In this document: in pieces, positions 1 through 64,000 of the stretch
How positions within the stretch are numbered: the first letter of the stretch is position 1
Layout of the letters: every line of letters starts with the position of its first letter
From: Caulobacter sp. UNC358MFTsu5.1
Lineage (GTDB): Bacteria; Pseudomonadota; Alphaproteobacteria; Caulobacterales; Caulobacteraceae
Reading direction: 5' to 3'
Assembly: GCF_000712075.1 (NCBI RefSeq)
Contig: NZ_JONW01000006.1
Span: 124,001-188,000 of the forward strand
Length of the DNA: 64,000 bases
Translations under genes and position numbers: made by a program
Notes under the pieces: model-generated
Seen by the model: only the letters and a program-made list of their open reading frames with translations
Database searches by the model: none
Told to the model about the DNA's origin: nothing

Positions 1-1
1 G

Positions 2-13
2 CTGGAACAGTGA
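2..13 (+). CDS. 3' tail of an upstream gene
   Basis: Three sense codons (Leu-Glu-Gln) and a TGA are in frame from the window edge, and the TGA overlaps the GTG start of moaC in a GTGA junction. This is the usual form of translational coupling. In Caulobacter the gene before moaC is commonly trpC, but too little sequence is present to identify it. Confidence 0.4.
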
Positions 14-480
14 CCCGCCTGACCCACATCGACGACCAGGGCCGCGCCCGCATGGTCGACGTCTCGGACAAGGCCGAGACCGTCCGCGAGGCGATCGCCG
101 TCGGCTTCGTGCGGATGCGCCCCTCGACCCTGGAGCTGGCCATTTCCGGAACCGGCCAGAAGGGCGACGTGCGCGCCGTGGCCGAGATCGCCGGGGTGAT
201 GGCGGCCAAGCAAACATCAAACCTCATCCCGCTTTGCCATCCCCTGGCCCTCAGCAAGGTCGAGGTCTCGGTCGAGCCGGCCGAGGGCGGGCTGGCGGTG
301 ATGGCTAGGGTCAAGCTGAAGGGCCAGACCGGCGTGGAGATGGAGGCCCTGACCGCCGTCTCGGTGGCCTGCCTGACGATCTACGACATGCTCAAAGCGG
401 CCGAGAAAGGCATGGTCATCGAGGCCGTGCGCCTGGTCGAGAAGACCGGCGGCAAGTCGGGCGACTGGCGGGCCGACTAG
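10..480 (+). CDS. moaC: Cyclic pyranopterin monophosphate synthase MoaC
   Basis: MoaC converts the MoaA product 3',8-cyclo-GTP into cyclic pyranopterin monophosphate, the second half of step one of molybdenum cofactor synthesis in the cytoplasm. The 156-residue length is normal. Family hallmarks are visible: the segment [12 protein letters not shown] near residue 73 with the conserved Cys-His, and [21 protein letters not shown] near residue 114. The GTG start overlaps the upstream stop (GTGA), so the gene is probably translated as part of an upstream operon. Its stop shares the bases CTAG with the stop of the convergent gene that follows. The molybdoenzyme accessory gene xdhC lies close by, which fits a molybdenum theme. 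Confidence 0.97.
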
Positions 481-734
481 GGTTCGAGACAGGCCCGCGC
501 CATCGCCACCAGCCGGTCGGCGCCGTCCGCGCCCGTGACGTCGATGCGCTCGAAGTCGTCGCCCTCCAGGCGGATGTCGGCGAACAGCCCCTTGGGGTCC
601 TCGTGGAAATGCAGGAAGGCCCGGGACTTGCGGTAGAAGGTCCCGCGCTGCTTCTCGACCAGGCCGGGCAGGGCGCGGATCTGGGCGATCAGCGGCTCCA
701 GCCGATCCAGCGCCTGGGGACCCGCGTGCTTCAT
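477..734 (-). CDS. Small hypothetical protein, possibly YjbR/MmcQ-like
   Basis: An 85-residue soluble protein with no signal peptide or membrane segment. The middle ([22 protein letters not shown]) has the strand-turn-strand look of the YjbR/MmcQ fold family, but this is only a resemblance. Its ATG overlaps the stop of xdhC by one base (TGATG), so the two genes should be translationally coupled. Its stop codon overlaps that of moaC. Function unknown. Confidence 0.7.
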
Positions 735-1741
735 CAGGACCGCCGCGCCAGGGCCGGTTGCCCATGCCGCGTGGCCATGATCTCGCCGATCACCGCCACG
801 GCCACCTCGAACGGGGCCTTGCCGCCCAGGTCCAGGCCGATGGGGGCGCGCAGCTTGGCCAGGTCGCGCTCGGCCACGCCCGCCGCGCGCAGGCGATCCA
901 GCCGCTCGCCCAGCCGCCGCCGCGCGCCCAGCAGGCCGACATAGGGCGCGGCCGAGGGCAGGGCGGCCAGTAGGGCCTGGTGGTCCACCACCTCGTCGTG
1001 GCCGCAGATCGCCACGGCCGTCCAGGCGTCCAGGCCGACGGCCGCCACGGCGCTGGCGACGTCGTCACGGCGATAGGCCACGCCGGGCAGGGGCGGCGGG
1101 GCGAGCGGACCCTTGGGCCGCACCAGGGTGGTCTGGAAGCCCGACTGCGCGCCCAGGCCCGCGACGGCCAGGGCGGTGGGGTCGCCGCCGAACACCACCA
1201 GCCGGGGCGGCGGATCGAACCGGCGGGAGAAGGCCTCGGGCCAGGCCTCGACCTCGCCGGCCGCGGGCGCGCAAACCCGCCGCTCGCCGTCGGTGATCCA
1301 GACGGCCGGAAGCCGGGCCTGCGCCAGGACCAGCAGGTCGCGGGCCGCCGGGTCGTCCGGGGTGATTCGCTCGACCAGGATCTCGATCCGCGCCCCGCAC
1401 AGCAGGCGGATGTCGGGCCAGGGGCTGCCCTCGCCATAGACCAGGCGCCGAGGACGGCCGTCGGCGATGCAGGCCCGGGCGTGCGCCTCGACGTCGGCCT
1501 CGATGCAGCCGCCCGACAGGAAGCCGGCTCGGCTGTCGACGCCGAACACCATCTGCGTGCCGACCGGCCGCGGCCCGCCGTCTCCGAGATCGATGATGGT
1601 CGCCAGGGCCGCCGGACCCCGCGCCAGGGCGTCCGCCAGGGCCGGCCGCATGTCGTCCGCCAAGCCGTGCAGCGGCCAGTCAGACGGCGCGGCGGAGGGC
1701 GCGGAAGACACGTCGGCGGCGGCGTGATCGGGCAGGTCCAT
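734..1741 (-). CDS. xdhC: XdhC/CoxI family molybdoenzyme maturation protein
   Basis: Members of this family bind molybdenum cofactor, promote its sulfuration and insert it into xanthine dehydrogenase-type enzymes. The N-terminal XdhC/CoxI domain (residues about 25-110) has the typical GTQMVFGVD and FLSGGCIEADVEAHA segments with the conserved Cys. The C-terminal half is a Rossmann-like domain (LVVFGGDPTALAVA, then YVGLLGARRRLGERLDRL). I chose the ATG at 1741 over a TTG two codons upstream because it is the stronger codon; no Shine-Dalgarno is obvious for either. No xanthine dehydrogenase structural gene is in the window, so the client enzyme lies elsewhere. Confidence 0.9.
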   Translation of the reverse strand: MDLPDHAAADVSSAPSAAPSDWPLHGLADDMRPALADALARGPAALATIIDLGDGGPRPVGTQMVFGVDSRAGFLSGGCIEADVEAHARACIADGRPRRLVYGEGSPWPDIRLLCGARIEILVERITPDDPAARDLLVLAQARLPAVWITDGERRVCAPAAGEVEAWPEAFSRRFDPPPRLVVFGGDPTALAVAGLGAQSGFQTTLVRPKGPLAPPPLPGVAYRRDDVASAVAAVGLDAWTAVAICGHDEVVDHQALLAALPSAAPYVGLLGARRRLGERLDRLRAAGVAERDLAKLRAPIGLDLGGKAPFEVAVAVIGEIMATRHGQPALARRS

Positions 1742-1841
1742 TGCCAAGCATGTTAACGCCTCGGCAAGTTTCCAGAAACGCCTTCTTCAAACCTTGGGGC
1801 GTACGCTGACCGACATTGGTGTTCAGTCCGCACGGATTTCC

Positions 1842-2717
1842 ATGTCGCTTTCCGTTTCCAAGCTCGGTCTCGCCGCCGCCCAGTTCGGACTGGACGGCAT
1901 GAGCGCGTCGCCGCGCGCCCGATCGCCGGAAACCGAAGCTCGCGACATCCTCAGCATCGCCGCCCGCGCCCGCCTGTCGGTGCTGGACGTGTCGGGCAAC
2001 TACGGCCGCGCCGAGCAGGTGCTGGGCGACCTGATCCCGCGTCCCGTGCCGTTCCGCGTCACCCTGTCGGCCGCCCGCGCCGATCGCGGTCCCGATTTCG
2101 TCGAGGCCGAGGTCCGCGCCTCGCTGCGCCGTCTGGCCCTCGAGCGCGCCGACGCCGTCATCGTCTCCTCGCCGTCGGAACTGTTCGGCCCGCACGGCGC
2201 GGCCGTCTGGGACCGCTTGGCCCGCCTGCGCGACCAGGGCCTGTTCGCCAAGATCGGCGTCGCCGCCCACGCCAGCGACGATCCGGTGGGCGTCGCCCGC
2301 CGCTTCAAGCCCGACATCCTGCAGGCGCCCGCCTCGCTGCTGGACCAGCGCCTGCTGGCCGACGGCTCGCTGCAGCGCATCGCCGGCATGGGCGTCGAGG
2401 TGCAGCTGCGCTCGATCTTCCTGAACGGCCTGCTGTTCCTGCCGCCCGACCGCGTCCCCGCCCAGCTGAAGGGGGCCTCGGGCCGCCTGTCGAAGGTGCG
2501 CCGGATGATCGCCGAGGGCCGTTCCGATCCGCTGCAGGCGGCGCTGGGCTTCGCCCTGTCGCGCGTCGAAGCCAGCGCCGTCCTCGTGGGCGTCACCTCG
2601 GCCGCCGAACTGTCGGCCGTGGTCGCCGCCGCCTCCAGCCCGCCGCCCGACCTCGACTGGGACGACATGGCCATCGACGATCCGGTGGCCCTGGACCCGC
2701 GACGTTGGGTCGCCTGA
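1842..2717 (+). CDS. Aldo/keto reductase family protein
   Basis: About 291 residues with the outline of an aldo/keto reductase barrel. It begins KLGLAAAQFGLDG, has the DVSGNYGRAEQVLG segment that normally carries the catalytic Asp and Tyr, and a late GFALSRVEASAVLVGV strand matching the family's phosphate-binding end. The ATG at 1842 is preferred; an upstream TTG at 1794 adds 16 residues unlike the family. It is followed 65 bp later by an SpsF-like nucleotidyltransferase. Pairs of this kind occur in surface-polysaccharide and flagellin-glycan gene sets, so a role in making an unusual nucleotide sugar is possible. The substrate is unknown. Confidence 0.85.
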   Translation: MSLSVSKLGLAAAQFGLDGMSASPRARSPETEARDILSIAARARLSVLDVSGNYGRAEQVLGDLIPRPVPFRVTLSAARADRGPDFVEAEVRASLRRLALERADAVIVSSPSELFGPHGAAVWDRLARLRDQGLFAKIGVAAHASDDPVGVARRFKPDILQAPASLLDQRLLADGSLQRIAGMGVEVQLRSIFLNGLLFLPPDRVPAQLKGASGRLSKVRRMIAEGRSDPLQAALGFALSRVEASAVLVGVTSAAELSAVVAAASSPPPDLDWDDMAIDDPVALDPRRWVA

Positions 2718-2782
2718 CGACCGGGCGAATCGAAGCTCAGCCTCAAGAAATGAGCTGAGACATAAAGAGGGAGCCGAACGCC

Positions 2783-3487
2783 ATGATCCTCGCCGTCGTC
2801 CAGGCCCGCATGGGCTCCAAGCGCCTGCCCGGCAAGGCCGTCGCCACCCTCCAGGGTCAACCGATGATCCTGCGCCAGCTCGAGCGGCTTCGCGCCGCCC
2901 GCCGCCTGAACAAGATCATCGTCGCCACCAGCAGCGACGCCGCCGACGACGGCCTGGCCGGCCTGGTGGTGTCGCGCGGCTACGCCGTGCATCGCGGCTC
3001 GGGCAGCGACATCCTGGACCGCATCGCCCGCTGCGCCGAGGCCGCCGGCCCGGTCAGCCACATCGTCCGCATCAAGGGCGACGCGCCGTTCGTCGATCCG
3101 GCGGTGGTGGACGAGGCCGTCCGCCTGGCCCAGGTCAGCGGCGCGGCCTACACCTCCAACCGCGTGGAGCGCACCTATCCGGCCGGCCTCGAGGTCGAGG
3201 TTGTCACCGTCGAGGCCCTGCGCATCGCCGCCGCCGAGGCCCGCGATCCCCTGGCCATGATCTCGCCGACCGCCGCCATCCGCGAACGGCCGGACCGCTT
3301 CCGCCAGGCGCACCTGAAGACCCACCGCGACTGGTCGCACTACGACTGGCGGGTGAAGACCCCGGCCGACCTGGCCTTCGCGCGCTCGATCTACGACGCG
3401 CTCTATGCGGCCGACCCGGGCTTCTCGATGCACGACGTGCTGGACCTGGTGGAGAGCCACCAGGACCTGGGCCGGTTCGCGGCCTAA
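2783..3487 (+). CDS. SpsF-like cytidylyltransferase
   Basis: Glycosyltransferase-A fold nucleotidyltransferase of the SpsF / CMP-sugar synthetase type, 234 residues. The N-terminal nucleotide-binding signature AVVQARMGSKRLPGKA is complete, followed by VHRGSGSDILDRIARC and the metal-binding region IKGDAPFVDP near residue 97. Such enzymes activate sugars (CMP- or related) for glycans of spore coat, capsule or flagellin. The ATG has an AGAGGGAG ribosome binding site 9 bases upstream. It probably forms a unit with the preceding aldo/keto reductase. No other glycan genes are adjacent, so the pathway cannot be named. Confidence 0.85.
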   Translation: MILAVVQARMGSKRLPGKAVATLQGQPMILRQLERLRAARRLNKIIVATSSDAADDGLAGLVVSRGYAVHRGSGSDILDRIARCAEAAGPVSHIVRIKGDAPFVDPAVVDEAVRLAQVSGAAYTSNRVERTYPAGLEVEVVTVEALRIAAAEARDPLAMISPTAAIRERPDRFRQAHLKTHRDWSHYDWRVKTPADLAFARSIYDALYAADPGFSMHDVLDLVESHQDLGRFAA

Positions 3488-3491
3488 AGAA

Positions 3492-3518
3492 AAACCCTCT
3501 CCCAGGGGGAGAGGGTTT
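3492..3518. terminator. Bidirectional Rho-independent terminator
   Basis: Perfect 12-bp stem (AAACCCTCTCCC with its complement) and a 3-base loop between the convergent spsF-like gene and ald. The minus-strand tail TTTTTCTTT is strong; the plus-strand tail is weaker. Confidence 0.9.
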
Positions 3519-3523
3519 GTTGC

Positions 3524-4636
3524 CTACTTCCAAGCCCCGTACGGATCGACCGACGTCTTGCCCAGCGCCTCGGCCACGGCCGGGTGGGTCAGCTGGCCGT
3601 TCAGCACGTTCAGCCCCCGGGCCAGGTGGACGTTGGTCTTCAGCGCGTCCAGGCCGTGGTCGGCCAGGGCCAGGCCGAAGGGCAGGGTAGCGTTGCCCAG
3701 GGCTTCCGACGAGGTGCGCGGGGCGGCGCCGGGCATGTTGGCCACGCAGTAGTGGACGACGCCGTCGACCGTGTAGGTCGGCTCGGCGTGGGTGGTCGGA
3801 TGGCTGGTCTCGAAGCAGCCGCCCTGGTCGATCGACACGTCGACCAGCACCGAACCCGGCTTCATCTTGGCCAGGTGCTCGCGCTTGACCAGCTTGGGCG
3901 CGGCGGCCCCGGCGGTCAGCACCGCGCCGATGATCACGTCGGCCTTGAGGATCTCCTCCTCCACGGCGGCGATGGTCGAATAGCGGGTCAGGATGCGGCC
4001 CTGATAGAGGTCGTCCAGTTCGCGCATACGCGGGATCGAGCGTTCCAGCACCACCACCTCGGCGCCCAGGCCGGCGGCCATGCGCGCGGCGTTGGAGCCG
4101 ACCACGCCGCCGCCCAGCACGGCCACCCGGGCCGGGGGCACGCCGGGCACGCCGCAGAGCAGCAGGCCCATGCCGCCGTTGTGCTTGAGCAGGGTCTCGG
4201 CGGCCGAGAACACGGCGATGCGGCCGGCGACTTCCGACATCGGAGCCAGCAGCGGCAGGCCGCCCTTGGCGTCGGTCACAGTCTCGTAGGCGACGGCCGC
4301 GCAGCCCGAGGCCAGCAGGCCCTCGGTCTGGGCCGGATCGGGCGCCAGGTGGAGGTAGGTGAAGAGGATGTGGCGGGGGGTCAGGCGCTCCCACTCGACC
4401 TTCTGGGGTTCCTTGACCTTGATGATCAGTTCGGCGCCCGCGAACACCGCGTCGGCGTCGGGCGCGATGGTCGCGCCGGCCTTGACGTACAGGTCGTCGC
4501 CGTAGCCGGCCCCGAGGCCCGCGCCGGTCTGGACCAGCACCGAGTGGCCGTGACCCACATACTCGCGCACGGCGGTGGGGGTGAGGCCGACCCGGTGTTC
4601 GCCCGGTTTGATCTCGGAAGGCACTCCAACGCGCAT
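3524..4636 (-). CDS. ald: Alanine dehydrogenase
   Basis: NAD-dependent alanine dehydrogenase (L-alanine to pyruvate, ammonia and NADH), 370 residues, the normal size. It starts MRVGVPSEIKPGEHRVGLTP. It also shows the substrate-site HILFTYLHLA, the NAD-binding VAVLGGGVVGSNAARMAAGLGA near residue 170, and DVSIDQGGCFETS with the catalytic Asp near residue 270. The ATG at 4636 is chosen because GGAGGAG stands 7 bases before it; an in-frame TTG at 4651 lies inside that site. It is divergent from an Lrp/AsnC regulator 120 bp away, the classic arrangement for alanine-inducible ald. Confidence 0.97.
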   Translation of the reverse strand: MRVGVPSEIKPGEHRVGLTPTAVREYVGHGHSVLVQTGAGLGAGYGDDLYVKAGATIAPDADAVFAGAELIIKVKEPQKVEWERLTPRHILFTYLHLAPDPAQTEGLLASGCAAVAYETVTDAKGGLPLLAPMSEVAGRIAVFSAAETLLKHNGGMGLLLCGVPGVPPARVAVLGGGVVGSNAARMAAGLGAEVVVLERSIPRMRELDDLYQGRILTRYSTIAAVEEEILKADVIIGAVLTAGAAAPKLVKREHLAKMKPGSVLVDVSIDQGGCFETSHPTTHAEPTYTVDGVVHYCVANMPGAAPRTSSEALGNATLPFGLALADHGLDALKTNVHLARGLNVLNGQLTHPAVAEALGKTSVDPYGAWK

Positions 4637-4756
4637 GTTTGTCTCCTCCAAAAGACGTTTGTCGCTGGTTTACGCCTGAGCCAACGCAGGTTCCGGGGGG
4701 ATTTCGTGCGACGAGAACCGTGATATGCAGGAATCCATCGCCAAGGAGCCTTTGCG

Positions 4757-5230
4757 TTGAAGAAACCTGCGGCAAACCTCGACGCCTTCGATCGCAAGCT
4801 GCTGAACCTGCTCCAGCGGAAGGGCCGGGCCAGCTATGTGGAAATGGCCGAGGCGGTGAATCTTTCCGAGTCCGCCTGCCTGCGCCGGGTGAAGGCGCTG
4901 GAGGAGGCGGGCGTGATCGGCCGCTACGCCGCGGTGATCGACGAGCGGGCCGTGGGCCTGCCGCTCAGCGTCTTCGTCACGGTCACCCTGTCGTCCCAGG
5001 CCGAGGCGACGCTCAGCGCCTTCGAGAAGGCGATCTCGCACGTGCGCGAAGTGGCCGAATGCTACCTGATGACCGGCGGCTCGGACTATCTGCTGCGGCT
5101 GGTGGTGTCCGACGTCGACGACCTGGAACGGGTGCACGCCCGGGAGCTGACGCGCATCCCCGGCGTCGTGCGGGTCAGCTCGTCGATCGCCATGCGCACC
5201 GTGGTCAAACGTGTCGAATTGCCGCTCTGA
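4757..5230 (+). CDS. Lrp/AsnC family regulator, probable ald activator
   Basis: 157-residue feast/famine regulator. Residues 8-60 form the winged helix-turn-helix (LDAFDRKLLNLLQRKGRASY, then LSESACLRRVKALEEAGVIGRYAAVID). The rest is the RAM effector-binding domain (AECYLMTGGSDYLLRLVVSD). The TTG start is supported by AAGGAG 8 bases upstream. The 120-bp gap shared with ald should hold the operator; this type commonly senses alanine and activates the neighbouring dehydrogenase, which is inferred here from position. Confidence 0.93.
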   Translation: MKKPAANLDAFDRKLLNLLQRKGRASYVEMAEAVNLSESACLRRVKALEEAGVIGRYAAVIDERAVGLPLSVFVTVTLSSQAEATLSAFEKAISHVREVAECYLMTGGSDYLLRLVVSDVDDLERVHARELTRIPGVVRVSSSIAMRTVVKRVELPL

Positions 5231-5313
5231 GGCCGACCCAGCGTTGCGTCGTGGTTAACCCTTTCCTGCCAGGAATGGGATCGACCTAACCGCTTTGCTC
5301 GTCGGGGGATGAG

Positions 5314-6147
5314 ATGGTTTCGAGACGTCTGCTGCTGGGCGCCCTGGGCGTCGGCCTGGCCGCGCCCGCCCTGGCCTGGGCCGAGGGCGACAATCCCGTG
5401 GCCACGCCCTCGGTGCTGAGCCGCAAGGGTCGCCGCACGCGCCGCGCCCTGAAGACGCAAGCCACGGACAAGGCCGAGCTCGACAAGGCCCTGGCCCAGG
5501 TCAAGCCGCTGGAGGACCCCAACGCCGTCGAACCGGCCGAGGTCCATCCGCCCGCCGTCAGCCCCGACGAGGCCCTGGGCCGTCTCAAGCAGGGGAACGC
5601 CATCTTCTCGCGCGGCGGCGCCAGCATCGCCCTGCCGACCACCGCCCGGATCGCCGAACTGGCCCAGGGCCAGCGGCCGTTCGCGGTGATCGTCGGCTGC
5701 AGCGACAGCCGCACCGGCCCCGAGCTGATCTTCGACTGCAATCTGGGCGAACTGTTCGTGGTCCGCGTGGCCGGCTCGACGGTCAGCCAGGAGGGCCTGG
5801 GCTCGATCGTCTACGCCGTCGAGCACCTGGGCGCGCCGCTGGTGGTGGTGCTGGGCCACACCAAGTGCGGCGCCGTGGGCGCGGCGGTGGACGTGGTGAC
5901 CAAGCACGCCGACCTGCACGGCGCCCTGCTGAACATGGTGCTGCCGATCCTGCCCGCGGTGACCGAGGCCCAGGACAAGCATCCGGCCGACCTGCAGGAC
6001 GCCGCCATCCGCCAGAACGTCCGCGACGTCGCCGCCCGCCTGAAGGTGGCCGACGGGACCCTGGCCGAGAAGCTGTCCGAGGGCCGCCTGAAGATCGTCT
6101 CGGCCACCTACGACCTGGCCACCGGCGTGGTGGCGTTCGACGCATAA
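5314..6147 (+). CDS. Exported beta-carbonic anhydrase
   Basis: Interconverts CO2 and bicarbonate. The zinc-binding set of the beta class is present: CSDSRTGPELIFD (Cys, Asp, Arg) near residue 129 and GHTKCGAV (His, Cys) near residue 183. The first 23 residues (SRRLLLGALGVGLAAPALAWA) form a signal peptide with a twin-arginine-like start, so the enzyme should be periplasmic, exported folded with its zinc. A basic, alanine-rich linker of roughly 70 residues precedes the catalytic domain. A second, cytoplasmic beta-carbonic anhydrase lies at 15348-15974. A GGGGG run serves as ribosome binding site. Confidence 0.93.
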   Translation: MVSRRLLLGALGVGLAAPALAWAEGDNPVATPSVLSRKGRRTRRALKTQATDKAELDKALAQVKPLEDPNAVEPAEVHPPAVSPDEALGRLKQGNAIFSRGGASIALPTTARIAELAQGQRPFAVIVGCSDSRTGPELIFDCNLGELFVVRVAGSTVSQEGLGSIVYAVEHLGAPLVVVLGHTKCGAVGAAVDVVTKHADLHGALLNMVLPILPAVTEAQDKHPADLQDAAIRQNVRDVAARLKVADGTLAEKLSEGRLKIVSATYDLATGVVAFDA

Positions 6148-6226
6148 CTTGTTCGGCCGATCCCGTTGACCCCTTGCCCGGCTTAGGTTCAAGTCTCCCG
6201 ACACGCTAAAGTTGGGGAGATCTGGG

Positions 6227-9200
6227 ATGTCGACGGACGAGACTCCGCCCGAAGGCGGTCGCGGCGCCTCCTCTTCCTGGTCCGATCGTTGGGAAGCCCT
6301 CAAGAACAGGATCCCGCCCCAGCTGAAATCCCCGCTCGTCGCCGTGGGCGCGGCGGCCCTGGTCGTCGGTTTCGGCGGCGGCTTCGCCGTGGGCAAGGTC
6401 GCCGACCTCGGCTGGTTCGGCCACAAGTCGGCGGTCACCGCCGAGGCGCCCAAGGGCCAGGCCTGGTCGCTGTTCGGCAAGCCGCGCGACAAGAACGCCC
6501 CGCGTCGCGGGATCCCCAAGCCCGAGGGCTTCGCCGTCTGGCAGAGCCGCATCGACAGTTCCGGCGCCGAGCCGATGGCCTGCGTGCGGATGAGCAAGCC
6601 GCTGGACCCGTCCAAGGCCTATGCCGACTTCGTGCTGATCTCGCCCGACCTGGGCCGCCAGCCGGCCGTGCGGGTCAAGGACGACGAGCTTTGCATCGGC
6701 GGTGTCGGCTTCACCGACCATCGCGTCACCCTGCTCAAGGGCCTGCCCGGCAAGGGCGGCGAGACCCTGGCCGCCAACGCCGACGTAGATTTCACGTTTG
6801 GTGAAAAGCCTCCGTATGTCGGCTTCGCGGGCGACGGCGTGATCCTGCCGCGCGAGGAATCCGACGGCGTGGCCCTGGAGACGATGAACGTCTCCAAGCT
6901 GGCCATCGAGGTCTGGCGCGTGTCGGACCGCAACCTGGTGCGCAAGTCGATCAGCGCCCCCGACCCGACCGGCGAGGGCGACTGGAACAGCGACTACGGC
7001 GACGACAGCCCCAACGACGAGGGCCGCCAGGTCTGGAAGGGCGTGATCAATGTCGACGGCGCGGCCGGCCAAAAGGCCACGACCGTCTTCCCGCTGGGCG
7101 CGGTGCTCAAGGAGATGAAGCCCGGCGGCTATGTGATCAAGGCGCGCGACGCCTCGGGCGGCCGCGATCCGGACGGCGAGGGCGACCCGTCGCCGGCCCA
7201 GGCCCGCCGCTGGATCATGTTCACCGACATGGCCCTGATCGGCTACGACGGCGCCGAATCCCTGGACGTGGTGGTCCGCTCGCTGAAGACCGCCAAGACG
7301 GTGTCGGGCGTGCGCGTGGCCCTGGTGGCCAAGGACGGCGAGGACCTGGCCGTGGCCAAGACCGACGCCGACGGCCGCGCCCGCTTCGCCCACGCCCTGC
7401 TCGAAGGCGACGGCGCGGCGCGGGCCAAGATGGTCATGGCCTATGGCGACCAGGGCGACCTGGCGGTGCTGGACTTGGACCGTTCGCCCGTCGACCTGTC
7501 CAAGCAGGGCGTCGGCGGCCGCACCGAGTCCGACGGCGGCCGGGCGCTCTCCACCGACATCGACGGCTATCTCTACGCCGACCGCGGCATCTATCGCCCG
7601 GGCGAGACCGTGCACCTGACGGCCATGGTCCGCGATCGCCTCGCCAAGGCGGTCAACGACCGCAAAGGCTACATTCTCGTGAAGCGCCCGTCGGGCGTGG
7701 AGTTCAAGCGCTATCCGTTCAGCCGCGCCGACGCCGGCGCTGTGCTGGCCGACATCGCCCTGCCGAGAAGCGCGCCGCGCGGCCGGTGGTCGGCGGTGCT
7801 GAAGATGGAAGGCAGCGACGCCGAGGCCGGTTCGCTGAGCTTCAGCGTCGAGGACTTCGCGCCGCAGCGCCTGGCGGTCACCGCCACGGGCCAGGAGTCC
7901 GTGCCGGTCGCGGCCGGCCAGGAGCGCAAGATCGACGTCTCGGCCCGGTTCCTCTACGGCGCGCCGGGGGCGGGTCTACAGACCCAGGGCGAGGCGCGGC
8001 TGCGGCTCGATAGCGACCCCTTCCCGCAATACAAGGACTTCGAGTGGGGCGACGACCTGACGCCCTTCGACGAGAAGTTCATCGAGCTGGGCACCACCGT
8101 CACCGACGGCGACGGCCACGCGATCCTCAACCTCGGCACCACCGAAGCCGGCGACACCGCCCAGCCGCTGGTGGCGGCGGTGACCGCCTCCGTGTTCGAG
8201 CCCGGCGGCCGTCCGGTCCGCGAAGGGCTGGAGCTGAAGGTGCGCGGCAAGCCCGTCTACTACGGCGTCAAGGTCGAGCAGGGCGACGCCGGGCGCGGCG
8301 ATCCGCCGGTCAGCCTGGAGATGATCGCGGTCAACGCCGCCGGAGCCCGCATCGCCTCGACGGCGACCTACACCCTGATCAGCGAGAACTGGAACTACGA
8401 CTGGTTCCAGCAGGACGGCCGCTGGCAGTGGCGGCGCACCAGCCGCGACGCGGTGGTGGCCAAGGCCACGGTCAATATCGGGGCCGGGGCGCCCGCGCGC
8501 TTCAACCGCCGCCTGGGCTGGGGCGATTACCGCCTGGTGGTCGAGGGGCCGGACGGCGCCAAGACGGTGACCAAGTTCTCGTCGGGCTGGGGTTCGCCGG
8601 CCAAGGAGGGCGAGGCGCCCGACTTCGTCCGCGTCAGCGCCGGGACCAAGGCCTACGCCCAGGGCGACACGGTGGAGATCACCCTGAAGTCGCCCTACGC
8701 CGGCCAGGCCCAGGTCGCCGTCGCGACGGATCGCCTGATCGATTTCAAGACCCTCAGCGTTGGCGAGAACGGCACGACCGTGCGTCTGAAGACCTCGGCC
8801 GCCTGGGGCGGCGGGGCCTATGTGATGGTCACCGTGATCCAGCCGCGCGACCCGGTCAGCTCGCCCAAGCCCAAGCGGGCCCTGGGCCTGATCTATGTCC
8901 CGCTGGACCCCAAGGGCCGCAAGCTGACGGTCGACATCGGCACGCCGGTGAAGCTGGACTCCAAGGCCCCGGTCGACGTGCCGATCAAGGTCAACGGCCT
9001 GGGCTTCGGCCAGAAGGCCAAGGTGACGATCGCGGCGGTGGACGAGGGCATCCTGCGCCTGACCCGCCAGGACAGCCCCGACCCGGCCAAGTGGTACTTC
9101 GGCAAGCGGGCCCTGACCCTGAACTATCGCGACGACTACGGCCGCCTGCTGGACCCGAACATGGGCGCCCCGGCCAACGTCAATTTCGGCGCCGACGAGC

Positions 9201-11272
9201 TGGGCGGCGAGGGGCTGACGGTGACGCCGATCAAGACCGTGGCCCTGTGGTCGGGCGTGGTCGAGACCGGCCTGGACGGCAAGGCGGTGGTCAAGCTGCC
9301 GGCGGCCGACTTCAACGGCGAGCTGCGGATCATGGCCGTGGCCTGGACCGACAGCGCCGTCGGCTCGGGCTCGAAAGCCATGACCGTGCGCCAGCCGGTG
9401 GTGGCCGACCTGAACCTGCCGCGCTTCCTGGCCCCCGGCGACAAGCCGATGGCGACGCTGGAGCTGCATAACGTGGAGGGCAAGGCCGGGGCCTATACGG
9501 TCGAGGCCAACGCCACCAACGGCATCGCCGTGGCCTTCCGGAAGGTGATCACCCTGGTCCTGGGCCAGCGGATCGCCGAGAAGATCCCGTTCCTGGCGCC
9601 CAACGTCACCGGCATCGGCAAGGTCGGTTTCAAGGTGGCCGGACCCGGCTTCCAGACGGCCAAGGACTATCCGATCCAGACCCGCCTGGGCTGGGGCGAC
9701 GTGGTGCGCACCACCACCGAGCTGCAGCAGCCGGGCATGAGCTACACGCCCGACGCCCAGCTGCTGTCGGGCCTGGCGGCCGGCGACATCACCCTGCAGG
9801 TCAGCTACTCGCCGTTCCGGGGCTTCGACCCGTCGGCGATCGCGGTGGCCCTGCAGCGCTACCCGTACGGCTGCACCGAGCAGATGGTCTCGACCGCCTA
9901 TCCGCTGCTGTACGCCCAGAGCCTGTCCAGCGACCCCAAGCTCAAGCGGAACCCGGAGATCCTGTCGGCGGCGGTGGGCAAGCTGCTGGACCGCCAGACC
10001 CTGGACGGGGCCTTCGGCCTGTGGCGGGTGGGCGACGGCGAGGCCGACGCCTGGCTGGGCGCCTACGCCACCGACTTCCTGGTCGAGGCCAAGGCCCAGG
10101 GGATCGCCGTGCCGGACGAGGCGATGGACAAGGCGCTGAACGCCATGCGCCAGATCAGCCGTCCCGACGGCTGGAGCTCGGTCTCCTACCGGCTGGAATA
10201 TCCCGAATGGTGGGGCCGCACGCCCGACGACTCCAAGAAGGCCACCGAGCGCATGCGCCGGCGCGCCTCGGCCTACGCCCTCTATGTGATGGCCAAGGCC
10301 GGCCGCGGCGACCTGGCGCGGCTGCGCTGGTGGCACGACGTGCAGATGAAGGACGAGGACCAGCCCCTGGCCAAGGCCCAGGTGGCGGCCGGCCTGGCCC
10401 TGATGGGCGACCAGGCCCGGGCCCGCTCGGCCATGCGCCAGGCGGTCAAGTCGCTGGGCTGGCGCGACGACAGCGACTGGTACCAGAGCCCCCTGCGCGA
10501 CGTGGCCGCGGTGACCGCCCTGGCGGTCCAGGCCGGCCAGGGCGACATCGCCCGCCAGCTGCAGGGCCGCCTGGAGAACGTGGTCCGGGACCCCGACGCC
10601 CTGAACACCCAGGAGCAGGCGGCGGTGCTGTCGGCGGCCTACCAGCTGCTGAAGGCGGCCGGTCCGATCGCCATCGACGCCCAAGGCGCCACCGCGCTGC
10701 CTCCGGCCGGCGGCGCGCCGCGCTGGGCGGTGGGCAAGCTGTCCGACGCGCACTTCACCAACAAGGGCAAGGGCGCGCTGTGGCGGACGGTCAGCGTGCG
10801 CGGCACGCCGGTCGCCGCCCCCGGTGCGGCGGCCAACGGCCTGTCGGTGTCCAAGCGGCTGTTCTCGATGAGCGGCGGCGCGATCGATCCCAGCCAGATC
10901 CACCAGGGCGACCGGGTGATCGTGCTGGTCACCGGCCGGTCGATGCAGGCCCGCTCGACCGCCCTGGTGGTCGACGACGCCCTGCCGGCCGGCTTCGAGA
11001 TCGAGACCACCCTGGGCGCCGACGACGCCCAGAACGGGCCGTTCAAGTTCCTGGGCGAACTGACCAACCCCGACGTCCAGGAAAGCCGCGACGACCGCTA
11101 CATCGCCGCGCTGGACCTGGGCGGCGAGAAGCCGTTCGCCATGGCCTATGTGGCGCGGGCGGTGACGCCGGGCGAGTTCTTCCTGCCCGGGGCCGTGGCC
11201 AAGGACATGTACCGGCCCAGCCTGAACGCGCGGTCGGAGGCCGGGCGGATCATCGTGGCGCCGGGAGGATAA
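6227..11272 (+). CDS. Bacterial alpha-2-macroglobulin with thioester motif
   Basis: A 1681-residue periplasmic protease trap. An N-terminal membrane anchor (residues about 33-65, SPLVAVGAAALVVGFGGGFA) tethers it to the inner membrane. Macroglobulin domains follow: the MG2 start DRGIYRPGETVHLTAMVRD near residue 450, and the alpha-2-macroglobulin block LPAADFNGELRIMAVAWTDS near residue 1025. The thioester is present as YGCTEQM, with Cys at about 1216, so the trap can bond covalently to proteases. ATG 6227 is preferred over TTG 6212 because GGGGAGA lies 6 bases before it. The next gene encodes penicillin-binding protein 1C, the standard partner of this protein type, supporting a joint role in guarding or repairing the wall after envelope damage. 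Confidence 0.95.
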   Translation: MSTDETPPEGGRGASSSWSDRWEALKNRIPPQLKSPLVAVGAAALVVGFGGGFAVGKVADLGWFGHKSAVTAEAPKGQAWSLFGKPRDKNAPRRGIPKPEGFAVWQSRIDSSGAEPMACVRMSKPLDPSKAYADFVLISPDLGRQPAVRVKDDELCIGGVGFTDHRVTLLKGLPGKGGETLAANADVDFTFGEKPPYVGFAGDGVILPREESDGVALETMNVSKLAIEVWRVSDRNLVRKSISAPDPTGEGDWNSDYGDDSPNDEGRQVWKGVINVDGAAGQKATTVFPLGAVLKEMKPGGYVIKARDASGGRDPDGEGDPSPAQARRWIMFTDMALIGYDGAESLDVVVRSLKTAKTVSGVRVALVAKDGEDLAVAKTDADGRARFAHALLEGDGAARAKMVMAYGDQGDLAVLDLDRSPVDLSKQGVGGRTESDGGRALSTDIDGYLYADRGIYRPGETVHLTAMVRDRLAKAVNDRKGYILVKRPSGVEFKRYPFSRADAGAVLADIALPRSAPRGRWSAVLKMEGSDAEAGSLSFSVEDFAPQRLAVTATGQESVPVAAGQERKIDVSARFLYGAPGAGLQTQGEARLRLDSDPFPQYKDFEWGDDLTPFDEKFIELGTTVTDGDGHAILNLGTTEAGDTAQPLVAAVTASVFEPGGRPVREGLELKVRGKPVYYGVKVEQGDAGRGDPPVSLEMIAVNAAGARIASTATYTLISENWNYDWFQQDGRWQWRRTSRDAVVAKATVNIGAGAPARFNRRLGWGDYRLVVEGPDGAKTVTKFSSGWGSPAKEGEAPDFVRVSAGTKAYAQGDTVEITLKSPYAGQAQVAVATDRLIDFKTLSVGENGTTVRLKTSAAWGGGAYVMVTVIQPRDPVSSPKPKRALGLIYVPLDPKGRKLTVDIGTPVKLDSKAPVDVPIKVNGLGFGQKAKVTIAAVDEGILRLTRQDSPDPAKWYFGKRALTLNYRDDYGRLLDPNMGAPANVNFGADELGGEGLTVTPIKTVALWSGVVETGLDGKAVVKLPAADFNGELRIMAVAWTDSAVGSGSKAMTVRQPVVADLNLPRFLAPGDKPMATLELHNVEGKAGAYTVEANATNGIAVAFRKVITLVLGQRIAEKIPFLAPNVTGIGKVGFKVAGPGFQTAKDYPIQTRLGWGDVVRTTTELQQPGMSYTPDAQLLSGLAAGDITLQVSYSPFRGFDPSAIAVALQRYPYGCTEQMVSTAYPLLYAQSLSSDPKLKRNPEILSAAVGKLLDRQTLDGAFGLWRVGDGEADAWLGAYATDFLVEAKAQGIAVPDEAMDKALNAMRQISRPDGWSSVSYRLEYPEWWGRTPDDSKKATERMRRRASAYALYVMAKAGRGDLARLRWWHDVQMKDEDQPLAKAQVAAGLALMGDQARARSAMRQAVKSLGWRDDSDWYQSPLRDVAAVTALAVQAGQGDIARQLQGRLENVVRDPDALNTQEQAAVLSAAYQLLKAAGPIAIDAQGATALPPAGGAPRWAVGKLSDAHFTNKGKGALWRTVSVRGTPVAAPGAAANGLSVSKRLFSMSGGAIDPSQIHQGDRVIVLVTGRSMQARSTALVVDDALPAGFEIETTLGADDAQNGPFKFLGELTNPDVQESRDDRYIAALDLGGEKPFAMAYVARAVTPGEFFLPGAVAKDMYRPSLNARSEAGRIIVAPGG

Positions 11273-11281
11273 GGGATTGAT

Positions 11282-11405
11282 ACTTGCCCCCACCTGACGG
11301 CTTCGCCGTCTGTCCGCCCCCGTAGGGGGCGGAGGCCGAAAGCATCGCGCGCTTCTTCCCCCTATGGGGGAAGACGACCGCGAAGCGGTCCGTAGGGGGC
11401 AAGTG
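11282..11405. repeat. Composite palindromic intergenic element
   Basis: Between the macroglobulin and pbpC genes, outer arms ACTTGCCCCC and GGGGGCAAGT enclose several smaller palindromes: ACGGCTTCGCCGT, CCGCCCCC with its complement, TTCCCCC with its complement, and a GCGAAGCGGTC arm. It has the same plan as the element at 61835-61945. It could fold into strong hairpins in the mRNA between the two genes. Confidence 0.75.
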
Positions 11406-11425
11406 TTCGCCGCGATGTATTTCCG

Positions 11426-13474
11426 ATGATCACCATCCCCCGCCTCACCCGCGTCCTGGTCGCCTTCATGGCGCTCCAGGTCGTGCTGTTCGCCCTGGGC
11501 GCGGCCTTCCCGCCGGACATGGCCCGCGCCCGGCGCTCGTCGCCCGTGGTGCTGGACCATCGCGGCGCCTGGCTGCGGGCCCTGCCGGTCGAGGACGGGC
11601 GCTGGCGGGTGCGGGCGGATCTCCAGCGCACCGACCCGACCTTTCAAAAGCGCCTGATCGCCGTCGAGGACGCCCGGTTCCGCCGGCACCTGGGCGTCGA
11701 TCCCCTGGCCCTGGTCCGGGCGATCGGCTCGGCGGTGGTCCACGGCCACGCCACCTCGGGGGCCTCGACCCTGACCATGCAGACCGCCCGACTGCTTGAG
11801 CCCCGGCCGCGCAACCTCCCCTCCAAGCTGATCGAGATGGTGCGCGCCGCCCAGCTGGAGGCCCGGCTGACCAAGGACGAGACCCTGGCCCTCTACCTGA
11901 CCCTGGCGCCCTACGGCGGCAATCTGGAGGGGGTGCGGGCGGCCAGCCTGGCCTATTTCGGCCATGAGCCGACCAGCCTGACCGACGGCGAGCAGGCCCT
12001 GCTGATCGCTTTGCCGCAGTCGCCCGAGGCGCGCCGCCCCGACCGTCATCCCGAGGCCGCCCGGGCGGCCCGCCGCGCGGTGCTGGACAAGATGGTTCGC
12101 GCCCACGTCCTGACCGACGCCGCCGCCGCCGAGGCCGACGCCGAACCCCTGCCCAGGCGCGCGCCGTTCCCGGCCCTGGCCTGGCACGCGGCGGGCGAGC
12201 TGGCCCTGGCGGCGCCCCCCGGCCAGCCCAGCGTGGTCTCGACGATCGACGCCGACCTGCAGACCCGGCTGGAGCCGATGGCCGCCGCCGTCGCCGCCGC
12301 CCAGGGACCGGACGTCACCGCCGCCATCCTGGTGGTCCAGATCAAGGGCCGCGCCGTGCGGGCCCTGGTCGGCTCGGCGGGGCGCGAGCGGCCCGGCGGC
12401 TGGATCGACCTGACCCGCGCCGTGCGCTCGCCGGGTTCGGCCCTGAAGCCCTTCATCTACGCCTTCGCCTTCGACGACGGGGCCCTGGCGCCGGACACCC
12501 AGATCGACGACGCCGCCACCCGCTTCGCCGATTACCAGCCCGAGAACTTCGACCACGTCTTCCACGACAAGGTCACGGCCCGCGAGGCCCTGGCCTATTC
12601 GCTGAACGTGCCGGCCGTGGCCACCCTGGAGAAGATCGGCCCCGACGCCTTCGCCGCCCGGCTGGAGAGCGGGGGCGTGAAGCTGGTGCGGCCCAAGACG
12701 GCGATCAAGGCTTCGGGTTTGGCCCTGGCCCTGGGCGGGGCGGGGATCACGCCGCGCGACATGGCCGTGCTCTACGCCGCCCTCGGCGACGGCGGAGCGG
12801 CCAAGCCCCTGGCCTTCACCGAGGCCGAGGCCAAGGCGCGCGAGCGCATGGGCGGGACCCGCATCGTCCGGCCCGAGGCCGCCGCCCAGGTGCTGGACAT
12901 CTTGCGCGAGGCCCCGGCCCCGCGCGGCCGGGCGCCCTCGGCCCTGACCCGGGGCGGACCGGCCATGGCCTTCAAGACCGGCACCTCGTACGGCTTTCGC
13001 GACGCCGTGGCGGCGGGGGTGGTCGGCGGCTACGCGATCATCGTCTGGACGGGTCGGGCCGACGGCGGGGCGCGCGGCGGCCTGACCGGCCGCGACGCGG
13101 CCTTGCCCCTGCTGTTCGACGTCGCCGACGTGCTCGACGCCCCGACGATCGCGCCCCGGCCCATCGCCCCCAAGGCCGCGCCGGGCGCCCTGCAGCGCCT
13201 GCGGCAGGCGTCCGAAGGCCCCCGCCTGATCTTCCCGCCCGACGGGGCGACCGTGCAGGTCGACAGCGTCGGCGCCGGCTCGCGCGGCCTGGTCATGGCG
13301 GCGGGCGGCGAGGACCTGACCTGGTACGTGGCCGGCGCGCCTCTGTCGGCCGACCCCGTCAGCGGCAAGGTGATCTGGCGTCCGTCCGCGCCGGGCTTCT
13401 ACCGGCTGAAGGTGGTGGACGGGGAGGGCCGCGCGGCCTCGGCGCGGGTGCGGATCAAGGCGCCGACCGGCTGA
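11426..13474 (+). CDS. pbpC: Penicillin-binding protein 1C
   Basis: Bifunctional peptidoglycan synthase, 682 residues, anchored by an N-terminal membrane segment (VLVAFMALQVVLFALGAAF). The glycosyltransferase domain (about 50-230) has AVEDARFRRHLGVD with the catalytic Glu and GASTLTMQTARLLEP. The transpeptidase domain has the SxxK motif in SPGSALKPFIYAF near residue 335, SLN in AYSLNVPAVA, and KTGTS near residue 515. The C-terminal roughly 80 residues match the penicillin-binding protein C extension (FPPDGATVQVD). It follows the alpha-2-macroglobulin gene, as in many proteobacteria. No clear ribosome binding site precedes the ATG. Confidence 0.95.
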   Translation: MITIPRLTRVLVAFMALQVVLFALGAAFPPDMARARRSSPVVLDHRGAWLRALPVEDGRWRVRADLQRTDPTFQKRLIAVEDARFRRHLGVDPLALVRAIGSAVVHGHATSGASTLTMQTARLLEPRPRNLPSKLIEMVRAAQLEARLTKDETLALYLTLAPYGGNLEGVRAASLAYFGHEPTSLTDGEQALLIALPQSPEARRPDRHPEAARAARRAVLDKMVRAHVLTDAAAAEADAEPLPRRAPFPALAWHAAGELALAAPPGQPSVVSTIDADLQTRLEPMAAAVAAAQGPDVTAAILVVQIKGRAVRALVGSAGRERPGGWIDLTRAVRSPGSALKPFIYAFAFDDGALAPDTQIDDAATRFADYQPENFDHVFHDKVTAREALAYSLNVPAVATLEKIGPDAFAARLESGGVKLVRPKTAIKASGLALALGGAGITPRDMAVLYAALGDGGAAKPLAFTEAEAKARERMGGTRIVRPEAAAQVLDILREAPAPRGRAPSALTRGGPAMAFKTGTSYGFRDAVAAGVVGGYAIIVWTGRADGGARGGLTGRDAALPLLFDVADVLDAPTIAPRPIAPKAAPGALQRLRQASEGPRLIFPPDGATVQVDSVGAGSRGLVMAAGGEDLTWYVAGAPLSADPVSGKVIWRPSAPGFYRLKVVDGEGRAASARVRIKAPTG

Positions 13475-13477
13475 AAG

Positions 13478-13506
13478 TTGCCATTTGGCAGCTTATTTGC
13501 TATATT
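13478..13506 (+). promoter_or_regulatory. Toxin-antitoxin promoter with overlapping operator
   Basis: TTGCCA (13478-13483) and TATATT (13501-13506) are spaced by 17 bases, a good sigma-70-type promoter in a GC-rich genome. The -35 box lies within the perfect palindrome TGCCATTTGGCA (13479-13490). A further half site, TGCCA, occurs at 13508, just past the -10 box. This layout suits autorepression by the antitoxin made from the next gene. Confidence 0.7.
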
Positions 13507-13526
13507 CTGCCAAAGAGGTAATCCCG

Positions 13527-13940
13527 ATGTCCCTCGTCACCCTGGTCGACACCGAACCCAAGGCCTTCGCGCCCGAGCCGATCTCGGACGCCGAGGGCGC
13601 CGCCATGTTCCGCACTGCGGTCAACCTGCTGAAGCTGTGGGGCGTGACCGACGACGAGGCCGCCGTGCTGCTGGACCAGCCGGTGCGCACCTATCGCCGC
13701 TGGAAGGCCGGCGAGATCGGGCGGATCAACCGCGACGGCAAGGCCCGGCTTTCGAACCTGATGGGCGTCCACAAGGCCTTGCGGCTGATCTTCCAGGAGC
13801 CCCAGCGCGGCTACGCCTGGATCAAGGCCCCCAACGCCGCGTTCGGCGGTCGCTCGGCCCTGCAGGTGATGCTGGGCGGCGAGTTGACCGACCTGATGCG
13901 GGTGCGCCGCTATCTGGACGCCGAGCGCGGAGCCTGGTGA
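13527..13940 (+). CDS. Xre/MbcA/ParS-type antitoxin
   Basis: 137-residue antitoxin of the RES-Xre type II class. The N-terminal half is helical and helix-turn-helix-like (MFRTAVNLLKLWGVTDDEAAVLLDQPVRTYRRWKAG). The C-terminal toxin-binding part contains the family motif AFGGRSALQVMLGGELTDLMRVRRYLD. The ATG at 13527 is preceded by AAAGAGG at good spacing. The gene overlaps the RES toxin by four bases (GTGA), so antitoxin and toxin are coupled, with the antitoxin made first. Palindromic half sites overlap its promoter. Confidence 0.9.
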   Translation: MSLVTLVDTEPKAFAPEPISDAEGAAMFRTAVNLLKLWGVTDDEAAVLLDQPVRTYRRWKAGEIGRINRDGKARLSNLMGVHKALRLIFQEPQRGYAWIKAPNAAFGGRSALQVMLGGELTDLMRVRRYLDAERGAW

Positions 13941-14665
13941 TCGATCCGCAGGCCATCCCGCGCGCGCCGGTGTCCTGGCGCGGGGCGGTCCGCATCATCC
14001 GCAGCGCCTGGCCGCCGATCGACCTGTTCGAGGACATCGCCGATCCCGCCGACTGGCCGCTGCTGATCGCCGCCGAGCAGAAGACCAATCCGCGTCTGAT
14101 GGAGACGATCGGCAATCTCGACCTCGTGCCCCAGGACCGCTGGGTGGCGGGCGCGGGGGCCAGCTACCTGATGGCGCCGTTCACCCATGTCAGCCCCGAC
14201 CGGCCCAGCCGGTTCAGCGCCGGGGCGTACGGGGTGCTGTACGTCGCCGACCGCTTCGAGGTCGCCCTGTCGGAGACGATCCACCACCACGGGCTGTTCA
14301 TGGCCGCCACGGCCCAGGCGCCGGGCTGGACCTCGCAGTTCCGCGAGATCGTGCTGGACGTGCGCGGCGCGCTGCATGACCTGCGCGGCGGGGATCCGGC
14401 CTTCGCCCCGGCGCTCGATCCGGACGTCTACGGACCCGGCCAGGCCCTGGGCGCGAGCCTGCGCGCCGCCGGCTCCGAGGGGGTGGTCTATCCGAGCCAG
14501 CGCCATCCGGGCGGCCAGTGCGTGGGCCTGTTCCATCCGGACCTGGCCGCGAACCCCGTGCAAGGCCGCCACCTGGACTACCACTGGGATGGCGTCCGCG
14601 TGGACCTGATCCGCGAGCCGGCGACGGGGAAGGTGTTCCGGGTGGAGACGGCGAGCGGCCACTGA
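13937..14665 (+). CDS. RES-domain toxin
   Basis: 242-residue protein starting at a GTG that overlaps the antitoxin stop. The RES domain residues after which the family is named are all visible: Arg in RFSAGAYGVLYVADR, then Tyr, Glu in ALSETIHHHGLF, and Ser in VVYPSQRHPGGQCVGLF. Characterised members degrade or phosphorolyse NAD+, or ADP-ribosylate a target, and stop growth until neutralised by the Xre partner. All core residues are intact, so the toxin looks active. Which of the known RES chemistries it uses cannot be told from sequence. Confidence 0.9.
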   Translation: MIDPQAIPRAPVSWRGAVRIIRSAWPPIDLFEDIADPADWPLLIAAEQKTNPRLMETIGNLDLVPQDRWVAGAGASYLMAPFTHVSPDRPSRFSAGAYGVLYVADRFEVALSETIHHHGLFMAATAQAPGWTSQFREIVLDVRGALHDLRGGDPAFAPALDPDVYGPGQALGASLRAAGSEGVVYPSQRHPGGQCVGLFHPDLAANPVQGRHLDYHWDGVRVDLIREPATGKVFRVETASGH

Positions 14666-14712
14666 CGAACACAACCCTTGCGGTTTCGGCCCGGGCGCGT
14701 AGTGTAATTTAC

Positions 14713-15342
14713 ATGCGTAATCAAATCTACCGCTCCATCGTCGCCGCCACGCTGGGTCTCGGCGTCTTCCTGGCCGGCGCCGCCCGGGCGGGCACGGTCG
14801 AGACACGCACCCCCTTCGGCAGGATCGAGATGGTCGAGGAGGTGCGCAGGCGCGATCCGGGCGAGCCGCCGATCATGCATGTGGCGACAGAATGGACGAG
14901 GCTGCACCTGCGCTGGCGCTCGCTGGACGGCGTGGTCGCCCTCGACGTTGTGGACGACGGGTGGAGGATCAAGGCCAATATCGAGGTGAGGATCGGACAG
15001 GCGTCCTGTCTGTCGAGCGCCGACTACCTGCAATACAGCGGGGTGGCGGGCGAATACGACATCGCAGGCGAGGTCCGCGCCCTGATCGCGAGGCTTCCCA
15101 CGAGCGGATGCGCCTTCTTCTCCCGCGAGGCCTCGGCGGGTTACGTCCGGACGCTGGCGGACGGCGTCCATGACTTCGCCGTCGCCGAGGACGGTCTCCG
15201 GGCGCGGGCGGGCGACCTCTTCAAACGGCCCCCGACCCGCTGCCTGGCGCCGCTACCGTCGCCGCGTCCGAAGAAGGGCCAGCCGGAGATCTTCATGGCC
15301 CTCGACCCCTTCGAACTCCCGCCTTGCCGGAAGGTGGGCTGA
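14713..15342 (+). CDS. Secreted hypothetical protein
   Basis: 209 residues with a clean signal peptide (residues 1-27, ending AGAARAG). The mature part has four cysteines (in QASCLSSADY, TSGCAFFSRE, TRCLAPLP and PPCRKVG), enough for two disulfides in the periplasm. No family is recognised. The ATG at 14713 has no obvious Shine-Dalgarno. It stands alone between the RES toxin and a convergent carbonic anhydrase operon. Confidence 0.75.
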   Translation: MRNQIYRSIVAATLGLGVFLAGAARAGTVETRTPFGRIEMVEEVRRRDPGEPPIMHVATEWTRLHLRWRSLDGVVALDVVDDGWRIKANIEVRIGQASCLSSADYLQYSGVAGEYDIAGEVRALIARLPTSGCAFFSREASAGYVRTLADGVHDFAVAEDGLRARAGDLFKRPPTRCLAPLPSPRPKKGQPEIFMALDPFELPPCRKVG

Positions 15343-15347
15343 CCGCC

Positions 15348-15974
15348 TCAGCAGGGCCCGCCGACCGCCTTCTGGTAGTCCTCGAGGCTGGAGATCCCGA
15401 CCTCCAGGTCGGTCACCAGGCCGTTGGACAGCGAATAGACCCAGCCGTGCACCGACAGGGTCTGGCCGCGCGCCCAGGCGTCCTGGACGAAGACGTCGGC
15501 GGCGACGTTGCGCACCTGGCGGGCGACGTTCAGCTCGCACAGGCGGTTGAGCATCGACTTCTCGTCGCCGATGGCGTCGAGCTCGTGCTTGTGCTCGGCA
15601 TGGACCTCGCGGATCGGGTGCAGCCAGTGGTCGACCAGACCCCGGCGCTTGCCGTCGATGGCCGCCGCCACGCCGCCGCAGCCGTAGTGGCCCACGACCA
15701 TGATGTGCTTGACCTTCAGCACGTCGACCGCGAACTGCAGCACCGACAGGTAGTTGGCGTCCTGCGGCGGGGCCAGGTTGGCGACGTTGCGGTGCACGAA
15801 CAGCTCGCCCGGGTCCAGGCCGACGATCTCGTTGGCCGGCACGCGGCTGTCGCTGCAGCCGATCCACAGGTATTCGGGGCTCTGCTGGCCTTCCAGGCGC
15901 TTGAAGAACTGGGGGTCGGCCTCGGTCTTGCGCAGCGACCAGGCCAGGTTGTTGCTCTTCAGGTCTTCAAGCAT
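15348..15974 (-). CDS. Cytoplasmic beta-carbonic anhydrase
   Basis: 208 residues, no signal peptide. It has the beta-class zinc ligands CSDSRVPANEIVGLDPGELFVHRN (Cys40, Asp42, Arg44 region) and GHYGCGGV (His and Cys near 97-100), and is closer in layout to the E. coli Can enzyme than to the exported copy at 5314. It supplies bicarbonate for carboxylases and interconverts CO2 released in metabolism. It overlaps the upstream isomerase gene by eight bases, so it is co-translated with the FAH/isomerase pair. Confidence 0.95.
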   Translation of the reverse strand: MLEDLKSNNLAWSLRKTEADPQFFKRLEGQQSPEYLWIGCSDSRVPANEIVGLDPGELFVHRNVANLAPPQDANYLSVLQFAVDVLKVKHIMVVGHYGCGGVAAAIDGKRRGLVDHWLHPIREVHAEHKHELDAIGDEKSMLNRLCELNVARQVRNVAADVFVQDAWARGQTLSVHGWVYSLSNGLVTDLEVGISSLEDYQKAVGGPC

Positions 15975-16608
15975 GGATGGCGTCCGGCTGTTGGTTGGGG
16001 TGGGCGGCGACGAAGGCCGGGTGTTCGAGAGCGCGGGCGGCGACCGCGCGCAGGGCGGGGAACGGCGAAAGGTCGGTCTTGAACCGCTCGGCGTTATAGA
16101 CCTGGGGAACCAGGCAGCAATCGACCAGGCCGGGCGTGTCGCCGAAGGCGTACTGGCCGCCGTGCTCGATGATCCTCGCCTCCAGGGCCTGGAAGCCGTC
16201 GGTGATCCAGCGCTGGATCCAGGCCTCGCGGCCGGGCTCGTCGACGCCCAGGCCGGTCAGGGCCCGCAGGATGCGCAGGTTGTTCACCGGGTGGATGTCG
16301 CAGGCGATAACCTGGGCCATGGCCCGGGCCTGGGCGCGGGCCATCGGGTCGGCCGGCAGCAGGGCCGGTTCGGGCCGGACCTCGTCCAGCCACTCCAGGA
16401 TGGCCAGGCTCTGGGTCAGGACCCGGCCGTCGACCACCAGGGCCGGCACCAGCTTCTGCGGATTGAGCGTCGCGAAGGCCGGGCTCTGGTGCTGGTTGTC
16501 GACCAGGCTCACGGGCGCGGTCGCGTAGGCCAGGCCCTTGAGGTTCAGGCCGATCCGCACCCGGTAGGCGGCGCTGGATCGCCAGGCGCCGTGCAGGACG
16601 AGCTTCAT
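15967..16608 (-). CDS. Zeta-class GST: maleylacetoacetate/maleylpyruvate isomerase
   Basis: 213 residues with the glutathione-transferase fold. The zeta-class signature SSAAYRVRIGLNLKG at residues 11-25 carries the active-site Ser-Ser, and LNPQKLVPALVVDG and LTQSLAILEWLDE complete the thioredoxin-like domain. It performs the glutathione-dependent cis-trans isomerisation of maleylacetoacetate (tyrosine degradation) or maleylpyruvate (gentisate pathway). It follows an FAH hydrolase by 10 bp, so substrate and product enzymes are co-expressed. The short hydrolase partner favours the maleylpyruvate route, but this is inference. AGGAGCG precedes the ATG. Confidence 0.9.
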   Translation of the reverse strand: MKLVLHGAWRSSAAYRVRIGLNLKGLAYATAPVSLVDNQHQSPAFATLNPQKLVPALVVDGRVLTQSLAILEWLDEVRPEPALLPADPMARAQARAMAQVIACDIHPVNNLRILRALTGLGVDEPGREAWIQRWITDGFQALEARIIEHGGQYAFGDTPGLVDCCLVPQVYNAERFKTDLSPFPALRAVAARALEHPAFVAAHPNQQPDAIHA

Positions 16609-16618
16609 CGCCGCGCTC

Positions 16619-17296
16619 CTAGACGAGGGTGAAGGTCAGCCGACCGACGCCCTCGACGGCGCCCTCGACCCGGTCGCCCCGGCCGATGGCGGCCACGCCC
16701 TCGGGGGTGCCGGTGAAGATCAGGTCGCCGGCGGCCAGGGTCCACAGCTTGGAGGCCTCGGCGATGATCTCGGGGAGGGTCCAGATCATGTCGGCGATCT
16801 GGCCGGCCTGGCGCGGCTGGCCGTTGACGGTCAGGGTGATCGCGCCGTCGGGCTTGGCCTGGGCGGCCGGGACGATGGCGCTGATCGGCGCGCTGGCGTC
16901 GAAACCCTTGGCGGCGTCCCAGGGATGGCTCTTGGCCTTGGCGGCGGCCTGCAGGTCTCGGCGGGTCAGGTCGACCCCGACCGCGTAGCCGAACACGTGG
17001 GACAGGGCCTCCTCGACCGCGATGTTCGCGCCGCCCGACTTCAGGGCGACCACCAGCTCGATCTCGTGATGCAGGTCGTGGGTGGCGACCGGGTAGGGGA
17101 CCTTGTCTCCCGTCACCACCGCGTCGGCGGGTTTGGCGAAGAAGAACGGCGGGTCGCGCGTGTCGGCCCCCATCTCGCGGGCGTGGGCCGCGTAGTTGCG
17201 GCCGACGCAGAGGATCCGGCGGACGGGGAAGACGGAGTCGCTCCCTTCGACCGGAACCGTGGATTGGGCGGGCGGGGGGAAGGCGAAGTGCGTCAT
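16619..17296 (-). CDS. Fumarylacetoacetate hydrolase family protein
   Basis: 225 residues, the compact FAH fold used by fumarylpyruvate hydrolases and acylpyruvases rather than the roughly 420-residue tyrosine-pathway enzyme. Diagnostic stretches are ILCVGRNYAAHAREMG, PPFFFAKPADAV, the metal-binding HHEIELVVAL (Glu-Ile-Glu), GYAVGVDLTRRDLQ and LIFTGTPEGVAAIGRGD. With the isomerase downstream it would cleave a fumaryl-pyruvate/acetoacetate-type product to fumarate. No ring-cleaving dioxygenase is in the window. First gene of a three-gene minus-strand operon. Confidence 0.9.
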   Translation of the reverse strand: MTHFAFPPPAQSTVPVEGSDSVFPVRRILCVGRNYAAHAREMGADTRDPPFFFAKPADAVVTGDKVPYPVATHDLHHEIELVVALKSGGANIAVEEALSHVFGYAVGVDLTRRDLQAAAKAKSHPWDAAKGFDASAPISAIVPAAQAKPDGAITLTVNGQPRQAGQIADMIWTLPEIIAEASKLWTLAAGDLIFTGTPEGVAAIGRGDRVEGAVEGVGRLTFTLV

Positions 17297-17486
17297 GGCG
17301 CCTGATTAGACCCAAACCCGCTTTGCCAAAAGTCACCTTCGCGAGGACATGATCCTGCAACACGCCGGCCATGGGATGTGTCTAAACGTTCTTTCACTTG
17401 CCCCGACCTGCGACGACAAGGCATGACGGGTAGGCAATTGTGGCGAAAACCCGCCATGTCGACGTCGAAGGGGCCCGGGACCGACG

Positions 17487-18365
17487 ATGCTGATCATCGA
17501 GAACCTGACTCACGTCTACGCCAACGGCGTGAAGGCCCTCGACGAGGTCAACCTGACGATACCTGGCGGCATGTACGGCCTGCTGGGTCCGAACGGCGCC
17601 GGCAAGTCGACCCTGATGCGCACGGTCGCCACCCTGCAGGCCCCCACCTCGGGCCATATCCGCTTCGGCGACATCGATGTGCTGAAGTCGCCCGACCAGC
17701 TGCGCCGCACCCTGGGCTACCTGCCGCAGGACTTCGGCGTCTATCCGCGCGTCAGCGCCTACGACATGCTCGACCACATGGCCGTGCTGAAGGGGATCGC
17801 CGACGGCAAGGACCGCAAGGCGGTGGTCGAGAGCCTGCTCAACCAGGTCAATCTGTGGGACGTGCGCAAGAAGGCCATCGCCGGCTTCTCGGGCGGCATG
17901 CGCCAGCGGTTCGGCATCGCCCAGGCCCTGATCGGCGACCCGCGGCTGATCATCGTCGACGAGCCCACCGCCGGCCTCGACCCGGAAGAGCGCAACCGCT
18001 TCCTGAACCTGCTGGCCGAGATCGGCGAGAACGTGGTGGTGATCCTGTCCACCCACATCGTCGAGGACGTTTCGGACCTGTGCCAGGCCATGGCGATCAT
18101 CTGCAACGGCCGGATCGTCAAGGAGGGCGCGCCCGCCGACCTGGTGCGGCAGCTGGACGGCCGCATCTGGAAGAAGGTCATCGACAAGACCGAGCTCGAG
18201 GCCGCCAAGGACCGCTATCAGGTGATCTCCACCCGCCTGCTGGGCGGCCGCACGGTGATCCACGTCCTGGCCGACCAGGATCCGGGGGCCGGCTTCACCC
18301 CGGTCGAGGGCGGGTTGGAGGACGTCTACTTCTCCACCCTGTCCAACACCCGTCGCGCGGCCTGA
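17487..18365 (+). CDS. ABC transporter ATP-binding protein
   Basis: 292-residue nucleotide-binding subunit. Walker A GPNGAGKST near residue 37, the Q-loop in LGYLPQDFGVYP, signature FSGGMRQRFGIAQALIGDP near residue 133, Walker B LIIVDEPTAGLD, and the H-loop in LSTHIVED are all intact, so the subunit should hydrolyse ATP. It drives the permease/peptidase fusion encoded 10 bp downstream. The 190-bp gap before it, back to the divergent FAH gene, holds promoters but no gene. Confidence 0.95.
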   Translation: MLIIENLTHVYANGVKALDEVNLTIPGGMYGLLGPNGAGKSTLMRTVATLQAPTSGHIRFGDIDVLKSPDQLRRTLGYLPQDFGVYPRVSAYDMLDHMAVLKGIADGKDRKAVVESLLNQVNLWDVRKKAIAGFSGGMRQRFGIAQALIGDPRLIIVDEPTAGLDPEERNRFLNLLAEIGENVVVILSTHIVEDVSDLCQAMAIICNGRIVKEGAPADLVRQLDGRIWKKVIDKTELEAAKDRYQVISTRLLGGRTVIHVLADQDPGAGFTPVEGGLEDVYFSTLSNTRRAA

Positions 18366-18375
18366 GGGCGTCTCG

Positions 18376-21300
18376 ATGTTTGGCAAGATCGCGGGCTTCG
18401 AACTCCGCTACCAGCTGAAGTCGCCGGTCTTCTGGGTGGTGGCGGTCATCTTCTTCCTGCTGGCCTTCGCCATCACCACGGTCAGCAACTTCTCGATCGG
18501 CCTTGGGCCCAGCGACCACCGCAACGGCCCCTACGCCCTGGCCCAGGCCTGCATCGTCTTCTCGCTGTTCTACATGTTCGTGACCACGGCCTTCGTGTCG
18601 AACGTGGTGGTGCGCGACGACGAGACGGGCTTCGGGCCCATCCTGCGGGCCACGCGCCTGACCAAGTTCGATTATCTGTACGGCCGCTTCACGGGGGCGC
18701 TGCTGGCCGCGGCGATCTCGTTCCTGGTGGTGCCGGCGGCCATCTGGCTGGGCTCGCACATGCCGTGGGTCGACAGCGAGCTGCTGGGCCCCAACCGCTG
18801 GGACGCGTACCTGTTCGCCTACGGCGTGGTGGCGCTGCCGACCCTGCTGCTGACCTCGACCATGTTCTTCGCCCTGGCCACGGTGACCCGGTCGATGATG
18901 TGGACCTATGTCGGGGTGATCGCCTTCCTGGTGGTCTGGGTGGTGGCCAACATCGCCCTGAACAAGCCGGAGTTCGAGCACGCCGTGGCCCTGTGGGAGC
19001 CGCTGGGCGGCTCCGCCTACGGCCTGATCAGCAAGTACTGGACGGTCAGCGAGCGCAACACGGTGGTCCCGCCCCTGGACGGGGTGCTGCTGTTCAACCG
19101 CGTCTTCGTCCTGGCGCTGTCGGCCGTCTTCCTGGTGGCCGCGCATTTCGGCTTCCGCCTGCAGTCGCCCGAGCTGTCGGGCAAGGCGCGCAAGGCCCGT
19201 CGCCGCCAGAAGCGGGCCGAGGCCGCGGCCGAGACGGCCCCGGCGACCCTGGCCGGCCCGGTCCTGCCCCGCTTCGACGGCCGCTGGGCCTGGGCCCAGC
19301 TGGTGGCCCGCACCCGGCTGGACATGGGCCAGGTGTTCAAGAGCCCGGCCTATTTCGTCCTGCTGGCCCTGGGCCTGTTCAACGCCGCCGGTTCGCTGTG
19401 GTTCGCCACCGACGACACCGGCTACGGCGGGTCGATCTATCCGCTGACCCGCATGCTGCTGAACCCGCTGATCGGCTCGTTCACCCTGATCCCGGTGATC
19501 ATCTCGATCTACTACGCCGGCGAGCTGGTCTGGCGCGAGCGCGACCGCAAGACCCACGAGATCATCGACTCCACGCCCGTCGCCGACTGGGCCTTCGTCG
19601 CGCCCAAGGTGGCGGCGATCTCGCTGGTGCTGATCTCGACCCTGCTGGTCAGCGTCCTGGCCGCCGTGATCAGCCAGGCGGCCCACGGCTATTTCGGCTT
19701 CGAGTTCGACAAGTACCTGCTGTGGTACGTCGCGCCGATGTCGGTGAGCCTGGTGCTGACGGCCGTGCTGGCGGTGTTCCTGCAGGTGCTGAGCCCCCAC
19801 AAGTTCGTCGGCTGGGGCCTGATGGTGCTCTACATCGTGGCCGGCATGACCTTCTCCAACCTCGGCTGGGAGCACCGCCTCTACAACTACGGCGGCGGCG
19901 GTCTGGTGGGGCCGATGGTCCCGACCTCCGACATCAACCGCCTGGGCAAGTTCTGGATCGGCGCCTGGTGGGTGCGGGTCTACTGGAGCGCCTTCGCCGC
20001 CGGACTGGTGGTGCTGGCCTACGCCCTCTGGCGACGCGGGACCGAAACCCGCCTGTGGCCGCGCCTGCGCCGCCTGCCCCAGCGCCTGACCGGCAAGGCC
20101 GGTCTGACCTTTTCGGCCGCCATCGTGGTGTTCGTGGCCTGCGGCGCGTTCATCTACGTCAACACCAACGTCTGGAACCCCTACCGCACCCGCATCGACA
20201 ACGAGAAGTGGCAGGCCGACTACGAGAAGACCCTGCTGCGGTTCGAGAACACGCCGCAGCCGAAGATCGTGGCGATGAAGCTGGACGTCGACCTCTATCC
20301 GCACGATCCGCGCATCGACACCAAGGGCGTCTACACCCTGGAGAACCGCAGCGGCCAGACGCTGAAGGAGATCCACGTCCGCTTCGACCGCGACCTGAAG
20401 GTCAAGGGGCTGTCGATCGAAGGGGCCCGCTCCAAGCAGACCTTCGACCGCTTCAACTACCGGATCTTCGCGTTCGACACGCCGATGAAGCCCGGCGAGC
20501 GGCGGATGATGAGCTTCATCACCGAGCGCGCCCAGAAGGGCTTCCGCAACCGGGGCGACGACACCCGGGTGGTCGACAACGGGACCTTCATCGACAACAC
20601 CGAGATCGCGCCGATGCTGGGCATGAGCCGCGACGGCCTGCTGCAGGACCGCGCCAAGCGCCGCAAGTACGGCCTGCCGCCCGAGCGCCGCATGCCCAAG
20701 CTGGGCGACATCGCCAGCCGCCAGTTCAACGGCCTGCGCCACGACGCCGACTTCGTGTCGTCCGACATCACCGTCACCACCGACGCCGACCAGACCCCGA
20801 TCGCGCCGGGCTACGAGGTGTCCAACCAGGTCCAGGGCGACCGGCGCACCGCGCGGTTCGTGACCGAAGCCCCGATCCTGCCCTATCTGTCGATCCAGTC
20901 GGCCCGCTACGCCGTGGCCCGCGACCGCTACAAGGGCGTGGACCTGGCGATCTATTACGACCCGCACCATCCGTGGAACATCGAGCGGATGAAGACCGGG
21001 ATGAAGGCCTCGCTCAACTACTACCAGGCCAATTTCAGCCCCTACCAGTTCCGCCAGCTGCGGTTCCAGGAGTTCCCGGGCTACGCCGATTTCGCCCAGT
21101 CGTTCGCCAACACCATCCCGTGGTCGGAGAACCTGTTCTTCATCGCCAAGTACGACGATCCCGAGAAGATCGACATGGTCACCTATGTCGGCGCCCACGA
21201 GATCGGCCACCAGTGGTGGGCCCACCAGGTGATCGGCGCCGACCAGCAGGGCGGCACCATGCTGAGCGAGACCTTCTCGCAGTACTCGGCGCTGATGGTC

Positions 21301-21987
21301 ATGAAGCGGATGTACGGCGAGGCACAGATCCGCAAGTTCCTGAAGTTCGAGCTGAACAGCTATCTGCGCGCCCGCGGCGGCGACCCGCTGGAGGAACAGC
21401 CCCTGGCCCGGGTCGAGAACCAGCCGTACATCCACTACCGCAAGGGCTCGCTGGTCATGTACCGGCTGCAGCACGAGGTGGGCGAGGACACGGTCAACCG
21501 GGCCCTGCGCAAGCTGATCGCCGACCACGCCTTCAAGGGCGCGCCCTATCCGACCACCCTGGACTTCCTGGCCGCCCTGCGCGCCGAGGTCCCCGCCGAC
21601 AAGCAGGGCCTGATCACCGACCTGTTCGAGAAGATCACCCTCTACGACCTGAAGACCAAGACGGCGACCACGCGCAAGCTGGCCGACGGCCGCTTCGAGA
21701 CCACCCTGACGATCGAGGCCAAGAAGCTGTACGCCCAGGGCCGCGGCCAGGAGAGCGCCGCGCCGCTGGACGAGGTGATGGACGTCGGCCTGTTCTCGAT
21801 GGAGCCGGGCAAGAAGGGCTTCGGCCCCGACAAGGTGCTGGCCTTCGAGCGGCGGCGGATCAAGTCGGGGACCCAGACCCTGACCTTCGTCACCAAGACC
21901 GCGCCCCGCAACGCGGGGGTCGACCCCTACAACTTCGTCATCGACCGCAATGGCGACGACAACGTCGCCAAGGTCCAGATGCGATGA
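18376..21987 (+). CDS. ABC-2 permease fused to M1 metallopeptidase
   Basis: A 1203-residue fusion. Residues 1-580 contain two sets of hydrophobic helices in the ABC-2 permease pattern (first helix SPVFWVVAVIFFLLAFAIT; second set from about residue 325, SPAYFVLLALGLFNAAGSLW), a linked pair of permease halves. After a final helix near residue 585 comes an M1 (aminopeptidase N-like) domain with the zinc motif HEIGH at residues 941-945 and a downstream Glu in MLSETFSQY at about 965. That spacing is one residue longer than in textbook aminopeptidase N. The peptidase domain should face the periplasm. It may process what the transporter moves, or act on envelope peptides; the substrate is unknown. 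It overlaps the thioesterase gene by ATGA. Confidence 0.92.
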   Translation: MFGKIAGFELRYQLKSPVFWVVAVIFFLLAFAITTVSNFSIGLGPSDHRNGPYALAQACIVFSLFYMFVTTAFVSNVVVRDDETGFGPILRATRLTKFDYLYGRFTGALLAAAISFLVVPAAIWLGSHMPWVDSELLGPNRWDAYLFAYGVVALPTLLLTSTMFFALATVTRSMMWTYVGVIAFLVVWVVANIALNKPEFEHAVALWEPLGGSAYGLISKYWTVSERNTVVPPLDGVLLFNRVFVLALSAVFLVAAHFGFRLQSPELSGKARKARRRQKRAEAAAETAPATLAGPVLPRFDGRWAWAQLVARTRLDMGQVFKSPAYFVLLALGLFNAAGSLWFATDDTGYGGSIYPLTRMLLNPLIGSFTLIPVIISIYYAGELVWRERDRKTHEIIDSTPVADWAFVAPKVAAISLVLISTLLVSVLAAVISQAAHGYFGFEFDKYLLWYVAPMSVSLVLTAVLAVFLQVLSPHKFVGWGLMVLYIVAGMTFSNLGWEHRLYNYGGGGLVGPMVPTSDINRLGKFWIGAWWVRVYWSAFAAGLVVLAYALWRRGTETRLWPRLRRLPQRLTGKAGLTFSAAIVVFVACGAFIYVNTNVWNPYRTRIDNEKWQADYEKTLLRFENTPQPKIVAMKLDVDLYPHDPRIDTKGVYTLENRSGQTLKEIHVRFDRDLKVKGLSIEGARSKQTFDRFNYRIFAFDTPMKPGERRMMSFITERAQKGFRNRGDDTRVVDNGTFIDNTEIAPMLGMSRDGLLQDRAKRRKYGLPPERRMPKLGDIASRQFNGLRHDADFVSSDITVTTDADQTPIAPGYEVSNQVQGDRRTARFVTEAPILPYLSIQSARYAVARDRYKGVDLAIYYDPHHPWNIERMKTGMKASLNYYQANFSPYQFRQLRFQEFPGYADFAQSFANTIPWSENLFFIAKYDDPEKIDMVTYVGAHEIGHQWWAHQVIGADQQGGTMLSETFSQYSALMVMKRMYGEAQIRKFLKFELNSYLRARGGDPLEEQPLARVENQPYIHYRKGSLVMYRLQHEVGEDTVNRALRKLIADHAFKGAPYPTTLDFLAALRAEVPADKQGLITDLFEKITLYDLKTKTATTRKLADGRFETTLTIEAKKLYAQGRGQESAAPLDEVMDVGLFSMEPGKKGFGPDKVLAFERRRIKSGTQTLTFVTKTAPRNAGVDPYNFVIDRNGDDNVAKVQMR

Positions 21988-22421
21988 GCGGCGACGGGCC
22001 GAGCGCCGAGGCCCTGAGGCTGGACCCGGCGGCGCTGAACGCCTTCCTGGCCAAGGCCTTCCCGGAGGCCGGGCCTTATCTTCCGGTGGTCCTGGAGGCC
22101 GAGCCGGGGCGGGTGCTGATGCGCCAGGCCTTCGCCAGCCGGGCCCTGCGGCCGGGCGGGCTGATCTCGGGGCCGACCCAGATGGGCATGGCCGACTCGG
22201 CGGCCTATGCGGTGATCCTGGCCCATATCGGCGAGGTGGCCATGGCCGTGACCTCGTCCCTGACCATCCACTTCCTGCGCGGGGCCAAGCCGGGCGACCT
22301 CTACGCCGAGGGGACCCTGCTCAAGCTGGGCCGGCGCATCGCCACGGTCGACGTGCTGATCTGGTCGGAATCGCGCGAGCGAGCCGCCGCCAGGGCGACG
22401 GTCGCCTACGCTATCCCGTAG
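21984..22421 (+). CDS. PaaI-type hotdog thioesterase
   Basis: 145 residues with the hotdog-fold layout: GGLISGPTQMGMADSAAYAVIL places the catalytic-type residues on the long helix, followed by SSLTIHFLRGAKPGDLYAEGTLLKLGRRIATVDVLIW. Family members hydrolyse acyl-CoA thioesters in the cytoplasm. Its ATG overlaps the stop of the ABC/M1 fusion (ATGA), so it is co-translated with the transporter, although no functional link is evident. It ends just before a strong terminator. Confidence 0.88.
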   Translation: MSGDGPSAEALRLDPAALNAFLAKAFPEAGPYLPVVLEAEPGRVLMRQAFASRALRPGGLISGPTQMGMADSAAYAVILAHIGEVAMAVTSSLTIHFLRGAKPGDLYAEGTLLKLGRRIATVDVLIWSESRERAAARATVAYAIP

Positions 22422-22427
22422 AGGGAC

Positions 22428-22456
22428 GGAGCGCGCTTTCGCGCGCTCCTTTCGTT
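22428..22456. terminator. Terminator between convergent genes
   Basis: Perfect 9-bp stem GGAGCGCGC with its complement around a TTTC loop, followed by TTTCGTT on the plus strand. It closes the ABC exporter/thioesterase operon. On the minus strand the tail is poor, so it mainly serves the plus strand. Confidence 0.85.
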
Positions 22457-23054
22457 AGTTCACGAAGCCCTTCTTCAGGCCTTCGGCCATGTTCAGGTGC
22501 TCCTGCACGGCCGGGGCCGTGGCGGCGGCGAAGGCCTTGATGGCGGCGGTGTCGCCGTCCTGGGCGTAGCGCTGAAGCAGGTTCAGGGCCGCCTGGTGGG
22601 CGTCGACCTGGCTGTCGGCGTACTTCTTGTCGAAGTCCTTGTCGTCGGCCTTGGTCAGGTCGTCGAGCTTGCCCTGCAGGTCTTCGGGCAGGGCGGTCGG
22701 CGGCGTGATGGCGGCGCCCGAGGCGGCGATGGCGGCCTTCAGGTCCTCGGTGGTCTTGGTGTGGGCCTTTTCCATCTTGGCGGCGAAGGCCTTGACCTCG
22801 GCGTTGGTCGAGCGCTTGGCGGCCAGCTTGGCGGCTTCGATCTCGAACATGTCGCTGGCGGCGGCCTTGGCGACGAACACGTCGGCCTTGGTCTCGTCCG
22901 ACGGGGTCGGGACGGTGGCCGACGGGTTGGCGTCCGGGGTCGCGGCCTGTTCGGCCGGGGTGGCGGCGCCCTTGGTCTCGTCGGGTTTCTGGTTGCAGGC
23001 CGCGACGCTGAGGGCCGCGATGGCGGCGCCGACGATGAGAAGCTTACGGGTCAT
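22455..23054 (-). CDS. DUF4142 lipoprotein-like protein
   Basis: 199 residues. The signal peptide ends LSVAAC, a lipobox, so the protein is probably lipid-anchored in the envelope. A Pro/Thr/Ala-rich linker (about 22-60) leads into a DUF4142 four-helix bundle (ASDMFEIEAAKLAAKRSTNAEVKAFAAKMEKAHTKT, then DFDKKYADSQVDAHQAAL), a ferritin-like fold whose conserved Glu and His may bind metal. Family members are often stress-induced. A near-consensus general-stress promoter lies upstream at 23128-23152. Confidence 0.9.
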   Translation of the reverse strand: MTRKLLIVGAAIAALSVAACNQKPDETKGAATPAEQAATPDANPSATVPTPSDETKADVFVAKAAASDMFEIEAAKLAAKRSTNAEVKAFAAKMEKAHTKTTEDLKAAIAASGAAITPPTALPEDLQGKLDDLTKADDKDFDKKYADSQVDAHQAALNLLQRYAQDGDTAAIKAFAAATAPAVQEHLNMAEGLKKGFVN

Positions 23055-23127
23055 GGCTTTCTTTCCCTGCGCGTTTTTCTAGAACGTTGAGTGTCCGGAG
23101 GCGCCGCGCTTGCGCCGAGGCATAGAA

Positions 23128-23152
23128 AACTTCACGTCGCCGTGATGGTTCC
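23128..23152 (-). promoter_or_regulatory. Possible SigT promoter, one mismatch
   Basis: On the minus strand GGAAC is followed after 16 bases by AGTT, one base from the SigT consensus CGTT. It lies 74 bp before the DUF4142 start. Weaker than the eight exact matches in the window. Confidence 0.4.
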
Positions 23153-23188
23153 GTGAGCGCCCGCGGGGCGGAAAAGGGGAGTGTGGGC

Positions 23189-24385
23189 ATGGCCGAAGCG
23201 CCGCTGAACGGCTTGCGGGTCGTCGAGATGGGATCGCTGATCGCGGGGCCCTTCTGCGGCCAGGTGCTGGGCGATTTCGGCGCCGAGGTGATCAAGCTGG
23301 AGGACCCCAAGGCCGGCGACCCGATGCGCCAGTGGGGCCGCACCAAGCCCAAGGGCCATTCGCCCTGGTGGCCCGTGATCGGCCGCAACAAGACCTCGGT
23401 CACCCTGGACCTGCGCGCCCCGGAAGGCCGCGAGGTGGCCCGCGCCCTGATCGACACGGCCGACGTGGTGGTCGAGAACTTCCGCCCCGGCACGCTGGAG
23501 AAGTGGGGCATGGGCTACGCGGACCTGGCCAAGACCAATCCCGGCCTGGTGATGGCCCGGGTCTCGGGCTTCGGCCAGACCGGGCCCTATTCGCACCGCG
23601 CCGGCTACGCCCTGATCGGCGAGGCCATGGGCGGCCTGCGGCACATCACCGGCGAGGCCGACCGGCCGCCGGCCCGGGCGGGCATCTCCATCGGCGACAG
23701 CCTGGCGGGGCTGAACGCCGCCCTCGGCGTGATGATGGCCCTGCACGCCCGCCAGCGCACCGGCCGGGGCCAGGTGGTCGACGCGGCGATCTACGAGAGC
23801 GTGCTGACGGTGATGGAGAACCTGATCACCGAATACGACCTGTCGGGCTATGTCCGCGAACGGTCCGGCGCGATCCTGCCCGGCATCGCCCCGTCCAACG
23901 TCTATCCCACCCGCAGCGGCGAGCTGATCCTGATCGGCGCCAACCAGGACACCCTGTTCAAGCGCCTGTGCGACGCCATGGGCCGGCCCGAGCTGGCGAC
24001 CGACGAGCGCTATCGCGACCACGCCGCCCGGGGCGTCAACCAGACCCAGCTGGACGCCACGATCGGCGGTTGGACCGTCGAGCACGACATCGAGCACCTG
24101 CTGCCCCTGCTGGAGGACGCCGGCCTGGCCGTCGGCCGGGTCTATCGCGCGCCCGACATGCTGAAGGATCCACAGTTCGCCGCCCGCGAATCGATCGTCG
24201 AGGTCGCCCACCCGGTGTTCGGCACGGTGAAGATGCAGAACGCCTTCCCCAGGCTGTCGGAGACCCCCGGCGGGGTCCGCTGGCCGGGGCCGGCCCTGGG
24301 TCAGCACACGGACGCGGTGCTGCGCGACGTGGCCGGCCTGTCGGACGAGGCGATCGCCGGGCTGCGCACCAAGGGAGTGATCTGA
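23189..24385 (+). CDS. CaiB/BaiF class III CoA-transferase
   Basis: 398 residues of the formyl-CoA transferase/carnitine CoA-transferase class. The N-terminal CoA-binding region (LNGLRVVEMGSLIAGPFCGQ, DFGAEVIKLEDPKAGDPMR) and the family's catalytic-Asp region (SIGDSLAGLNAALGVMMAL) are present. Later segments ITEYDLSGYVRERSG and IAPSNVYPTRSGELILIGANQD are also family-like. It transfers CoA between carboxylic acids; the acids cannot be read from sequence. ATG 23189 is chosen because GGGGAG lies 7 bases before it. It is followed closely by a GFA-family gene. Confidence 0.93.
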   Translation: MAEAPLNGLRVVEMGSLIAGPFCGQVLGDFGAEVIKLEDPKAGDPMRQWGRTKPKGHSPWWPVIGRNKTSVTLDLRAPEGREVARALIDTADVVVENFRPGTLEKWGMGYADLAKTNPGLVMARVSGFGQTGPYSHRAGYALIGEAMGGLRHITGEADRPPARAGISIGDSLAGLNAALGVMMALHARQRTGRGQVVDAAIYESVLTVMENLITEYDLSGYVRERSGAILPGIAPSNVYPTRSGELILIGANQDTLFKRLCDAMGRPELATDERYRDHAARGVNQTQLDATIGGWTVEHDIEHLLPLLEDAGLAVGRVYRAPDMLKDPQFAARESIVEVAHPVFGTVKMQNAFPRLSETPGGVRWPGPALGQHTDAVLRDVAGLSDEAIAGLRTKGVI

Positions 24386-24386
24386 G

Positions 24387-24800
24387 ATGACCGCGCCGCT
24401 GCACACCGGGGGCTGCCTGTGCGGGGCCCTGCGCTACGAGGCGCGGGGCGCGCCGCTGTACATGGGCCACTGCTACTGCGCCGACTGCCGCAAGGCCTCG
24501 GGCTCGGGTTTCATCCCGTTCATGGCCTTCGCGGCCCAGGACCTGACCTTCAGCGGCCCGACGCGGATCTTCACCAGCGAGTCGGCGCGCGGAACCCCCG
24601 CCGTGCGCAACACCTGTCCGGTGTGCGCCAGCCTGGTGTTCGGCGGTCCGGTCGGCGAGACGGACTCCCACACGATCTACGCCGGCTCGCTGGACGACCC
24701 GACCGCGTTCCGCCCGACGGTGGCGATCTTCGTCAAGGGACGGCCGGACTGGGCGGTGGTCCCGGAGGGGCTGGAGATGTTCGAGGGGTTGCCGGGGTGA
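24387..24800 (+). CDS. GFA-family zinc protein
   Basis: 137 residues of the GFA (glutathione-dependent formaldehyde-activating enzyme-like) family. Zinc-binding cysteines are seen in GGCLCGALRYEA, HCYCADCRKASGSGF and NTCPVCASLVF, the standard C-x-C, C-x-C-x2-C and C-x2-C sets. Most members have no proven enzyme activity and formaldehyde activation should not be assumed. It starts one base after the CoA-transferase stop, so the two are co-transcribed. Confidence 0.9.
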   Translation: MTAPLHTGGCLCGALRYEARGAPLYMGHCYCADCRKASGSGFIPFMAFAAQDLTFSGPTRIFTSESARGTPAVRNTCPVCASLVFGGPVGETDSHTIYAGSLDDPTAFRPTVAIFVKGRPDWAVVPEGLEMFEGLPG

Positions 24801-24806
24801 CGGGCC

Positions 24807-24878
24807 GGGGACATGCCCTTGGGCGTGTCCCCAGACAATCGGGTGCGAAACTTGGGGACACGCGCGAGCGCATGTCCC
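24807..24878. repeat. Tandem pair of GGGGACA palindromes
   Basis: Two hairpins, 24807-24832 and 24854-24878, each with arms of the type GGGGACATGCCC / GGCGTGTCCCC, separated by about 21 bases between convergent genes. The same palindrome family recurs singly at 54061-54099 and 63503-63530. The arrangement resembles paired REP elements. Confidence 0.8.
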
Positions 24879-24889
24879 CGGTCGTGCTT

Positions 24890-26815
24890 CTACCGCCCCG
24901 TCACCGAGGCCAGCGCCCGGGCGATCTGGTGGACGTTGTAGGGCTTCCTCACGATCGGGGCGTCGAAGCCCATCGGGGCGGCCTTGTCGGCGTAGCCGGT
25001 GGCGAACACGAACGGCCGGCCCTCGCGGCGCAGCACCTCGGCGACCGGGGCCACGGACTGGCCGTTGAGGTCGGCGTCCAGCACGGCGGCGTCGAACGAC
25101 AGCTCCAGCATCTGCAGCGCCTCGGGCAGTTCGGCGGCGCAGCCCACCACCTCGACGCCGGAGTCCTCCAGCCCCGCCTCCAGCTCCATGGCCAGCAGCA
25201 GCGAGTCCTCGACGATCAGCACCCGCAGCCCCGCGATGTCGCCGGCCTTGAAGCTGTCGTCGCCGCCGCCCACGGTCTCGACGATGCGTTCGTCGGGCGC
25301 GGGGTCGAGGGGGTTCGGCGCGTCGGGCTCGGGTTCGTCGACCAGGGCGTCGGCGGCGGCATGGATGCGGGCGGTGACGCCGCTGCGCTTGTATTCGACG
25401 GTCGCCTGGCCGCCGAGCTCGCGCCCGACCACGTCCTCGATCAGGGTCATGCCGAAGCCGCGGACCTCGGGCGGCGTGGTCATCGGCCCGCCGGTCTCCA
25501 GCCATTCCAGATTGAAGCCGCCCCCCGGGGCCGCGCGCCAGACCACCTCGACCCGGCCGCTCTCGACCGACAGCGAGCCGTACTTCACGGCGTTCACCGC
25601 CAGCTCGTGCAGGGTCAGCGACAGGGCCGCCGCGGCGCGGGGCGTCAGGAACAGTTCCGGCCCGTCCCAGCGGGTCTGGTTGGGGGCCAGGCCCCCCAGT
25701 TCGGCCGCGGCGATCCGGGCCAGGGTGGCGCCGCGCCAGCGGGCGGCGCTGAGCAGGTCGTGGGCCGAGCTCATCGCCTTGAGCCGGCCGTTGAAGGCCT
25801 TGAGGAAGCCGTCCAGCGACGAGGCCTTGCGGGCCGACTGGCCGGCCACCGACTGCACGGCGGCCAGGATGTTCTTGATGCGGTGGTCCAGCTCGGTGAG
25901 CAGGTTCTCGCGCTGCTCGTCGGCGTCGCGGCGGGCGGTGACGTCCTGGACCACCCCGATCAGACGCAGCGGCTTGCCGGCCGCGTCCTTGACCAGCAGG
26001 CCGGCCACCCGATTCCAGATCACCCGGTTCGGGTCGGACGACACGCGCCGGAACTCGACCTCGTAACGCCCCTGGGTCCGCAGCTGGGACTCGACCTCCT
26101 CGCGGATCTCGTCGCGTTCGTCGGGGTGCACGAAGCCGTACAGGGCGTCGCCGCCCTCGGCGGGGGTCACGCCCTCGGGAAGCTCGGTGATGCCGGCCAT
26201 GCGCGCGCTGACCCGGACGGTGTCGGCCACGATGTCCCACACGAACTCGCCCAGGTTGGCGGCGTGCAGGGCCAGGGCGATGCGTTCGCTGTCGAGCGCG
26301 CGTTCGGCGACGTTGCGCGCCGTCTCCGCGTCGTGCAGCAGCTCTTCCATCGCCAGGGCGGCCAGGTCGGCCAGGGCGTCGGCGAGGCCGGGGTCGACGG
26401 CGTCGCGCGGGGCGGGGTCCTCGACGGTGAGCAGGCCGACGATCTCGCCCGACGCCGTCTTCAGCGGCGCGCAGGCGAAGAAGCGGCTGTCGGCGCACCA
26501 GGGGCGCAGGGGCTGGTCGGGGTCGTCGGCGAGGTCGTGGCTGGAGACCACGCCGCTCTCGCGCAGCCGGTCGGACAGGCCGGCGGGGCGCGGCTCCTCG
26601 ACATGGTCGAAGCCGACCTTGGCCTTCAGGAAGACCCGGTCCTTGCCGATCAGGCGGATGGCGGCGCGGGGGGCGGCGAACAGGCGCGAGGCCAGGCGGA
26701 CGATCCGATCGAAGCGGGGGTCGGCCGGGTCGCCGTCGAAGGCGCGAAGGGCGTCGAGGGCGCGCAGCCGCCGCGCCTCCTGATCATCTGCCAGCGTTCC
26801 GCCCGCATCGTCCAT
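24890..26815 (-). CDS. HWE-family sensor kinase with GAF, PAS and receiver domains
   Basis: 641 residues, no membrane segments, so a cytoplasmic sensor. In order: a GAF domain (about 10-160, FDRIVRLASRLFAAPRAAIRLIGKDRVFLKAKVGF), a PAS domain (about 195-310), the HWE kinase core (phospho-His in LLTELDHRIKNILAAVQ near 320; HELAVNAVKYGSLS; LEWLETGGP), and a C-terminal receiver (VLIVEDSLLLAMELE, phospho-Asp in AAVLDADLNG). Soluble GAF/PAS HWE kinases in Caulobacter can feed the PhyR stress pathway, and this gene is divergent from a SigT-promoted gene, so such a link is plausible but unproven. The ATG at 26815 is preferred: 80 upstream codons read through the neighbour's promoter and look non-coding. 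Confidence 0.9.
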   Translation of the reverse strand: MDDAGGTLADDQEARRLRALDALRAFDGDPADPRFDRIVRLASRLFAAPRAAIRLIGKDRVFLKAKVGFDHVEEPRPAGLSDRLRESGVVSSHDLADDPDQPLRPWCADSRFFACAPLKTASGEIVGLLTVEDPAPRDAVDPGLADALADLAALAMEELLHDAETARNVAERALDSERIALALHAANLGEFVWDIVADTVRVSARMAGITELPEGVTPAEGGDALYGFVHPDERDEIREEVESQLRTQGRYEVEFRRVSSDPNRVIWNRVAGLLVKDAAGKPLRLIGVVQDVTARRDADEQRENLLTELDHRIKNILAAVQSVAGQSARKASSLDGFLKAFNGRLKAMSSAHDLLSAARWRGATLARIAAAELGGLAPNQTRWDGPELFLTPRAAAALSLTLHELAVNAVKYGSLSVESGRVEVVWRAAPGGGFNLEWLETGGPMTTPPEVRGFGMTLIEDVVGRELGGQATVEYKRSGVTARIHAAADALVDEPEPDAPNPLDPAPDERIVETVGGGDDSFKAGDIAGLRVLIVEDSLLLAMELEAGLEDSGVEVVGCAAELPEALQMLELSFDAAVLDADLNGQSVAPVAEVLRREGRPFVFATGYADKAAPMGFDAPIVRKPYNVHQIARALASVTGR

Positions 26816-26923
26816 GATTCGAACATAGACCGGGTTCGCGCAGGGCGCGAGATCGATAAAGGCCAAGCTCCCCGATCGCGTCGAAGATCGCCTGTGGTGA
26901 AGCTCCAACCTTGGCGCTACAAT

Positions 26924-26949
26924 GGAACTTGTCGCCTCGGCTTTGCGTT
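26924..26949 (+). promoter_or_regulatory. SigT (EcfG) promoter of the DUF883 operon
   Basis: GGAAC at 26924-26928 and CGTT at 26946-26949 with a 17-base spacer match the general-stress sigma consensus exactly. The first start codon is 63 bp downstream. Confidence 0.85.
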
Positions 26950-27011
26950 GTGCGGGCGCAGCTTCGCGCTGCCCGCCCCCCACAAGCCCGAGCCGCGAAC
27001 CGGAGATCCTC

Positions 27012-27398
27012 ATGCCCGACAACAGCCTGAACCCCGCCCTGAATGAAGCAAGCAAGGCCTCGTCGAACGCCGGCGCGGCCTTCGATCACGCCGAGCGCAG
27101 CTTCGGCGAAGCCGCCAGCGCCGCCCGCGCCAATCTCAGCGAGGCCGCCGCCTCGGCCAAGGCCAACCTGTCCGACGCCGCCAAGCGCATCGAAGCGTCG
27201 CTGACCCAGGGCCTCGAGACCCTGCGCGCCCAGACCCGCACCTACACCGACACCGCCGGCCAGTCGGTCGACGAAGCCAGCCGCTATGTCAGCGAGCGCG
27301 TTCGCGAGCGCCCGATCACCGCCACCCTGGCCGGCCTGGGCGTCGGCGTTCTGCTGGGCCTGCTGCTGGCCGGAAACCGTAGCGGCCGCGACAAGTGA
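27012..27398 (+). CDS. DUF883 (ElaB/YqjD-like) membrane-anchored protein
   Basis: 128 residues. The body (about 1-100) is a long alanine-rich amphipathic helix with repeated NLSEAAASAKANLSDAAKR-like heptads, likely coiled coil. The C-terminus RERPITATLAGLGVGVLLGLLLAGNR is the DUF883 tail anchor. E. coli relatives ElaB and YqjD are stationary-phase, RpoS-dependent proteins that tie ribosomes to the inner membrane; an exact SigT promoter upstream suggests analogous stress control here. The ATG at 27012 starts the family-like region. It overlaps the next small membrane gene by GTGA. Confidence 0.88.
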   Translation: MPDNSLNPALNEASKASSNAGAAFDHAERSFGEAASAARANLSEAAASAKANLSDAAKRIEASLTQGLETLRAQTRTYTDTAGQSVDEASRYVSERVRERPITATLAGLGVGVLLGLLLAGNRSGRDK

Positions 27399-27790
27399 TC
27401 TTCGGGAAGACTCTGACGACCCTGGCAGCGGCCGCGGCGATCGCCGCGGCCGCTGCTGTGAGCGTGGTCTCCGCCGCCTTCGCGCTGTTCGCGGTGCTGG
27501 CGCCCCATCTCGGCTCGGCCGGGGCGGCGGCGGTGGTCGCCGCGGTGGCCGCGGCCATCGTCGGGATCGCCGGCCTGATCGCGGCCCTCAAGGCCGAGGA
27601 ACGGTCCAAGCCGGCTCCCGCGCCGGACGCCCTGGCCTTCGCCGAGAAGGCCATCGAGATGGTCAAGGAGCGTCCGATCCTGACCGTCGGCGCCGGCCTG
27701 GCGGCCGGGATCATCGCCTTCCGCAATCCGGCCCTGGCCGCGATCGTCGCCAAGGCGTTGCTGGATTCCCAGAAGCCGCCCCCGCGCTGA
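27395..27790 (+). CDS. Small membrane protein partnered with DUF883
   Basis: 131 residues, GTG start overlapping the DUF883 stop. Two long hydrophobic stretches (about 8-35 and 40-63, rich in Ala and Val) are followed by a charged segment and a third weak hydrophobic helix (ERPILTVGAGLAAGIIAF). The order recalls the enterobacterial yqjD-yqjE pair, and the protein may be a YqjE/holin-like analogue, but no clear family motif is seen. It should be induced with DUF883 from the SigT promoter. Confidence 0.75.
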   Translation: MIFGKTLTTLAAAAAIAAAAAVSVVSAAFALFAVLAPHLGSAGAAAVVAAVAAAIVGIAGLIAALKAEERSKPAPAPDALAFAEKAIEMVKERPILTVGAGLAAGIIAFRNPALAAIVAKALLDSQKPPPR

Positions 27791-27889
27791 GGCGGGTCCA
27801 GGCGACTTTCGACAAGACGAGCTTTTCCCGCCTCTGGTTTTCTGGGCCTCCCCGCCCATCTTCCGGGGGCGTTTTGCCCTGGAGCGATC

Positions 27890-28501
27890 ATGTTCAAACT
27901 CCCCGACCTCCCCTACGCCTATGAAGCCCTGGAGCCGACCATCTCGGCCAACACGCTTCATTTCCACCATGACAAGCACCACGCGGCCTATGTGAACGCG
28001 CTCAACGGCCTGCTGCCGGAAGGCGACACGCGCCCGCTGGAAGCGGTGATCCGCGAGGCCAGCCCCGGCAAGGTGTTCAACAACGCCGCCCAGATCTGGA
28101 ACCACCAGTTCTTCTGGGAATGCATGAGCGCCGACAAGGCCGGTCCGGGCGCCGAGCTGTCGGCGGCCATCGCCGAGGCCTTCGGCGACCTGGCCGGCCT
28201 GAAGGAGAAGTTCGTCGCCGAGGGCATTGGCCACTTCGGTTCGGGCTGGGTCTGGCTGGCCGTGCAAGGCGGCAAGCTGGTGGTGATCTCGACCCACGAC
28301 GCCGACGACACCCTGACCAAGGACGGCATCACCCCGCTGCTGGTCTGCGACGTCTGGGAGCACGCCTACTATCTGGACCACCAGAACAACCGGAAGGGCT
28401 TCCTGGAAGCCTGGTTCGACGTCCTGCCCAACTGGGCGTTCGCCGACGCCCAGTTCGCCGCGGCCAAGGGCCAGGGCGCCGTCTGGACCTACCCCGCCTA
28501 A
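27890..28501 (+). CDS. sodB: Iron superoxide dismutase
   Basis: Dismutates superoxide to oxygen and hydrogen peroxide. 203 residues, no signal peptide, cytoplasmic. Metal ligands: the first His in TLHFHHDKHHAAY near residue 26, His in WNHQFFWECM near 74, and Asp and His in DVWEHAYYLDHQNNR near 158-162. The residue pattern (AAQIWNHQFFW, FGSGWVWL) points to the iron class. It is a single gene with its terminator inside the 3' end of the convergent phosphoesterase gene. No SigT promoter is seen upstream. Confidence 0.96.
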   Translation: MFKLPDLPYAYEALEPTISANTLHFHHDKHHAAYVNALNGLLPEGDTRPLEAVIREASPGKVFNNAAQIWNHQFFWECMSADKAGPGAELSAAIAEAFGDLAGLKEKFVAEGIGHFGSGWVWLAVQGGKLVVISTHDADDTLTKDGITPLLVCDVWEHAYYLDHQNNRKGFLEAWFDVLPNWAFADAQFAAAKGQGAVWTYPA

Positions 28502-28514
28502 GCGGTACCGGATC

Positions 28515-29366
28515 TCAGACCTTGAGCGGCGCGACCTCGGTCGCGCCGTTTTCGTCTGGGGGCTTGGGGACGCAGCGGCGCGGCACGGACCAGGTTCGGA
28601 AGGTCACGAACTCGGTGCGCTCGAAGGCCAGGGCGGTGATGCGGATGTCGACGTCGTTGACCTCGATCACGTTGAAGCCGGGCGGCACGCCGCGCTCGCG
28701 CACCGACAGGGTGCCCGAGCCGACCGCCTGGGTGCAGCCGTCCGAGAACGGATAGGGATGCACGAACGGCGCGTGGATATGGCCGGTCAGGACCAGGTCG
28801 ACGCCCGCCTGGGCGAAGGTCTGGGCGGCGGCGGTGCCGCCGTGCACCTTGGCGGTCATGGGGCCGCCGATCATCTCGATCAGCGGATGGTGGCAGACCA
28901 CGATCTTCAGGGCCCCCGGCGCGGCGCCCTTCAGGTCGGCGCAGACCTCGCGGACCTGGCGGCGCGACACCGCGCCCTTGGACCAGTTGGCCCGCAGCTG
29001 GAAGGCGCGGGCCGAGTTGAGCGTGACCACCGTGGCGCGCGGATCGTCCCAGTCGCTGTTCATCCGCGCGCCGAACCGGTCCTCGTAGCGCCGCCAGGGG
29101 GCGACCAGCCGGGTCAGGATCTCGCGCGGGCCGGCGAACGGGACGTCGTGATTGCCGGGCGAGACCAGGCGCGGCTGCGGCAGGCGGTTCAGCCAGGCCA
29201 GGGCTGCGTCGAACTCCTCGACCTTGCCGTCCTTGGTCAGGTCGCCGGCGGCGATCACCAGGTCGGGGCGCTCGGCGTGGATGCGCGCGACGGCCGCCTC
29301 GACGGCGGCCTTGTGCTCGCCCCCGAAGTGGATGTCGGAGACCTGGACCAGCTTCAGCGGGGTCAT
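28515..29366 (-). CDS. Calcineurin-like metallophosphoesterase
   Basis: 283 residues with all five metallophosphoesterase motifs in order: DIHFGG (residue 10), AAGDLTKDG (about 40), SPGNHD (about 70), VCHHPLIE (about 160) and TGHIHAP (about 197). The dinuclear metal site should therefore be intact. The substrate is unknown; relatives cleave cyclic nucleotides, nucleotides or lipid-linked phosphates. Its ATG overlaps the stop of the lipid kinase gene (ATGA), so the two form an operon driven by a SigT promoter at 30272-30296. Confidence 0.92.
   Translation of the reverse strand: MTPLKLVQVSDIHFGGEHKAAVEAAVARIHAERPDLVIAAGDLTKDGKVEEFDAALAWLNRLPQPRLVSPGNHDVPFAGPREILTRLVAPWRRYEDRFGARMNSDWDDPRATVVTLNSARAFQLRANWSKGAVSRRQVREVCADLKGAAPGALKIVVCHHPLIEMIGGPMTAKVHGGTAAAQTFAQAGVDLVLTGHIHAPFVHPYPFSDGCTQAVGSGTLSVRERGVPPGFNVIEVNDVDIRITALAFERTEFVTFRTWSVPRRCVPKPPDENGATEVAPLKV
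28527..28552 (+). terminator. sodB terminator inside a convergent CDS
   Basis: Perfect 9-bp stem CGGCGCGAC with its complement around a CTCG loop, followed by TTTTCGTC. It lies within the last codons of the minus-strand phosphoesterase gene, 26 bp after the sodB stop. Confidence 0.85.
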
Positions 29367-30226
29367 TTTGCGGTCGCCGTGGGCGTGGGGACCAAGGCGC
29401 GGAAGGCCTTGGGTCGGAAGCGGATGCTGACGGTGTCGTCCAGCCGCGCGGGCTCGCCGTCCAGGATGGCCGGGATCCGCCCGCCGGCCCAGACCTTGCC
29501 GATCCGGCAGCGGCCGACGATCACCGACGGGTCGTTGCGCCAGTTGCCGGTCACCGTGTTGACCCCCAGGCGGAAGATGTCGAGGGCGCCGGCGGGGTCC
29601 AGGGCGGCCGCTTCCAGGGCCTGGTCTTCGGAATTCAGATCGGTCGACACCAGCGGCGTCATCAAGCTCAGGGCTTCGGTCTTGCCCTTGGGGCGGCCGT
29701 CCAGGACGTAGCGCAGGCGGCTGGAAAAGGCGCGGCGCAGGGCCCGCCGGGCCCGCAGCAGGGCCAGGTCGGCCCGTCCGGCCCGCGCCGCCTCGCGGGC
29801 GTCGGCCCACAGGGCGGGACTGCCCAGGATAGCGGCGACGAAGAAGAGGCGGCCGTTGATCTCGCCGCCCGAGATCATCCGTTCGTGACCGCCCTTCAGG
29901 CAGTCGGCCATCGCCTGCTGCCAGGGCACGGCGCCGTACAGGGCGTGGGGCAGCATGTTCATGGTGCCGCCGGGCAGGGGCGCGACCAGGGGACCTTCGG
30001 GGCCCGCCATCTCGGCCGCGGCCCGGGCGGTGCCGTCGCCGGCGACCACCAGCAGGGCGTCGGGCTTGGCGTCGAGGGCGTCGCGCAGGCAGGCGGTCAG
30101 CTCGCCTTCGCTGGGGGCGTGGACCCGCCCCGTGACCCCGTGCTCGGCCAGGATGGCCTCGGCCTGGGCCGGGGCGTCCTTGCCCACCGAACCGGAGGCG
30201 ATGTTGGTGACGACTTCCACACGCAT
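29363..30226 (-). CDS. Diacylglycerol kinase-like lipid kinase
   Basis: 287 residues of the DAGK catalytic-domain family that includes YegS and sphingosine kinases. The nucleotide-binding loop LVVAGDGTARAAAEMAG near residue 61 and LPGGTMNMLPHAL near residue 84 are conserved. The C-terminal half has the family's DGRPKGKTEALSLMTPL and DIFRLGVNTVTGNW strands, ending in an acid-metal loop (AILDGEPARLDDTVSIRF). It should phosphorylate a lipid such as diacylglycerol or a ceramide-like lipid. First gene of a SigT-driven operon with a phosphoesterase, which suggests lipid phosphate turnover under stress. Confidence 0.9.
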   Translation of the reverse strand: MRVEVVTNIASGSVGKDAPAQAEAILAEHGVTGRVHAPSEGELTACLRDALDAKPDALLVVAGDGTARAAAEMAGPEGPLVAPLPGGTMNMLPHALYGAVPWQQAMADCLKGGHERMISGGEINGRLFFVAAILGSPALWADAREAARAGRADLALLRARRALRRAFSSRLRYVLDGRPKGKTEALSLMTPLVSTDLNSEDQALEAAALDPAGALDIFRLGVNTVTGNWRNDPSVIVGRCRIGKVWAGGRIPAILDGEPARLDDTVSIRFRPKAFRALVPTPTATAK

Positions 30227-30271
30227 GCGAAATTCCAGAAGGCGCGGCCGTGCGCGGGGAGGCCCGAAGGA

Positions 30272-30296
30272 AACGGCGGCGCTTGAGCGCGGTTCC
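30272..30296 (-). promoter_or_regulatory. SigT promoter of the lipid kinase operon
   Basis: Minus strand: GGAAC at 30296-30292, CGTT at 30275-30272, 16-base spacer, 46 bp before the lipid kinase start. Its -35 box is one base from that of the opposite promoter at 30298. Confidence 0.85.
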
Positions 30297-30297
30297 C

Positions 30298-30323
30298 GGA
30301 ACCGTTGTCGTGGCGAGGTCGTT
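30298..30323 (+). promoter_or_regulatory. SigT promoter of the glycine-zipper lipoprotein
   Basis: GGAAC at 30298-30302, CGTT at 30320-30323, 17-base spacer, 36 bp before the ATG. Together with the divergent promoter the two -35 boxes form GTTCCCGGAAC, back to back. Confidence 0.85.
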
Positions 30324-30358
30324 TGCCTGCTTGGGACAAGCTCGAACGGAGAGCCACG

Positions 30359-30700
30359 ATGAACAAGACTTTGATCGCCCTCTTGGGCGTCGGCGTGCTG
30401 GCCAGCGCTTGCACCGCCACGGGAAACACCGAACGCAACGCCGCGGCCGGCGCGGGCCTGGGCGCCCTGGCGGGCGCGGTGGTCGGCAACAATGTCGGCG
30501 GCGGTAGCGCCAGCACCGGCGCCTTGGTCGGCGCGGCGATCGGCGGCACGGTCGGCGCCGTGAAGGGCTGCCGCGAGGACGGCGGCTGCGGCGCCACGAA
30601 CGTCAATCGCCGTCAGTACTATGACGAGCGTGCCGGACGGTATTACTACTATGACTCGCGCAGCGGTCGTTACTACTGGGAAGACGGCAGCCCCCGTTAA
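30359..30700 (+). CDS. Glycine-zipper lipoprotein
   Basis: 113 residues. The signal peptide ends VLASAC, a lipobox, so the mature protein is lipid-anchored, probably in the outer membrane. A glycine-zipper helix follows (AGAGLGALAGAVVGNNVGGG, then ALVGAAIGGTVGAVKG), and the C-terminus is Tyr-rich (RYYYYDSRSGRYYW), a pattern found in YMGG/RcnB-like envelope proteins. GGAGAG lies 5 bases before the ATG. Placed under an exact SigT promoter, it is a probable envelope-stress effector; its mechanism is unknown. Confidence 0.88.
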   Translation: MNKTLIALLGVGVLASACTATGNTERNAAAGAGLGALAGAVVGNNVGGGSASTGALVGAAIGGTVGAVKGCREDGGCGATNVNRRQYYDERAGRYYYYDSRSGRYYWEDGSPR

Positions 30701-30725
30701 GTCGGGCCCGGCCTGAAATCTTCAG

Positions 30726-30755
30726 AAGGCGGTCGACTCGTGTCGGCCGCCTTTT
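30726..30755 (+). terminator. Terminator after glycine-zipper lipoprotein gene
   Basis: Stem of 12 pairs with one wobble (AAGGCGGTCGAC with GTCGGCCGCCTT) around TCGT, ending in TTTT. It separates the lipoprotein gene from the OmpA-like gene. Confidence 0.85.
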
Positions 30756-30784
30756 GCGCGCCGTGACGTCAGAGAGGGCAAACG

Positions 30785-31249
30785 ATGAAGAAAGTCGGAT
30801 TGGCGATTGTCGGCGTGGCGGTGCTGGGGGTCCTGGCGACGGGATGCGCGAGCAAAAGCCCGTGGCCCAAGTCGAGGTCCCAGATCGTGCAGACGGCGCC
30901 GAGCTGCGAGGACTTCTCGGTCCAGATCTATTTCGAGAGCAAGTCGGCCAAGCTGACCAACGAGGCGCGCTCGGTGCTCAAGGGAGCCGACGCCCTGGCC
31001 ACGGGCTGCAAGGTGGCTTCGGTGCGGGTGATCGGCCTGGCCGACGCCGTGGGCTCGCCGGACGCCAGCCTGGCGGTGTCCAAGCAGCGGGCCGACATCG
31101 TGACGCGGGCCCTGGCGAAGATGGGCTACGGGAACGTGGAGTTCGACGTCGGCGCGGCTGGAGACGCCGGCGCCACCACCAGCGACGGCGAGGCCCGTCC
31201 CCTGCGGCGACGCGCCGACATCCGGTTCGATCTCGACGGCAAGCTGTAA
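30785..31249 (+). CDS. OmpA-family peptidoglycan-associated lipoprotein
   Basis: 154 residues with a lipobox (VLATGC) after a hydrophobic signal sequence. Residues 40-154 form an OmpA-like domain (FSVQIYFESKSAKLTNEARSVL; then VRVIGLADAVGSPDASLAVSKQRADIV; ending RRRADIRF), which binds diaminopimelate in peptidoglycan. The usual second Asp/Arg pair is recognisable. It probably links the outer membrane to the wall. AGAGAGGG serves as ribosome binding site. No SigT promoter is seen directly upstream; a terminator separates it from the preceding lipoprotein. Confidence 0.88.
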   Translation: MKKVGLAIVGVAVLGVLATGCASKSPWPKSRSQIVQTAPSCEDFSVQIYFESKSAKLTNEARSVLKGADALATGCKVASVRVIGLADAVGSPDASLAVSKQRADIVTRALAKMGYGNVEFDVGAAGDAGATTSDGEARPLRRRADIRFDLDGKL

Positions 31250-31287
31250 TCGTCGCGGCGACCCCTCTTCGGGCGCTTGAGGGCATC

Positions 31288-31396
31288 AAAAAAGGCGGAT
31301 CCGAAAGGGTCCGCCCGAAGGGCAAAGAGGGGGTGCGGAGGCGACAGGCTGGCTTTCACCAGCCTCAAGTCGGGGGGGCGTCGCCGCCTCCGCAAA
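31288..31396 (-). ncRNA. gsrN: Stress-induced small RNA, probable GsrN homologue
   Basis: A roughly 108-nt minus-strand transcript is predicted from an exact SigT promoter (31402-31426) to a Rho-independent terminator whose six-U tail maps to 31293-31288. The 5' half folds into a long stem (GCGGAGGC with GCCTCCGC) enclosing a loop with seven consecutive C residues and a small inner hairpin (GGCTGG with CCAGCC). The 3' part is C-rich, then the terminator stem. The C-rich 5' loop, SigT control and setting beside phyR match what is known of GsrN, the Caulobacter general-stress sRNA that pairs with katG mRNA. Identity is inferred from architecture; no alignment was possible. No protein is encoded in this 324-bp gap. 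Confidence 0.75.
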
Positions 31397-31401
31397 TCGA
31401 A

Positions 31402-31426
31402 AACGTGGCTCCCCCGACCGGGTTCC
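31402..31426 (-). promoter_or_regulatory. SigT promoter of the small RNA
   Basis: Minus strand: GGAAC at 31426-31422, CGTT at 31405-31402, 16-base spacer. No minus-strand reading frame follows; a terminator does, about 110 bases on. Confidence 0.85.
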
Positions 31427-31504
31427 CGCCGATCGAAACTTTTTTCGCCTTTCCCGCGATTATTTTTTCAGGGGCCCGCGAACCCCTTCCGGCAAGGGCC
31501 GAAG

Positions 31505-31529
31505 GGAACGTCGCCAGGGACGGGACGTT
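31505..31529 (+). promoter_or_regulatory. SigT promoter of two small membrane proteins
   Basis: GGAAC at 31505-31509, CGTT at 31526-31529, 16-base spacer, 45 bp before the GTG start at 31574. Confidence 0.85.
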
Positions 31530-31573
31530 GATTTTCCAGGAGGCCGCCCGGCCTCGCTCTGGGGAGCTACGTC

Positions 31574-31783
31574 GTGATCCGCACCTATCAGACCGAACAC
31601 GGTGGACTGGCCTTCGAAAGCACGCTGACGCGCAAGCAGAAGGTCCGGCGCAACCGCGTGGCGGCCCTGGCGGTGATCGCCGCGGTGGCGGCCTCGGCGG
31701 CGCTTCTCCAGCGCTTCAACGACAACCTCGCTCCCAGCGGACCGGCGGCGCCGGACGTCGGGACCTATTCCGCCGCCCGCTAA
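31574..31783 (+). CDS. Small single-pass membrane protein (unknown)
   Basis: 69 residues from a GTG with GGGGAG 7 bases upstream. A charged N-terminus (about 1-28, STLTRKQKVRRNRVA) is followed by one hydrophobic helix (LAVIAAVAASAALLQRF) and a short Pro/Ala tail. Orientation by the positive-inside rule puts the tail in the periplasm. No family recognised. Driven by an exact SigT promoter, it is a candidate uncharacterised general-stress membrane protein. Confidence 0.8.
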   Translation: MIRTYQTEHGGLAFESTLTRKQKVRRNRVAALAVIAAVAASAALLQRFNDNLAPSGPAAPDVGTYSAAR

Positions 31784-31794
31784 GGAGGCCCTCA

Positions 31795-32046
31795 ATGCCC
31801 GCAGACCTCGAACACCCTCATCCCGCCGTCAACGCCACCCGGGCCCGCCAGGGCCGCTGGGGCAAGCATGTCTTCTGGGTGCTGGTCATCTCGACCGTCC
31901 TGGCCGCCGCGGCGCTGTTCGGCGCCTGGGGCCTGCGCTCGGGCGACCTGGCGTCGGTCGAACACACCAAGGGCGCCACGACCCAGGGCGAAGCCCAGCA
32001 GTATTCGACCGAGCAGGCGCCGGTGAAGCAGACGCCGGCCGGCTGA
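31795..32046 (+). CDS. Second small single-pass membrane protein (unknown)
   Basis: 83 residues. AAGGAGG overlaps the stop codon of the preceding gene and stands 6 bases before the ATG, strong evidence for an operon. A basic N-terminal region (about 1-25) precedes one membrane helix (VFWVLVISTVLAAAALFGAWGL). A 30-residue Gln/Thr/Glu-rich tail, presumably periplasmic, follows. No family recognised. It ends before the shared terminator with phyR. Confidence 0.8.
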   Translation: MPADLEHPHPAVNATRARQGRWGKHVFWVLVISTVLAAAALFGAWGLRSGDLASVEHTKGATTQGEAQQYSTEQAPVKQTPAG

Positions 32047-32080
32047 TCCCCTCCGCGTCCAACGACTAGCGCGCACGAAA

Positions 32081-32106
32081 AAGGCCCCGGTTCGCACCGG
32101 GGCCTT
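32081..32106. terminator. Bidirectional terminator between small membrane gene and phyR
   Basis: Perfect 11-bp stem AAGGCCCCGGT with its complement, loop TCGC. The flanking A-run gives a U-tail on the minus strand for phyR; the plus-strand tail is short. Confidence 0.88.
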
Positions 32107-32130
32107 GATCGTTTCGGAACCTGACGTGGA

Positions 32131-32931
32131 TCAGGCGGCCTTCTGGGTCCGGCGCGGATGGAAGAACAGCGCCTGGCCGATCGCCGCCTTCACCGTTTCC
32201 GGCTGGAAGGGCTTGGTGATCAGGAAGGTCGGTTCCGGACGCTCGCCGGTCAGCAGGCGCTCGGGGAAGGCGGTGATGAAGATCACCGGCACGTCCAGGC
32301 GGGCCAGGATGTCCTTGACCGCGTCGATTCCCGACGAGCCGTCGGCCAGCTGGATGTCGGCCAGCACCAGGCCGGGCGTGCGGCGGGACACGGCGTCGAC
32401 CGCCTCGCCGCGGGTGGCGGCAATGTCGATCACGTCATGGCCCAGTTCGCGGACCAGGGCCTCGATGTCGGCCGCGATCACCGGTTCGTCCTCGATGATC
32501 AGGACTTCGGTGGCCAGTTCGGCGTCGATCTCGCTCTGGGCCTCGGCGATCAGGCGCTCGACCTCGGCGAAGTCGCAGTCGAGAATCTGCGAGGCCTCGG
32601 TCGGGGTGAAGCCTTCCAGGGCGGTCAGCAGGAACGCCTGGCGGGACCGCGGGGCGATCCGCATCAGGCGCTGCGAGGCGTCGTCGGCGGCGTTGGACTG
32701 GTCGTCGCGCCGCGCTTCCAGCTGGGCGCCCGAGGACAGCCAGATGGCGTGGAAGACGCGATACAGGGCGACGCGCGGCGACAGGTTGGCGTCCAGCGAC
32801 CGCTCGCCGGCCGCCAGGGCCTCGAGCGCGACGCGGACATAGTGGTCGCCGGTCGTCTGATCGCCGGTCAGGGCGCGCGCGTAGCGACGAACGTAAGGCA
32901 GGTGCGGCGCCAGCCGGGCAAGAAGACTCAT
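32131..32931 (-). CDS. phyR: General stress response anti-anti-sigma regulator PhyR
   Basis: 266 residues. Residues 1-135 are the sigma-factor mimic (RYARALTGDQTTGDHYVRVALEALA, then RSRQAFLLTALEGFTPTEASQILD), and residues 141-266 a receiver domain (EVLIIEDEPVIAADIE). The phospho-acceptor is D192 in LVLADIQLADG, with the switch residue in VIFITAFP and the conserved Lys in FLITKPF. When phosphorylated by PhyK, the mimic domain binds NepR and frees SigT. It is divergent from nepR-sigT and has its own exact SigT promoter (33012-33036), giving positive feedback. Confidence 0.97.
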   Translation of the reverse strand: MSLLARLAPHLPYVRRYARALTGDQTTGDHYVRVALEALAAGERSLDANLSPRVALYRVFHAIWLSSGAQLEARRDDQSNAADDASQRLMRIAPRSRQAFLLTALEGFTPTEASQILDCDFAEVERLIAEAQSEIDAELATEVLIIEDEPVIAADIEALVRELGHDVIDIAATRGEAVDAVSRRTPGLVLADIQLADGSSGIDAVKDILARLDVPVIFITAFPERLLTGERPEPTFLITKPFQPETVKAAIGQALFFHPRRTQKAA

Positions 32932-33011
32932 GACCCCTCCCGTGTGAGTGTCTTCGGGTACAAAAAAGCCGGGGGTGCGGTAAAGCTACGCCGTTCGGCC
33001 ATCCGAACATA

Positions 33012-33036
33012 AACGCAACCCCCAGGCCCCGGTTCC
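33012..33036 (-). promoter_or_regulatory. SigT promoter of phyR
   Basis: Minus strand: GGAAC at 33036-33032, CGTT at 33015-33012, 16-base spacer, 81 bp before the phyR start. Confidence 0.88.
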
Positions 33037-33087
33037 ATGACAGGTTCCGAAGTCCGAAGAATTTTGCCATCATATGCTCAAGCTTGT

Positions 33088-33112
33088 GGAACCCCATACG
33101 GAATCCGACGTT
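33088..33112 (+). promoter_or_regulatory. SigT promoter of nepR-sigT-phyK
   Basis: GGAAC at 33088-33092, CGTT at 33109-33112, 16-base spacer. It rules out the longer nepR reading frame that starts upstream of it at 33084. Confidence 0.88.
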
Positions 33113-33176
33113 GTCATCCGGCGTACACTCATTCGGCCAAAGGGGGCGGGCGCCGCGTCTTGTCGGCGTCGAGGAC

Positions 33177-33362
33177 ATGATCGAACACGTACCCATGGAA
33201 GATCACCGCAAAGGGGCGGCCGCGCTGGACGAAGCGCGGCTCCGTCAGCAGGCTATCGGCGTCAAGCTTCGTCAGATGTTCGACGAGGTGGTGAACGAGC
33301 CGGTCCCCGACGAGTTTCTGGACATCCTGCGCAAGGCCGAGACGCCTTCGGGAGAGCGGTGA
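33177..33362 (+). CDS. nepR: Anti-sigma factor NepR
   Basis: 61 residues. NepR binds and silences SigT until sequestered by phosphorylated PhyR. The conserved core is visible: IGVKLRQMFDEVVNEPVPDEFLDILRKAE, the two-helix segment of the family. The start is uncertain between 33177 (GAGG very close) and 33195 (MEDHRK); the frame is open further upstream, but that part contains the promoter. It lies 2 bp before sigT, so anti-sigma and sigma factor are made together. Confidence 0.9.
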   Translation: MIEHVPMEDHRKGAAALDEARLRQQAIGVKLRQMFDEVVNEPVPDEFLDILRKAETPSGER

Positions 33363-33364
33363 GC

Positions 33365-33970
33365 ATGAGCGAAGCGCAAGTCGGCCGCTCGCCTTTCGAC
33401 CCGGCCCGCGACGGGACCTTCAAGAAGGAGCTCGTCACGCTCATCCCGCATCTGCGGGCCTTCGCCAGGACCCTGACGGGCGATCCCACCGCCGCCGACG
33501 ATCTGGCGCAGGACGCCATGATGAAGGCCTGGGACGCCCGCGCCAGCTTCCAGCTGGGCACCAACATGAAGGCGTGGACCTTCATGATCCTGCGCAACCA
33601 GTTCTATTCCGAGAAGCGCCGCTCCTGGCGCCAGAGCCAGCTCGACCAGGAAGCCGCCGAACGCACCCTGGTGGCGGTCGACGATCCCGAGGCGCCGGTG
33701 GCGCTGGACGAGCTGCGGCTCAGCCTGGCCATGCTGCCGCCCGAACAGCGGGAAGCTCTGATCCTGGTCGGGGCCGGCGGCTTCGCCTACGAGGAGGCGG
33801 CCGAGATCTGCGGCTGCGCCGTGGGCACGGTGAAGAGCCGGGTCAGCCGCGCGCGGCGCGCCCTGCAGGCCATTCTCGAGGCCGGCGCCTATGACCGCGA
33901 CGGCGCCGCCGCCGGCGACGCCATGTACGCCATCCTGGCCGACGCGGAGAGACTGAGCACCCTGCGGTGA
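33365..33970 (+). CDS. sigT: General stress ECF sigma factor SigT (EcfG)
   Basis: 201 residues of the EcfG class. Sigma region 2 spans about 20-95 ([34 protein letters not shown], then [17 protein letters not shown]). Region 4 spans about 120-175 ([47 protein letters not shown]). It directs polymerase to GGAAC/CGTT promoters, eight of which lie within 9 kb of this gene. ATG 33365 is preferred because GGGAGAG is 8 bases upstream; an in-frame GTG at 33359 is too close to that site. It overlaps phyK by GTGA. Confidence 0.97.
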
Positions 33971-35679
33971 AGTCTCTTCTCGGGCGAGGGGCCGGGGCGG
34001 TCGGGTCCATTCGGGTCCGACTGGCCGGCGCGCTGTTCCTCGCGCTCTTGCCCGTCCTGATCCTGGGCGTCCTGCAATCGGTGTTCGCCTTCAAGGCCGA
34101 GGCCGACTCGCGTCGCCAGAGCCTGGAGCTGGCGGCCGGGCGCAGCGCCGCCATCGCCCGGGCCCGCATTGAGGCCGCCGGTGTCCTGCTCCAGACCCTG
34201 GGGCCGGGCTCGGTCGGGCTGGAATGCGCCCAGCGGCTGGACACGGTGAAGGAGCGCCTGCCGGGCTACGCCAACCTGATCCGGTTCGACGCCTACGGCC
34301 GGGTGTCCTGCGCCGCCGGCACCACGCCGCCCGATCCCACCCGCGCCAGCCGCCGCTGGTTCCAGCGCCTGGCCGCCGGATCGCACATGGTCGTGGCCAG
34401 CATCCCCGGCGTCGACTACGCGGACGAGCCCGCCGTGCTGACGGCGGTGCGGGCCGAGACGCGCGACGGCCGCTTCGACGGCGCCATGTCCGCCGTCCTG
34501 ACCCTGTCGACGATCCAGCCCGAGACCGCCAACCGCTACCTGCCGGGCGGGGCCGAGGTGGCCCTGGCCGATTCCGAGGGCCATGTCTTCGCCGCCACCA
34601 ACCGGCGGGCGTTCGGCACGCCGACCATGGCCTGGCGGGAGCAGGCCGTGAAGAGCGGCTCGGCCCTGTGGTCCGGCCGCGACGCCGACGGCCGGCCGCG
34701 CGACTTCTCGGCCGCGCCCCTGGTCGGCCAGGAGGTGTTCGTCATCCTGTCGGCCAAGGCCCCGGGAATCGCCTCCTGGGCCTGGCTGAACCCGATGCTG
34801 CGCCTGCTGGCCCCGCTGCTGGCGTTCGTCCTGGCCCTGGCGGCCGTGCTCTACGCCACCGAGCAGGCGGTGATCCGCTGGATCGTCTATCTGCGCCGGG
34901 TCGCGGCCATCTACGCCCGCGGCCGCTTCACCGTGCGCCCCCTGCAGGCCGAGCGCGCGCCGCCCGAGATCCGCGAGCTGGCCGCCACCCTCGACGACAT
35001 GGCCGCCGGCATCGTCGCCCGCGACGCCTCGCTGCGCGACAGCCTGGGCGAGAAGGACGCGCTGATGCGCGAGATCCATCACCGGGTGAAGAACAACCTC
35101 CAGATCATCTCCAGCCTGCTGAACATGCAGCAGCGGGCCCTGACCGACCCCGCCGCCCGCACGGCCCTGAACGACACCCGCCAGCGCATCACCGCCCTGG
35201 CCCAGATCTACCGGGCGCTCTACCAGGGGCCCGACCTCAAGCGGGTGGACCTGCGCCCGTTCCTGGAGGAGCTGACGGCCCTGCTGCTGGCCGGCGACAT
35301 GTCGACCGGCGGTCCGATCCGCACCGAGGTCCACGCCGACCCCCTGGTCATCGACCCCGACCGGCTGGCGCCCCTGGCCCTGTTCGCGGTCGAGGCCATC
35401 ACCAACGCCCAGAAGCACGCCCTGGCCGAGCGGGGCGGCACCCTGACGGTCGACTTCTTCGTGCGCGGGGAAGAGGCCGAGCTGGCCATCGGCGACGACG
35501 GTCCCGGCGCGCCCAAGGGGCCGGTCGAGGGGGTGGGTCGAACCCTGATGACGGCCTTCGCCCGCCAGTTGCGCGGCAAGCTGCTGTTCGAGACCTCGGC
35601 CGCCGGCGGATTGCTGGTGCGCCTTGTGTTCCCAACGCCCGAAGCCCCGTCGGCCGAGCCCGCGACGGCCGGAACCTAG
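33967..35679 (+). CDS. phyK: Sensor histidine kinase PhyK
   Basis: 570 residues. An N-terminal membrane helix (about 20-40, [19 protein letters not shown]), a periplasmic sensor region (about 45-275), and a second helix (about 278-298, [18 protein letters not shown]) lead to a HAMP-like linker. A HisKA_2 core follows with phospho-His H372 in [24 protein letters not shown] and an HATPase domain ([20 protein letters not shown]). It phosphorylates PhyR in response to envelope-sensed stress. The GTG start overlaps the sigT stop. Its last two codons also supply the -35 box of the entericidin promoter. Confidence 0.95.
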
Positions 35680-35695
35680 CTGGGCCGCCAACGTT
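35671..35695 (+). promoter_or_regulatory. SigT promoter of the entericidin-like gene
   Basis: GGAAC at 35671-35675 (inside the end of phyK), CGTT at 35692-35695, 16-base spacer, 53 bp before the ATG. Confidence 0.88.
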
Positions 35696-35748
35696 CAAGT
35701 GGGGCAACACCTCAGACGCCCAATTGGGGCGATCACCGGAGAAGACCC

Positions 35749-35883
35749 ATGCGCAAGCTCATCGTTCTGGCCGCGATCGCCGCCAGCCTCACCGTCGCCG
35801 CCTGCAACACCGTCGAAGGCGCCGGCAAGGACGTCTCGTCGGCCGGCCAGGCCGTCAGCGACACCGCCAAGGACGCCAAGTAG
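35749..35883 (+). CDS. Entericidin-like small lipoprotein
   Basis: 44 residues: a short signal sequence (MRKLIVLAAIAASLTVAAC) with a lipobox Cys at 19, then NTVEGAGKDVSSAGQAVSDT, the typical entericidin A/B core. GGAGAAG lies 5 bases before the ATG. The mature lipopeptide has only about 26 residues. Entericidins are stress- or stationary-phase-controlled in other bacteria, and a SigT promoter precedes this copy. It is followed by its own terminator, so it can be expressed without phyK. Confidence 0.9.
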   Translation: MRKLIVLAAIAASLTVAACNTVEGAGKDVSSAGQAVSDTAKDAK

Positions 35884-35928
35884 TCCCGAATTCGAGGTCT
35901 AGGAGCCGGTTCCGCCGGCTTCGGGATC

Positions 35929-35965
35929 AAGCCCGTCGGTCCCCAGGATCGGCGGGCTTTTTCGC
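35929..35965 (+). terminator. Terminator after entericidin-like gene
   Basis: Stem AAGCCCGTCGGTCC with GGATCGGCGGGCTT (two wobbles), loop about 6 bases, followed by TTTTTC. The rest of the 257-bp gap to 36140 is AT-richer and contains a likely promoter but no supported gene; a 36008-36163 reading frame looks non-coding. Confidence 0.88.
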
Positions 35966-36140
35966 GCCCGCCGCCCGGGTTATTCTACTTTAGATTTTAT
36001 TACAGAAATGCAATTTGAAGACGATCCGGAAACGGTCGGCGGGGCTTCGTTACAATCGATCTCAGCCGTGGCGCACCGGTTACAAATCTCGTCCAAATCC
36101 AGCCTGGATCGATATCCGCCAGCCAAGCCGAGGCTTCACC

Positions 36141-37235
36141 TTGGAGGTTCTTTCCACGGGTGAGAGCTCCGATTTGCCGCGTCCGTCCTCAGCGCCGATC
36201 TTCGTCCACAGCGGCTGGCGATGCTCCAGCACCTATGTCTGGCGCCGTTTCCGCGCCGTTCCCGAGGTGATGGCCTTCTACGAGCCCTGGCACGAGCAGC
36301 TGGCGACCCTGACGCCCGAGCGCATCGCCCGGGAGCGGCCGGAGACCAGCGGCCTGCGCCACCCCACCGACGGCCTGCCCTATCTGCAGGAATTCCAGGA
36401 CCTGCTGGGACCCGAGGGCGGCGTCCCCGGGTTCGAGACGCGCCTGGCCCTGGACGACTATTTCCTGCCCGTCGATCAGGAGGACCCCGGCCAGGCCGCC
36501 TATGTCGAGACCCTGATCGAGGCCGCGCGGCGCGAGGAGCGCACGCCGGTGCTGGCCTGCTGCCGCACCCTGGGCCGGATCGGCTGGCTGCGGCGGCGGT
36601 TCGGCGGCACCCACATCGTGCTGATCCGCGATCCCGTGCAGCAGTGGCGGTCGTTCTATTCGCTGCGCAAGCGGCCCCGCCCCACCTATTTCGAGCTGTG
36701 CCAGTACGTGATCCTGTCCGAGACGGCCGGCGGCGAGGCCGGGGCCAGGCGGCTGGGCCTGACGGCGGGCAAGGGCGACCTGTTCGAGCGGATCGCGGCC
36801 GTGCGCAAGCGACTGAAACGCGCGCCCGCCCGGACCTCGTTCGCCGCCTTCCTGGCCGTCTACGTGCTGTCCTATGTGGCGGCCCTGCCGCGCGCCGACC
36901 TGGTGATCGACGTCGACCGCCTGGGCGCCGATCCGCAATACGCCCGCACCATGTCCACGGCGATCGAGGTGCTGACGGGGGTGAAGCTCGACTTCGGCGA
37001 CTGCCGCACGCCCGCACCGCACGCCGGCAAGCTGGCCGTCGACTACCGCAAGGAAGCCGTGGCGATGATCGAGACGTTGGACCTCTCCGCGGCCCTGACC
37101 GCGCCGGGGCCGGTCCAGACCCTCTATCGCAAGCTGGTCAAGGCGCTGCCCGAGCGCGCGCCGGCGACGGTCTGGGATCAGGCGCTGGCGTTCTGGCGCG
37201 ATCGCGGCGCCAAGCTGGGGACGGCCCGGGCCTGA
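36141..37235 (+). CDS. Sulfotransferase-like P-loop protein
   Basis: About 364 residues. Near the start, IFVHSGWRCSSTYVWRRFR has the layout of the sulfotransferase 5'-phosphosulfate loop. GTHIVLIRDPVQQWRSFYSLRK near residue 200 resembles the 3'-phosphate-binding Arg/Ser region (RDP..R..S). It may move sulfate from PAPS to a surface glycan or small molecule; cysQ, which recycles PAP, lies 3 kb away. Start choice: TTG 36141 with GAGG 7 bases upstream. The frame extends to TTG 36015 but those 42 codons look non-coding. Confidence 0.7.
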   Translation: MEVLSTGESSDLPRPSSAPIFVHSGWRCSSTYVWRRFRAVPEVMAFYEPWHEQLATLTPERIARERPETSGLRHPTDGLPYLQEFQDLLGPEGGVPGFETRLALDDYFLPVDQEDPGQAAYVETLIEAARREERTPVLACCRTLGRIGWLRRRFGGTHIVLIRDPVQQWRSFYSLRKRPRPTYFELCQYVILSETAGGEAGARRLGLTAGKGDLFERIAAVRKRLKRAPARTSFAAFLAVYVLSYVAALPRADLVIDVDRLGADPQYARTMSTAIEVLTGVKLDFGDCRTPAPHAGKLAVDYRKEAVAMIETLDLSAALTAPGPVQTLYRKLVKALPERAPATVWDQALAFWRDRGAKLGTARA

Positions 37236-37238
37236 CGA

Positions 37239-38051
37239 TCAGGCCGCGGCGCGGGTGAACAGGCCGGCGCGTCCGGCGATGGCCCGCACGGCGCCGGTGA
37301 CGCCCTCCAGGGACTCGCCGCTGCCGACCAGCAGCACGCCGTCGTCCTCGAGCCGCGCGGCCAGGCTCTCGATCACCCGGCCGTGCAGGCTGGGGTCCAG
37401 GCCGGGCAGGACGTTGCGCAGCAGGATGACGTCGAACTTGCCCATCGAGGACAGGTCGGCCAGCAGGTTAATCCGCCGCCAGCGCACGGCCTGGCGGATG
37501 CGCGGGCTGATCGCCCACATCTCGTCCTGGTTCTCGAAGTGCTTGACCAGCAGCCGGATCGGCAGGCCGCGCTGCACCTCGAACTGGGTGTAGAGGCCGC
37601 TCTGGGCCTTCTCCAGGCAGCGGTCGGACAGGTCGGAGCCGAAGAACTCGAACCGGGCGCCGGGCGCCAGGTCGCGAGCCTCCTCGGCGGTCATGGCCAG
37701 GGAATAGACCTCCTGGCCGGTCGAGCAGGCGGCGCTCCAGATCCGGATCGGCCGCTTGCGCACCAGCTTGGACAGGGTCGGCAGCAGCTCGTCGCGCAGC
37801 TGGGCGAAGACCTCGCGGTCGCGGAAGAAGGCGGTCTCGTTCAAGGTCAGGGCCTCGACGACCGCCCAGATCAGCCGCTCCTCGCGGTGGGCGCGCAGGG
37901 CGGCGACAATCGCGTCGATCGACTCGAAGCCTTCGCGGCGCGCCAGGGGGTTGAGCCGGCTCTCGACCAGATAGGCCTTGTCGCTCTCGATCCGCAGGCC
38001 GGCGCGCTGGCGGGCCAGGGCGGACAGCAGGTCCATGTCCTCGGGCGTCAC
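37239..38051 (-). CDS. cheR: Chemotaxis methyltransferase CheR
   Basis: 270 residues. The N-terminal helical CheR domain (about 5-65) leads into the SAM-dependent methyltransferase (ALTLNETAFFRDREVF, RIWSAACSTGQEVYSLAM, FFGSDLSDRCLEKAQSGLYTQFEVQRGLP, then FDVILLRNVL). It methylates glutamates of chemoreceptors. The last motif reads RNVLPGLD where most CheR have RNVLIYFD, a small divergence. The GTG start overlaps the cheY-like gene stop (GTGA). No receptor, cheA or cheB is nearby, so it is an orphan pair with the receiver. Confidence 0.93.
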   Translation of the reverse strand: MTPEDMDLLSALARQRAGLRIESDKAYLVESRLNPLARREGFESIDAIVAALRAHREERLIWAVVEALTLNETAFFRDREVFAQLRDELLPTLSKLVRKRPIRIWSAACSTGQEVYSLAMTAEEARDLAPGARFEFFGSDLSDRCLEKAQSGLYTQFEVQRGLPIRLLVKHFENQDEMWAISPRIRQAVRWRRINLLADLSSMGKFDVILLRNVLPGLDPSLHGRVIESLAARLEDDGVLLVGSGESLEGVTGAVRAIAGRAGLFTRAAA

Positions 38052-38425
38052 AGCAGGCCCGCCTCGGCGAATTTCGCCGCGATGATGTCGCCGTCGAACG
38101 GTTTCATGATGTATTCGTCCGCGCCGGCGTCCAGCGCCTCGCGGATGGCCTCGATCTTGTTCTCGACGGTGCAGAAGACCACGGTCGGACCCTGTCCGCC
38201 CGGCTCCTGGCGCAGATGGCGCAGGAACTCGATCCCGTTCATCACCGGCATGTTCCAGTCCAGGAGCACGGCGTCAGGCATCGCGGCCCGGCACCAGGCC
38301 AGGGCTTCCAAGCCATCCGCGGCCTCGGCGATCTCGAAGCCTATGTCTTCCAGGACGCGCCGGGCGACTTTGCGGATCACCCGGCTGTCGTCGACGACGA
38401 GACAGGTCTTCACGGCACGCTCCAC
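38048..38425 (-). CDS. CheY-like single-domain response regulator
   Basis: 125 residues, one receiver domain: CLVVDDSRVIRKVARRVLED (acidic pocket), phospho-Asp in AVLLDWNMPVMNGIEFL near residue 56, switch Thr in FCTVENK, and Lys in YIMKPFDGDIIAAK. No output domain, so it acts by protein contact. The GTG start has GGGGGG 6 bases upstream. Co-translated with cheR. In C. crescentus the same gene order places it beside chpT. Confidence 0.93.
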   Translation of the reverse strand: MERAVKTCLVVDDSRVIRKVARRVLEDIGFEIAEAADGLEALAWCRAAMPDAVLLDWNMPVMNGIEFLRHLRQEPGGQGPTVVFCTVENKIEAIREALDAGADEYIMKPFDGDIIAAKFAEAGLL

Positions 38426-38508
38426 TCCAATCCCCCCAGCTTGCCGCCGAGGGTGTTAAGGAGCGGTGACGGCGGGGCCGTTCCGAGGGGATTATCGCCA
38501 GAAAAAGA

Positions 38509-39186
38509 TCAGGCGGGGACCCAGGCGGCCAGGGTGACCTGGTCCTCGCCCAGCTCGACGCCGATCTGGCCTCCGGCCGCCCGGACCAGGGCGTTCAGAT
38601 AGGCCGCCTGCACCCAGGGGCCGCCCAGGCCCTCGGCCAGAGGCTCGCCCTTCAGGCCGGCCAGGATTTCGGGACGAAGGCGGGCGCGCGGGCCGGCGGC
38701 GTCGGCGGTGATCGCCACCCGGTCGCCCGTGACCACGGCCCGCAGCGTCGCCTTGCCGCCGGCCGGCAGGGCGCTGGCGGCGATCTGGGCGATGTTGAGG
38801 ATGGCGCGGGCGCTGGCCTTGTTCATGGTCGACGGCGGGATCGCCCACTCCAGCGTCGGGCGCACATGGGCGAACACGCCCTGGGCCAGCTTCTCCAGCT
38901 CGCGGGAGTCGAAGTTCTCGGCCGAGGCGGAGGCGCCGAACGCCACCCGCGTGAACTGCAGCAGATCGGCCAGCTTGCGGGCGCTGGACGAGATCAGGCT
39001 CATGGCGTCCTCGCGCATGTCCTGGGCCGAGGGGTCTTCCAGCAGGTCCAGGCCCGAGACGATGGCGCTGGCCGGGCTGATGAAGTCGTGACAGAGGCGC
39101 GCGGCCACCAGGGCGGCGAAGTCGGGGCCGTTGACGTTCAGCTCGGGAGCGTCAGCGGGAGCGGCAGGGGCGGCGGCGTCGGTCAT
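38509..39186 (-). CDS. chpT: Histidine phosphotransferase ChpT
   Basis: 225 residues. ChpT passes phosphate from the hybrid kinase CckA to the cell-cycle regulators CtrA and CpdR, an essential relay in Caulobacter. The phospho-His is H33 in ARLCHDFISPASAIVSGLDLL. Helices of the dimerisation domain continue to about residue 90, and a degenerate, non-ATP-binding HATPase-like domain completes it (PWVQAAYLNALVRAAGGQIGVE). The N-terminus is Ala/Pro-rich. It should be constitutively expressed; no SigT promoter is present. Confidence 0.95.
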   Translation of the reverse strand: MTDAAAPAAPADAPELNVNGPDFAALVAARLCHDFISPASAIVSGLDLLEDPSAQDMREDAMSLISSSARKLADLLQFTRVAFGASASAENFDSRELEKLAQGVFAHVRPTLEWAIPPSTMNKASARAILNIAQIAASALPAGGKATLRAVVTGDRVAITADAAGPRARLRPEILAGLKGEPLAEGLGGPWVQAAYLNALVRAAGGQIGVELGEDQVTLAAWVPA

Positions 39187-39282
39187 GGCGCGATCTTTGG
39201 CGTGATTTGGCGGTTTGGCAAACGCCGCCGGACGAAACGGGGGCTGGTTTACCGGGGTTCGGCGGCCTATCAGGGGCCCGTC

Positions 39283-39468
39283 ATGGATCCCTTCATCGAA
39301 CCCGGCGTCCTCGTGCGCCATCCGGACCGCCCCGACTGGGGCCTGGGCCAGGTGCAGTCGGTGATCGGCCATCGCGTGACCGTCAATTTCGAAGACGCCG
39401 GCAAGCACACCATCGACGCGACGCGCGTCACCCTGGTCTTTGTCGGCGACGACCCTCGGGGAAGCTGA
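39283..39468 (+). CDS. DUF3553 family small protein
   Basis: 61 residues: MDPFIEPGVLVRHPDRPDWGLGQVQSVIG followed by RVTVNFEDAGKHTI. This SH3-like beta-barrel resembles the N-terminal domain of CarD/UvrD-C type proteins and is catalogued as DUF3553. Function unknown. It ends directly before cysQ (stop and start adjacent), so they are co-transcribed. Confidence 0.85.
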   Translation: MDPFIEPGVLVRHPDRPDWGLGQVQSVIGHRVTVNFEDAGKHTIDATRVTLVFVGDDPRGS

Positions 39469-40245
39469 ATGAGCTACACCAACCTGGCCGACTACGGCCG
39501 CGACCTGGCGACGATCGTCGAGGCGGCGGCGGAGGTCATACTGCCGTTCTGGCGCACCGAGCTGGACGTGGTCCGCAAGGCCGACGAGAGCCCGGTGACC
39601 GAGGCCGACAAGGCCGGCGAGCGGCTGATCCTGGCCCGGCTGGCCGAGCGTTTCCCGGACATCACCGCGATCTCGGAGGAGCACGCCAGCGAGTTCGGCA
39701 CGCCCGAGTCCGTCGGCCCGCGCTTCTTCCTGGTCGATCCGGTCGACGGCACCAAGGCCTTCGTGCGCGGCGATCCCAACTTCACGGTCAATATCGGCCT
39801 GATCGACCACGGTGTTCCGGTGGCCGGCGCGATCTGCGCCCCGGCCACCGGCGAGGTCTGGTTCACTTCGGCGCAGGGCGTGCTCAAGCGCGAGGCTCCT
39901 GGCGGCGCCGAGACCCGGGTCCAGGCCCGGCCGTGGCCCGAGGGCCAGGCCCTGGCCCTGGTCAGCCACACCATGAAGGAGGAGCGGGCGGCCGAGCTGG
40001 CGGCCCAGTACGGCTTCTCGCTGCGCGCCCCGATGGACAGCTCGATCAAGCTGGTCCGCATCGCCGAGGGCGCGGCCGACATCTATCCGCGCCACGGGCC
40101 GACCATGGAATGGGACACCGCCGCCGGCCACGCCATCCTGGCCGCCGCCGGCGGCCGCTTCACCACGCCCGAAGGCGAGGTCTTCACCTACGGCAAGGCC
40201 GATCAGGGCTTCCGCAACGGCTGGTTCGTGGCGCGCGGGGCCTAG
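39469..40245 (+). CDS. cysQ: 3'(2'),5'-bisphosphate nucleotidase CysQ
   Basis: 258 residues of the inositol monophosphatase fold. The metal motifs are SPVTEADKAGE (about 41), FLVDPVDGTKAFVRGDPNFTVNIGLI (about 87) and EWDTAAGHAILAAAGG (about 207). The combination FLVDPVDGTKAF and WDTAAGHAI is typical of CysQ, which removes 3'-phosphate from PAP left by sulfate activation and sulfotransfer. A histidinol-phosphatase of the same fold is a less likely alternative. Its stop shares CTAG with the convergent EF-hand gene. Confidence 0.9.
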   Translation: MSYTNLADYGRDLATIVEAAAEVILPFWRTELDVVRKADESPVTEADKAGERLILARLAERFPDITAISEEHASEFGTPESVGPRFFLVDPVDGTKAFVRGDPNFTVNIGLIDHGVPVAGAICAPATGEVWFTSAQGVLKREAPGGAETRVQARPWPEGQALALVSHTMKEERAAELAAQYGFSLRAPMDSSIKLVRIAEGAADIYPRHGPTMEWDTAAGHAILAAAGGRFTTPEGEVFTYGKADQGFRNGWFVARGA

Positions 40246-41192
40246 GCCGTCCGGTTCAGGGCGCCGCCCAGTTCGGAGGCCGTGCGGTCGCTGAGGCTGT
40301 CCATGGTCGACCGCAGCAGGCGGGCCAGCAGGATCTCACCGGCCGTCGGCGCTCCGGGGTCGTCGGCCGCGCCCAGCTTGAAGAGCCGCGGCTGCGCCTG
40401 GACAGCCGCGCGCAGTTCGTCGACGGACAGCTTCGCGTCGCCGTCGCGATCGGCCGATCGCATCAGGTCGTCGACGGACCCCGTGTCGAGGTCCTGGGCC
40501 TTGGCCGCCGCCGCCAGTTCCCCGGCCGACACGCCGCCGTCGCCATCGCCGTCGGCCGCCGCGCTCAGGACGCCGACGGCCTGGCCGGAGTCGCCGATCC
40601 GGCGGATTTCCGGCGCCGCGGCGAGCTTGGCCGCCAGCTCGTCGACGGACAGCCGCCCGTCCTTGTCGGCGTCGGTCCAGCCGAACCTGTCGGCGTTGAC
40701 CTTCTCGACCGGGTCCCAGACCGCCTTGCCGTCCGCGCCGATCCGGCCGGAGCCGACCCTGGTCGAGGCGATGGCGGCGTATTCGTCGAGGGACAGCGCG
40801 CCGTCGCCGTCGGCGTCCGCGCGCGAGACCAGCCAGCCCGCGACGCCCTTCTCGTCCTGGACGCCCAGCAGGGTCTGCAGGTTCTCGCGGTCCAGCAGCC
40901 TGGACGCGCCGAACTCGCCGACGTCCAGGGCGCCGTCGCCGTTGCGGTCGAACGCCGAGACCAGGGCCTGCTTGTCGGCAAGCTTGTCCTGGCCGTTATT
41001 GCCGAGCTTGGCGATCTCGTCCGCCGAGACCTTGCCGTCCTGGTCGGCGTCGAACGCCTTGAACACCTGGTCCTTGACCGCGAGCTGCATAGCCCCGCCG
41101 GCGATATCGTAGGCTTTCGGGAGCGAGACCCGGTTTTCGCGCAGGAAGGCCCGCAGGTCGGCGGTCGCCCCGCCGGTGACGCTGATGTCCAT
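40242..41192 (-). CDS. Protein with six EF-hand calcium loops
   Basis: 316 residues. Six EF-hand loops are readable: DADQDGKVSADE, DRNGDGALDVGE, DADGDGALSLDE, DADKDGRLSVDE, DGDGDGGVSAGE and DRDGDAKLSVDE, each with Asp/Asn/Gly at the expected calcium positions and Glu at position 12. No signal peptide or membrane helix is seen at the N-terminus (MDISVTGGATADLRAF), so export, if any, is not by Sec. AGGAGG lies 8 bases before the ATG. Role unknown; calcium buffering or sensing is inferred. Confidence 0.9.
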   Translation of the reverse strand: MDISVTGGATADLRAFLRENRVSLPKAYDIAGGAMQLAVKDQVFKAFDADQDGKVSADEIAKLGNNGQDKLADKQALVSAFDRNGDGALDVGEFGASRLLDRENLQTLLGVQDEKGVAGWLVSRADADGDGALSLDEYAAIASTRVGSGRIGADGKAVWDPVEKVNADRFGWTDADKDGRLSVDELAAKLAAAPEIRRIGDSGQAVGVLSAAADGDGDGGVSAGELAAAAKAQDLDTGSVDDLMRSADRDGDAKLSVDELRAAVQAQPRLFKLGAADDPGAPTAGEILLARLLRSTMDSLSDRTASELGGALNRTA

Positions 41193-41251
41193 CGCTCGTC
41201 CTCCTGTCGGGGCGAACGCAGCAAGTTCGGCGCCAGAGGTTGTATCGGGGC

Positions 41252-42082
41252 CTAGGCGTCCTTTTCCGCCAGGCTTCGGCAGAAGGCCGCCGTCTCGTCG
41301 TCGGCCGGGTACATGCACTCGATCCGCAGCTCTTCCAGCGTGATGTCGCGCGAGGTGCCGAAGGTGGTCAGGGTCGAGAAGAAGGTCAGGCGGCGGTCGC
41401 CCTTGCGGAAGGTGACGGTCATCAGCGGCAGGGGCGTGGCCCCCAGTTCGCGGTGCTCCCAGCGGGCCGGCACGTCGGGATAGGCCAGCACCTCGTCCAG
41501 CAGGGCGCGGGACGTCTTGTCGGTGGCCGCCTCGTGATGCAGGTGGCCGATCAGGTCGCCCGCCACCTCCTCCCAGTTCTCGACGAAGGGCCGCATGTCG
41601 GCCGGGTCGAAGACCTGGCGCATGATGTTGCCGTGCGGCTGGGCTCCGTCGCGCAGCCAGCCGAACACCCGCAGCAGGCCCTGACTGGTCATCAGCACGT
41701 CCCAGTGCCGGTTCACCACGAAGGCGGGATAGGGCTCGTGCTGGGCCAGGATGCAGTCGATGGCCCGGCGCATCAGCGCCATCTGCGGGTCCGACAGCGG
41801 GGTCTCGCGATAGCCGGGCGCGTAGCCGGCCACCACCAGCAGGGCGTTGCGGTCGCGCATGGGCATGTCCAGCGCCCCGGCCAGCAGGGCGACCAGCTCG
41901 CGGCTGGGCCGGGCCTTGCCGGTTTCCACATAGCTGAGGTGGCGGGTCGAGATCCCGGCCTCCAGCGCCAGATCCATCTGGCTCATCCGCCGGGCGGCGC
42001 GCCACTGGCGCAGCAGGTCGCCCAGCGGGTGTTCGTTCCCGGCGGGGGCGGAGCGGGGCGGGGGCGAGGTCATGGTGTTCAT
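41252..42082 (-). CDS. Xre-family regulator with MmyB-like ligand domain
   Basis: 276 residues. The helix-turn-helix is at about 20-75 (LLRQWRAARRMSQMDLALEAGISTRHLSYVETGKARPSRELV). The rest is an MmyB-like domain (YPAFVVNRHWDVLMTSQGLLRVFGW, then LTFFSTLTTFGTSRDITLEELRIECMYPADDET), a PAS-like fold that binds fatty acids in the characterised member. It is divergent from the alpha/beta hydrolase at 42206, which is its likely target. The 123-bp gap between them should hold the operator. Confidence 0.9.
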   Translation of the reverse strand: MNTMTSPPPRSAPAGNEHPLGDLLRQWRAARRMSQMDLALEAGISTRHLSYVETGKARPSRELVALLAGALDMPMRDRNALLVVAGYAPGYRETPLSDPQMALMRRAIDCILAQHEPYPAFVVNRHWDVLMTSQGLLRVFGWLRDGAQPHGNIMRQVFDPADMRPFVENWEEVAGDLIGHLHHEAATDKTSRALLDEVLAYPDVPARWEHRELGATPLPLMTVTFRKGDRRLTFFSTLTTFGTSRDITLEELRIECMYPADDETAAFCRSLAEKDA

Positions 42083-42205
42083 AACCTCACTCTAACCGGC
42101 CGGGGCATGATCGCCATAACCTGCCAGGTCATGGAGCCGGTGATCCGGCGCTCCTAGTCCTTCGGCGAACCGGAGCCGCCGCGCTCCCGCCCAAAGGATC
42201 GGACC

Positions 42206-43189
42206 ATGCAAAGACGACAGTTCCTGACCGCCGCGACGGGCCTGGCGACCTTGGCCGCAGCCGGCGCCGACGCCGGCGCGGCCTGGGCCGAAGGCGCCCC
42301 GCCCCGCGCCGAGGACGACGCCAAGGCCGCCCGCGCCTGGAACGCCGACCGCCGCCGCCTGCCCACAAAGTTCGGCGATATCGCCTATGTCGAGCGCGGG
42401 GCCGGGCCGGTCGCCCTGTTCCTGCACGGCTTCCCGCTGAACGGCTTCCAATGGCGGGGCGCCTTCGATCGCCTGTCGCCGCATCGCCGCTGCATCGCGC
42501 CGGACTCCCTGGGCCTGGGCTTCACCCGCGTGGCCCCGGGCCAGGGCGTGGCGCCATCCGACCAGGCCGACATGCTGGCGGCCTTCCTCGACGCCCTGAA
42601 GATCGCCACGGTCGACCTGGTGGCCAACGACAGCGGCGGGGCGGTGGCCCAGATCTTCGTCACCCGCTTCCCGCAACGGGTCCGCACCCTGCTGCTGACC
42701 AATTGCGACGTCGAGCCCGACAGCCCGCCGCCGGCCCTGCAGCCGGTGCTGGCCCTGGCGCGGGAGGGGACCTATCCCGATCAGTGGCTGGTTCCGTGGT
42801 TCAAGGACCCCAAGTTGGCGCGTTCGCCGGAAGGCTTCGGCGGCATGTGCTTCTCCGACCCCAGCCAGCCCACCGACGCGGCGATCGCCATGTATTTCGG
42901 CCCGCTGGTCGCCACGGCGGCCAGCAAGGCCCTGGTCAACGCCTACACCCTGGGGCTGGACCCCAATCCCCTGGCGGGGATCGAGGCGTCCCTGCGGCGG
43001 TGCGCGGTCCCGACCCGCATCGTCTGGGGCATGGCCGACGACATCTTCGACAAGCGCAGCCCCGACTACCTGGCCGCGATCCTGCCGAACGCCAAGGGCG
43101 TGCGCCGCCTGCCCAAGGCCAAGCTGTTCTGGCCGGAGGAATATCCGGACGTGGTGGCCGAGGAAGCGTTGAGGCTGTGGGGCGGGTGA
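42206..43189 (+). CDS. Exported alpha/beta hydrolase with Asp nucleophile
   Basis: 327 residues. A twin-arginine signal (QRRQFLTAATGLATLAAAG) implies export of the folded enzyme to the periplasm. The oxyanion region is FLHGFPLNGFQWRGAF, and the nucleophile elbow reads VANDSGGAVAQ, in which the position normally held by Ser is Asp, as in haloalkane and fluoroacetate dehalogenases. Substrate unknown; dehalogenation is possible but not shown. AAAGGA precedes the ATG. Divergent from an Xre/MmyB-type regulator, its probable control gene. Confidence 0.88.
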   Translation: MQRRQFLTAATGLATLAAAGADAGAAWAEGAPPRAEDDAKAARAWNADRRRLPTKFGDIAYVERGAGPVALFLHGFPLNGFQWRGAFDRLSPHRRCIAPDSLGLGFTRVAPGQGVAPSDQADMLAAFLDALKIATVDLVANDSGGAVAQIFVTRFPQRVRTLLLTNCDVEPDSPPPALQPVLALAREGTYPDQWLVPWFKDPKLARSPEGFGGMCFSDPSQPTDAAIAMYFGPLVATAASKALVNAYTLGLDPNPLAGIEASLRRCAVPTRIVWGMADDIFDKRSPDYLAAILPNAKGVRRLPKAKLFWPEEYPDVVAEEALRLWGG

Positions 43190-43197
43190 ACGCCTAA

Positions 43198-43328
43198 ATC
43201 CGCTCATCCCGGCGAATGCCGGGACCCAGATCCAATAGCGGTGTGACTGATTGGAAGGGCTCACCGTTCGAGGAACCCGCCTCAAAGCCATTCCATCTGG
43301 GTCCCGGCATTCGCCGGGATGAGCGGAT
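43198..43328. repeat. 131-bp element with perfect 34-bp inverted arms
   Basis: Arms at 43198-43231 and 43295-43328 are exact inverted copies, beginning ATCCGCTCATCCCGG. They enclose a 63-bp core. A homologous element in the opposite orientation lies at 51797-51926, sharing arms and core. It sits between the hydrolase and a convergent gene and could terminate transcription as a giant hairpin. Confidence 0.9.
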
Positions 43329-43336
43329 AAAAATGC

Positions 43337-43912
43337 TCAGCGCTTCTTCGGCTTGGCCGCGGGCTTCGCCGCCGCCGGCAGGGTCACGCCCAGCGGGGCC
43401 GCCGGCGGCTTGCAGTGCATCTGCAGGCCCACGCCCTTCAGGTAGCCGCGCCGGATCGAGCCGGCCAGGATCGCCGCCTGGACCTCGTTGGCGTTCTTCT
43501 CGGCCCCGCTCAGCTTGCGGACCCAGGAACGCAGCGGGGTGAGGCCATGGACCACCGTCTCGCCGATCTCGGTCGCCGACATGCCGGTCTTGAGCTTGGT
43601 GGATTCGGCGTCGAGGTCGGGCTGCAGTTCGGCGTCCAGGGCGTCGACCGCGTCGAAGATCGTCTTGCAGCTGAGCGGCGAGGGCAGGGCGTAGGCGTCC
43701 TTGCGGGCGTCGATCAGCACCTGCGGGATCTTGTCCTTGATCACGCCCACGTCCTTGAGCGGCGAGGCGGCCACCTTCGAGGCGTCCTCTCCGATCTGCT
43801 GGACCTTGGACGGCTCGGTCTGGGCCAGGGCCGGGGTCGCCAGCAGCAGGGCCGCGGCGCAAACGAGAGGGCCGGCGAGGGCGGGACGGGAAAACGGTTT
43901 GATAGGTCGCAT
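43337..43912 (-). CDS. Secreted hypothetical protein
   Basis: 191 residues with a signal peptide (about 1-30, ending ATPALAQ). The mature region is mostly helical, with two Cys (LSCKTIFDAVDAL and QMHCKPP) that could form one disulfide, and ends in a Lys/Pro/Ala-rich tail (AAAKPAAKPKKR). No family recognised. It lies between a long inverted repeat and the tRNA-Ala gene, transcribed in the same direction as the tRNA. Confidence 0.75.
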   Translation of the reverse strand: MRPIKPFSRPALAGPLVCAAALLLATPALAQTEPSKVQQIGEDASKVAASPLKDVGVIKDKIPQVLIDARKDAYALPSPLSCKTIFDAVDALDAELQPDLDAESTKLKTGMSATEIGETVVHGLTPLRSWVRKLSGAEKNANEVQAAILAGSIRRGYLKGVGLQMHCKPPAAPLGVTLPAAAKPAAKPKKR

Positions 43913-44061
43913 GAACAGGCCTCCGAACACGGAAGCACTCTGACCGGCAAACCGATGCAGGGCGACGTCGTTTTTTACCGTGGAGGTTGCGTCCGCGATT
44001 TCGCCGCCGAACCGGGCGCCGGACATGGAAACGGCCGCTCCCTTTAGGGAAGCGGCCGCTT

Positions 44062-44137
44062 TGGTGGAGCTAAGCGGAGTCGAACCGCTGACCTCTTGAA
44101 TGCCATTCAAGCGCTCTACCAGCTGAGCTATAGCCCC
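44062..44137 (-). tRNA. tRNA-Ala (GGC)
   Basis: 76 nt including an encoded CCA. The acceptor stem GGGGCTA pairs with TAGCTCC and contains the G3-U70 wobble that defines alanine tRNA. The D arm is GCTCAGCTGGTAGAGC, the anticodon stem CTTGA/TCAAG, and the loop ATGGCAT gives anticodon GGC. The T arm has the usual GGTTCGACTCC. Confidence 0.98.
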
Positions 44138-44234
44138 AAGGTTTTCCCAAGTTTTCCCGGCGGGAAGCGTTGGTATTCCTCAGTTTCTCCGGCGGTTCCG
44201 AGTGGGTGGCCCCCGAAGAGGCGCGGAACCTATG

Positions 44235-44315
44235 CCGGGAGGATTTTTGGATCAACCCTCCCGGCGAACTTTTTTCGGAAAATTTTTCGGACCGTTGTTC
44301 GATCAATTTTCCGAA
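44235..44315. other. Two inverted repeats upstream of tRNA-Ala
   Basis: The 192-bp gap between tRNA-Ala and the FYDLN gene contains CCGGGAGG/CCTCCCGG (44235-44264) and the AT-rich pair TTCGGAAAATT/AATTTTCCGAA (44274-44284 and 44305-44315). Neither has a proper U-tail. They may form part of the FYDLN 3' end or the tRNA promoter region. No gene is supported here. Confidence 0.5.
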
Positions 44316-44329
44316 GAGGGCGGACGACC

Positions 44330-44797
44330 TCAGTCGTCGTCGTCCGCGCCCGGCAGACCTTCGATTTCGTCGTCGAGGACGTCTTCGTCGTCTTCGTCCT
44401 CGAGGAACGGAACGTCGTCGGCTTCGTCCTCGGCGAGATCCTCGTCTTCCGAGAAGTCGACGCCCAGGTCGTCGCCGCCCGGAGCCGGCGCGACGGTGGG
44501 ATCGCTGTCGTCGTCGTCGGTCTCGACGACTTCCTCGGCGGCCTCGTCGATTTCCGGGGTCTCATCGACCTCGTCCTCGTAGCCGTCGACCTCCTTCGGC
44601 GCGACGACTTCCTTCTCGTCGTCGGCGTCGTAGTCCGGCGTGACGGCGCGGGCGCGCACGCGGCGCGACTTCAGGGCCTCTTCAGGATCGAACGTCTCGC
44701 CGCATTTGGGGCACACGGCCGGGCGGCGGTTCAGATCGTAGAACTTCGATTGGCAGTTGGGGCAAATCTGTTTTGCGCCCAATTCGGGATTGGCCAA
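44330..44797 (-). CDS. FYDLN acid-domain zinc-ribbon protein
   Basis: 155 residues. A zinc ribbon ([28 protein letters not shown]) is followed by a strongly acidic tail with long Asp/Glu runs ending ADDDD. This matches the alphaproteobacterial TIGR02300 FYDLN family, of unknown function. I chose the TTG at 44797 because it gives [14 protein letters not shown], matching the family start MAKPELG as I recall it, with AAAGGG upstream; a GTG at 44839 would add 14 residues. Divergent from aroA. Confidence 0.88.
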
Positions 44798-44913
44798 GGC
44801 GGCGACCCTTTGATCCAGATGGGAAAAGCGGCCGGTCACTTGCCATGACGAGGGGCCGCTGTCAAAAGCAAACCCCTCGCGAAAACCACCATGACCAAGG
44901 AGCCGGTTTCGGC

Positions 44914-46245
44914 ATGACGACGGCTGGACTGAAGAGCACGCCCGGCGGAGCCTTGCGTGGAACCGTTCGGGCCCCCGGTGACAAGTCGATTTCGCACCGT
45001 TCGATGATCCTGGGCGCCCTGGCGTCGGGCACCACCACGGTCGAGGGTCTGCTGGAGGGCGCCGACGTCCTGGCGACCGCCCAGGCCATGCGTCACTTCG
45101 GCGCGCGGGTCGAGCAGGAGGGCGTGGGTCGCTGGCGGATCGAGGGCCAGGGCGGCTTCGTCGAGCCGTCGGACGTGGTCGACTGCGGCAACGCCGGCAC
45201 CGGCGTGCGCCTGATCATGGGCGCGGCGGCGGGGTTCCCGCTGTGCGCCACCTTCACCGGCGACAATTCCCTGCGCGGCCGGCCGATGGGCCGGGTCCTG
45301 GACCCGCTGGCCCGCATGGGCGCCACCTGGCTGGGCCGCGACAAGGGCCGCCTGCCGCTGACCCTGAAGGGCGGCAACCTGCGCGGGCTGTCCTACAAGC
45401 TGCCGATGGCCTCGGCCCAGGTGAAGTCGGCCGTGCTGCTGGCCGGCCTGCACGCCGAGGGCGGGGTCGAGGTGATCGAGCCGGAGGCCACCCGCGACCA
45501 CACCGAGCGCATGCTGCGGGCCTTCGGGGCCGAGGTGATCGTCGAGGATCGCGACGGTGCGCGCCACATCCGCCTGCCCGCCGGCCAGAAGCTGACCGGA
45601 ACCCACGTGGCCGTGCCGGGCGACCCGTCGTCGGCGGCCTTCCCGCTGGTGGCCGGCCTGATCGTCCCCGGCTCGGAAGTGACGGTCGAGGGCGTGATGC
45701 TCAACGAGCTGCGCACGGGCCTGTTCACGACGCTGCAGGAGATGGGCGCGGACCTGGTGATCGCGAACGTCCGCGAGTCCAGCGGCGAGCAGGTCGGCGA
45801 CATCACCGCCCGCTACTCCCCGGACATGAAGGGCGTCGTGGTGCCGCCCGAGCGCGCGCCGGCGATGATCGACGAATATCCGATCCTGGCGGTGGCCGCG
45901 GCCTTCGCCGAGGGTTCGACCGTCATGCGCGGCATCGGCGAGATGCGCGTCAAGGAAAGCGACCGCATCGCCCTGACGGCGGCCGGCCTGAAGGCCTGCG
46001 GCGTCACGGTCGAGGAAGAGCCCGAGGGCATGACCGTCATCGGCACGGCCCGCGCCAACCATCCGGTGCGCGGCGGCGGCAAGGTGATCACCCACGGCGA
46101 TCACCGCATCGCCATGAGCCACCTGATCCTGGGCATGGCCGCGCAGGAACCCGTCGAGATCGACGAGCCCGGCATGATCGCCACCAGCTTCCCCGGTTTC
46201 GCCGAGCTGATGCGCGGCCTGGGCGGCTCGATCGCCGAGGCCTAG
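44914..46245 (+). CDS. aroA: 3-phosphoshikimate 1-carboxyvinyltransferase (EPSP synthase)
   Basis: 443 residues. Joins shikimate-3-phosphate and phosphoenolpyruvate in aromatic amino acid synthesis. Active-site segments are [20 protein letters not shown] (residue 20), [13 protein letters not shown] (about 90), [17 protein letters not shown], and [19 protein letters not shown] (about 345). The Ala after CGNAGT resembles class II (glyphosate-tolerant type) sequences. An eight-codon reading frame (44891-44917) precedes it and its TGA overlaps the aroA ATG. Heads the conserved cluster aroA-cmk-rpsA. Confidence 0.97.
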
Positions 46246-46249
46246 GGCG

Positions 46250-46900
46250 ATGGCTTTCGTCATCGCCGTCGACGGTCCCGCCGCCTCGGGCAAGGGCACG
46301 GTCGCCTCGCGCCTGGCCGAGCTCTACGGCTATCCGATGCTGGACACCGGCCTGCTCTACCGCGCCGTGGGCGTGCGTCTGCTGGACGCCCACGGTGACC
46401 TGGACGACGCTGTCGCGGCCGAGGCCGCCGCGCGGGGCCTGGACCTGGCCGAGCTGGAGAACCCGGCGGTTCGCACCCGCCACGCCGGCGAGGCCGCCAG
46501 CCGGGTGGCCGTGCATCCCGGCGTGCGCAAGGCCCTGTTCGACCTGCAGCGCGACTTCGCCCTGCGCGAGCCCGGCAGCGTCATCGACGGCCGCGACATC
46601 GGCACGGTCATCGCCCCCGAGGCCCCGGCCAAGCTGTTCGTCACCGCCAGCCCCGAGGTCCGCGCCGACCGCCGCTGGAAGCAGCTGGTCGGCCAGGGCG
46701 AGGCCGTGACCTTCGACGAGATCCTGGCCGATATCCGGAAGCGCGACGAGCGCGACGGCGGCCGGGCCAGCGCGCCGATGACGCAGGCTCCCGACGCCGT
46801 CTTGCTTGATACGTCGGAAATGACTATATCCCAGGCCTTCGATGCGGCCCGCCGCATCGTCGAGACGGCGCGCGCCCGGTGGGGAAACCCCAAGGGCTAA
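46250..46900 (+). CDS. cmk: Cytidylate kinase
   Basis: 216 residues. Phosphorylates CMP and dCMP with ATP. P-loop GPAASGKGTVASRLAE at residue 8, then YPMLDTGLLYRAVGVRLLD, VIDGRDIGTVIAPEAPAKLFVTASPEVRADRRWKQL and the lid Arg region (IRKRDERDGGRASAPM). Separated from aroA by 4 bp, so co-transcribed. Followed 134 bp later by rpsA, the standard order. Confidence 0.97.
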   Translation: MAFVIAVDGPAASGKGTVASRLAELYGYPMLDTGLLYRAVGVRLLDAHGDLDDAVAAEAAARGLDLAELENPAVRTRHAGEAASRVAVHPGVRKALFDLQRDFALREPGSVIDGRDIGTVIAPEAPAKLFVTASPEVRADRRWKQLVGQGEAVTFDEILADIRKRDERDGGRASAPMTQAPDAVLLDTSEMTISQAFDAARRIVETARARWGNPKG

Positions 46901-47034
46901 TCCACCGCCCGCCTCGCCGCCGCTCAGGACGCGGTGGTTCGCATCCGAAAAATCTCACAACCCGGAATCCCGAGAACCGTCATCCGACGGCGCTCACCGC
47001 AGGGCTTCCCACAACCTAGAGACCAAAGATCAGC

Positions 47035-48744
<1,710 letters not shown>

Positions 48745-48777
48745 GCTTCGCTTACCTGCGAAGACTAGAGCTTAGAG

Positions 48778-48812
48778 ACGGCGGCCGGAGCGATCCGGCC
48801 GCCGTTTTCTTT
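48778..48812 (+). terminator. Strong terminator after rpsA
   Basis: Perfect 12-bp stem (ACGGCGGCCGGA with its complement) around GCGA, followed by TTTTCTTTT. Confidence 0.95.
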
Positions 48813-48886
48813 TGCCCGCAAGCTTGCTGCGACGGCTTAAGGTTGTGGTGCGCGCGTACGCGCCGCGTGGCTTTGGGGGCGTCGTC

Positions 48887-50854
48887 GTGCTGAAATCCTT
48901 GGCGGCCGCGGCCGCGATCCTCGCCTGGGGTCTGTTCGGCGCGGGCTCGGCCCTGGCGGACGACAAGCCGATCTACGCCCCGCCGGCCAAGTGGGTGCAG
49001 CCGGCCCCGATCCCCGCCGCGCCGGACGAGACCCCGCCGCCGGCCATCCAGACCCTGCTGGACGACAACCAGGCCTTCGCCGACGCCCAGGGGATCACCT
49101 ACTACAACCGCCGGGTCGTGCGGATCACCAAGCCCGAGGGCCTGGCGTCGTCAGGCTCGCGGTCCATGACCTGGGATCCCGACCGCGAAACCCTGACCCT
49201 GCACGGCCTGTCCATCGTGCGGAACGGCCAGACGATCGACCTGCTCAAGGGCGGCAAGGACGTGCTGGTCCTGCGGCGCGAGAAGAACATGGAGCGGGCC
49301 ATGCTGGACGGACGGATGACCGCCAGCATCCAGCTCAACGACCTGCAGGTCGGCGACGTCGTCGACTGGTCCTACAGCCTCAAGCACAGCGAGCCGCTGT
49401 TCGGCGGCGCCAGCAACGATTCCGAGCGCATGGCGTGGTCGGGCGTGGCCTCGCGCTATCGCGTGCGGCTGATCTGGCCCGACGGCGTTCCCATGGCCTG
49501 GAAGGTGATGCCCGCCTTCCCCGAACCCAGGCTCCTGGCCGCCGGCAAGACCCACGAGCTGCTGGTCGACGTCGCCAACGCCACCGCGCCCAAGCCGCCG
49601 GTCGGCGCGCCGACGCGGTTCCTGCGCGTGGGCCAGCTGGAGGCCTCGACCTTCCGCAGCTGGGACGAGATCTCGGCCCGCATGGCGCCGCTGTTCGCCG
49701 AGGCCTCGACCCTGTCGGCCGACTCGCCCCTCAAGGCCGAGGCGGCCGCGATCGCCGCCGCCAGCCAGGACCCCAAGGTCAGGGCCTTTGCGGCCCTGCA
49801 ACTGGTCGAGGACAAGACCCGCTACCTGTTCCTGGGCATGGGCGACGGCGGCTATCGCCCCACCCCGGCCGACCTGACCTGGTCGCGGCGCTTCGGCGAC
49901 TGCAAGGCCAAGACCGCCCTGCTCTTGGCCCTGCTGCGCGAGCTGGGCGTCCCGGCCGAGCCGGTGCTGGTGTCGACGGGCGGCGGCGACGGCCTGGACC
50001 AGCGCACGCCCAGCGCCGCCCAGTTCAACCACGTCCTGGTGCGGGCCCGCATCGACGGCGCGGTCTACTGGCTGGACGGCACCCGCACGGGAGACCGCGG
50101 CGGCCTTTCGACCCTGCGCCCGCCCGGCTATCGTTGGGGCTTGCCCATCCAGGCGAGCGGGACCGGCCTGGTCGAGATCGAGCAGCCGCCGCTGACCGCG
50201 CCGGACAGCGATCTGACCTTGCGCATCGACGCCTCGGCCGGCCTCGACGCGCCGGCCCCCACCACGATGACCATGATCGTCCGCGGCGACGCCGCGCGGT
50301 CGATGGCGCGGGTGACCGAGGCCGCCAGCCGCCCCGACGTCGAGCGCGCCCTCAAGCAGGGCCTGTCCTCGGGCCTCAGCTGGATCGAGTTCAAGACCGT
50401 CGACTGGGCTCGCGCCGACGACGGGACCATGACCCTGACCCTCACGGGCGACGCCACCCTGGACTGGCGCCTCAACGACGACCTGGGCGTGCGCGAGTTC
50501 CAGATCCCGGGCACGGGCGACGGCCAGGCCAAGGCCCTGCCTCGCCGCGAGCCGGGGCCGAACAGCGAGGCGCCCTACGCCGTGGCCTATCCGACCTTCT
50601 CGCGGACGGTGACCGAGATCGTCGTGCCGCGCGCCGGCGCGGGGTTCAGCGTCAAGGGCCCTAACAGCGACGAGACGATCGGCGGAGCCCGCAGCGTCCA
50701 GACCAGCGTGCTGTCCGGCGGTGTGGCCCGGTTCGAGCGGACGACCTCCAGCCAGGTCCGGGAAATCCCGTTCGCCGCGGCCGAGGAGACCAACCGGCAG
50801 CTGCGCAAGGCGGCGTCGGAAGCCAAGATCGTCCGGGCGCCGAAGGGGCTTTGA
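48887..50854 (+). CDS. DUF3857 / transglutaminase-like exported protein
   Basis: 655 residues from a GTG. A signal peptide (LKSLAAAAAILAWGLFGAGSALA) directs it to the periplasm. Residues about 60-240 are a DUF3857 beta domain (DRETLTLHGLSIVRNGQTIDLL, LNDLQVGDVVDWSYSLK). Then comes a transglutaminase-like cysteine domain with the triad Cys in RRFGDCKAKTALLLALLRELG, His in QFNHVLVRARIDG, and Asp in YWLDGTRTGDRGG. The C-terminal third is beta-rich. The triad is intact, so peptidase or transglutaminase activity is possible; substrate unknown. A TTG at 48812 falls in the rpsA terminator and is rejected as start. Confidence 0.9.
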   Translation: MLKSLAAAAAILAWGLFGAGSALADDKPIYAPPAKWVQPAPIPAAPDETPPPAIQTLLDDNQAFADAQGITYYNRRVVRITKPEGLASSGSRSMTWDPDRETLTLHGLSIVRNGQTIDLLKGGKDVLVLRREKNMERAMLDGRMTASIQLNDLQVGDVVDWSYSLKHSEPLFGGASNDSERMAWSGVASRYRVRLIWPDGVPMAWKVMPAFPEPRLLAAGKTHELLVDVANATAPKPPVGAPTRFLRVGQLEASTFRSWDEISARMAPLFAEASTLSADSPLKAEAAAIAAASQDPKVRAFAALQLVEDKTRYLFLGMGDGGYRPTPADLTWSRRFGDCKAKTALLLALLRELGVPAEPVLVSTGGGDGLDQRTPSAAQFNHVLVRARIDGAVYWLDGTRTGDRGGLSTLRPPGYRWGLPIQASGTGLVEIEQPPLTAPDSDLTLRIDASAGLDAPAPTTMTMIVRGDAARSMARVTEAASRPDVERALKQGLSSGLSWIEFKTVDWARADDGTMTLTLTGDATLDWRLNDDLGVREFQIPGTGDGQAKALPRREPGPNSEAPYAVAYPTFSRTVTEIVVPRAGAGFSVKGPNSDETIGGARSVQTSVLSGGVARFERTTSSQVREIPFAAAEETNRQLRKAASEAKIVRAPKGL

Positions 50855-50998
50855 GGTCGCCGTGGCCTGTCGCCTGCCCGACTCAAAAGCCCGCGTTAGG
50901 CAAGCTTTCCCCTTGAAGACTCAGGCTTGCTTGGGCAAAGGTCGCACGCGCGTCGGGCCCTCTCCCCCTAGGGCTGCTTTGGCGCGTCGGGGATATCG

Positions 50999-51283
50999 AT
51001 GATCAAGTCCGAACTCATCGCCAGGCTCGCGAACGAGAATCCGCACCTGACCCAGAAGGATGTCGAGCGCGTCGTCGGCGTCATTCTCGAACGCATGATC
51101 GGTGCGCTGGAAGAAGGGGGCCGCGTGGAGCTCCGGGGCTTCGGCGCCCTTTCGGTGCGCTCGCGCCCGGCCCGCGCCGGCCGCAACCCCCGCACCGGCG
51201 AGACCGTCGACGTGCGCGCCAAGCATGTGCCGTTCTTCAAGAGCGGCAAGGAACTGCGCGGCCGCCTGAACGCCGACGAATAG
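50999..51283 (+). CDS. ihfB: Integration host factor subunit beta
   Basis: 94 residues of the HU/IHF fold: [59 protein letters not shown] with the DNA-intercalating Pro, and [19 protein letters not shown]-beta is distinguished from HU by the start and the [16 protein letters not shown] combination, and by its position downstream of rpsA as in many proteobacteria. It bends DNA with IhfA. The 144-bp leader contains a small GCCCT/AGGGC hairpin near 50957-50976 and GGCAAGC/GGCTTGC arms, possibly regulatory. Confidence 0.95.
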
Positions 51284-51336
51284 ACCCCCACGAGCCGATC
51301 CCCGGGCGCTTGACCCCCGGAGGCGAACGCGTTCAG

Positions 51337-51361
51337 CTCTTCCGACCCCCAGTCGGAAGAG
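51337..51361 (+). promoter_or_regulatory. Hairpin sequestering the mscL ribosome binding site
   Basis: A perfect 10-bp stem, CTCTTCCGAC (51337-51346) with GTCGGAAGAG (51352-51361), loop CCCCA. The 3' arm contains the Shine-Dalgarno GGAAGAG, 7 bases before the mscL ATG. When folded, initiation should be blocked. No U-tail follows, so it is not a terminator. Confidence 0.7.
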
Positions 51362-51368
51362 GTTCGGC

Positions 51369-51788
51369 ATGAGCATCGTCAAGGAATTCCGCGAATTCAT
51401 CGCGCGCGGCAACGTCATCGATCTGGCCGTCGGCGTGATCATCGGCGCGGCCTTCAACTCGATCGTCAAGAGCCTGGTCGACGGCGTGATCATGCCCCCC
51501 ATCGGCCTGGCGACCGGCGGACTGGACTTCTCGAAGCTGCAGTGGGTGCTCAGGCCCGAGAACCCGGCGACCGAGACGGTCGAGCTGGTGGCGATCCAGT
51601 ACGGCGCCTTCATCAACACCGTGATCCAGTTCCTGATCGTGGCGCTGGTGGTGTTCCTGCTGGTCAAGCTGGTCAACCAGATCCGCCGCGCCGAAGCCGG
51701 CGACCCCGCGCCCGAAGCGCCGCCGGCGCCGACGCCGGAGGAGAAGCTGCTGACCGAGATCCGGGATTTGCTGGCGAAGAAGGGCTAG
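51369..51788 (+). CDS. mscL: Large-conductance mechanosensitive channel
   Basis: 139 residues. MscL opens under membrane tension to release solutes on osmotic downshock. N-terminal amphipathic helix MSIVKEFREFIARGN, TM1 VIDLAVGVIIGAAFNSIVKSLVDGVIMPPIG, a periplasmic loop, TM2 (GAFINTVIQFLIVALVVFLLVKLVN), and a charged C-terminal bundle ending EEKLLTEIRDLLAKKG. Its ribosome binding site lies in a stable hairpin, suggesting translational control. Followed by a 130-bp inverted-repeat element. Confidence 0.97.
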   Translation: MSIVKEFREFIARGNVIDLAVGVIIGAAFNSIVKSLVDGVIMPPIGLATGGLDFSKLQWVLRPENPATETVELVAIQYGAFINTVIQFLIVALVVFLLVKLVNQIRRAEAGDPAPEAPPAPTPEEKLLTEIRDLLAKKG

Positions 51789-51796
51789 ACCCTTTG

Positions 51797-51926
51797 ATCC
51801 GCTCATCCCGGCGAATGCCGGGACCCGGATGGAATGGCTTTGAGGCTGACGCCATAAGCGCTGAGTTCTTCCAACTCGCCACATCGCTATGGGATCTGGG
51901 CCCCGGCATTCGCCGGGATGAGCGGA
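51797..51926. repeat. 130-bp inverted-repeat element, second copy, opposite orientation
   Basis: Arms of about 33 bp (51797-51830 and 51894-51926) with two mismatches. The enclosed core is recognisably the reverse complement of the core at 43232-43294 (both contain GGAATGGCTTTGAGGC in matching orientation). It lies between mscL and the convergent amine oxidase gene. Confidence 0.88.
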
Positions 51927-51936
51927 GGTTCGGGTT

Positions 51937-53169
51937 TTAGACCCCCAACGCCGCCAGCACCTCCCGCGCCGCCCGTTCACCCGTCTCCCACGCCCCGTGG
52001 GCCGTCGAGAACGCATGGGGCGAGCACGCCTCGCCGGCGAAGAACAGCCGCCCGTCCACCGGCGCGGCCAGGACGGCGCGCTCGCCGGACCGGCCGGGCA
52101 GGGCGTGGGAGTAGGAGCCGCCGGCCCAGGGATCGGACGCCCAGGCGGTCTTGGCCAGCACCGACACCCGGCTTCGCAGGCCCGAGCCGTAGACGCCGAC
52201 CAGTTCCTCGATGGCGAAGGCGGCCGACGCGCCCGGGCCTTCGGCCTCGAGGGCGCGGGCGTGGGCCCCGCCGAAGAAGGCCTCGATGATCGGCCGCCCC
52301 AGCGGGCGCAGGTGATAGGCGCCCGTCGCCGTACGGTCGGGCGCGCCATAGACCATGGACTCGGCCGCGAAGGCCTCGGGCTCGTCCAACTTCAGGAACA
52401 CCTTGTCGGCCACGCCCAGCGGCAGGCCCTCGGCGGCGGCCAGCTTGGCGGGAAGCTCGGGCAGGATGCGCAGGCCTCCGGCCGCCAGGACGGCCGTGGG
52501 GACGCAGATGACGGCCGCCCGGGCCTGGACCACGCCCTTGGGCGTCTCCAGCCTCAGGCGCGGGCCGTCGTGGCGCAGCAGCGACACCGGGCAGCCGTCG
52601 AGGATGCGCACGCCCTGGGGCGCCAGGCCGGTGATGCCGGTCCCATAGCCCTCGACCACCCGCCAGTTGACCTCGCTGTCGTCGTAGGCGGCGTAGTCCT
52701 TGACCGAGACCAGGTCGAACGCCTCGCCGTTGTAGTAGCTGCTGAAGGCGTTCAGCAGCGGGTTCCAGGGGGCGCCGGGCTCCAGCAGGTCCGAGGCCGG
52801 CCGGTCCGCCGGTTCCCGGGCCGCGACCTCCACCCGTTCGTCGAACGCCGCGAAGGCCGCGCCGTAGGCCTGGCGCTCCTCGGCGGTCAGGGTGGGCGTG
52901 GCCTGGGGGCTGGCCCAGGGCGGCGGGGTCTTGTCGATGGTCAGGCCCGAGGCGGCGATCGGCGCGACCAGGGGGTTGCGGTCGGCCGAGTGCAGCCACT
53001 CGCAGCCCAGGTCCAGGCGCAGGCCGGCCAGGGGCACGGTGTGGGCGCGGCCGCCGATGCGGTCCTGGGCCTCCAGCACCGCCACGTTCAGCGGCGCGGC
53101 CGCCAGGGTCCGGGCGGCGGACAGGCCGGCGGCGCCGGCCCCGATGATGGCGACGTCGATGTCTGTCAT
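51937..53169 (-). CDS. Flavin amine oxidase family protein
   Basis: 410 residues. N-terminal FAD dinucleotide-binding fold VAIIGAGAAGLSAARTLAAA, then EAQDRIGGRAHTV (the GG-R-x-x-T motif of amine oxidases), LDLGCEWLH, and the C-terminal FAD segment LFFAGEACSPHAFSTAHGAWETGERAA. It probably oxidises an amine or a related C-N bond; the substrate is unknown. No signal peptide is visible. It follows a LOG-family gene by 25 bp on the same strand. Confidence 0.92.
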   Translation of the reverse strand: MTDIDVAIIGAGAAGLSAARTLAAAPLNVAVLEAQDRIGGRAHTVPLAGLRLDLGCEWLHSADRNPLVAPIAASGLTIDKTPPPWASPQATPTLTAEERQAYGAAFAAFDERVEVAAREPADRPASDLLEPGAPWNPLLNAFSSYYNGEAFDLVSVKDYAAYDDSEVNWRVVEGYGTGITGLAPQGVRILDGCPVSLLRHDGPRLRLETPKGVVQARAAVICVPTAVLAAGGLRILPELPAKLAAAEGLPLGVADKVFLKLDEPEAFAAESMVYGAPDRTATGAYHLRPLGRPIIEAFFGGAHARALEAEGPGASAAFAIEELVGVYGSGLRSRVSVLAKTAWASDPWAGGSYSHALPGRSGERAVLAAPVDGRLFFAGEACSPHAFSTAHGAWETGERAAREVLAALGV

Positions 53170-53194
53170 GGGATTCCCGTCTTGGGGACCTCGG

Positions 53195-54013
53195 TCACGA
53201 AACGGCCGGCTCGGCCACGGGCGCCTGTTCGGGCTCCAGCTCGATGGACTCGCCGGGCTTGAGGCCGCAGGCCAGCAGGCTGGACCACACCGTCTCGGCG
53301 CTCTCGGCGAAGCGGAAGAGCTCCAGGTCGGCGGCGTTGATCATGCCGTGCTCGACCAGGGCGTCGAAATTGACCACCGAGCGCCAGTAGGCCTCGTCGA
53401 ACAGCACGATGGGGATGCGCGGCGCCTTGTCGGTCTGGCGCAGGGTCAGGATTTCGAACAGCTCGTCGAAGGTGCCGAAGCCGCCGGGGAACACCACCAG
53501 GGCGTTGGCCCGCATCGCCAGGTGCATCTTGCGCATGGCGAAGTAGTGGAAGCGGAACGACAGGTCCGGCGTGGCGTAGGGATTGGGCCGCTGCTCGTGC
53601 GGCAGGGTGATGTTGAAGCCCACCGAGGGGGCGCCGGCGTCGAAGGCCCCGCGGTTGGCCGCCTCCATCACGCCGGGGCCGCCGCCCGTGGCGATGACGT
53701 TGTCGTGCACCCCGTCGCTGGCGTGGATGGCCCCGCCGCGCTCGGAGGCGATGCGGCCGAAGCGCCGGGCCTCGGCGTACCAGCGGGCCTGGCTTCCGGG
53801 CCCGTCCTCGCGCACTCGGGCGCTGCCGAACACCACGATGGTCGAGCGCACGCCCCAGGCCTTGAGCGCCTCGTCGGCCTTGGCGAACTCCAGCAGGAAC
53901 CGCACGCCCCGCATGGATTCGCCCAGCAGGAAGTCCTGGTCCAGCGCCGCCAGCCGGTACGACGGCGAGGCCATCTGGTCGGTTGGTTCGGGGATGCTGG
54001 TGTGGTCGCTCAT
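53195..54013 (-). CDS. LOG family (TIGR00730) nucleotide hydrolase
   Basis: 272 residues with the LOG (lonely guy, formerly lysine decarboxylase-like) motif pair: GGGPGVMEAANRGAFDAGA near residue 110 and PGGFGTFDELFEILTLRQ near 175. Such proteins split nucleoside monophosphates at the base-ribose bond; some yield cytokinin bases, others are general nucleosidases. The extended N-terminus (about 60 residues before the core) is longer than in small LOG enzymes. ATG 54013 chosen; the frame runs 27 codons further upstream into a palindromic repeat. Confidence 0.9.
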   Translation of the reverse strand: MSDHTSIPEPTDQMASPSYRLAALDQDFLLGESMRGVRFLLEFAKADEALKAWGVRSTIVVFGSARVREDGPGSQARWYAEARRFGRIASERGGAIHASDGVHDNVIATGGGPGVMEAANRGAFDAGAPSVGFNITLPHEQRPNPYATPDLSFRFHYFAMRKMHLAMRANALVVFPGGFGTFDELFEILTLRQTDKAPRIPIVLFDEAYWRSVVNFDALVEHGMINAADLELFRFAESAETVWSSLLACGLKPGESIELEPEQAPVAEPAVS

Positions 54014-54060
54014 CTGGTGCTCCGAACGCGTTGCCCCCCGAAGCCTCCATAGCCCGAGCC

Positions 54061-54099
54061 GCCCGGTGGGGACATGCCCTTGGCGTGTCCCCACCGGGC
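54061..54099. repeat. GGGGACA-family palindrome with 18-bp arms
   Basis: Arms GCCCGGTGGGGACATGCC and GGCGTGTCCCCACCGGGC pair with a single wobble around CTT. It sits between the M16 peptidase gene and the LOG gene, both on the minus strand. The same inner palindrome occurs at 24807-24878 and 63503-63530. Confidence 0.85.
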
Positions 54100-54106
54100 T
54101 TAGGGG

Positions 54107-56977
54107 CTACTTTGCCTTCTTCGGCGTCGGAGCCTTCTTCAGCGTCGGGCTGTCCAGGTCCAGCTGGTCGATCGGGATCTGCACGGCGCCGGGCAGGGCC
54201 GTCCTGACGTCGGCGCCCATGGTCTTGGCGTCGCCGACCACGATCACGCTGGCCTGGGCCGGGTCGAGCACGGCCTTGGAGAAGGCCTGGACGTCGGCGG
54301 CGCTGACCGCCTCGACCTTGCCCGTATAGGCCTGGATCTCGTTCAGCGGCACGCCGTAGATCGCCAGGTTGCCCAGGATGTCGGCCAGGCCGCCCGAGGT
54401 GCCCAGGTCGCGGCCGAAGTCGCCCACCAGCACCGACTTGCGGGCCGCCAGCTCGGCGCTCGAGGCCGGTTCGGCGGCCAGGCGGGTCAGCTCGCCCTTG
54501 ACCAGCCCCACCACCTGGGCGGCGGACTCGTTCTTGGTCTGGACGCTGGCCGAGAAGCCGCCGATGGCCGCGCGCGGCGACAGGCTGGAGCCGGCGCCGT
54601 ACGACAGGCCGCGCTTGATGCGGATCTCCTGGTTCAGGCGCGACGAGTAGCCGCCGCCCAGCACGCCGTTGGCCACCAGGCCGGCGTAGTAGCGGGGGTC
54701 GGCGCGCAGGATGGCCGGCTTGGTCACCGTGACCGCGGCCTGGCCCGTGCCGGGCAGGTCGATGATGACGTTCTTGGCCGTGTAGCCGGTCGGACCCTTG
54801 ACCGGGGCCGGCGGCGGACCGGCGGGCTTGGCCCAGCCGCCGAACGCGTCTTGCGCCAAGGCGAAGCCCTGTTCGGGCGTGAGGTCGCCGGTCAGCACCA
54901 GGATGGCGTTGTCCGGGCGCCAGTTGGCGGCGTGGGTCTTGACCAGGGCGTCGCGCTGGATCTTCGGCAGCGAGTCGGGCGTGCCGCCCGCCACATGGCC
55001 GAAGCCCGAGCCGGCGTAGATCACGGTGGGCACGACGAAGCCGGCCACGGCCCCGGGCCGCTGGTAGCTGACCGACAGGCCGTCCAGGGCCTCGGTCTTC
55101 ACGCGCTCCAGCTCGTCGGCCTTGAAGGTCGGGTTCTGGGCGACGTCGGCCATGATCGCCAGGCCCTGCGGGGCCTTGTCGGCGATGACGCTGAGGGTCA
55201 GGGACGAGGCCTCCCAGCCCGAGCCGGCCTCCAGATTGGCGCCCAGGGCCTCGGTGGCGGCGGCCACCTGGGTGGCGGTGCGGGTCTTGGTGCCCTCGGT
55301 CAGCAGCTCGGCGGTCATGGCCGAGACGCCCGCCAGGCCGGCCGGGTCCGAGCCCGAGCCGCCGCGCACGGTCAGGTCGGCGGTGATCAGCGGCAGGTCG
55401 CTGGACTTGGCGACGATCACCCGCAGGCCGTTGGCCAGGGTCTTCTCGACCGGCGCGGGCAGGACCGGCGACACCGGCGCGCCGGGGGCGGGCGGAGCCA
55501 CGCGCTGCCCTTCCGGCGCCAGGGCGGTGACCGGCCCGCTGTAGGTCACCGAGGCCACCTTCGGCGGGGCGGGGAACGGGTCGGGCGCGCCGGCCGGCTT
55601 GGCCGATTCCGGCAGGTAGCGGACCGTCACCTTGCGGTCGTCGGCCAGGTACTTGGCGGCCACGCGCTGGACGTCGGCGGCGGTCACCGCCTGCAGGGCG
55701 GCCAGGTCGGTGTTGGCCCGCTCGGCGTCGCCCTCGGTGCGCAGGGCATATCCAAGCGCGAAGGCGCGGCCGTCGATGGTCTCGCGGCCGCGCACGGCGT
55801 CGGCCAGCAGTCCGGCCTTGGCCTCGGCCAGCTCGGCCTCGGTGGGCGGGGTCGTGCGCAGCTTGGCGACCTGGGCGCTCAGCGACGCCTCGCCCTGCTC
55901 GACCGTCTTGCCGCCGGCCATGACGGCGCCGACGTAGAACAGGCCCGGCTGGGCGTTGCTGGGCGCGGACGAGAAGATCTGCTGGGCGATCTTCTGGTCG
56001 TAGACTAGGCTGTCATAGAGCCGCGACGACTTGCCGGCCGACAGGACGGCGTCCAGCACCGCCAGGGCGGGGACGTCCGGATCGGCGGCGGCCGGGGCCA
56101 GCCAGGTCATGGCCACGGCCGGCAGCGGCACGTTGGGACCGTAGGTGGTGACGACCTTGGAGGCGGTGCGGGCCGGCTCGACCACGGTCACCTGTTTGAT
56201 CGGCGCGGCGGGGACCTTCAGCGGCGCGAAATACTGGTCGATCCAGGCGTTCAGCTGCGCCTCGTCGAAATTGCCGACCACGATCAGGGCGGCGTTGTCG
56301 GGGCGGTAGTATTCCTGGTGGAAGGCGCGCACGTCGTCGACCGTGGCCGCGTCCAGCTCCTCGATCGAGCCGATGCCCGGGCGGTGGTAGGGGTGCTTGT
56401 CGAACGAGGCCTTGGTGATGTTCAGGGCGAAGAAGCGGCCGTAGGGATTGGCCAGCACCCGTTGGCGCAGCTCTTCCTTGACCACGTCGCGCTCGGACTT
56501 GAACACCGCCTCGTCGATGACCAGCGAACCCAGGCGCTCGCTCTCGGCCCACAGCAGCCGCTGCAGGTGGTTGGCCGGCACGACCTCGTAATAGTTGGTG
56601 AAGTCGTCGTAGGTGGAGGCGTTGTTGAACCCGCCCACGTCCTCGGTCAGCCGGTCGAAGAACTCGTTGGGCATGTTGCGCGTCGACTTGAACATCAGGT
56701 GTTCGAAGAGGTGCGCGAAGCCGGACCGGCCCTCGGGGTCGTCCTTGCTGCCCACCCCGTACCAGACCTGCACCGTCACGTTCGGCGTGGTCGCGTCGCG
56801 CGAGGTGTAGACCTTCAGGCCGTTGGCCAGGGTGCGCTGCTTGTAGACGATCGGCGGCACGGCCACGCCGGCCGTCGCCGCCGGAGCCGGCTTGGTCTGG
56901 GCATGGACGAGCGGGGAGAGGGCGGTGGTCGAGAGGGCCAGCGCGACGAGGGCGGCCTTGGCGGCGGGACGGATCAT
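54107..56977 (-). CDS. M16 family zinc peptidase (double domain)
   Basis: 956 residues. A signal peptide (about 1-26, ending PLVHAQ) directs export. The first M16 half has the inverted zinc motif in FAHLFEHLMFKSTRNMP (HxxEH near residue 90) and the distal Glu in VVKEELRQRV. The second half (from about 495, TLANGLRVIVAKSSDLPLITADLTVRGG) lacks HxxEH and serves as the inactive clamp half, the normal design for pitrilysin/YmxG-like enzymes. A Pro-rich linker joins the halves. It probably degrades peptides in the periplasm. ATG 56977 is supported by the signal peptide. Confidence 0.95.
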   Translation of the reverse strand: MIRPAAKAALVALALSTTALSPLVHAQTKPAPAATAGVAVPPIVYKQRTLANGLKVYTSRDATTPNVTVQVWYGVGSKDDPEGRSGFAHLFEHLMFKSTRNMPNEFFDRLTEDVGGFNNASTYDDFTNYYEVVPANHLQRLLWAESERLGSLVIDEAVFKSERDVVKEELRQRVLANPYGRFFALNITKASFDKHPYHRPGIGSIEELDAATVDDVRAFHQEYYRPDNAALIVVGNFDEAQLNAWIDQYFAPLKVPAAPIKQVTVVEPARTASKVVTTYGPNVPLPAVAMTWLAPAAADPDVPALAVLDAVLSAGKSSRLYDSLVYDQKIAQQIFSSAPSNAQPGLFYVGAVMAGGKTVEQGEASLSAQVAKLRTTPPTEAELAEAKAGLLADAVRGRETIDGRAFALGYALRTEGDAERANTDLAALQAVTAADVQRVAAKYLADDRKVTVRYLPESAKPAGAPDPFPAPPKVASVTYSGPVTALAPEGQRVAPPAPGAPVSPVLPAPVEKTLANGLRVIVAKSSDLPLITADLTVRGGSGSDPAGLAGVSAMTAELLTEGTKTRTATQVAAATEALGANLEAGSGWEASSLTLSVIADKAPQGLAIMADVAQNPTFKADELERVKTEALDGLSVSYQRPGAVAGFVVPTVIYAGSGFGHVAGGTPDSLPKIQRDALVKTHAANWRPDNAILVLTGDLTPEQGFALAQDAFGGWAKPAGPPPAPVKGPTGYTAKNVIIDLPGTGQAAVTVTKPAILRADPRYYAGLVANGVLGGGYSSRLNQEIRIKRGLSYGAGSSLSPRAAIGGFSASVQTKNESAAQVVGLVKGELTRLAAEPASSAELAARKSVLVGDFGRDLGTSGGLADILGNLAIYGVPLNEIQAYTGKVEAVSAADVQAFSKAVLDPAQASVIVVGDAKTMGADVRTALPGAVQIPIDQLDLDSPTLKKAPTPKKAK

Positions 56978-57050
56978 GAGGGACGGCGCTCCGGAAACGG
57001 CAAGCCGCGACCCTAGCATCCGGTACCGGGGCGCCAAGCTTACCGTCTTG

Positions 57051-58703
57051 TCATGAAAGCCGTCCGGCATAGCCGAAGATCACGCCCAGCCACGGATGGG
57101 CGACCAGGACGCGGAAGCGGTAGACGCCGTCGCGCGCGAAGGTCCGGGCCCGGACGCGCGGCGCCCAGGCGCGGGGCAGGGGAAGGGGCCCCGCCCGCCA
57201 GCCGTCGAAGATCCACGAGAAGCCGCCCGGATAGGGCGCGGCGGTGAACCGGAAGGTCAGGGGCGCGACGGTCTCCTCGAAGGTCCAGGGATCGCCCCGG
57301 GTCGGCCGGATCACCGAGCCGAAGGTGCGGTCGCCGAACCGGCGGGTCCAGCGCTCGCCGCCGTCCGTCGGCGCGATCGTCACCGTCGTCGCGTGCAGGC
57401 CGGCCGGCGGCATGCCCTGCAGCCGGCGGACCAGGGCGGGCAGGCCGGGCGCGCCGCGGCCTCGGGCCTGTCCGGTCAGGGTGACGGGCGCGACGCCGGC
57501 ATGGGCGTGGCGGACGCCCTCGGGCAGGACCGGCCAGGCCTCGCCCAGCAGGCGGGGGAAGAGGCCCGGCGCGTCCGGGCGCTGGCGCTCCAGCCCGGTG
57601 CGGATCGGCAGGTCGCGCAGCGGACGCAGGATGGCCTCGAGATCGACCAGGCCGACGCAGGGCGCGGCGCGGGGCTGACCCAGGCGGCCGTCGAGCAAGG
57701 CCCGCAGGACCGCCGCCGCGGGGGCGGCCGGGGTGTGCGGCCCCGCGCCGGCCTCGGCCCACAGGCCCCAGCGCGCCAGGCGATGGATGCCGTCCGCGTC
57801 CAGTCCCTCGGCCTCGACCACCATGCCGCCCCGGTCCGAGCCGAGCGGCGCGACCAGGCCCGCCGCCCCGCTGAGCAGGACGGCCAGGGGCTCGAGCGTC
57901 GAGACCAGGCCCATCCACCGAAGCCCGCTCAGCGCCCACAGGCCCAGGTGCAGGACGGGCAGCTCCAGCCCGGCCCGGAAGACCGCGTCGCGGCGGACGT
58001 GGAACCGGGCGGGCAGCAGGTCGAGGTCGGGCGTTTCAGCCAGGCTGGTCCAGCGTCGGCCCAGGCCCGGGAAGGCGGTGCGGCGCGGGCCGCTCCAGCC
58101 GGGGCGGGTGGTCCAGCGCCCCTGGGCGAACACCCGCACCGGCGCCCCGGCCCAGGCCAGGATGGCGCGGACCACCGAGAGTCCTCGGGGAGCTCGCGCG
58201 CCCGGTGAGATCGCGGCTTCCACCCGGTCGATCCGGGTCCAGCCGGCGGTCAGGACGTCCAGCGCGGCGTGGCTGAGGGCCGGGGTCGAGCTGGCGCCGG
58301 TGATCGCCCAGCGTCCGGCGGCGCGCGCCGCGTCGTCCAGCGCCGCCGGGAAGCCGGCCACGAAGTCGCGGGCGTCGGCCAGGTCGACATAGTGGGCGCG
58401 GGCCGCCAGCACGGCGCGAGGGAAGGCGTGGTCCTGGCCCTGGAACGGTCCGGCGGCGTCGATCACCGCCCACGGGGCCAGGGCCGGCAGGCCCCTGGGG
58501 TCCAGGCGATCCAGGCGGGCGAGCTCGATCCTCGCGGCGGGCCTGGTTGCGGCCAGGTCGGCGGCCACGGCTTCCAGCCGGGACAGGTCGCGGGCCGCCA
58601 GCACCAGGACGATGTCCGGCCAGCGGGCGATCATCGCCGCCAGGCGTCGGCCGAAGACGCCGCTGGCGCCGACCAGGACGATGCGTCTGGACCCGGCGGT
58701 CAT
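57051..58703 (-). CDS. Saccharopine dehydrogenase-like / DUF4166 fusion
   Basis: 550 residues. Residues 1-130 form a NADP-binding fold of the saccharopine dehydrogenase type (RIVLVGASGVFGRRLAAMIA, then VIDAAGPFQGQDHAFPRAVLAARAHYVDLADARDFV). From about residue 370 the C-terminus matches DUF4166 (LPIRTGLERQRPDAPGLFPRLLGEAWPVLPEGVRHAHAG, RRLQGMPPAGLHATTVTI, GDPWTFEETVAPL). Such fusions occur in alphaproteobacteria, often with DUF393 proteins, as here. No reaction is known; the first domain suggests an NAD(P)-linked step. Confidence 0.85.
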   Translation of the reverse strand: MTAGSRRIVLVGASGVFGRRLAAMIARWPDIVLVLAARDLSRLEAVAADLAATRPAARIELARLDRLDPRGLPALAPWAVIDAAGPFQGQDHAFPRAVLAARAHYVDLADARDFVAGFPAALDDAARAAGRWAITGASSTPALSHAALDVLTAGWTRIDRVEAAISPGARAPRGLSVVRAILAWAGAPVRVFAQGRWTTRPGWSGPRRTAFPGLGRRWTSLAETPDLDLLPARFHVRRDAVFRAGLELPVLHLGLWALSGLRWMGLVSTLEPLAVLLSGAAGLVAPLGSDRGGMVVEAEGLDADGIHRLARWGLWAEAGAGPHTPAAPAAAVLRALLDGRLGQPRAAPCVGLVDLEAILRPLRDLPIRTGLERQRPDAPGLFPRLLGEAWPVLPEGVRHAHAGVAPVTLTGQARGRGAPGLPALVRRLQGMPPAGLHATTVTIAPTDGGERWTRRFGDRTFGSVIRPTRGDPWTFEETVAPLTFRFTAAPYPGGFSWIFDGWRAGPLPLPRAWAPRVRARTFARDGVYRFRVLVAHPWLGVIFGYAGRLS

Positions 58704-58713
58704 GACGTCGTCT

Positions 58714-59163
58714 TCATCGAAGAGGGGGCTCCAGCACGAAGCGGGCCTTCTGCTCGGGCGTGGGCAGCATGCAGGTCGAGCGCTTGCCCATCAGCCGGTA
58801 GCGGTTGGCGGCCAGCCAGTCGTAGGCGCCGTCCAGCCAGGACCTCGGCAGGACGCCGACGACCGCCAGCCACGACCAGGGCCAGCCCAGTCGGCGCAGC
58901 AGGGCCAGCACCGCCGCGCTCTTCTCCAGCGCCAGGCCGCGATCGAGGAACAGGAAGCTGGTCGGCTGGTCCGGGTCGATGCCGTGCTCCAGGGCCAGCC
59001 GCCGCCCGTAGGCCGACTGGATCGGGGTGAAGCGGATCAGGCCCTTGCGGTCGATGGCCAGCACCGCCCGGACCGAGCCCGAGCACAGGTTGCAGACGCC
59101 GTCGAACAGCCACAGCGCGTCAGGGATGGGCGCGTCGGGCGCTCCCACGTCTTCTGGACTCAT
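58714..59163 (-). CDS. DCC-family (DUF393) thiol-disulfide oxidoreductase-like protein
   Basis: 149 residues with the defining DCC motif in LWLFDGVCNLCSGSVRAVL near residue 18, a CxxC-type redox centre, followed by FTPIQSAYGRRLALEHG. Activity is unproven for most members. It overlaps the next gene upstream by ATGA and stands 10 bp before the DUF4166 fusion gene. This block of minus-strand genes is likely one operon. Confidence 0.9.
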   Translation of the reverse strand: MSPEDVGAPDAPIPDALWLFDGVCNLCSGSVRAVLAIDRKGLIRFTPIQSAYGRRLALEHGIDPDQPTSFLFLDRGLALEKSAAVLALLRRLGWPWSWLAVVGVLPRSWLDGAYDWLAANRYRLMGKRSTCMLPTPEQKARFVLEPPLR

Positions 59164-59765
59164 CGCGCCGCCGCCACGCTCTCGCGGCGCAGGGCCCGCA
59201 GGGCGGCGGGCACGTCGCGGCGCATGGCCATGGTCGTCACGCCGTTGGGCAGGCCGAAGGGCGCGGTGGCCCGGTTCTCATAGGTCACGCGGGTGGCCTT
59301 GCCGCCCTCGCGCGGCTCCAGAAGCCACTGGCCCTCGCAGTCCTTGATGTCGCCCGCCTCGCAGCGGAACGTGATCCGCCGATAGGGCTCCAGGGTCAGG
59401 CGCGAGGTCGAGTGCAGGGCCGGCAGCAGGAAGCTCCACTTGACCACGTGCTCGCGCAGTTCCACCCGGTCGCCGGCGTCGCGCGACAGCACCCGGCAGC
59501 TCTTGACGCTGGGGGTCATGCGGGCGGCCCGGTCGCAGTCGAGGATGGCGGCCCAGACCGTCTCCGGCGGGGCGGCGATGTCGATCATCGCCCGCACCTG
59601 ACCGCCCCGGCCGCTGGGGTCGGTGTGGGCCTCCAGCGCGACCTCGCCGCTCTCGATCTTGTGCAGCCAGTCGGGGTTGGGCTCCTGGGCCCTGTTGTCC
59701 CGCGCCATGGCGGCCGCGGGGGCCGCCAGGACGAGGAACGCGACGACGAAGGCTCGGCCAAGCAT
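59160..59765 (-). CDS. Exported SRPBCC/START-like lipid-binding protein
   Basis: 201 residues. A signal peptide (FVVAFLVLAAPAAAMA) precedes a START-like barrel (GGQVRAMIDIAAPPETVWAAILDCDRAARMTPSVKSCRVL; EHVVKWSFLLPALHSTSRLTLEPYRRITFR; GQWLLEPREGGKATRVTYENRATAP). The fold binds hydrophobic ligands; here in the periplasm. First gene of the START-DCC-DUF4166 unit, co-translated with the DCC gene. Confidence 0.85.
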   Translation of the reverse strand: MLGRAFVVAFLVLAAPAAAMARDNRAQEPNPDWLHKIESGEVALEAHTDPSGRGGQVRAMIDIAAPPETVWAAILDCDRAARMTPSVKSCRVLSRDAGDRVELREHVVKWSFLLPALHSTSRLTLEPYRRITFRCEAGDIKDCEGQWLLEPREGGKATRVTYENRATAPFGLPNGVTTMAMRRDVPAALRALRRESVAAAR

Positions 59766-59800
59766 GGGCCGAGCCTAGCCGAGTTTCCCGCCCTAGCGCA

Positions 59801-61741
<1,941 letters not shown>

Positions 61742-61834
61742 GCCGTCTACTCCCTTAGGCTTGTTGCGGCGGAGTTATGCGCGGCGGTGTGGCGGAAGCA
61801 AGAAGACCAATAGTGTTTTTCAGCCTGTTCAGGT

Positions 61835-61945
61835 CCTCCCCCTGTGGGGAGGTGTCGGCGAAGCCGACGGAGGGGGGAGTGATCCGGCCGCTCGGCACTA
61901 TCCCCCCACCGATCGCTTCGCGATCGCCTCCCCCAGAGGGGGAGG
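61835..61945. repeat. Composite palindromic intergenic element, second copy type
   Basis: The 219-bp gap between acs and the peroxiredoxin gene holds CCTCCCCCTGTGGGGAGG, GTCGGCGAAGCCGAC, CGATCGCTTCGCGATCG and CCTCCCCCAGAGGGGGAGG in order. The plan (C-run arms outside, GCTTCGC-type arms inside) is that of 11282-11405. No gene is supported in the gap. Confidence 0.75.
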
Positions 61946-61960
61946 GCCTGGGTGCATGCC

Positions 61961-62620
61961 TCACCCCGGCTGCTTGGTCGTCCGCAGATAGGGCTTGTGG
62001 GTGGTCCAACCCGCCGGGAACAGGCTCTTGGCGTCCTCGTCGCTGACGGCGGGCACGATGATCACGTCCTGGCCCTGATTCCAGTCGGCGGGCGTGGCCA
62101 CCTTGTGGGCGGCGGTCAGCTGCATGGAGTCGATGACCCGCAGGATCTCGTCGAAGTTGCGGCCCGTGGTCATCGGATAGACCAGGATCAGCTTGATGGT
62201 CTTGTCGGGCGCGATGATGAAGACGTTGCGCACCGTGGCGTTGTTGGCGGCGGTCCGGCCGTCCGAGCCGCCCGCTGTGTCGGCCGGCAGCATGCCGTAG
62301 AGCTTGGACACCTTCAGGTCGGTGTCGCCGATCATCGGGAAGTTCGGGGCGGTCCCTTGCGTCTCGGCGATGTCGGCGGCCCACTTGGCGTGGTTCTCCA
62401 CCGGGTCGACCGACAGGCCGATCACCTTGACGCCGCGCCTGTCGAACTCGGGCTTCAGGCGCGCCACGGTTCCCAGCTCGGTGGTGCAGACCGGGGTGAA
62501 GTCCTTGGGGTGCGAGAACAGCACCACCCACTTGCCGTCGGCCCAGTCGTGGAAGTGGATCGGGCCCTCGGTGGTGTCCTGGGTGAAGTCGGGCGCGATG
62601 TCGCCGAGCTTGAGCGTCAT
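61961..62620 (-). CDS. 1-Cys peroxiredoxin (Prx6 type)
   Basis: 219 residues. The peroxidatic Cys is C45 in HPKDFTPVCTTELG. I see no second Cys, so this is a 1-Cys enzyme that reduces hydrogen peroxide and organic peroxides with an outside thiol. The Prx6-type C-terminal extension is present (RVIDSMQLTAAHKVATPADWNQGQDVIIVP). AGGAGAG is 8 bases before ATG 62620. No SigT promoter is visible upstream. Confidence 0.95.
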   Translation of the reverse strand: MTLKLGDIAPDFTQDTTEGPIHFHDWADGKWVVLFSHPKDFTPVCTTELGTVARLKPEFDRRGVKVIGLSVDPVENHAKWAADIAETQGTAPNFPMIGDTDLKVSKLYGMLPADTAGGSDGRTAANNATVRNVFIIAPDKTIKLILVYPMTTGRNFDEILRVIDSMQLTAAHKVATPADWNQGQDVIIVPAVSDEDAKSLFPAGWTTHKPYLRTTKQPG

Positions 62621-62744
62621 GGCTGTCTCTCCTGGCCGCAAGAATGGGGTCGGCTTCACCCGGGGATGGGCGTAAAGCCGTCCTCAGTTTGTAGGCGCGC
62701 GCCCTCCCCAGCGCCGCCCAGGATTTCTCGCGGAGTTTCCAGCC

Positions 62745-63494
62745 ATGCTGCTCGCCCTTTCGACCTGGCCCGAGATCGAGGCTTACCTGGCGACCTCGAA
62801 GACGGTGGTGGTGCCGATCGGGTCCAACGAGCAGCACGGTCCCACGGGCCTCCTGGGCACCGACTGGCTGTGCCCGGAGATCATCTCGCACGAGGCTTCG
62901 AAGCTTTCGGACACGGTGCTGGTGGCCCCGACCTTCAATGTCGGCATGGCCCAGCATCACCTGGCCTTCCCGGGCACCATCTTCCTGCGGCCCTCGACCT
63001 TCATCGCCGCGATCGGCGACTGGGTGCGCTCGCTGGGCGCCCACGGCTTCGAGAAGATCTATTTCCTGAACGGCCACGGCGGCAACGTGGCCTCGATCGA
63101 GGCGGCGTTCTCGGAGATCTACGCCGAGTACAGCTTCCGCAAGGAACGCGCGCCCTTCGCCCTGAAGCTGAAGAACTGGTGGGACCTGAAGGGCGTGATG
63201 GGCCTGGCCAACCAGCAGTTCCCGACCGGCCACGGCAGCCATGCGACGCCGTCGGAGATCGCGGTGACCCAATGGGGCTATCCCGACACCATCAAGACCG
63301 TCGACTATTCGCCGAAGATCGCGCCGACCGGCCCGATCCGCGAGGCCCTGGACTTCCGCGCCCGCTACGCCGACGGCCGCATGGGTTCGGACCCGGCCCA
63401 GGCCACGCCCGAGAAGGGCGGGGCGCTGGTGGCCCAGGCGGCCAAGTCGCTGATCGAGGATTTGGCCGAGTTCTCGGCGGAGGCGCGGGTCTAG
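62745..63494 (+). CDS. Creatininase-family amidohydrolase
   Basis: 249 residues. Metal-binding motifs of the creatininase/MftE family are present: VVPIGSNEQHGPTGLLGTDWL near residue 22 (Glu, His, Asp), YFLNGHGGNVASIEAAF near 105 and GHGSHATPSEIAV near 164. The family hydrolyses cyclic amides or formamides (creatinine, formamidopyrimidine) or trims peptides; the substrate here is unknown. The 124-bp gap before it shows no promoter I can call with confidence. Confidence 0.9.
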   Translation: MLLALSTWPEIEAYLATSKTVVVPIGSNEQHGPTGLLGTDWLCPEIISHEASKLSDTVLVAPTFNVGMAQHHLAFPGTIFLRPSTFIAAIGDWVRSLGAHGFEKIYFLNGHGGNVASIEAAFSEIYAEYSFRKERAPFALKLKNWWDLKGVMGLANQQFPTGHGSHATPSEIAVTQWGYPDTIKTVDYSPKIAPTGPIREALDFRARYADGRMGSDPAQATPEKGGALVAQAAKSLIEDLAEFSAEARV

Positions 63495-63502
63495 GTCGTG
63501 GA

Positions 63503-63530
63503 TGGGGACAGGCGCATGCGCCTGTCCCCA
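63503..63530. repeat. Perfect 28-bp GGGGACA palindrome
   Basis: A fully symmetric palindrome, half site TGGGGACAGGCGCA, placed between the stops of the convergent creatininase and methyltransferase genes. Third locus of this family in the window; may act as a terminator or protein site. Confidence 0.85.
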
Positions 63531-63537
63531 ATCGTAT

Positions 63538-64000
63538 CTACCGCGGGATTTCCGCGATCTTCGTCAGCGCCACCTGGCGGTATACGGCGGTGATCTCGAA
63601 ATAGCGGCCGAAGGCGTTGAAGAACTGGTCGGTGGCCTGCTTCACGCCCGGGCCGCCGATCTCGCTGATGTCGTGCCAGTAGTCGTCCAGCACCATCATG
63701 CCGCCCACGCTCAGAAGGCTGGCGCAGAAGCACAGGTCGATCAGCACGGCCAGGGCCGTGTGGCTGCCGTCGACATAGATCAGGTCGAACTGCTCGCCGG
63801 CGGCCAGCATCCTGGGCAGCTCGTAGGTCGAGAAGCCCTTGTGGGCCGTCATCGACCGGAAGCCGGTCTTGGCCATGTTGCGGCGGAAGCGCGGCTCGAC
63901 CGCGTGGTACTTCTCTTCCGGGTTCAGGGCTTCGTCGAACCAGGGATCGATCACGGTCACGTCCAGGCGCCCGGGGATCAGCCAGTCCATGAAGGCCAGG
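63538..64000 (-). CDS. Class I SAM-dependent methyltransferase, 5' end missing
   Basis: At least 154 residues; the frame stays open through the window edge, so the N-terminus lies outside. Visible are VTVIDPWFDEALNPEEKYH, an FDLIYVDGSHTALAVLIDL segment (the Methyltransf_24-type D-x-x-H motif that binds metal or SAM) and VLDDYWHD. A small-molecule or sugar methyltransferase is likely. Start and full domain order cannot be judged here. Confidence 0.75.
   Translation of the reverse strand, partial: LAFMDWLIPGRLDVTVIDPWFDEALNPEEKYHAVEPRFRRNMAKTGFRSMTAHKGFSTYELPRMLAAGEQFDLIYVDGSHTALAVLIDLCFCASLLSVGGMMVLDDYWHDISEIGGPGVKQATDQFFNAFGRYFEITAVYRQVALTKIAEIPR

Follow-up and report, generated by a model that had tools for sequence, protein, structure and literature searches.

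A gap of 324 bp without a gene lies within the window, the 64,000-nucleotide stretch of Caulobacter sp. UNC358MFTsu5.1 DNA analysed here, between an OmpA-like gene (30785-31249, plus strand) and the next plus-strand gene, whose GTG start at 31574 is a gene call made in the present analysis. The minus strand of this gap carries a small RNA gene that is probably gsrN, and the genes of the general stress response lie beside it. The features are as follows.

31288-31391, minus strand: probable GsrN small RNA gene, 104 nt, with predicted start and end (RF01529 match, fold, alignment with 27 other homologs)
31372-31378, minus strand: C7 tract in the 5' loop, RNA nt 14-20 (sequence, fold)
31337-31391, minus strand: 5' domain with closing stem nt 1-9/47-55, C-rich loop and inner hairpin nt 27-34/39-46 (fold, covariation)
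31288-31316, minus strand: intrinsic terminator hairpin and T6 tail, the latter at 31293-31288 (helix 3 covaries)
31401-31426, minus strand: SigT/EcfG-type promoter GGAAC-N16-CGTTT, with GGAAC at 31426-31422 and CGTTT at 31405-31401 (exact sequence)
26924-26949, 30298-30323, 31505-31529, 33088-33112 and 35671-35695, plus strand: looser SigT-like promoters
30272-30296, 31402-31426 and 33012-33036, minus strand: looser SigT-like promoters
32131-32931, minus strand: phyR, general stress response regulator (Pfam PhyR_sigma2 3.5e-23, PhyR_sigma-like 2.2e-21)
33084-33362, plus strand: nepR, anti-sigma factor (Pfam NepR 2.4e-15), start uncertain
33359-33970, plus strand: ecfG/sigT-type sigma factor gene (Sigma70_r2 4.6e-16, Sigma70_r4_2 6.7e-17, PhyR_sigma2 1.6e-11), start uncertain

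An initial annotation made from the letters alone had described the gene-free gap, an exact minus-strand SigT promoter, a downstream terminator with a U6 tail and a 5' stem exposing seven C residues, and each of these is borne out by the coordinates above.

A predicted folded small RNA beside the stress-response genes

The predicted RNA has a minimum free energy of -46.4 kcal/mol (z -3.3), and none of 200 shuffled sequences was as stable. Its closing stem encloses a predicted loop that is largely open and presents CCCCCCC; the minimum-energy structure places a helix of two pairs across the C tract, and the centroid structure is without that helix. A simple terminator scan listed no terminator for this gene, presumably because its loop limit of 8 excludes a stem with an internal mismatch, and the stem with its T6 tail is visible in both sequence and fold.

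Support for the fold comes from 28 aligned homologs, comprising the window RNA and 27 others picked from 51 fetched loci, all aligned by sequence alone. The structure tested was the window's own fold minus its two weak helices; 96.1% of cells are paired across the alignment, and both sides have changed in 14 of 26 pairs (62 such cells), values that none of 500 shuffles reached, while the number of further pair types was reached by one shuffle in 500. Sliding the structure along the alignment lowered pairing to 28–49%, a comparison in which the tested structure has an advantage, being taken from the window's fold. Covarying pairs are concentrated in the inner hairpin (6/8) and the terminator (7/9), with 1/9 in the closing stem, which is nearly invariant and paired in every cell. 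The C tract and the GAC that follows it are invariant in all 28 homologs.

Loop length was read more widely by motif. Among 115 homologs the loop holds six C residues in 5, seven in 33 and eight in 77, counts in which some genomes are represented by near-duplicates and many eight-C loci were chosen by the search pattern itself. These 115 derive from 124 sequences, from which L011, L018, L049 and L062 were dropped and L093, L094, L099, L101 and L102 were left out for want of the motif as written. In 108 of the 115, as judged by a simple motif, the 3' linker contains a GAUGA- or UUGAUG-type segment; the window RNA (linker 31288-31337, minus strand) is without a GAUGAU-type segment, as are six others including L100, L147 and L158.

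The sequence of genes leading away from the RNA is phyR, whose end lies 740 bp upstream, then nepR, then the ecfG-type sigma factor gene. This matches the arrangement typical of Caulobacteraceae, in which gsrN genes lie near ecfG/nepR/phyR, with C. crescentus as the exception, as set out in the available text of the original GsrN study (eLife 2018, PMC5869019). Relatives have gsrN in the same locus order as here, and PhyR was found within the 1.5-kb flanks at 43 of the 51 loci examined, all from best-scoring matches; at the remaining eight it may be located a little outside the flank.

The exact promoter GGAAC-N16-CGTTT occurs nine times in the whole 5.4-Mb genome, against none for a reversed control, and three of the nine fall within one 3-kb part of the window: one at gsrN (31401-31426), one (30271-30296) preceding a diacylglycerol-kinase-like gene and one (33011-33036) preceding phyR. 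Eight copies of the looser form GGAAC-N15-18-CGTT lie in the window, where 1.5 would be expected, and none of 100 shuffles reached eight. Six of these eight form three divergent pairs, and all eight lie around genes in or next to the stress cluster (glycine-zipper, diacylglycerol-kinase-like, phyR and nepR genes). GGAAC is found at a similar spacing upstream of many gsrN homologs. At Phenylobacterium-type loci (L003-L007, L009, L020, L063) GGAAC is kept, with a -10 element of TGTT, GGTT or AGTT rather than CGTT. By analogy with C. crescentus, the window gene would be transcribed in a SigT-dependent manner.

The position of the RNA between two plus-strand genes, together with the second SigT-like promoter at 31505-31529 that is oriented toward the next of them, could be read as an antisense or leader RNA of those genes that merely resembles a small RNA. 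We consider this very improbable, given that the minus strand has its own promoter and terminator, its own Rfam match and a covarying fold.

Probable identity with GsrN

The covariance model RF01529 (CC3552) matches positions 31391-31294 of the minus strand with 78.7 bits against a gathering threshold of 50, covering model positions 1-106 (E = 7e-11 in the window, 1.4e-12 in the genome). A plus-strand match of the same model (22.4 bits against 50) and a Hammerhead_HH9 match (19.7 bits against 52) fall below threshold and were taken as chance. With stricter filters, under which some weak matches were lost, RF01529 was found in 58 of the 61 genus genomes sampled (absent from G202, G204 and G216), including 48 of 49 of good quality, and in 125 of 199 genomes sampled from the wider family, 119 of them above the cut-off. 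Among 14 control genomes, a match was present in Caulobacter vibrioides only.

The window's genome, whose completeness is given as 100, contains a single RF01529 match. A gsrN elsewhere in the genome, set beforehand as the finding that would tell against this identity, is accordingly not what was found. In another genus of the family, four genomes (G078, G151, G155, G159) have a second, weaker match elsewhere in the genome, of 35–37 bits and under the cut-off, which is possibly a GsrN paralog. These second matches also lend some colour to the idea that the window RNA is itself a paralogous C-rich small RNA distinct from GsrN, an idea we regard as scarcely credible since this genome has one match only and its locus is ordered as around gsrN in relatives.

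The RNA described in C. crescentus as GsrN (ccna_R0081) is SigT-dependent and about 100 nt long, carries six tandem C residues in a 5' loop that pairs with katG, and is cleaved to a short stable 5' isoform of 51–54 nt; its BLASTn homologs are limited to Caulobacteraceae (Caulobacter, Brevundimonas, Phenylobacterium), all according to the available text of PMC5869019. A section heading there has the full-length RNA stabilised by Hfq, and the part of PMC11005374 available states that an Hfq function for GsrN activity was not observed.

Our literature search found no paper tying the name CC3552 to GsrN. The Rfam family and ccna_R0081 presumably both stem from one 2008 survey. The link was tested through the 50 target-site strings of Table 1 of PMC5869019, as given in the available text. 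Perfect Watson-Crick complements of these strings number 11 for the window RNA and 17 for a six-C homolog (L075, from the C. crescentus-like genome G130); when the window RNA was shuffled 500 times, the count averaged 1.7 (sd 2.0) and peaked at 11, so that at least one shuffle equals the observed count. With G-U pairs allowed the matches rise to 24 and 35, figures without a shuffle control. GACGCCCCCCGACUU, whose complement is spelled by Table 1 strings such as AAGUCGGGGGGCG and GUCGGGGGGCGUC, is exact in G130 and G077 and recurs in the window with one additional C. The letters of published target sites are the complement of the window's loop, which links the Rfam record to GsrN.

Taken together, we consider it highly probable (about 0.9) that 31288-31391 on the minus strand is the gsrN gene of this species, transcribed by SigT, with a C7 loop that pairs with G-rich mRNA sites. 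The initial annotation had proposed the same identity, and the full-model RF01529 match of 78.7 bits at a phyR-nepR-ecfG locus upholds it.

The published C. crescentus exception can be viewed from G130 (L171, L172), where PhyR (267.9 kb) and gsrN (352.0 kb) are separated by about 83 kb. This genome is colinear with the window on both sides of the gap (32–40 kb of the window corresponding to 262–269 kb, and 22–31 kb to 352–360 kb), which suggests that the exception may be due to a block of roughly 83 kb interposed between the two genes rather than to a move of gsrN alone. In G077, phyR and gsrN are on different contigs.

The katG leader and other loop complements

The initial annotation had also suggested looking for a G-rich complement of the loop in the katG leader, and the outcome was mixed: such a complement did not rise above chance in the window's own genome, while a complementary core was found in most C. 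crescentus-type leaders of the genus. The window's genome has one katG. The longest loop complement in its leader is 6 nt, a length reached by 69% of shuffles, and a TCGGG near -43 lies inside a predicted hairpin. The leader sequence departs from the C. crescentus type, with an GAACAATC element soon followed by CCGGGGG; the leader of G206 likewise has GGGGGGC at -69.

A katG match is present in 46 of 61 genus genomes, and the leaders compared (n = 30) were drawn from the 30 best-scoring genus matches plus the window's own genome, with L127 left out at a contig end. A GTCGG/TCGGG/CGGGG core at -52 to -30 occurs in 15 of 20 C. crescentus-type leaders and in none of 10 others, an interval that was chosen after inspecting the leaders, which makes the test post hoc, and a comparison among related species whose leaders are not independent. 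Shuffling the 20 leaders 500 times gave a mean of 1.9 cores and a largest value of 6, and the split is unchanged whether leaders are classed by N-terminus or by GAACAATC. The 15 include the window's own genome (L104) and L138, in which TCGGG stands in a UUCG hairpin context (judged by eye for L138); without the window-type leaders L104, L138 and L140 the core is found in 13 of 17. Over the whole 110-nt leader the mean complement run is 6.0 against 5.4 in shuffles, as calculated before a change of start in L132, and this weak effect indicates that the signal resides in position. The G077 leader carries GTCGGGG, identical in sequence to the published C. crescentus site.

These leaders bear on what the RNA regulates here. 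It is conceivable, if somewhat unlikely, that this GsrN ortholog acts mainly on other mRNAs and that its katG link has been lost or has shifted to the CGGGGG tract at about -69: the absence of an above-chance complement in the own leader, its departure from the C. crescentus type with CCGGGGG soon after GAACAATC, and the similar G tract of G206 all point that way. Against this stand the invariance of the C tract and the following GAC in the 28 aligned homologs and the core in 15 of 20 leaders of the type (the own hairpin site counted), from which we infer that the GsrN-katG link is probably old. Activation of katG by GsrN in the window's species is plausible. A broader proposal, that selection keeps the pairing genus-wide in one constant position of the leader and that the window's lineage has been rewired, with a changed katG leader whose G tract has moved upstream and with the GsrN linker segment lost, we consider doubtful; if true, the target sets of one RNA would differ between sister species.

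Avoidance of the loop complement across the genome was considered separately. AAGTCGGGGGG is found only at gsrN in the window's genome, G130 and G077. The 10-mer AAGTCGGGGG is not generally rarer than a reversed control across 61 genus genomes, as judged by eye from the table, and the avoidance idea was therefore dropped. Its counts reach 126 in G188 (66 forward, 60 reverse) against 12 for the control, and 45 in G116 against 10. Four of the 126 G188 places were read (L176-L179), and these belong to a dispersed repeat with inverted-repeat ends, in which the perfect 10-nt complement of the GsrN loop is probably a coincidence.

Proposed function and comparison with known systems

In the general stress response, stress activates PhyR, which draws NepR off the EcfG/SigT sigma factor. 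At this locus, SigT released in this way would use the promoter at 31426-31401 to transcribe gsrN; the RNA's 5' half would then fold so that its stem presents the C7 loop, and pairing of this loop with G-rich mRNA sites would change the translation or stability of the targets. That the window RNA is transcribed, is cut to a short 5' form and pairs with targets is in each case posited here by analogy with C. crescentus. The analysis adds an annotated gsrN to the window's genome, lends the katG link comparative support, with 15 of the 20 leaders of the C. crescentus type sharing a loop-complement core in one constant position, and suggests from one C. crescentus-like genome how the published C. 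crescentus exception may be understood.

The window gsrN is an ordinary ortholog of an already described stress-activated small RNA. Like C. crescentus GsrN it has a C-rich 5' loop, a length of about 100 nt, an intrinsic terminator and a SigT promoter, and its loop, GACG-C(n)-GACUUGA, complements published target sites. It differs in having seven C residues where the paper reports six, a predicted length of 104 nt where the paper numbers positions up to 106, a 3' linker that lacks the GAUGAU-type segment, and a gene that adjoins phyR, whereas the C. crescentus gene is distal. The match to Rfam RF01529 is full-length, yet the window RNA lacks one C position and seven linker positions of the model. 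The GsrN-like RNAs of Rhizobiaceae, which the available text of PMC5869019 proposes mainly from expression, position and promoter rather than from similarity to Caulobacter GsrN, are likened to the window RNA by description: they too lie near a stress-response locus, with an upstream sigma-EcfG site and an exposed loop at the 5' end.
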